IMG/VR virus record: IMGVR_UViG_3300020165_001212 | Location: 1-22,565 of that record | From: a virus | Reading direction: 5' to 3' (one strand) | Length of the DNA stretch: 22,565 nt | Shown: in pieces, positions 1 to 22,565 of the stretch | Position numbering within the stretch: the first letter of the stretch is position 1 | How the letters are laid out: every line of letters starts with the position of its first letter | The notes under the pieces: generated by a model | What the model was told of the DNA's origin: nothing | What the model saw: the letters and a program-made list of their open reading frames with translations, nothing else | Database searches by the model: none | Made by a program: the position numbers and the translations under genes

Positions 1-42
1 ATCTGCATAATGAAAAACTTTTGTAAAAATCTAAAAAACCGA

Positions 43-71
43 TTGACAAAATGCGATTCGTAGACTATAAT
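43..71 (+). promoter_or_regulatory. Sigma-70 consensus promoter
   Basis: TTGACA (43-48) and TATAAT (66-71) match the bacterial housekeeping consensus exactly, with the ideal 17-bp spacer. Transcription should start near 78, about 40 bases before the first gene at 118. Such a promoter would be read by unmodified host RNA polymerase, which suggests early expression of the small operon that includes the single-stranded DNA binding protein. Confidence 0.85.
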
Positions 72-117
72 ATAGTAAACCACAACGCAAACCAAAACAA
101 CTCAACAGGAGTAAAAA

Positions 118-300
118 ATGACTACACTTACAGAAATGGCAAATGCCCATCTTATGAATGTTCAAAGAGAGATTCAAAATCTAACATTGAGGAAAGCAGA
201 AATTGAAGAAGAAATCAAAAAACTACAGGATTATTTAGTTGAAGGCTCATCGGCCTTAAGAAATGACAATGTTCAGCCAAGTGCTGAGGAAGAAAGTTAA
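118..300 (+). CDS. Small coiled-coil protein, unknown function
   Basis: A 60-aa protein that I do not recognise. Residues about 12-40 form one charged amphipathic helix rich in Glu, Lys, Leu and Ile with heptad-like spacing, so a short coiled coil and self-association are likely. The tail (about 43-60) is polar, acidic and probably disordered. There is no signal peptide, membrane segment or cysteine. The start is supported by AGGAG at 107-111, six bases before ATG, and by the perfect promoter upstream. It is the first gene of a three-gene operon ending with ssb, so it is likely made early and in quantity. It could be a small host-takeover or DNA-associated factor, but nothing in the sequence shows this. 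Confidence 0.75.
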   Translation: MTTLTEMANAHLMNVQREIQNLTLRKAEIEEEIKKLQDYLVEGSSALRNDNVQPSAEEES

Positions 301-324
301 TTTAACAAGTATTGGAGAGATTAA

Positions 325-636
325 ATGGAAAGTAAAGAGTTTTACACGGCACTCACACGATTGCCAAACAGCTATTTTAACACGGAGGGTGAACTTACTG
401 GTTCAATCGCTGGCGGTCAGTACCGTGGTGAATCAGTAAACCCAGTAACCGCAGTTGCATACAAAGCTACTGGTACTGTTTACGGAACCAACAAGCGAGG
501 AACTTTGCAGGCTGGTAGAGCCTTGGGTTTGAACAAAAACTTTACTGAAACAGCTTACAACGCAATCACGGGCGGTTCGAATCGTGGTAACACACAAGTA
601 GTACGTGGAAAAATTAGATCAGCATTAGGAGTTTAA
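325..636 (+). CDS. Glycine-rich hypothetical protein
   Basis: A 103-aa protein of unknown function. It is rich in Gly, Thr, Asn, Ala and Arg, poor in acidic residues and so basic overall, without cysteines, membrane segments or a signal peptide. Residues about 25-65 have a Gly/Thr/Val/Tyr-rich composition that resembles small beta-structured virion or nucleic-acid-associated proteins. The C-terminal part (about 66-103) has two basic stretches that could bind nucleic acid. GGAGAG lies just before ATG. It sits 24 bases after the coiled-coil gene and 2 bases before ssb, so it is co-transcribed with them. The composition is reminiscent of the glycine-rich protein at 4153-4848, but I see no clear alignment between the two. 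Confidence 0.75.
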   Translation: MESKEFYTALTRLPNSYFNTEGELTGSIAGGQYRGESVNPVTAVAYKATGTVYGTNKRGTLQAGRALGLNKNFTETAYNAITGGSNRGNTQVVRGKIRSALGV

Positions 637-638
637 AA

Positions 639-980
639 ATGGATAGTAATTGTTGGGTTGGTGTAGGTCGTCTAACTAAAGATGCCGAGTTCTCTACCAC
701 TAAAAAGGGAACATCAATGAGTAAGTTTCGTATGGCTGTCAACGACAGGCGAAACGATAAAACTCTCTTTATTAATGTGTTGTGCTTTGGTAAAATGGCA
801 GAAAGCCTTCAGCCTAAACTTGTAAAAGGGCGAGAAGCGTCAATCCAAGGCAAATTAAACATTGATGACTACGAAGATGAGAACCAAAACAAAAGAAGTT
901 CCGTCTGCATTATGGCAGATGAAATTTCCCTTGGTCTTGATCCAGCAAATATCGCTCCAAGAGTGCAATCTGATTCGTAA
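639..980 (+). CDS. ssb: Single-stranded DNA binding protein (OB fold)
   Basis: A 113-aa SSB-family protein that would coat single-stranded DNA during phage replication, recombination and repair. The N-terminal segment (about 5-20) with the pattern GRLTKDAEF, the central FINVLCFGKMAE segment (about 44-55) and the later KGREASIQGKL segment (about 62-72) follow the bacterial SSB OB-fold order. It is shorter than cellular SSB (about 170-180 aa): it lacks the long disordered linker and the acidic DDDIPF-type tip that recruits host repair proteins. It may therefore act without host partners or use phage ones. AGGAG at 627-631 precedes the ATG. It is the last gene before a structured non-coding stretch and a terminator. 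Confidence 0.9.
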   Translation: MDSNCWVGVGRLTKDAEFSTTKKGTSMSKFRMAVNDRRNDKTLFINVLCFGKMAESLQPKLVKGREASIQGKLNIDDYEDENQNKRSSVCIMADEISLGLDPANIAPRVQSDS

Positions 981-1070
981 TATGGTTCGGTATGTTGCTC
1001 CCGAATGGGAATCGAACCGATAGTCTTGGCAACCGTTAGGTTAAAACACGGGAGACACGCTGAGACTATA
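981..1070. other. Highly foldable non-coding region, possible structured RNA or tRNA remnant
   Basis: Ninety bases between ssb and its terminator contain no gene but many complementary segments: GGTTCG (984-989) with CGAACC (1013-1018), TCCC (999-1002) with GGGA (1007-1010), CTCCCG (998-1003) with CGGGAG (1049-1054), GTTGC (994-998) with GCAAC (1029-1033), AACC (1031-1034) with GGTT (1039-1042), and TAGTCT (1021-1026) with AGACTA (1063-1068). Several exclude each other, so alternative folds exist. Read on the minus strand it has a tRNA-like T-loop (GGTTCGATTCC, about 1018-1008) and a near-complete acceptor pairing. Only about 58 nt lie between the acceptor ends, and I could not build D and anticodon arms. 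It could be a 3'-UTR structure, a small RNA or a decayed tRNA. Confidence 0.4.
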
Positions 1071-1105
1071 CCCCGCCGAGAACTGGGACTTGGCGGGGTT
1101 TTTTT
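1071..1105 (+). terminator. Rho-independent terminator after ssb operon
   Basis: CCCCGCCGAG (1071-1080) pairs with CTTGGCGGGG (1089-1098) through ten base pairs, one of them a G-T wobble, around an eight-base loop. A run of seven T follows directly (1099-1105). It separates the ssb unit from the promoter at 1126. Confidence 0.9.
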
Positions 1106-1125
1106 CTGTACTTATTTAAACCCGC

Positions 1126-1154
1126 TTGACAAATAGCAAAACGTACTGTATAAT
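1126..1154 (+). promoter_or_regulatory. Sigma-70 consensus promoter
   Basis: TTGACA (1126-1131) and TATAAT (1149-1154) with a 17-bp spacer are again a perfect consensus pair, 20 bp beyond the terminator. The expected transcription start is about 1161, which leaves only about 7 nt before the first in-frame ATG at 1168. The long open frame that seems to begin with TTG at 1126 is an artefact of the -35 box. Confidence 0.85.
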
Positions 1155-1167
1155 AGAGATTAACGAT

Positions 1168-1653
1168 ATGTATGAACCAGCGACCGTAGATTTTTTATCA
1201 CAACTTTTAGCTATTTTCTTTGGCACTGTGTTTTCAGTATCATTCCTTATAGGCTCTATGGAACCAAGGACACGGGAAAAGCCAAGAGCCAGAGAAACCT
1301 TATCATCATATTTCCAAGATGAGCAGGATGTTTATGCTATTCTGTCTGGAGACGAGGAATATTTAGCAGCGCACGTTACGTTAAAACAAGAGCCTGTTGC
1401 CAGAACTGTCGCCAAGCCTAAGCCTAAACCCAAACCTAAGCCTGTCGCCAGAACTGTCGCCAAACCAAAACCAAAACCAAAACCCAAGGCTACAAAGCCC
1501 TCGCAAACTAGCTTTGGTGCAGACTGCGCTTCGTCTTTAGTAGCTTTAGGTTATAAGAAATTAGAAGCAAAGAAACTGACCGACGAAATACTTTCGAGAG
1601 ACGCTAATATCAAAGACATTGATTCATTTATCAAAGAGGCTTTTAAAAAATGA
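1168..1653 (+). CDS. Predicted membrane-anchored protein with Pro/Lys repeats and RuvA-C-terminal-like domain
   Basis: A 161-aa protein with three visible parts. Residues about 8-29 are a strongly hydrophobic helix. The arginine-rich segment after it (34-42) predicts, by the positive-inside rule, that the C-terminal part faces the cytoplasm. Residues 76-107 are two identical 16-residue repeats (PVARTVAKPKPKPKPK), a stiff extended linker. Residues about 117-160 resemble the small helical C-terminal domain of RuvA and UBA-like folds (pattern SSLVALGYKKLEAKKL). The gene overlaps the glycosyltransferase start by ATGA. The start is uncertain: ATG 1168 lies only about 7 nt after the predicted transcription start and has no good ribosome binding site. 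ATG 1258 has a better leader but would lose the membrane segment. The function is unknown; tethering DNA or a protein partner to the membrane is an inference. Confidence 0.7.
   Translation: MYEPATVDFLSQLLAIFFGTVFSVSFLIGSMEPRTREKPRARETLSSYFQDEQDVYAILSGDEEYLAAHVTLKQEPVARTVAKPKPKPKPKPVARTVAKPKPKPKPKATKPSQTSFGADCASSLVALGYKKLEAKKLTDEILSRDANIKDIDSFIKEAFKK
1393..1488 (+). repeat. Tandem 48-bp coding repeat (2 copies)
   Basis: Copies 1393-1440 and 1441-1488 encode exactly the same 16 residues. The DNA copies differ at seven third-codon positions, all synonymous. The duplication is therefore not recent, and the protein sequence has been kept. Confidence 0.9.
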
Positions 1654-2732
1654 AAATTAACCTACAAGCTCCAATCAATCAGCTTGGCTACGGCATAGCT
1701 GGATTAAACATACTAAAAGCATTACAGGATAAAGCAGAAGTTTCTCTGTTTACTATTGGGCAACCACAAGTTACCAATCAGGCAGACGCAGATGCGGTCA
1801 GAAAAGGGATGGAGACTGCTCAGACGTTTGACCCAAACGCACCCTGTATTAAAATCTGGCATCAGAACCAGATGGCAGAACGCATAGGGTCAGGTAAATT
1901 CATTGGCTTTCCTATCTTTGAGTTGGATACGTTTAGCGATTTGGAGAAGCATCACCTACTAGCCTGCGATGAGTTGATGGTTTGTTCGCAATGGGCAAGG
2001 AGGGTTGTTACTGGTAATAATTTTGGATACTACAAGGCAGATGGTCGTCCTAAACTTCCTCCAAAAACTCACGTTGTACCCCTTGGTGTAGACACAGAAC
2101 TATTCCCGCCAGCACCAGTAAGACAAGATGACAAAACAATCTTCTTTAACTGTGGCAAGTGGGAAGTCCGTAAGGGTCACGATATTCTCATTAAAGCATT
2201 TAAGAAAGTTCTTGAACACGATGCTCGCGCAGAGTTGTGGATGATGTGCAGCAATCCATTTAACACCCGCATGGAAGATGCACGATGGAAAAAGCTATAC
2301 AAGTTTCCAAAAGTAAGTATTATTCCACGAGCTGAGACACAGCAAGATGTGTATAATATCATGTCAGAAGTTGATTGTGGAGTCTTTCCTTCTCGTGGAG
2401 AAGGCTGGAATCTGGAACTCTTGGAGATGATGTCTTGCGGAAAGCATGTAATAGCCACAGATTATTCTGCACATACTGAATTTTGCACTAAAGAAAACGC
2501 ACAATTATTGCCGATAGATGGTGTAGAGCCAGCGTTTGATGGCAAATGGTTCTTCAATCAAGGTAATTGGGCAAAGATTACAGAGAAAGAAGTGGACGCA
2601 CTGTCTGACCTAATGATTTCATTTATTAACAATAAAAAAGGCAAGATTAATAAATCTGGAATTGAAACAGCTTCAAAATATAACTGGGAAAACACAGCGA
2701 AAGAAATAATAAAATGTTTGAACCAATCGTAA
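1650..2732 (+). CDS. GT-B glycosyltransferase (GT4-like)
   Basis: A 360-aa retaining glycosyltransferase-like protein that would transfer a sugar from a nucleotide-sugar donor; the acceptor is unknown. The C-terminal Rossmann half starts near 163 with a donor-binding motif around 167-178 (FNCGKWEVRKGHD). It contains the hallmark E-x7-E pair at E251 and E259 in the segment SRGEGWNLELLEMMSCG, followed by the GKHVIATDYSAHTE segment. The length is typical of single-enzyme GT4 proteins. It starts with ATG overlapping the stop of the membrane protein (ATGA), so the two are translationally coupled. Possible roles are modification of phage DNA bases, of virion proteins or of the host surface. No base-modification gene is nearby to favour the first. 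Confidence 0.88.
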   Translation: MKINLQAPINQLGYGIAGLNILKALQDKAEVSLFTIGQPQVTNQADADAVRKGMETAQTFDPNAPCIKIWHQNQMAERIGSGKFIGFPIFELDTFSDLEKHHLLACDELMVCSQWARRVVTGNNFGYYKADGRPKLPPKTHVVPLGVDTELFPPAPVRQDDKTIFFNCGKWEVRKGHDILIKAFKKVLEHDARAELWMMCSNPFNTRMEDARWKKLYKFPKVSIIPRAETQQDVYNIMSEVDCGVFPSRGEGWNLELLEMMSCGKHVIATDYSAHTEFCTKENAQLLPIDGVEPAFDGKWFFNQGNWAKITEKEVDALSDLMISFINNKKGKINKSGIETASKYNWENTAKEIIKCLNQS

Positions 2733-3058
2733 CATCTAGCATTACATTCACAATGACTAACGAGGGCGACCTGTTTATAGATATAGACATTGAAGATTAT
2801 AGAGACGAATCAATAAAGTCTTTCGCTAAATTAGTAAGCGCGTTAGGAACCGTACAGCTACAATTAGAAACGGCTCAGATAGCATCTAGCGGAATATCAG
2901 AAGCTATGCCTGAACAACTGGAGCTTTTTATATCAGAAATAACTAGAAGAGCAACTAAAGCATTAGAAGAATCAGAAATTGAAATTGATGAGGAAATAGA
3001 GGATAAACCAGATGGGGAAGACGACAGACCTTGTATTAGACCTTCAGACCTACTATAG
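2714..3058 (+). CDS. Acidic hypothetical protein
   Basis: A 114-aa protein that I do not recognise. Residues about 1-28 look beta-rich, 33-88 largely helical, and the C-terminal 25 residues are very acidic (EIDEEIEDKPDGEDD) and probably flexible. There is one cysteine and no membrane segment. The gene overlaps the end of the glycosyltransferase by 19 bases and has only a weak purine-rich ribosome site, so translation probably depends on coupling. Acidic phage proteins of this size can be DNA mimics or small inhibitors, but there is no direct evidence for that here. Confidence 0.65.
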   Translation: MFEPIVTSSITFTMTNEGDLFIDIDIEDYRDESIKSFAKLVSALGTVQLQLETAQIASSGISEAMPEQLELFISEITRRATKALEESEIEIDEEIEDKPDGEDDRPCIRPSDLL

Positions 3059-3073
3059 TAGAGGAGAATCTAC
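3058..3073 (+). promoter_or_regulatory. Hairpin presenting the ribosome binding site
   Basis: GTAGA (3058-3062) and TCTAC (3069-3073) form a five-base-pair stem. The six-base loop GGAGAA holds the Shine-Dalgarno sequence of the gene at 3076. The stem also brings the site to the start codon, only two bases downstream. A protein binding this stem-loop would repress translation. Confidence 0.5.
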
Positions 3074-3075
3074 CC

Positions 3076-3510
3076 ATGAAAAAATCACAAAAAATCGGAT
3101 GGCAAAAGTATGAAGATGTTTTAGAAAGTCAAATTAATAACTCTTTAGCTGAACAGCTTTACGAGAATGTTCTAAGAAATATGGAAAAATATCAGGAAGT
3201 TGAAGACCTAGATATAGAAAAGGATTACAATTATTCGCACGCAGATGACACGACTCAAGAATTTACTCAAGTAACATTAGATAAAGAGTTTTCAAAAGAA
3301 ATATTAATGGCAACCAACTACGAATGTTGGATGGGTCATTGTAACTTTAACATAACACCACAAATTAAAAAGAGCCTAGATGACATAGACGGTGTAGAAA
3401 TACTAAAGGTATGTACAAGATATAGATTTTTTGTAGGTATTGGCAGAATGTTCGACTTTGCTGATGTCAGAAAAGCGATAGAAGAAAAATTAATTATTCA
3501 AGTAACTTAA
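3076..3510 (+). CDS. Conserved-looking hypothetical phage protein
   Basis: A 144-aa protein. The N-terminal 40 residues are helical and polar, 40-65 are acidic, and about 75-140 form a compact mixed domain with two cysteines near NYECWMGHCNF (80-90) and an aromatic RYRFFVGIGRMFDF segment (114-127). The second half gives an impression of similarity to unnamed proteins of T4-like phages, from memory and without an alignment. The start is fixed by GGAG in the hairpin loop just upstream. It lies between an acidic unknown protein and the sigma factor. The function is unknown. Confidence 0.7.
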   Translation: MKKSQKIGWQKYEDVLESQINNSLAEQLYENVLRNMEKYQEVEDLDIEKDYNYSHADDTTQEFTQVTLDKEFSKEILMATNYECWMGHCNFNITPQIKKSLDDIDGVEILKVCTRYRFFVGIGRMFDFADVRKAIEEKLIIQVT

Positions 3511-3523
3511 CAGGAGATTAAAC

Positions 3524-4078
3524 ATGACAAACATTGAGAAACAAAGCATTGAAGAGATAACAAAGTCAGAATCTTTTTTGAAAATAGCAGAATCTAAAAA
3601 TTTATCCAGTAAGGATATATTTAAAATTCTTAAGAAAGCGTCCTATTCATTTAGGTTTAGCCTCACAAAAGACGAAATGATAACGTGTTCTATTAATGCG
3701 TTGTGGAAGGCCGTGGAAAGATACTCTAATGATTCAAACTGCAAATTTACCACCTATTTATACAAAGGTGTAGTAATGGAGTGTTTGACTCAAAAAAAGT
3801 TTAACTCTGAAAAAAGCTCTAAGGGTGTTAAAACTTACGCTAACTCTTCAAGCGTCTTTAGTCTTATCGAAGACTCGAAAAATACCTTCGAACCAATAGA
3901 TATGCTTGATGAAATTAACTTTGCTTGCGAAGACCCCAGCTTGATTTTGGATAGATTCTACAAAAACTTGTCAATTAAAGAGATTGCAAAAGATAGGGGA
4001 GTTTGTGGGGAAAGTATCAGAATTAAAATTAAGAAAAATCTAAAAAACCTCAAACATGCACTTGAAAAAAGTGTATAA
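3524..4078 (+). CDS. Sigma-70-family RNA polymerase sigma factor
   Basis: A 184-aa protein that would bind host core RNA polymerase and direct it to phage promoters. Residues about 48-92 match sigma region 2: helix, then ALWKAVERYSNDSNCKFTTYLYKG-type sequence, the segment that binds core enzyme and the -10 element. Residues about 138-180 resemble region 4, with a helix-turn-helix (LSIKEIAKDRGVCGESIRIKI) that would contact a -35-like element. It lacks regions 1 and 3, as in ECF and phage sigma factors such as those of SPO1. T4 gp55 has a comparable region 2 but no such C-terminal helix-turn-helix. AGGAG precedes the ATG. The next gene is a possible virion protein, which fits a middle or late switch role. 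Confidence 0.8.
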   Translation: MTNIEKQSIEEITKSESFLKIAESKNLSSKDIFKILKKASYSFRFSLTKDEMITCSINALWKAVERYSNDSNCKFTTYLYKGVVMECLTQKKFNSEKSSKGVKTYANSSSVFSLIEDSKNTFEPIDMLDEINFACEDPSLILDRFYKNLSIKEIAKDRGVCGESIRIKIKKNLKNLKHALEKSV

Positions 4079-4152
4079 TACTATTAGGATAATAGGATTA
4101 TTTACGGAAATGGAAAACTACATTTTTTTTGGTCTCAATTGGAGATAATTAC

Positions 4153-4848
4153 ATGTCATACGGAAGTAGTTTTTTACAGGGTACAAAGGGCGGCACTTAC
4201 GCTGCTGGTTGGAGAATTGGCACAAGTGGCGTCGTAGATGGTGGCACTATAGTCAAGGCAGGTAATAAGGCTTCTGATAGCCCAATTACCAACAGTGTTG
4301 GTGTTAGTGAGTTGGCCGACAATCTTGGTGAAAGAAACATCGGTTCTAAAGTTTTGGTTCATTCTGGAAGTGGTGCAGCCACTACTGATAGAGCAGGTGT
4401 CATGGAAGCAAGAGGCAACGGAGTCGGAACCATTGCTTTCACACCCGATCCAAGCGATAGAACAGCGTCTGCTCCACAATTTGTTATGAGAGGCGTATCT
4501 ACAACCCTAAATGGCTCTGCTAATACCACAATTTTGAGCAGAGGAACCGTTGGTGATGGTAGATATGGTAATCTTCATAGCACTATCACCGATAGAAAAA
4601 TTGGATCGAAAGCCGATGAAGCGTTTGACATCATGGCACGACCAAGCACTCAGATCGTTCCGGGTAGAACTAAAGGTACTGGAGCCGGTGATGCAAACCT
4701 TTATGAGAATCCGGCAGACGGATCTGTCGCTGTAGCCAGCGAAATTTTCCCATCTCGTTCAGTTCCGGGTGAATTGACGTACCACTTTGGTGCGCAAGGC
4801 AAACCTACCACTGACGAGTACAAAGCTAAAGATACGCACGAATCGTAA
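4153..4848 (+). CDS. Glycine-rich possible virion protein
   Basis: A 231-aa protein rich in Gly, Thr, Ser, Ala and Asn, without cysteines, membrane segments or a signal peptide. The composition and Gly/Thr/Val-rich stretches throughout suggest a beta-structured head-decoration or other virion protein; no family motif is recognisable, so this rests on composition only. The start is ATG 4153, eight bases after GGAG (4141-4144); the upstream in-frame TTG at 4129 has no ribosome site. Eight T residues (4122-4129) and two TAGGAT repeats lie upstream. It follows the sigma gene and is closed by a terminator at 4866, so it may be the main product of its transcript. Confidence 0.7.
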   Translation: MSYGSSFLQGTKGGTYAAGWRIGTSGVVDGGTIVKAGNKASDSPITNSVGVSELADNLGERNIGSKVLVHSGSGAATTDRAGVMEARGNGVGTIAFTPDPSDRTASAPQFVMRGVSTTLNGSANTTILSRGTVGDGRYGNLHSTITDRKIGSKADEAFDIMARPSTQIVPGRTKGTGAGDANLYENPADGSVAVASEIFPSRSVPGELTYHFGAQGKPTTDEYKAKDTHES

Positions 4849-4865
4849 ATTTAAGTTTTAAAATT

Positions 4866-4900
4866 GTTCCTCTCTCGTTTTCGGGGGAGGAACTTTTATT
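4866..4900 (+). terminator. Rho-independent terminator
   Basis: GTTCCTCTCTC (4866-4876) pairs with GGGGGAGGAAC (4883-4893) through eleven pairs including two G-T wobbles around the loop GTTTTC, followed by TTTTATTT. It ends the unit that includes the glycine-rich protein and lies just before the cassette at 4915. Confidence 0.85.
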
Positions 4901-4914
4901 TGGGAGGTTTCGCA

Positions 4915-5493
4915 ATGTTTGATGCTGAGACAATCACTTTCGCAACAGCAATAGCGGGAGCCGTAGTTTCATCTGGAGCTTTTATGTGGAAGAAACTAGT
5001 ACAGCCTGCTATTAAATTTTTAGAAGATCAAGAGGACTTAAAAAAGTCGATACAAACAATTAAGAGTGAGGTAACACCTAACGGTGGCGGGTCAATGAAA
5101 GATGCCTTAAATAGCTTAAGGCAAACCTGCGGAAATATAGAAAGAAATCAGAAAGTTTTAGATCAAAGGTCTAAAGCTGCCCTACATTACCACGACAGAG
5201 CATTATTCGAAATAGATAGTAGCGGAAGGTTGTCTTGGTTTAATGACCAATTTGAGGTAATAACAAAAGGCTCTGATAGCCCCAAAAAGGGGTTCGATTG
5301 GGTGAACATTGTAGACGAGTGCGGCAGAGATGATTTCGTAAAAGAAATAGCGTCTTGTTTAGAAATGAACAGGAAAATAGATATAGTTACAAAGTCTGTT
5401 GCTGAACACAATGTACACTTTTTAGGTTATCCGTACAGGATTACGGAGAATGAACATGAGGGATTTTTAATTCATCTTTACAAGGAGAACTAA
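4915..5493 (+). CDS. Membrane-anchored PAS-domain protein
   Basis: A 192-aa protein. Residues 6-24 form an N-terminal membrane helix; residues 36-90 are a coiled-coil-like stalk that includes an NGGGSMKDAL segment (56-65), a motif I associate with small phage membrane proteins near holins. Residues about 95-190 look like a PAS domain: ALFEIDSSGRLSWFND start, a WVNIVDECGRDDF middle and a terminal pair of beta strands. PAS domains bind ligands or mediate protein contacts in sensors. No kinase, cyclase or other output domain follows. The start is ATG 4915, seven bases after GGGAGG (4902-4907), rather than the upstream TTG inside the terminator. The next gene, two bases away, encodes a holin-like protein, so it may tune lysis timing (inference). 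Confidence 0.75.
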   Translation: MFDAETITFATAIAGAVVSSGAFMWKKLVQPAIKFLEDQEDLKKSIQTIKSEVTPNGGGSMKDALNSLRQTCGNIERNQKVLDQRSKAALHYHDRALFEIDSSGRLSWFNDQFEVITKGSDSPKKGFDWVNIVDECGRDDFVKEIASCLEMNRKIDIVTKSVAEHNVHFLGYPYRITENEHEGFLIHLYKEN

Positions 5494-5494
5494 T

Positions 5495-5716
5495 ATGGGT
5501 TCTAAAAAATTTACTTTGAACTGGTCTGACTTTACAAGTATTGGAAAAAATGCAGTTCTAGTAGGTGGAGCAGCGGCTCTTACTTATGTTGCTGGAAACT
5601 TAGATCAAATTGATCTAGGATCTTTGGGCGCATTGCTAGTACCTATCGTCGCTGTTGGATTAGACACCGCTATCAAGTGGTTGAAAGACAACAAAGATGT
5701 AGAAGAAAAGGAATAG
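5495..5716 (+). CDS. Holin-like two-helix membrane protein
   Basis: A 73-aa protein with two hydrophobic segments (about 18-36 and 42-60) separated by a short acidic turn, a basic N-terminus and a highly charged C-terminus (KDNKDVEEKE). This is the shape of class II holins, which assemble in the inner membrane and trigger lysis. AAGGAG precedes the ATG. It sits directly between the PAS protein and a cysteine peptidase, a position where phages usually place holin before endolysin. The call rests on topology and location because holins share little sequence. Confidence 0.7.
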   Translation: MGSKKFTLNWSDFTSIGKNAVLVGGAAALTYVAGNLDQIDLGSLGALLVPIVAVGLDTAIKWLKDNKDVEEKE

Positions 5717-5718
5717 AC

Positions 5719-6642
5719 ATGGAATTTAACAGTCCTAGAGACTTGTTAAATGCCTACAGGGGAGGTTTCCAAGGTAGTGTATGCGACCCAGAGGAAACAG
5801 CCAACCTTTTAGCTAAACTAAAAACTCCAATTTTTGGTGCTACAGCTTACAGATTATACGGTAGTGGAGAGGGCAAACTCTCTCTGCCGTTTAAATCTTT
5901 ATTAAAGGTTGATCCTTCTTTCGGCCCATCCGAAAGACAGACCACAGGCGATTGCGTAAGTCATTCGACAAGAAACGCTATTGATTTAACAAGAATCGTA
6001 GAAATTGATATTAAAGGCGAGTCAGAATCTTTTGAGGCTCGCGGTGCAACCGAAGGTATATACCAATCCAGAGGTCACAGACAGCAAGGTATGACCTGTT
6101 CGGGGGCTGCAAAATACGTCCACTCTAAAGGTGGAATTCTTATAAGGAAAGACTACGGAAAAGTAGACTTATCTAAATATAATTCAGCTCTTGGTGCTAA
6201 CCACAAAATACCTAGTAGTATATATTCGACAGAAGCAAAGAAGCATCAAGTAAAAACAATTTCTTTAATAACTACAGTAGAAGAAGCTAGAGACGCTTTA
6301 GCTAATGGTTATGGTATTTCTGTTTGTTCGAGCATAGGCTTTTCATCAAAGAGAGACAACAAGGGCATTGCGAAACGGTCTAGCGGTTGGAATCATGCTA
6401 TGGCTTGGATTGCTTGCGATGACACTGGAACTCGTCATAAAGAAACATTATTTCTAGTTCAAAACAGTTGGGGATCGTGGAATAGTGGGTCAAAAGTTCA
6501 TAGCCAACCAGAAGGTAGTTTTTGGATAAGAGAGAAGGATGCCAGAGCAATGCTGGCACAACAAGGATCTTGGGTTTTTAGCGAAGTGGACGGGTTCCCT
6601 GCTAAAAATTTACCAGATTACGGCACAACCTCTTACCTATAG
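5719..6642 (+). CDS. Papain-like (C1) cysteine peptidase
   Basis: A 307-aa peptidase-like protein. Its catalytic residues appear in papain order: Q74 and C79 in RQTTGDCVSHS, H226 in SGWNHAMAW and N249 in LVQNSWGS, the hallmark NSWG of family C1. There is no signal peptide or propeptide with ERFNIN pattern; the N-terminal 70 residues are a species-specific extension. Start ATG 5719 has AAAAGGA six bases upstream; the longer open frame from 5677 lacks a ribosome site and would overlap the holin. It sits where an endolysin is expected, right after the holin, so it may cleave peptide bonds in the host envelope. Alternatives are processing of phage proteins or attack on host proteins. Confidence 0.85.
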   Translation: MEFNSPRDLLNAYRGGFQGSVCDPEETANLLAKLKTPIFGATAYRLYGSGEGKLSLPFKSLLKVDPSFGPSERQTTGDCVSHSTRNAIDLTRIVEIDIKGESESFEARGATEGIYQSRGHRQQGMTCSGAAKYVHSKGGILIRKDYGKVDLSKYNSALGANHKIPSSIYSTEAKKHQVKTISLITTVEEARDALANGYGISVCSSIGFSSKRDNKGIAKRSSGWNHAMAWIACDDTGTRHKETLFLVQNSWGSWNSGSKVHSQPEGSFWIREKDARAMLAQQGSWVFSEVDGFPAKNLPDYGTTSYL

Positions 6643-6650
6643 GTGTTATT

Positions 6651-7274
6651 ATGAAACTATTAAGTACATGGCTTTTAGCCTCAAGTTTAGCAGTATTTAG
6701 CTTTCTCGGAGACAATGACAAATCAAACTTTAGACCTTACATTTCTACTAATCTCGCACAAGTCATAATGACTGAGGATGAGATTGATATTGTAGAAGAA
6801 AAGTGTGATGGTTCTGGTTGGATAACTCACGGAGATGGTCATAGAACTGAATGTCCCGGATGTTCCGCTTGCGAAAGCAAAGAGATAGAACTTAAATCAA
6901 TTGTAGAGCCTGAACAAGAAGATTTAAAAAAAAAAGAATCCTCCCAAGAGTCTTCAACTTCTTTAGAAGATTCAGAGTTCTACGTTTATCATCTCGGGGC
7001 GAAATGGTGTCCTCCATGCAGAACGATGTTAAAGAAAACGTGGGTTAGCAAAAACGTCAAAGAACTTATTAAAAGTAAAAAAGCAAAGCTATTTATCTAT
7101 GACGAAGCAGACCCCAAGCATAAAAAATTCTTTTCATACTACAAGGTGAGAAGCTATCCTACCGTTGTAATTGTAGATAAAGAAGCTCTAAACAAACCTC
7201 TGTATAACAAGTCTGGCTATCTAGATGAAGATGCTGCTATAAAAATTATAAACGAGGTGTTAAAAAATGATTGA
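6651..7274 (+). CDS. Exported thioredoxin-like protein with DnaJ-type cysteine motif
   Basis: A 207-aa protein with three parts. Residues 1-20 are a signal peptide or membrane anchor (Lys, then a hydrophobic stretch). Residues 52-74 hold four cysteines in a half DnaJ-type zinc motif (CDGSGWITHGDGHRTECPGC plus a further Cys at 74). After a polar linker, residues about 109-205 form a thioredoxin fold with the active site WCPPC at 119-123 and the cis-proline of SYPTVV at 170. It would act in the periplasm or at the membrane as a disulfide reductase or isomerase. It lies just after the cysteine peptidase and overlaps the next small gene. Keeping the peptidase thiol reduced, or folding lysis proteins, is an inference. 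Confidence 0.8.
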   Translation: MKLLSTWLLASSLAVFSFLGDNDKSNFRPYISTNLAQVIMTEDEIDIVEEKCDGSGWITHGDGHRTECPGCSACESKEIELKSIVEPEQEDLKKKESSQESSTSLEDSEFYVYHLGAKWCPPCRTMLKKTWVSKNVKELIKSKKAKLFIYDEADPKHKKFFSYYKVRSYPTVVIVDKEALNKPLYNKSGYLDEDAAIKIINEVLKND

Positions 7275-7614
7275 TGACCTTAAAGATGTAACCCCTGCCC
7301 AAAGAAGCATAGCCGAAAGAATCATCATCTTCGCTCAAGCGAAAGATGAAAATTTTTCTTTAGATCCATTTACAATTATGGCAATTTGTAATTGCATTAT
7401 TTCGGTTATCAAGCTATTATATATGTGCTACTCGAAAGACAGTATTGCGTCAGCAATAAAGAATCACGGGTATGTTCATTCTATACTTCTCAAAAGAGAA
7501 ATTAGAAAACACTTTAAAGACAGAAAACGTAGAAAAGTAATTTACGATAGTTTTAAAGAGGTAGGAACCTCTCTTTCAAAAATGGAGTTAATTAACTTGA
7601 TGGAAAGTATATAG
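7267..7614 (+). CDS. Hypothetical protein with hydrophobic segment
   Basis: A 115-aa protein that I do not recognise. Residues about 36-56 (TIMAICNCIISVIKLLYMCY) form a hydrophobic stretch with three cysteines that could be a single membrane helix; the C-terminal half is strongly basic (KREIRKHFKDRKRRK around 76-90) and helical, hence probably cytoplasmic. The start overlaps the thioredoxin-like gene by eight bases. It belongs to the cassette of small membrane proteins after the holin. Confidence 0.65.
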   Translation: MIDDLKDVTPAQRSIAERIIIFAQAKDENFSLDPFTIMAICNCIISVIKLLYMCYSKDSIASAIKNHGYVHSILLKREIRKHFKDRKRRKVIYDSFKEVGTSLSKMELINLMESI

Positions 7615-7622
7615 GAGAAATA

Positions 7623-7931
7623 ATGAATAGCTTTCAAATTGTAATGCTTATTGGGTCAGGTCTACTGATAGCAAGCGTTATCCTTCCACCGTGTTGGCAG
7701 ACCCTTAAAAAGATTATTGCCAATCAGGACTGGAATGTCGATTGGCCTGTAAATAAACCAGAGGTCGACGAAGTGTCCCGCAAACGCGACAATCCTACTT
7801 TGGTTGAGATCGTTGAATGTTGGGAATGTCTAAAGAATAAATGCGATAAAGCAAACTTAAAGGATGCTTCAGAAAGTTTAGATGAGATATTCCCGCTACT
7901 TCGCAAAGAAAATAAAGAGGGGGAGAAATAG
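7623..7931 (+). CDS. Small single-span membrane protein
   Basis: A 102-aa protein with one N-terminal membrane helix (about 4-22, FQIVMLIGSGLLIASVILP) and a polar, mostly helical remainder. A WECLKNKC segment around 67-74 contributes cysteines. The N-terminus lacks positive charge while lysines follow the helix, so the soluble part probably faces the cytoplasm. AGGAG precedes the ATG. The shape is compatible with an antiholin or spanin-like role, but there is no sequence motif for either. Confidence 0.65.
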   Translation: MNSFQIVMLIGSGLLIASVILPPCWQTLKKIIANQDWNVDWPVNKPEVDEVSRKRDNPTLVEIVECWECLKNKCDKANLKDASESLDEIFPLLRKENKEGEK

Positions 7932-7933
7932 AT

Positions 7934-8407
7934 ATGTCTAAAACAGTAAAGGTAGTCTTAGCTCTAATCTTAGCCTTATCTGCCGTTTATGGCGAGCAGA
8001 TCATAGACTTAGTAAAAAAATACCCTGTAGATATAGTGAATACGCCCTCTGTTGATATAGAGGAGCCGTCACTAGAATACAAAACCTTGGTTGAAAACAT
8101 TGTGTCTGTGGATATTGAACCCAAAGACGCAAAAGAATTTTCAGACTTTTACACACAACTGTCAGACATTGTACTTAATGAGCCGGGATTTATAGTTTCC
8201 ACAGGCAATTTTAGAGAATTCAACATGATGGCAGGTGGTCTTAACTTTGCTGGCTTAGAGCTAAAAGGAAAGTACCCAAGTTTAGGTCAAGAAATAGATG
8301 ACGCGATTAAAAACACTATTGGTTTAGAAGACTCTGCCTTGACAGACGAGAAGAGAAAAGACCTTTGTGACTGCTTAGACGCAGTGGCTTGGGGAGTTCA
8401 CCAATAA
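7934..8407 (+). CDS. Predicted secreted or membrane-anchored hypothetical protein
   Basis: A 157-aa protein. Residues 1-20 (KTVKVVLALILALSAVYG) form a classic signal peptide with a possible cleavage site at AVYG-E. The mature part is acidic and mixed helical, without known motifs; a DLCDCL segment near the C-terminus carries two cysteines. GGGGGAG lies just upstream. The lack of a lipobox cysteine argues against a lipoprotein spanin subunit. It most likely acts in the periplasm within the lysis or envelope cassette. Confidence 0.68.
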   Translation: MSKTVKVVLALILALSAVYGEQIIDLVKKYPVDIVNTPSVDIEEPSLEYKTLVENIVSVDIEPKDAKEFSDFYTQLSDIVLNEPGFIVSTGNFREFNMMAGGLNFAGLELKGKYPSLGQEIDDAIKNTIGLEDSALTDEKRKDLCDCLDAVAWGVHQ

Positions 8408-8580
8408 TGGGCATTGTCGACTCTTTAATAGCATCTTTGTTAGAAGAATTAAAAATCGAACAGAGAGACATAGACAAAGCCACCAATATTTTAGACATGA
8501 TTTCCTTTACTAAAGAAGATGGGAAAGATGTCATAATCATACAGATTGGAGAGAACGTACAAGTAAAAATAAACAAATAA
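8407..8580 (+). CDS. Small acidic hypothetical protein
   Basis: A 57-aa protein of unknown function, mixed helix then beta strand (KDVIIIQIGENVQVKI). The true start is ATG 8407, overlapping the upstream stop as TAATG and preceded by GGGGAG (8391-8396); an in-frame TTG at 8389 has no advantage. It is the last gene before the terminator at 8591. Confidence 0.65.
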   Translation: MGIVDSLIASLLEELKIEQRDIDKATNILDMISFTKEDGKDVIIIQIGENVQVKINK

Positions 8581-8590
8581 AGAGGCATCT

Positions 8591-8625
8591 AACCCCGCTT
8601 TAATGAAAATTATTGCGGGGTTTTT
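8591..8625 (+). terminator. Rho-independent terminator
   Basis: AACCCCGC (8591-8598) pairs with GCGGGGTT (8615-8622) around a 16-base AT-rich loop, with T residues through 8625. It closes the lysis cassette just before the promoter for the nucleotide and replication genes. Confidence 0.85.
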
Positions 8626-8636
8626 GTACCGACCAC

Positions 8637-8664
8637 TTGATAATCAGAAAAAATAATATATAAT
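8637..8664 (+). promoter_or_regulatory. Sigma-70-like promoter for the RNR/replication unit
   Basis: TTGATA (8637-8642) and TATAAT (8659-8664) are separated by 16 bp. Transcription should start near 8671, 30 bases before nrdA. No other convincing promoter or terminator follows in the window, so this may drive a transcript of about 14 kb. Confidence 0.75.
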
Positions 8665-8700
8665 ACATAAAACATTTGTCATATTTAAAAGGGAATTATA

Positions 8701-10926
8701 ATGCAGGTTACAAAGAGTAGTGGAGAACAAGAAGATTACTCTGTTGAGAAAATTCACAAAGTGGTTCAGTGGGCAACAAAAGGTATTAACGGCGTTTCAT
8801 TTTCTGACATCGTAATGAACGCCAACCTTTCTTTATATGATAAAATATCTACAAGAGAAATTCACAGCGTGCTTATTAAATCTGCAAACGATTTAATTTC
8901 TACAAATTCGCCAAACTATCAGTACGTTGCTGCAAAACTTCTAAACATGCAGCTTAGAAAAGAAGTTTGGGGCGGGGATCAAGAGCCAGACTTTCTTACT
9001 TTTGTTCGTAGAAACGTAGACAAAGGTGTGTACGACTCGTCTATCGAGAAAAGGTGGACGGAACAGCAGATAGACTCTCTAGGTAAATACATCAATCATG
9101 GTCGTGATGACGTTCTTACGTATGCAGGACTACAACAGCTTATTGATAAGTACCTAGTAAAAAATCGAAGCACCGGAGTTATTTACGAGACTCCACAATT
9201 TGCTTACATGTGTATTGCTATGTGTTTGTTTGACGATATGAATGAGGTAAAAAAGGCTTATGACTGCTACTCGACGTTTAAAATCAATCTTCCTACACCT
9301 ATCATGGCTGGTGTTAGAACAAATATTAGACAGTTTTCTAGTTGTGTCTTGGTTGATGTTGACGATGATCTCGATGCCATTTTTTCTTCTGTACACGCTG
9401 TCGGAAAGTATACTGCTAGGCGTGCTGGAATTGGACTCAATATTGGAAGAGTTAGACCAATCAATAGTCCGATACGCGGAGGGGAGGTCATCCACACGGG
9501 ACTAATCCCCTACTTGAAGAACTTTGAGTCAGCAGTTAAATCAACATCCCAGAACGGCATCCGTGGAGGCTCTGCTACGGTTCATGTACCATTCTGGCAC
9601 TATGAGATTGAAGATATTATGGTGTTGAAAAACAATGCTGGGACAGATGACAACAGGGTGCGTAAGCTAGATTATAGCGTTCAATTTTGTAAGCTATTCT
9701 ATGATCGTTTAATTGCCAACGAAAATATTACTCTATTCAGTCCAGATGAAGCAAAGGGTTTGTATGAAGCGTTTGGTGACAACGAGAAATTCGAAGAGCT
9801 GTATCTAAAGTATGAGAGAGCAACATCTTTAAAGTTTAAGAAGAAGGTTCCAGCCCGACAGATTGCACAGATATACGCTCGCGAACGATTAGAAACCGGA
9901 CGTATTTATAGTATGAATATTGACTCAGCAAATGCACACGGGTCGTGGGATGTACCTTGCCATATGAGTAATCTATGTCAAGAAATTATACACCCCACAA
10001 AACCAATTAAATCCATTGACGATCCAGAAGGCGAGATAGGTATTTGTATTCTGTCTGCATTGAATCTTCTCGAATTAAACAGCGAAAAGGACATTGAAGA
10101 TGCTTGCCGGATTGCGGTAAGAACCCTAGAAGCAGTTATTGATTATCAAGATTACCCTGTGTTAGCTGGTAAGAATTTTACAGTCAACCGTAGATCATTA
10201 GGTATTGGTATAACCAACCTTGCTGGCTTTCTAGCCAAGAACAGGTTGGGATACGGAGATGAAGAAGCATTAAAATTAATTCACGAAACTATGGAGCAGA
10301 TTCAATGGAACCTACTCAATGCAAGCTGTGAACTCGCAGAAGAAAAAGGTGCGTGCGCTAAGTTTGAAGACACAAAGTACGCAAAAGGTTTGCTACCCAT
10401 TGACTGGTACAAAAAAGAGGTCGATGAGTTAGTTAATCCTACGTACAATATGGACTGGGAGGGTCTACGTAAGAGGATTAAAAAGTTCGGTCTTAGACAT
10501 TCTACACTTTCTGCACAAATGCCCTGTGAATCAAGCAGCGTGGTTCAAAACTCCACCAATGGACAAGAGCCAGTGAGAAGTTACTTAACTCGTAAAAAAG
10601 CAAAAAATGGTGTGCTAAAACAGCTTGTTCCCAACTATCATACGAGAAGGAAGTATTACACGATGGCGTGGGAAATTAAAGACTGCAAGTGTTTAATGAA
10701 TATGGCCGCAGTTATGCAGAAGTTTATCGACATGAGCATGAGTACAAACCTATACTACAATTATGATCATTACGAAGAAGGGAAAATTCCCTTGAGTGTT
10801 ATTATCAAGGATCAAATTTACGCATACAAATACGGATTAAAAAACCTCTATTACTGCAACACACCTGATGGTGATGGAGAAGAAGAAAAAGATATGGGCT
10901 GTGAATCAGGAGCCTGTGCAATATGA
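8701..10926 (+). CDS. nrdA: Ribonucleoside-diphosphate reductase class Ia, alpha subunit
   Basis: A 741-aa catalytic subunit that reduces ribonucleoside diphosphates to deoxy forms with the NrdB radical subunit. Residues 1-90 form an ATP-cone allosteric domain. The catalytic set seems complete by comparison with E. coli NrdA from memory: C215 and C449 as the redox pair, N424, C426 (thiyl radical) and E428 in SNLCQE, and tandem tyrosines Y717-Y718 for radical transfer. The C-terminus ends GCESGACAI with C734 and C739, the pair that shuttles electrons from thioredoxin or glutaredoxin. The length matches the family and I see no intein or intron. The next gene overlaps by ATGA. It is the first gene after the 8637 promoter. 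Confidence 0.97.
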   Translation: MQVTKSSGEQEDYSVEKIHKVVQWATKGINGVSFSDIVMNANLSLYDKISTREIHSVLIKSANDLISTNSPNYQYVAAKLLNMQLRKEVWGGDQEPDFLTFVRRNVDKGVYDSSIEKRWTEQQIDSLGKYINHGRDDVLTYAGLQQLIDKYLVKNRSTGVIYETPQFAYMCIAMCLFDDMNEVKKAYDCYSTFKINLPTPIMAGVRTNIRQFSSCVLVDVDDDLDAIFSSVHAVGKYTARRAGIGLNIGRVRPINSPIRGGEVIHTGLIPYLKNFESAVKSTSQNGIRGGSATVHVPFWHYEIEDIMVLKNNAGTDDNRVRKLDYSVQFCKLFYDRLIANENITLFSPDEAKGLYEAFGDNEKFEELYLKYERATSLKFKKKVPARQIAQIYARERLETGRIYSMNIDSANAHGSWDVPCHMSNLCQEIIHPTKPIKSIDDPEGEIGICILSALNLLELNSEKDIEDACRIAVRTLEAVIDYQDYPVLAGKNFTVNRRSLGIGITNLAGFLAKNRLGYGDEEALKLIHETMEQIQWNLLNASCELAEEKGACAKFEDTKYAKGLLPIDWYKKEVDELVNPTYNMDWEGLRKRIKKFGLRHSTLSAQMPCESSSVVQNSTNGQEPVRSYLTRKKAKNGVLKQLVPNYHTRRKYYTMAWEIKDCKCLMNMAAVMQKFIDMSMSTNLYYNYDHYEEGKIPLSVIIKDQIYAYKYGLKNLYYCNTPDGDGEEEKDMGCESGACAI

Positions 10927-11351
10927 GCGAGAGAAAGGTTGGTAGGGTAGGATTTATTGCATCTGCTTTTGATTTGTGTCACGCGGGACACCTGTTAACG
11001 CTAAGAGAATGTCGAGAAAAATGTGACTGGCTTATTGTTGGTTTGCAAATCGACCCTTCATCGCAAAGGTCTTTCAAAAATAAGCCTATCGAAACTGTGT
11101 TTGAAAGATATTTAAGGTTGGATCAAAACGAGAATGTAGATAAGATAATTCCTTATGAAACGGAGTATGATCTTTACGTCTTGATGCAATCAGAAAAAAT
11201 AGATGTTATATTTTTAGGAGAAGATTATAAGAAGGTTGCAGACTATACAGCAAAAAAGTTACCTACACCAAAATATTTTTGTAAAAGGTACGACGGATAC
11301 TCATCATCAAAACTAAGACAAAGAATTTTAACAGCGGAGCAAAACAAATGA
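10923..11351 (+). CDS. Cytidylyltransferase-like nucleotidyltransferase
   Basis: A 142-aa protein of the HxGH nucleotidyltransferase superfamily, which joins a nucleotide to a phosphorylated substrate. The signature HAGH is at 20-23, the central segment VIFLGEDY is at 95-102, and SSSKLR at 127-132 corresponds to the ISSTxLR motif of TagD-type glycerol-3-phosphate cytidylyltransferases. The length equals a single catalytic domain. It overlaps nrdA and nrdB by ATGA at both ends, so all three are translationally coupled. Substrate is unknown; CDP-glycerol, CDP-sugar or ADP-linked products are possible. Its position inside the RNR pair is unusual. Confidence 0.85.
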   Translation: MSERKVGRVGFIASAFDLCHAGHLLTLRECREKCDWLIVGLQIDPSSQRSFKNKPIETVFERYLRLDQNENVDKIIPYETEYDLYVLMQSEKIDVIFLGEDYKKVADYTAKKLPTPKYFCKRYDGYSSSKLRQRILTAEQNK

Positions 11352-12421
11352 AAACTATATTCAACACAAAAGCAGTAGATCCAATGAGCCAACCCTTATT
11401 TCTAGGTAAAGACCTTGGAGTTCAAAGGTACGATGTAATCAAGTACCCGATATTTAAATCTTTAGACAGCAAGCAAATGATGAATTTTTGGCGACCAGAA
11501 GAAATTGAGCTAAAGAAAGATAGAGGCGATTTTAAAGAGATGTCAGACAATGAGAAGTTTATCTTCACATCTAACCTTAAGTATCAGACCATGCTTGACA
11601 GCGTGATTTGTCGTGGTGTTCCTACGCTGCTTGAATATGTCACCAACTCCGAACTGGAGGCATGTTTGATGACTTGGCAATTCTTTGAGAAAATTCACTC
11701 TCAAAGCTACAGTTATATTATTCAAAATGTCTACGCGGATAGTGCCGAAATTTTTGACGGGATTTATGAAGATAAAGAAATAATGAAGCGTGCAAAAAGT
11801 GCTATTGCAGACTATAATAATTTGATGGGAATGGAAATTGATTCGACATCCAAGAAAGATTTGAAGAAACAAATCTACATGACTGTAATTTCGATTAACA
11901 TTCTCGAAGCTATTCGTTTTTACGTTAGTTTTATCTGCTCTTTTGCTTTTGCGGAAAATAAAAAGATGGTAGGCAATGCAGATATTATCAAGCTAATCAA
12001 ACGAGACGAAGCCCTTCACTTAACAAATACTAAAGAAATACTAAACATTCTTCATAAAGAAGAAAGCGAAGGATTCACAAAGATCGCTAAAGAGTGTGAA
12101 GAAGAAGCGATTCAAATGTTTGAAAACGCCGCTGTTGAAGAAAAGAATTGGGCATCATACTTGTTTAAAGATGGGTCAATTCTTGGTTTAAATGAGCCAG
12201 TTCTGCATCAATACATAGATTGGCTTTGTATGTCAAGAAGAAAGATGATAGGATTGCCTTATGAAAATGTTGGCAAAAATCCAATCGCTGGATGGACGCA
12301 GGGTTGGATGGAGAGCGAGAGTGTACAAGTTGCTCCACAAGAGCATGAGATCACTAGCTACAAAATTGGAGCTAGTAAGAACGACTTGGAAGATATGGAT
12401 TTTGGAGATATTAAACTATAG
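11348..12421 (+). CDS. nrdB: Ribonucleoside-diphosphate reductase class Ia, beta subunit
   Basis: A 357-aa radical-generating subunit. The di-iron ligands D84, E114, H117, E187, E221 and H224 and the radical tyrosine Y121 are all present, in segments that closely follow E. coli NrdB as I recall it (YQTMLDS, FFEKIHSQSYSY, LEAIRFYVSF, RDEALHLT). The C-terminus (EDMDFGDIKL) is acidic and hydrophobic like the peptide that docks into NrdA. Conservation of the tyrosine indicates class Ia rather than the Tyr-less classes. ATG overlaps the preceding stop; GGAG lies upstream. Confidence 0.97.
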   Translation: MKTIFNTKAVDPMSQPLFLGKDLGVQRYDVIKYPIFKSLDSKQMMNFWRPEEIELKKDRGDFKEMSDNEKFIFTSNLKYQTMLDSVICRGVPTLLEYVTNSELEACLMTWQFFEKIHSQSYSYIIQNVYADSAEIFDGIYEDKEIMKRAKSAIADYNNLMGMEIDSTSKKDLKKQIYMTVISINILEAIRFYVSFICSFAFAENKKMVGNADIIKLIKRDEALHLTNTKEILNILHKEESEGFTKIAKECEEEAIQMFENAAVEEKNWASYLFKDGSILGLNEPVLHQYIDWLCMSRRKMIGLPYENVGKNPIAGWTQGWMESESVQVAPQEHEITSYKIGASKNDLEDMDFGDIKL

Positions 12422-12430
12422 GAGGATTAT

Positions 12431-12820
12431 ATGAACCACCCAGATCAGGTAGCTAGAATGAGCCAGTTGAAGTCGAATCAAAGAGTATCGCGACCTTTCG
12501 GCCAGCATACCAATAAAAAAAGCTATTATGCTTTAGAAGATAAGATTGTCAAATGGCACTATGATAGAAATTTAATTGAAGGAAGCACTGATAAAGATCA
12601 GTTGCTAAAACTTATCCAAGAGGTTGGTGAGCTTTCAGATCACATTTGCAAAGGCGTAGACATTTCTGATGATGTCGGGGATTGCTTAGTCGTGCTTATA
12701 AACATATGTGAAAGAAACGGCTTGTTATTAACAGAGTGTTTAGCTAAAGCATGGGACGACATAAAAGATAGGAAGGGCGAAATGCGGGACGGAATTTTCG
12801 TAAAGGAGGCCGACCTATAA
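12431..12820 (+). CDS. mazG: MazG-like nucleotide pyrophosphohydrolase
   Basis: A 129-aa protein. The all-alpha NTP-PPase motif is visible as E64-x2-E67 (EVGEL) and D81-x2-D84 (DVGDCLVV), the metal ligands that hydrolyse NTPs to NMP and pyrophosphate. Residues 1-45 are an N-terminal extension. Single-domain MazG proteins of this size are common in phages of aquatic bacteria, where roles in nucleotide-pool balance or ppGpp removal have been proposed; the substrate cannot be told from sequence. AGGAGG lies seven bases before ATG, just after nrdB. Confidence 0.88.
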   Translation: MNHPDQVARMSQLKSNQRVSRPFGQHTNKKSYYALEDKIVKWHYDRNLIEGSTDKDQLLKLIQEVGELSDHICKGVDISDDVGDCLVVLINICERNGLLLTECLAKAWDDIKDRKGEMRDGIFVKEADL

Positions 12821-12842
12821 TTTTTTTTCAAAAGGGTTCTAA

Positions 12843-13514
12843 ATGAAATCTAGAAAAGAGCGACGAGAAGAGAGAAAACGACCGAATCACAAGATTAGGT
12901 CTTTAGAGGCTAAGACCGAAAACCAAAGGGACTACATACGATCTATTGTTGAAAACGATATTATATTTTGCTCCGGGCCAGCAGGCTCAGGTAAATCTTT
13001 TATTGCTGCGGGCATCTCTGCCCAACACTTACATCATAAAAAGATAGAAAACATAATTGTATCTAGACCGTTGGTTTGTACAGGTAAAGACATCGGCTCA
13101 TTGCCGGGAGAAATGGGCGAAAAAATTGCACCATATCTTTTGCCAATGAAAGAAAATTTAAAACATTTTCTCGGTCAGGCTTATTACGGTCTTTATTCTA
13201 ATGAGGGGGCTATTAAGTACAAGCCTCTAGAAGTTATGCGTGGTTCGACTTTTCATAATACATATATGATACTAGACGAAGCGCAAAACTGCACAGAGGA
13301 TCAAATAAAAATGTTCGTGTCTAGGATGGGGGAAAACAGCAAGGTAATTATCAATGGCGATGTAGAGCAGAACGACCTTCGTGGGCGTAGCGGTCTAGCT
13401 TTCTGTATGGATAGACTTGAAAACATTGAAGGAATAGGAATTTGCAAACTAGACTACGATGACATCCAAAGAAACGGAATTATCGGAAAATTTTTGAGAG
13501 CATTGGAGAATTAA
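12843..13514 (+). CDS. phoH: PhoH-family ATPase
   Basis: A 223-aa P-loop ATPase. Walker A is GPAGSGKS at 45-52, Walker B is MILDEAQN at 142-149, and a third motif NGDVEQNDLRG is at 171-181, the usual PhoH signature. The N-terminal 20 residues are very basic. Family members are linked to RNA or phosphate-stress functions, and phage phoH is common in marine viruses, but its role in infection is not established. A run of eight T residues (12821-12828) precedes an AAAAGGG ribosome site. Confidence 0.95.
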   Translation: MKSRKERREERKRPNHKIRSLEAKTENQRDYIRSIVENDIIFCSGPAGSGKSFIAAGISAQHLHHKKIENIIVSRPLVCTGKDIGSLPGEMGEKIAPYLLPMKENLKHFLGQAYYGLYSNEGAIKYKPLEVMRGSTFHNTYMILDEAQNCTEDQIKMFVSRMGENSKVIINGDVEQNDLRGRSGLAFCMDRLENIEGIGICKLDYDDIQRNGIIGKFLRALEN

Positions 13515-13862
13515 ATGCCAACATATATTTATGAATGTAATGAGTGCGAACACTCTTTTGAACAGTTGCAGAAAATGTCAGACGAGCCGCTTAAAAAATG
13601 CCCCGAATGTGGGAAGAATGAACTGTTTAAAGTTATAACAGGAGGTATATATGCCTGTGTTAAAAACACAAACACTGTGGGACAACTAGCAGACAAAAAC
13701 GCGGAAAAATATAAAAGCATGATCAACGAGAATCAAGCAAAAAAGAAAGAAGAAGCTCCGAAGCTGGACAAACCGTTTTATCACGGCGAAGCCACACGCA
13801 AAGAAATAAACAAGATGACAAATAAACAAAGACAAAGATATATTATGGAAGGTAAAAAATGA
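13515..13862 (+). CDS. FmdB-type zinc-ribbon protein
   Basis: A 115-aa protein whose N-terminus matches the FmdB/CxxC_CxxC regulatory zinc ribbon: MPTYIYEC, with cysteines at 8, 11, 29 and 32 that should bind one zinc. The remainder (about 55-115) is charged and helical, ending with basic residues. These small proteins are widespread in bacteria and phages without a firmly known role; a nucleic-acid or regulatory role is likely. GGAG lies seven bases upstream, and ATG follows the phoH stop directly. Confidence 0.85.
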   Translation: MPTYIYECNECEHSFEQLQKMSDEPLKKCPECGKNELFKVITGGIYACVKNTNTVGQLADKNAEKYKSMINENQAKKKEEAPKLDKPFYHGEATRKEINKMTNKQRQRYIMEGKK

Positions 13863-14221
13863 AAGAACCGCAAGACATTTCGCCTAATTTAAACCACCAG
13901 TTATATATAAGCTCTGCCGACTATATAGAGCAGAATAATACTGCTAGTTTTAATTTTAACAAGTCTGGAAAAAAAACTGATTCACCAAAAGAAAAAGTTT
14001 TCGGAAAAATTGTTGTAAATAACGACAAATCTAACTATTATATAAGAGTCCACCAGAGTGTTCCTTACGACCCACTGGGGACATACGGAAAAAGAGAACA
14101 GTATCTAGAAACAAAAATGGTTAAAACATCTCAAAGCACATTTGATTTTTACATGCTTTATCTACAAACTAAAAATACAATTTACATGTCAAAAGCTAGA
14201 AGGGGACTAACCAATGGTTAA
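13859..14221 (+). CDS. Hypothetical phage protein
   Basis: A 120-aa protein that I do not recognise. Residues 1-45 are polar and probably flexible; about 45-115 alternate beta strands with many Tyr, Lys and Val (KVFGKIVVNN, YYIRVHQSVPYDPLGTYG). There are no cysteines or membrane segments. It starts inside the stop of the zinc-ribbon gene (ATGA) after GGAAGG and overlaps the next gene by eight bases. It is the first of four unknown genes translated in a chain up to the recombinase. Confidence 0.7.
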   Translation: MKEPQDISPNLNHQLYISSADYIEQNNTASFNFNKSGKKTDSPKEKVFGKIVVNNDKSNYYIRVHQSVPYDPLGTYGKREQYLETKMVKTSQSTFDFYMLYLQTKNTIYMSKARRGLTNG

Positions 14222-14528
14222 AAAAGGGCCACTATCAAAAAAAGACAAAGAAATTATTTCGGAATCTGCGTCTTCAAAAACTGTAGAAGAACTAGCAAAA
14301 TCTTTAAACAGAGCAGAGGCAACGGTAAAAAAGTATATTGATAAAATTAAAGAGCAAAAACCAAAAAAAGCGTCTCTGACTCTTGACCAGTTTGCAAGAA
14401 ATGACAGAGGCTCTACTGTTATGACTCAATCTGCTTCAGAAAGGGCAGAGATGGTTAAAAAAACTGGGATGCCGACCAGAACCAGACAGTGCGTCACAAG
14501 CATCAGAGAGGTTCATAATAAACGATGA
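14214..14528 (+). CDS. Small helix-turn-helix protein
   Basis: A 104-aa basic protein. Residues about 7-47 form a helix-turn-helix-like unit (SKKDKEIISESASSKTVEEL, then AKSLNRAEATVKKYI), similar in shape to sigma region 4 and LuxR-type DNA-binding modules. The remainder is flexible with a central LTLDQFARNDRG segment. No dimerisation or ligand domain is visible. It may bind phage or host DNA as a small regulator or assist replication; neither can be decided here. It is translationally coupled to genes on both sides. Confidence 0.7.
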   Translation: MVKKGPLSKKDKEIISESASSKTVEELAKSLNRAEATVKKYIDKIKEQKPKKASLTLDQFARNDRGSTVMTQSASERAEMVKKTGMPTRTRQCVTSIREVHNKR

Positions 14529-14944
14529 CAAATCAAGAATGGATTTCTAAATACCGATCCAATAAAGAAGCTGTGTGGATCAAATGCGAGCTTACAGATG
14601 GCTCCAAGCATTACCATGATCATTTCTCTGGGTGGATAAAAATTAAGGAGCTGTGTAACGAAAATTCATGCTTCATCAAAGATTTAAAACTTTCATACAG
14701 ATCGCACGAAGTCAATATTGACGTAAAGGACGCAGATGCAGTTTACTTAATCAGGTCGTCTATGGGTCAAATGGGGCATAAAACTAAAAACATGTACACA
14801 ACAGGTGTGTTAAAAAAAGATGTTATGTACAAAAAGATGTGGCTCATACCAGAACTTGTTGTTGAAAAAGAACTTGAAGATAAACTTAGCGAATGTTTTG
14901 AACAGGCGATAATTTATAATGAAAAAAAGAAATCGAACAGATAA
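14525..14944 (+). CDS. Hypothetical phage protein
   Basis: A 139-aa protein without a recognisable family. It starts in an ATGA overlap. Aromatic and charged residues alternate in the first half (EWISKYRSNKEAVWIKCELTDG, HYHDHFSGWIKIK), suggesting a small beta-rich domain; the middle has SSMGQMGHKTKNMY, and the C-terminal 30 residues are a charged helix. It overlaps the next gene by 26 bases. It may be a replication accessory because of its place before the recombination genes, which is only context. Confidence 0.68.
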   Translation: MTNQEWISKYRSNKEAVWIKCELTDGSKHYHDHFSGWIKIKELCNENSCFIKDLKLSYRSHEVNIDVKDADAVYLIRSSMGQMGHKTKNMYTTGVLKKDVMYKKMWLIPELVVEKELEDKLSECFEQAIIYNEKKKSNR

Positions 14945-15383
14945 GAGTAAGTACAAGCACGAGTCTACTGGAGATTATTGTACCTGCGCCGCTTATGTAG
15001 CAGAAATAATGTGTAAAAAAAACGCAGAGAAAAAGAACCAAGGATCTCTGCCTTACAAGTTTTGGAGCAAAAAGCCTTGGGACTGGACTTTTAAACGTCA
15101 ACTTTTTGTCGCAAACAAACTGCTTAAAACGTACTCAGAAGAGGCTTTGGTAAAGGCGGTTAACTCAAATGATTTCAAAGGTATATTTTCTTTAAATCAT
15201 CCGAAAGTTGTGAAGGTTATAATCAAATATGAAAAACTAATTAAAAGCCAAAAATCTCAGCCAAGACAAGAAATTGAGGTTAAAGAAAACCCAACTACTA
15301 GGAACAAGGGTTACGGCAATAAAAATAACTTACTTAACAAATTGAGAAGGATTGAAAATGGCAAAGAGAAAAAAGAAGATTGA
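14919..15383 (+). CDS. Hypothetical phage protein, possibly conserved
   Basis: A 154-aa strongly basic protein. Residues about 18-60 contain CTCAAYVAEIMCKKNAEKK and a KFWSKKPW segment, followed by helices (FKRQLFVANKLLKTYSEEALVKAV) and a Lys-rich tail that runs into the recombinase gene. I recall similar unnamed proteins in aquatic phages with the pattern of a cysteine-containing helix, KFW and a KLLK helix, but cannot confirm it. It overlaps both neighbours by 26 bases, so its 3' end serves as the recombinase leader. The role is unknown. Confidence 0.7.
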   Translation: MKKRNRTDKSKYKHESTGDYCTCAAYVAEIMCKKNAEKKNQGSLPYKFWSKKPWDWTFKRQLFVANKLLKTYSEEALVKAVNSNDFKGIFSLNHPKVVKVIIKYEKLIKSQKSQPRQEIEVKENPTTRNKGYGNKNNLLNKLRRIENGKEKKED

Positions 15384-16467
15384 GTATGATGATCCGACAA
15401 TAGCGACTTTGTGTGCGAAATATGGGAATGTTATTGAGTCTGGCACAAAGGTGTTAGAGTCTCTGGAAACGTATGATACCATTAGTGTTAGTCCAGCATT
15501 GGACATGGCACTCGGTGGTGGACTTCGTGAGGGTCAGGTTGTTGTAATGACTGGCGACCCAAAGACTGGAAAGACAACGACCGCCCTGTATGCTGCTGCC
15601 AAGGCACAAGCCAAAGGTAAAAAAGTATACTATCTAAATACCGAAGGTCGTCTGACCAAGCAAAACTTTCGTGGCATCAAAGGTTTAGATATTGATGCTA
15701 TTCAAGTTGTGCAAGCTACAGACGACACCCCTATCGTATCTGCTGAGACATATCTTAATATCATGGAGCGACTTCTTAAAGAAGAAGAGAACTTGTTCTT
15801 GATCTGTGACTCTACATCTAATATGGTTCCACAGGACGAGATTGATGGAGAGATCCGCACAGGTGTCCGTAACGCTCTGCCACGCTTGTTGTCTATGTTC
15901 TTCAAGCGTATCAGCGGTGACGTATCACGTATGAAAGCTATCGCCGTGTTCATTACTCACAACATCGCCAATACTGGTGGATCACGCTTTGCACCCAGCA
16001 AGATGGCAGACTGTGGCAACATGCTACAGTTCCAAGCTGGAACCAACATGGTTATCACACACAGTGGCAAGTGGGAAGTACCCAAAGAGTCAGGCAATCA
16101 CGTTGGTCAAGTTGCTAACTGGGTAATCAAAACCTCTGCTGCTGGAGGGATACCGAACACCAAAGCTGCAAGCTGGATTAAGTATGGCGTAGGAATCGAC
16201 GAGGCTCAAGAGCTTGCACAGATAGCTACAGATTTTGCTCTCATTCAAGCAAAGGGTGCATGGTACACAATATCTTGCTTAGTCGATAACCGAACGAACC
16301 CAATCGTTGCTGCATATTTATCAGATAAAGATGTAAAGGCAGAGGACGAAGAAGCTGTAAGTAAAGCGTTTAAGTTTCAGGGAATGGAAAAGCTGGTAAA
16401 CTTCCTAAATGACAATCCTACCTTGTTAGACTTTATATATGATGAAGTTAAGGATTTGCTCTCATGA
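15358..16467 (+). CDS. RecA/UvsX-like recombinase
   Basis: A 369-aa strand-exchange ATPase. Walker A is GDPKTGKT at 66-73, the catalytic-type Glu is E96 in YLNTEGRL, and Walker B is LFLICDS ending at D151-S152. The segment THNIANTGGSRFAPSKMADC (about 200-219) occupies the place of the DNA-binding loop 2 region of RecA. It lacks the long C-terminal domain pattern of bacterial RecA and is closer in layout to phage UvsX-type proteins. ATG 15358 lies seven bases after AGAAGG (15345-15350); an in-frame TTG at 15352 is inferior. The nuclease and mediator candidate genes downstream overlap one another and suggest a recombination module. Confidence 0.92.
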   Translation: MAKRKKKIEYDDPTIATLCAKYGNVIESGTKVLESLETYDTISVSPALDMALGGGLREGQVVVMTGDPKTGKTTTALYAAAKAQAKGKKVYYLNTEGRLTKQNFRGIKGLDIDAIQVVQATDDTPIVSAETYLNIMERLLKEEENLFLICDSTSNMVPQDEIDGEIRTGVRNALPRLLSMFFKRISGDVSRMKAIAVFITHNIANTGGSRFAPSKMADCGNMLQFQAGTNMVITHSGKWEVPKESGNHVGQVANWVIKTSAAGGIPNTKAASWIKYGVGIDEAQELAQIATDFALIQAKGAWYTISCLVDNRTNPIVAAYLSDKDVKAEDEEAVSKAFKFQGMEKLVNFLNDNPTLLDFIYDEVKDLLS

Positions 16468-16883
16468 AAGTTGTTGGGCTAAATGGTAGAGAGTATAATC
16501 TCGACACCAAGAAATACCTCATAAGCACTCGGATTAGGCGTAGCTTCTATCATTTACAAGCTAGGGAACTTATAGTGGAGCTATTTCATCCCTATCAGGT
16601 GCTTGAAGAAGTTACGCTTCCGGGTTCTTCTATGAAAAGATCCAAATTAGCCCTTGACTTTTTGATTCCATCGTGTACAATAGGTATTGAGGTTCATGGC
16701 GAACAACATTTTAAATACACCCCGTTTTTCCACAAGTCTAAGGCAGGGTTTGCACAAGCAAAAAAACGAGACTTAGACAAAAAAGAGTGGTGCAGAATTA
16801 ATGATATTAAATTAATAGAGCTACGCTGGGACGAGTCCGTAGAATATTGGAGAGAAAAAATTGAACACCAAAGAGCGACTTGA
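16464..16883 (+). CDS. Vsr/PD-(D/E)XK-like endonuclease
   Basis: A 139-aa probable nuclease. The core reads D65 in KLALDFLI, then E76 in IGIEVHGEQHF (75-83), then a basic helix with R102, D103 and K106-K107, and a terminal IKLIEL strand. This order matches small PD-(D/E)XK and Vsr-like nucleases (DUF559 type, and the EDxHD homing enzymes such as I-Bth0305I). There is no added DNA-recognition domain. It starts in an ATGA overlap with the recombinase. It may resolve recombination intermediates or nick DNA. A free-standing homing enzyme is the alternative, but the tight coupling argues for a resident function. Confidence 0.8.
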   Translation: MKVVGLNGREYNLDTKKYLISTRIRRSFYHLQARELIVELFHPYQVLEEVTLPGSSMKRSKLALDFLIPSCTIGIEVHGEQHFKYTPFFHKSKAGFAQAKKRDLDKKEWCRINDIKLIELRWDESVEYWREKIEHQRAT

Positions 16884-17325
16884 GCATTTTCTTAAAGGAA
16901 TCGACGGTTATGTGTTAGGGCAGTATATAACTTCCCCTAAGATAAATCCAGAGTGTATGATTCCAGAGACTATGAATCAAAATGAATTAGATAAATTAAC
17001 GCAGCAAGAATGTTTCGACAAAGCCTTTATGCTGATGCAATACGCAGACCATATTGGAACAGAACGGGCTAAAACCCAAAATGTAATCCGCTGGTGTGAA
17101 GATTCACTGCAAAAAATCATTGGTCAAGAGATCGAGGATGGAGAATGGGGCAAGTACGAAAAGCACGAAGTAAAGGTCGGGCAAATAATTAGAAACAACC
17201 ATATTGCTTACAAGGTCAACGAGTGGAAAATGACCGCAGAAGGTCGTCTTGAACACCTACAACAAAGAGACTATAATGTTCGCCGCAAGGCAGATATTTT
17301 AATGGAAAAAGGAAAAAGAAAATGA
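16861..17325 (+). CDS. Possible UvsY-like recombination mediator
   Basis: A 154-aa helical protein. Segments about 66-95 (GTERAKTQNVIRWCEDSLQ), 96-110 (WGKYEKHEVKV) and 115-150 (helices with RDYNVRRKADILMEKG) follow the layout of T4 UvsY as I recall it: a central helix, then YEK with flanking charges, then two helices with a terminal arginine-rich FxI/D...G motif. UvsY loads UvsX on SSB-covered DNA. The start is TTG 16861, eight bases after GGAG (16849-16852); the next in-frame ATG is 32 codons later and would remove the N-terminal region. It overlaps the nuclease gene by 23 bases and sits one gene from the recombinase, which supports the role. The similarity is partial, so confidence is moderate. 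Confidence 0.55.
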   Translation: MNTKERLEHFLKGIDGYVLGQYITSPKINPECMIPETMNQNELDKLTQQECFDKAFMLMQYADHIGTERAKTQNVIRWCEDSLQKIIGQEIEDGEWGKYEKHEVKVGQIIRNNHIAYKVNEWKMTAEGRLEHLQQRDYNVRRKADILMEKGKRK

Positions 17326-17771
17326 TTAATTTTGATGATTTTGTAAATTCGCTGTCTGACGAACAGAAACAGAAACTTATGCAAGGTCTTATGGAAGCGT
17401 CTGAAAGACCACCAGTAAAAATTAAAGCTCGTGACTTACCATCGAGAAAGTCAAAAGATCAAGAACAGGAGGAAACGGTTTCCTCAAAACCTAAGTCGAA
17501 TGTAACAGAAGATTTTAAAATGGTTAGAGAAAAAAACACTTTAGAAAAAAGGAAGATTCCGGTGAGAGCCAAGCAAAATAAGTTTTCAGATGAAGGGTTT
17601 GAAAGAGATCCAGATTTTGACCCAAGTAAATATGAAAACAAAACCCCAAGAAGAAGGAAGCCAACTTCTAAGAAAAATGTTGAGTGTCATGTTTGTGGAA
17701 AATCGTTTTCTATGAATTCAAGTTTAGTTTGCGGTGAGTTTATTAGGTGTAATCGTTGTACAGGTAGATAA
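17322..17771 (+). CDS. Basic protein with C-terminal zinc-finger-like motif
   Basis: A 149-aa protein. Residues 1-28 form an acidic helix; about 30-118 are low in order, very rich in Lys, Arg, Glu and Pro; and the C-terminus carries CHVCGKSF (122-129), C137 and CNRC (143-146), consistent with one zinc site. The layout suggests an adaptor that uses the N-terminal helix to bind a partner and the zinc end to contact nucleic acid. It lies between the mediator candidate and the helicase and may be a loader or accessory factor, which is inference. ATGA-type overlap upstream and a good purine-rich ribosome site support the start. Confidence 0.7.
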   Translation: MINFDDFVNSLSDEQKQKLMQGLMEASERPPVKIKARDLPSRKSKDQEQEETVSSKPKSNVTEDFKMVREKNTLEKRKIPVRAKQNKFSDEGFERDPDFDPSKYENKTPRRRKPTSKKNVECHVCGKSFSMNSSLVCGEFIRCNRCTGR

Positions 17772-17773
17772 AA

Positions 17774-19219
17774 ATGAATCTAGAGTTATCAGATATTGGA
17801 GCAGAACGAGCTGTGTTAGCAGGTTTGTTCGCTTATGGTTTTGAGTCTTATGTTGAAATAAATGACTTTATTCAGCCCGAGAGCTTTGCTCACGGTCACA
17901 ATCAAGTTATATACAAATGTGTTGAAAAGGTTTTGGAGTCCAATGCTTCTATTGATATTCCTGCTTTGCTTTCTGCGGCAGAGCAATTAAAATTATCTGA
18001 ATCTATTCAAACTTCTAGCCAACTGGAGTATATTACAAACTTAATGGACTATCCTGTTAACAAGGATAACGTCCCGTTTTTTGCTTCACAAATCGCCAAG
18101 TTTGAATTCGCTCGCAACGCCAAGAAGATAGCGAAAAAGATAGACCTTGACATATCTAAAATAAATGGCGACGAAACGGTTGATGAAATCATCTCTATGG
18201 TAGAAATGCCGCTGATGGACTTCTTGCGAGAGGATGAGCAGGGAACCAAAACCGAGATGCTTGGTGACAATCTTGATGAATACATCAACTTCCTCATCGA
18301 AAACAAATGCGACCAAATAGGATTGTCCAGCGGGTTTGCAAACTATGACGCTATTATTGGCGGTGGCTTACGCCGTAAGTGTATTGATCTTATCGCCGCC
18401 CGACCGGGAGTGGGTAAGTCTGTTTTCGGAGATAACGTAGCTTTGCATAATGCCCGTCGAGGTATTCCTACGATAATGCTAGACACTGAGATGAGTAAAG
18501 AGGATCACCTCAATAGAATCCTAGCCCACATCAGTGGCGTTCCCATTAATGAAATTGCTACAGGTCAATTCGCGAACGATGAAGAAAAGACAATCGCCGT
18601 CAAAAGGGCGGCAGAAGAAATCAGAAACATTCCTTATACTTATGTGAGTGTTGCTGGTCAACCCTTTGAGACTATTCTAAATATTATCAAGCGTTGGATT
18701 CTTCGCGATGTAGGCCAAGACGAAAACGGTAGAACCAATGACTGCTTGGTTGTTTACGACTACCTAAAACTGATGAATTCTGCTGGAATCTCCAAGGGTC
18801 ACATCCAAGAATATCAAGCTCTTGGGTTTCAGATTACAGAACTACACAATCTATCTGTTAAATATGATTTTGCTTGCCTATCATTTGTTCAGCTTAACCG
18901 TGACGGTATCACAAGAGAAGATACTGGCTCTGTTAGCGGCTCTGACAGGATTGTTTGGTTGTGTACCTCACTATCCTACTTTAAAGAAAAGTCGGCAGAG
19001 GAAATCGCAGAGGATGGGCCACAAAACGGCTCTCACAAAGTAGTAAACAATAAAGCTAGGCATGGAGTAGGATTATCCGATGGAAACTACATAAACTTTC
19101 AAATGTCAGGTCAACACGCAAAACTTACAGAACTTAGAACTAGGGATCAAGTGCTTGCATGTCCCGATGGTGACGTAATTCCGGGCGCAGAAATTCCGTT
19201 CGATATAGATGAGGATTAA
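17774..19219 (+). CDS. DnaB-type replicative DNA helicase
   Basis: A 481-aa hexameric helicase. The N-terminal DnaB-type all-helical domain spans about 5-120 (ERAVLAGLF, DFIQPESFAHGHNQVIY), with a linker near 130-180. The RecA-fold motor from about 185 has Walker A ARPGVGKS (209-216), the Glu of DTEM (239), Walker B LVVYDY (D329) and the QLNR segment (373-376). It would unwind DNA at the fork with the primase encoded two genes downstream. The length is that of DnaB (about 470), longer than T4 gp41. AGGT precedes the ATG closely. Confidence 0.93.
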   Translation: MNLELSDIGAERAVLAGLFAYGFESYVEINDFIQPESFAHGHNQVIYKCVEKVLESNASIDIPALLSAAEQLKLSESIQTSSQLEYITNLMDYPVNKDNVPFFASQIAKFEFARNAKKIAKKIDLDISKINGDETVDEIISMVEMPLMDFLREDEQGTKTEMLGDNLDEYINFLIENKCDQIGLSSGFANYDAIIGGGLRRKCIDLIAARPGVGKSVFGDNVALHNARRGIPTIMLDTEMSKEDHLNRILAHISGVPINEIATGQFANDEEKTIAVKRAAEEIRNIPYTYVSVAGQPFETILNIIKRWILRDVGQDENGRTNDCLVVYDYLKLMNSAGISKGHIQEYQALGFQITELHNLSVKYDFACLSFVQLNRDGITREDTGSVSGSDRIVWLCTSLSYFKEKSAEEIAEDGPQNGSHKVVNNKARHGVGLSDGNYINFQMSGQHAKLTELRTRDQVLACPDGDVIPGAEIPFDIDED

Positions 19220-19220
19220 G

Positions 19221-19373
19221 ATGTTAGAGAGTTATCCATGCGTCGAGTTTAAGAAAGAGGAAAAAGAAAATGGTGTGAAAGTTTTAATGTATAGAGTATT
19301 AACAGTACAACGTGTAGATTCGGATATACGCTTTGCGTACTCTGAATGGATGAAGTTTCCCTCTGAGATTTAA
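19221..19373 (+). CDS. Small 50-aa protein between helicase and primase
   Basis: A short open frame of 50 codons plus stop, ATG 19221 to TAA 19371-19373. It is preceded by GAGGA (19211-19215) inside the end of the helicase gene and fills the gap to the primase almost exactly. The product is mixed charged with a central KVLMYRVLTVQRVDSDIRF strand-like stretch and a C-terminal YSEWMKFPSE. There is no known motif. Position and a clean ribosome site support a real gene, possibly a small helicase-primase accessory. Confidence 0.6.
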   Translation: MLESYPCVEFKKEEKENGVKVLMYRVLTVQRVDSDIRFAYSEWMKFPSEI

Positions 19374-19376
19374 GCT

Positions 19377-20411
19377 ATGCAAAAGACTTTAGATTTAAAC
19401 AAAGTAAAAGAAATTATTTTTGAAGATATTGAAAAACTTCTGGATAGTTTTGACTTGGAATATGAGCAAGTTGCAGATAATATATTTATGAAGTGTCCTA
19501 TTCACGAAGGAAGTGACAATCCACAAGGTCTATCTATTTCTCTAACTAAAAAGGCTTGGAGATGCTGGACTCGTGGATGTCACGAACACTATAATACAGA
19601 TATATTTGGGTTTGTAAAGGGTTTGCTCCAAACAGACTCTTTTTCAAAAGCTTTAAAATACGTTTGTTCTTTATACAATGTGAATGGGGCTAAGGCTGAT
19701 TTTAAACAAAGCACCAAACGAGAAGAAGATCCGTTTTCGAGTCTGGTAAAAGCATTAAAAAAGAAACCAGTTGAAACAGGACTTCAGCCCAATATTTCTC
19801 CAGTAAAAACTTTAGGCAAGTCTCCGTACTTTGAAAGCAGAGGGTTCGCCCCGCGAACCTTACTTCATTTTGGCGTGGAAGATTGTGCTGATAAAAAATC
19901 TGCAATGAGATATAGGGCAATTATACCTATACGATTTGGCGGTTTGGAAATAGGATATATAGCTAGATCAACAAAAGTCTGGCTAGAACCGAAATACTTA
20001 TTCTCAAGCGGCATAAGGAAAACGGACTATCTATACAATTACGATGAGGCTACCAAATCGACTTTATCAAACCAGTGCCTATTTCTAGTCGAAGGACAGG
20101 GTGACGTTTGGAAACTATGGGAGTGTGGTGTAAAAAATGCGGTTGGATTATTTGGTAAGGATATATCTGAAAGACAAAAAACCTTATTGCTAAAAAGCGG
20201 GGTAACAACATTAATAATACTTACAGACAATGATCAAGTCGGTAGAGAGTCAAAGATAAAAATAAAAAGGTCTTTAGGAAAACTTTTTAAATTAGTTTTT
20301 CCACGTATGGAATCTAAGGATTTAGGAAGTATGTCTAAAGAAAAAATGCAAACATATTTAAAAAACAATCTAAAAGGATATTATTATGATAGTGGGAATT
20401 TCGGGTCGTAA
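19377..20411 (+). CDS. DnaG-type DNA primase
   Basis: A 344-aa primase-like protein that would make RNA primers at the fork. The N-terminal zinc-binding motif is C40, H43, C63 and C68 (KCPIH then RCWTRGC), a CHC2-like arrangement. The TOPRIM domain follows with E239 in FLVEGQGD and the DxD of TDNDQ (D284, D286), both needed for metal binding. Between them lies a RNA-polymerase-like region around 145-235. It is shorter than bacterial DnaG (about 580 aa) and lacks a C-terminal helicase-binding domain, similar in scale to phage primases such as T4 gp61. The start follows the 50-aa gene by three bases, with only a weak ribosome site. Confidence 0.9.
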   Translation: MQKTLDLNKVKEIIFEDIEKLLDSFDLEYEQVADNIFMKCPIHEGSDNPQGLSISLTKKAWRCWTRGCHEHYNTDIFGFVKGLLQTDSFSKALKYVCSLYNVNGAKADFKQSTKREEDPFSSLVKALKKKPVETGLQPNISPVKTLGKSPYFESRGFAPRTLLHFGVEDCADKKSAMRYRAIIPIRFGGLEIGYIARSTKVWLEPKYLFSSGIRKTDYLYNYDEATKSTLSNQCLFLVEGQGDVWKLWECGVKNAVGLFGKDISERQKTLLLKSGVTTLIILTDNDQVGRESKIKIKRSLGKLFKLVFPRMESKDLGSMSKEKMQTYLKNNLKGYYYDSGNFGS

Positions 20412-21144
20412 GCAAACTGGCAAAAGCACAATAGCAAATATTATTCATGGATTAAGCATAAGAGAAAGAGGATTGGTCAAAGACTGGAATATTGGGGCTA
20501 ATGGAGAGCTAATGATCCTCACAGAAAACTCTAACGGAGAAGAAGGATGGGGCGAGTTTGATATAAGTAGGTGTGATGATCAGTTTTCTGAATACGCAGA
20601 ACTAAACATGTGGCCGTATGTTAAATTGTATAGTTTCGCAGATCATCTTAAATGGATTTGCGTAAATTTGTTTGATATTCCATTTGAGTGTTGTTTTGGA
20701 ACAGACGAACAGAAGAATCAAATTCAAGAGCATTTACTGTGGGAAAACTTGCCTCCGCAGCAGTTCCCAACGCAGGGATACAAGTTAGGCCCAATGACTG
20801 CTCGCGAATTTATGCAGTTCTTTGGCACAGACGTTATGCGTAAAATGTACGAACCAATCTGGGTCAAATCTTGCATCAAGAAAATACAACAAGAACAATC
20901 AGAACTGGCAATCATTGCAGACGTTCGCTTCCCTAACGAGGCGAAGGTTATAGAAGAAGCTGGCGGGACTGTTTTGAGGATCAAAAGAAATACAAAAAAA
21001 GATGATCACATTAGCGAAAGCTCTTTAGATAATTACACCTTTACTAATTATATTGAAAATAACTCTAGCATTGAATCTTTGATAGTAAAGGTAAAAGAAT
21101 TTTACCATAAAATAAAGGAAAAAAATGCTAGTAACATATGTTAG
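20386..21144 (+). CDS. Deoxynucleoside monophosphate kinase
   Basis: A 252-aa P-loop kinase resembling T4 gene 1 product, which phosphorylates dNMPs (including modified ones) to dNDPs. The Walker A motif is GRKQTGKST (7-15). A lid-region-like segment REFMQFFGTDVMRKMYEP lies near 139-156, and IIADVRFPNEAKVIEEAGG lies near 176-194. It extends the nucleotide pathway that starts with the RNR. It overlaps the primase by 26 bases; AAAGGA is seven bases before ATG. Confidence 0.88.
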   Translation: MIVGISGRKQTGKSTIANIIHGLSIRERGLVKDWNIGANGELMILTENSNGEEGWGEFDISRCDDQFSEYAELNMWPYVKLYSFADHLKWICVNLFDIPFECCFGTDEQKNQIQEHLLWENLPPQQFPTQGYKLGPMTAREFMQFFGTDVMRKMYEPIWVKSCIKKIQQEQSELAIIADVRFPNEAKVIEEAGGTVLRIKRNTKKDDHISESSLDNYTFTNYIENNSSIESLIVKVKEFYHKIKEKNASNIC

Positions 21145-22165
21145 AAGCTCGTCTTACAACAACTATGAATTTTGTCAAATGCAGTATTTCCTAACCTATG
21201 TTCTAGGTTGGCGTTCTAGTAGCGGAAAAAAAGCAGACATGGGAACTATGGCTCACAAAGTCATGGAAATCTTAGCTGGTCTCAAAAAGTTTGAGCAAGA
21301 CAATCCACGCAAGAAATATCTCGTTGTAGAAGATGATAAGTGCGGAAAGGTGCGGATTCATAAAGATAGACTTCACACAGACGAGTTGGTGGATGAGCTA
21401 ACGGAAAAGGCGATAGCAGACTATGCCGCAACCTCCACCCACAAGTTTTATCGCAAAGAACGTGGAGAAGTTAGGGAGACTGTAGAAACTTTTCTAACTT
21501 GGAATAACGGTCAGTTCGACCCACGACTCAGAAACATCTACTATCCAGAGCCTCATTTTGACTTGCCAATCGAAGAAGAATGGGCTAAATTTGACTTTGT
21601 AGATGTCAATGGTAACGTCCAAAAAGGACAGCTAGCCATTAAGGGTACGATTGATCTCGTTACCCTAGTGAATGAGGACACGATTGAGGTGGTTGACTGG
21701 AAAAGCGGTCGCCGTCTAAATTGGGCAACGGGAGAAGAAAAGACATACGAAAAAATGAAAAACGACCCACAACTGCTATTGTATTTCTATGCGATGTCTA
21801 AAATGTTCAAAGAGTTCCCTAATAGAATTATGAGCATCTTCTTCTATAAAGACGTAGAAGGCAAGCCAGACCCAACCCCTTTTAGCTTCTGCTTTACTGA
21901 AGCTGACGAGGATAGATTTCTAGAAATGCTTAGAAAACGAGTTGAAGAAATAAGACAAAATGTATCTCCAGAAGTCCTCGATCCCACCAGAAGGGACTTC
22001 AGATGTAAGTATCTTTGTCATTTTTGCAAGAACAAATTTGATGGAGAAGAGGATAATATGTGTATAACTATAGAGAGGGAGTTAGTCCAACTTGGTATGG
22101 ACAAGGTTGTAGAAAAACGCACTGCACCAGACTTTAATATTGGCTTTTACGAGGCTCCGGGATAA
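21125..22165 (+). CDS. RecB/Cas4-like PD-(D/E)XK nuclease with cysteine cluster
   Basis: A 346-aa nuclease of the PDDEXK_1 type. The catalytic core reads H44, D177 in GTIDLVT, D191 and K193 in EVVDWKSG, and Q216 in DPQLLLYFYA, the order of RecB, AddB and Cas4 nuclease domains. N-terminal C17 (NNYEFCQMQYF) together with C294, C298, C301 and C313 near the C-terminus gives the arrangement of a 4Fe-4S cluster as in AddB and Cas4. It likely processes DNA ends for recombination or degrades host DNA. No helicase domain is fused. AAGGA precedes the ATG; it overlaps the dNMP kinase by 20 bases. There are no CRISPR genes in the window. Confidence 0.85.
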   Translation: MLVTYVRSSSYNNYEFCQMQYFLTYVLGWRSSSGKKADMGTMAHKVMEILAGLKKFEQDNPRKKYLVVEDDKCGKVRIHKDRLHTDELVDELTEKAIADYAATSTHKFYRKERGEVRETVETFLTWNNGQFDPRLRNIYYPEPHFDLPIEEEWAKFDFVDVNGNVQKGQLAIKGTIDLVTLVNEDTIEVVDWKSGRRLNWATGEEKTYEKMKNDPQLLLYFYAMSKMFKEFPNRIMSIFFYKDVEGKPDPTPFSFCFTEADEDRFLEMLRKRVEEIRQNVSPEVLDPTRRDFRCKYLCHFCKNKFDGEEDNMCITIERELVQLGMDKVVEKRTAPDFNIGFYEAPG

Positions 22166-22365
22166 TGTTTAAAGTAAGTTACAAACTCCATAATGAACCA
22201 CCAGACTTGAAAAAGTGTACTATATGCGGAGAAAAGGCAGAAGGTGGGTGTATCCCATTGGGGTCACTGTGCGGCCAACACGCAAAAGAGTGGAAAGACA
22301 TGGTTTCAAATACATTCAATTCAATTAAAAATAAAATCGGAGGAAATTGTGGCAAACTACATTAA
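22165..22365 (+). CDS. Small zinc-ribbon-like protein
   Basis: A 66-aa protein with cysteines at 18, 21, 29 and 36 (KCTICG, GGCIPLGSLCGQH), suitable for one zinc site with a nearby histidine. The C-terminal half is a polar helix. The start overlaps the nuclease stop as TAATG. The function is unknown; it may pair with the nuclease upstream. Confidence 0.65.
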   Translation: MFKVSYKLHNEPPDLKKCTICGEKAEGGCIPLGSLCGQHAKEWKDMVSNTFNSIKNKIGGNCGKLH

Positions 22366-22565
22366 AGCGGCTGATGACAAATATTACTTTGATAATTACG
22401 GATCTGAAGAAGAGCTAACAGAAAACAATTTTTACGTACCAGCAGAGGCTGAATACGAAGATTGGGGCGAAGAAACTGAAGAATGGGATGTCTCTGTAGC
22501 GAAACCCGGATTGTGGGAAAATATTCGTAAGAAGAAAGAGCGAGAAGGTAAGAATTACAAGCCAG
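22349..22565 (+). CDS. Partial gene, small acidic phage protein with GLWxNI motif
   Basis: Reads open from GTG 22349 past the window end, at least 72 codons. GGAGG (22339-22343) is five bases before GTG and decides the start; translation overlaps the zinc-like protein by 17 bases. The visible part is acidic and Tyr-rich, then carries PGLWENIRKKKEREG (about 53-67), a short motif resembling the GLWANIHAKR signature seen in many small phage proteins of unknown function. The 3' end is missing. Confidence 0.65.
   Translation, partial: MANYIKAADDKYYFDNYGSEEELTENNFYVPAEAEYEDWGEETEEWDVSVAKPGLWENIRKKKEREGKNYKP

Follow-up and report, generated by a model that had tools for sequence, protein, structure and literature searches.

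The closest described counterparts of the gene set analysed here are the holin-endolysin-spanin cassettes of tailed phages. The set shares with them a small holin-like membrane protein that is interchangeable with others, a putative wall-cutting enzyme that occurs with or without a signal anchor, and extra membrane or exported proteins. It differs from them in that its enzyme is a predicted papain-fold protease, accompanied by an exported zinc-knuckle/thioredoxin protein and a helical membrane protein, and in that no standard peptidoglycan hydrolase was found; because this defining test failed, we do not file the set as an ordinary member of that group. PeiW and PeiP (family C71) from viruses of methanogens are likewise cysteine peptidases that lyse a cell with a non-standard wall, but they belong to another peptidase family and their target is pseudomurein, not a protein wall (PMC10318531). 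In BFVD, 18 matches at E ≤ 0.001 show that the enzyme shares its fold with Peptidase_C1 papain-fold proteins from other viruses and phages, which have no stated role and are only 11 to 18% identical to it. Xylellain and other bacterial C1A peptidases share both its fold and its catalytic residues, but are 16 to 18% identical and host-encoded.

How tailed phages leave planctomycetes is undescribed in the literature that we found, and the load-bearing component of the planctomycete wall is debated. These walls have been described as sacculi made of protein and containing disulfide bonds (PMC2754498). Cys-rich YTV proteins have been identified in wall preparations, and most Planctomycetales lack peptidoglycan genes (PMC8567305). 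Most peptidoglycan genes are non-essential in P. limnophila, and peptidoglycan has been reported in some planctomycetes in references that are cited in the same paper (PMC10632474). A 2025 survey of viral lytic proteins mentions neither papain-type nor planctomycete systems (PMC12596118), and our search of the literature on planctomycete phage lysis found no described system. Here we describe an eight-gene set that is probably, although with real reserve and without any experiment, a cassette for lysis (progeny release) in a phage clade most likely infecting Planctomycetota.

Organization of the locus

The window, i.e., the whole stretch of DNA analysed, is a virus record of 22,565 bases from an uncultured marine phage, and coordinates given without a contig name are window positions. 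The replication genes are similar to those of T4-like marine phages. For the ribonucleotide reductase, the nearest relative among deposited sequences, that of Pelagibacter phage Mosig, is only approximately 55% identical. The eight open reading frames, named A to H, occupy 4915-8580 on the plus strand almost without gaps, between a gene at 4129-4848 and nrdA. A terminator-like hairpin with a T-run (4866-4893, plus strand) separates the upstream gene from A and is kept in 28 of 31 related contigs. A second one (CCCCGC ... GCGGGG with a T-run; about 8592-8627, plus strand) follows H; it was read directly in the sequence, since the loop limit of the hairpin scan caused the scan to miss it. The sequence-only reading, which had proposed a lysis or envelope-attack cassette here, thus delimited the eight genes and their two terminators correctly. 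Because the first hairpin stands close before the ribosome site of A, we infer that the set probably owes its expression to read-through from the gene upstream, which by eye resembles a late structural product. The leader of that gene (4086-4115) contains four GGA motifs (AGGA, AGGA, CGGA, and TGGA) spaced by about 6 to 11 nt; such repeats recur in the same leader of the related contigs printed and resemble a CsrA/RsmA-type RNA site.

Papain-fold protease C

C (5719-6642, plus strand) has no signal peptide, and profile searches gave no match in Pfam, including Peptidase_C1, or among PDB sequences. AlphaFold gave a model of moderate confidence (pLDDT 62), with which a Foldseek search returned 124 PDB chain matches at E ≤ 0.001; among the 50 of these chains that were listed, all are of the papain/cathepsin type, with xylellain first. 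The Gln-Cys-His-Asn tetrad (Q74, C79, H226, and N249 in the numbering of the window protein) is invariant both in the C alignment and in 12 divergent homologues, which are 22 to 43% identical to the first of their set. C is also the best conserved member of the eight (79% mean column identity). On the strength of the model and the tetrad, we assign C as a papain-fold (C1A) protease and the core of the cassette, its activity being inferred; the C1 peptidase named earlier is borne out in this way and not by a Pfam Peptidase_C1 sequence match.

Conservation and arrangements of the gene set

With C as the query, 178 relatives were found in IMG/VR, and the C profile found at least 581. No match was given by tblastn of C, G, and A against 50,697 deposited phage records, nor by that of the divergent C of contig L087 and two prophage C proteins against the same records; as a query, the L087 protein also found no relatives among viral contigs. 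The alignment of G was too diverse for a collection-wide profile scan. Hundreds of uncultured phage contigs carry the cassette, as do planctomycete prophages (see below), but no deposited phage genome searched does.

Four arrangements occur in the contigs that were fetched: (i) A-B-C-D-E-F-G-H before nrdA, as in the window; (ii) C-D-E-x-F-G-H, elsewhere in the genome; (iii) C-D-x-F-G behind a glycosyltransferase, with H apart; and (iv) C-G-E-x-F, in which the zinc knuckle of D is fused to G. All eight genes are in order in 37 of the 38 contigs of arrangement (i) that have enough flank, C-D-(E)-F-G remain linked in three of the genomic arrangements, and C-G-E-F are linked in the fourth. This conservation far exceeds chance. 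The expected co-occurrence of the eight families thus holds for the arrangement of the window, but not as a single indivisible unit, an idea that was rejected because three arrangements lack A and B and because one contig (L189) has A and C without D to H. A and B are separable from C to G and lie outside the invariant core.

Homologues of C with 33 to 34% identity are also present in Mucilaginibacter (L085 and L086); no phage genes are evident around that of L085, which is possibly domesticated.

A and the exchange of holin-like proteins

A (4915-5493, plus strand) consists of an N-terminal transmembrane segment, the motif EVTPNGGxSxKD, which is invariant in the A alignment, and a PAS domain. 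A PAS_9 match was obtained for 15 of 23 relatives (best, 1.9e-7), which substantiates the earlier call of a PAS protein even though the window copy alone stays below the Pfam thresholds. A search of PDB sequences with the A profile gave chance matches only. Proteins of other phages (L198 to L206), located near terminase, portal, or holin-like genes, have the same combination of transmembrane segment, NGGxSxKD, and PAS domain, but none has C, D, F, or G beside it. A neighbour of the A-like protein in L204 appeared amidase-like by eye and was rejected, as it had no Pfam match.

B (5495-5716, plus strand) is a hydrophobic protein of 73 amino acids, holin-like by hydropathy. In this respect its earlier description as a holin stands, but profile searches matched B itself to no holin family of Pfam or PHROG, and this counts against the lysis interpretation. 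The protein x of arrangements (ii) to (iv) is a two-transmembrane protein of 54 to 62 amino acids (SRRFW...GDTxR) that is unrelated to B and whose main matches are PHROG holins, namely phrog_9987 (9.5e-4), phrog_4712, and phrog_297. B is present in all 40 contigs of arrangement (i) and absent from the other phage arrangements; the SRRFW protein is present in 51 of 51 contigs of arrangements (ii) to (iv) and in 0 of 40 of arrangement (i), so that every phage-type contig with enough flank (91/91) has one or the other beside the enzyme. As the two exclude each other in an otherwise constant set, one holin-like protein replaces another. The arrangements are clades related by descent, and the exchange therefore represents a few independent events, not 91. 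A homologue of B was also found beside C in one planctomycete chromosome (hhalign E 1e-9).

D and the small proteins E to H

D (6651-7274, plus strand) has a signal-like N-terminus, a zinc knuckle, CDGSGWITHGDGHRTECPGC, and a fused thioredoxin domain with the sequence CPPC (Pfam Thioredoxin_2, 3.9e-9), so that "exported thioredoxin" was a correct description of the window copy. It does not extend to the family: the GDGH zinc knuckle is present in 78 of 88 unique D proteins and the thioredoxin in only 22 of the 78 that bear the knuckle, and no thioredoxin was found in two large genomes. An essential role of thioredoxin was rejected on these grounds; the domain is optional, and the constant part of D is the knuckle. 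Its consensus, CxGxG..GDGHxTxCP, is common to nearly all D proteins (e.g., that of the window and L056:4617-5006), and those that lack thioredoxin frequently have a basic-hydrophobic tail at the end, for instance RRGLFFRR.

The remaining four products, all on the plus strand, are small, and as anticipated some of them carry membrane segments. E (7267-7614; 115 amino acids) has one strong hydrophobic segment, located after a DPFTI motif; F (7623-7931; 102 amino acids) has an N-terminal transmembrane segment followed by a small conserved domain; and G (7934-8407; 157 amino acids) has an N-terminal transmembrane helix and a helical domain, whose model (pLDDT 88.6) matched no solved structure in the PDB at E ≤ 0.001. 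H (8407-8580; 57 amino acids), the start of which overlaps the stop of G, is soluble and has no such segment. Besides the transmembrane proteins F and G, some relatives have a lipobox-like D; no homology to spanins was seen. Any roles for A and D to H are inferred proposals, and none is assigned to E and H.

Other proteases at the same position, and absence of the tested lysins

Profiles of lysozyme (PF00959), amidase_2 (PF01510), SLT (PF01464), and CHAP (PF05257), all of which gave matches in control genomes, had none in seven to eight large cassette-bearing records of up to 174 kb. The A-H set itself contains no peptidoglycan hydrolase domain, and there is none among the Pfam matches listed for the 139 open reading frames of the 173.8-kb relative G001, four weak families being outside that listing. 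The contigs are not proven complete, divergent hydrolases could escape these searches, and M15, M23, and GH108 were not searched in all records.

In two sister contigs, L192 and L194, the backbone is the same as far as A and again from nrdA onward, but C to H are replaced. The replacing segment (L192:5533-8080 and L194:5515-8047) encodes an enzyme resembling C92 (E 0.001) together with an exported protein in which a trypsin-like protease is joined to a thioredoxin domain (3.4e-13 and 8.5e-4). The combination of protease and thioredoxin therefore recurs with an unrelated protease.

The C92-like enzyme is a permuted papain, and the papain-like superfamily includes the CHAP and NlpC/P60 peptidoglycan hydrolases (PMC10318531). 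C could thus be an ordinary endolysin that cuts peptidoglycan cross-bridges as those enzymes do, and the reported planctomycete peptidoglycan (again from references cited in PMC10632474) would offer a substrate, making a wall-protein target unnecessary. We regard this as unlikely, although not negligible, as the structural matches listed for C are protein-degrading C1A enzymes, not CHAP or NlpC, and the replaced segment also holds a trypsin-type protease.

Planctomycete chromosomes and the probable host

A broad C profile matched 13 of 392 Planctomycetota genomes versus 1 of 395 Bacteroidota genomes (Fisher p 9e-4; 0.0035 without the genomes used for building the profile). As a match in each phylum was the reason for choosing these two, the contrast is a guide and not a census. 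Around approximately eight of the planctomycete C loci, terminase, portal, tail, or tape-measure genes were assigned by eye. Among 14 loci, the G profile matched only the open reading frame located 4 to 126 nt upstream of C on the same strand (6 loci), and D-type matches, either thioredoxin or zinc knuckle, lie just downstream in 7. B was found once, in G164, where the order is B, a transmembrane protein, G, C, and thioredoxin; an F-like protein noted there by eye was rejected, as profile comparison gave no support.

Unlike that of the window, C in most planctomycete prophages carries a transmembrane anchor or a Tat signal, a difference that parallels the one between SAR or secreted endolysins and holin-dependent endolysins. 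An exported or anchored protease fits action from inside the cell, which speaks against the idea that some products are virion parts delivered at entry, among them a protease that would be injected or displayed and so breach the wall externally. The extreme conservation of C and the position of the set after a gene resembling a late structural product are compatible with that idea, but a holin-like partner would have no role at entry, and we consider it very improbable.

Of seven large phage contigs from the clade, five encode one to three DUF1501 proteins each (L145, L146, L147, L149, and L148, the last at G001:C1:23359-24537). The family is rich in planctomycete members and is abundant in a planctomycete genome searched alongside (26 matches), which is a hint of a planctomycete host. 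We infer that the host of the phage clade is most likely a member of Planctomycetota. Near-identical cassettes also occur in metagenome-assembled genomes labelled SAR202 and Lokiarchaeota; these labels conflict with such a host and probably reflect mis-binned phage contigs, which is not proven.

The DUF1501 proteins show that these phages carry other exported-type proteins, and the set, with its mostly membrane or exported products, its sensor-like PAS protein, and terminators at both sides, could serve to remodel or guard the envelope during infection (by superinfection exclusion, turnover of host proteins, or PAS stress signalling) without lysis. Such a function would not account well for the replacement of one holin-like protein by another, for the position among structural genes in prophages, or for the lack of any other lysin of the four families in the large contigs, and it appears to us distinctly unlikely.

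Proposed route of lysis

Conservation, the papain fold, the holin exchange, the prophage context, the absence of the tested lysins, and the replacement in L192 and L194 together give lysis or envelope attack, as the sequence-only reading had suggested, good computational support, still without experiment. The position of the set in the clade, next to nrdA and not to tail genes, counts against it. If the set is a lysis cassette, late transcription would pass the leaky terminator behind the upstream gene, probably a strongly expressed late gene; this timing is inferred. B, or the SRRFW-type protein in the other arrangements, would then make holes in the inner membrane, through which the signal-less C may escape and cut the wall's network of peptide or protein in place of an endolysin; both the export through B and the wall-protein substrate are inferences. 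The exported D, the membrane-anchored F and G, and A might open or disrupt the rest of the envelope in a spanin-like or regulatory manner. Where thioredoxin is present on D or a neighbour, it could reduce disulfides and so aid against a cysteine-rich, disulfide-linked planctomycete wall; since it is optional, such reduction cannot be central to the mechanism.

Why a protease should replace the peptidoglycan endolysin would be explained by a planctomycete host that relies on a disulfide-linked protein wall. This specific proposal, wall-protein-directed lysis by a papain-type protease that is often accompanied by an exported disulfide reductase, is tentative, and we rate it at somewhat below an even chance. 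A protease-based release cassette would be a probe of the planctomycete wall, as the target of C would be what holds the cell together, and it would extend the known lysins by a class of proteases and provide a host marker for uncultured phages.

Other genes of the clade

A transmembrane protein of 45 to 46 amino acids (KHKLIxR...GLYFLG..QGWW) is found repeatedly close to the cassette, in different arrangements (L075:10328-10468 and L074:7823-7960). Between nrdA and nrdB, the window has a nucleotidyltransferase-like gene (10923-11351; phrog_7878) that is found at the same place in only some relatives. The relative G001 (L128 to L132) encodes a GAPDH C-terminal domain, a glyoxalase, a Trypsin_2 protein, and a Cas12f1-like/TnpB domain.
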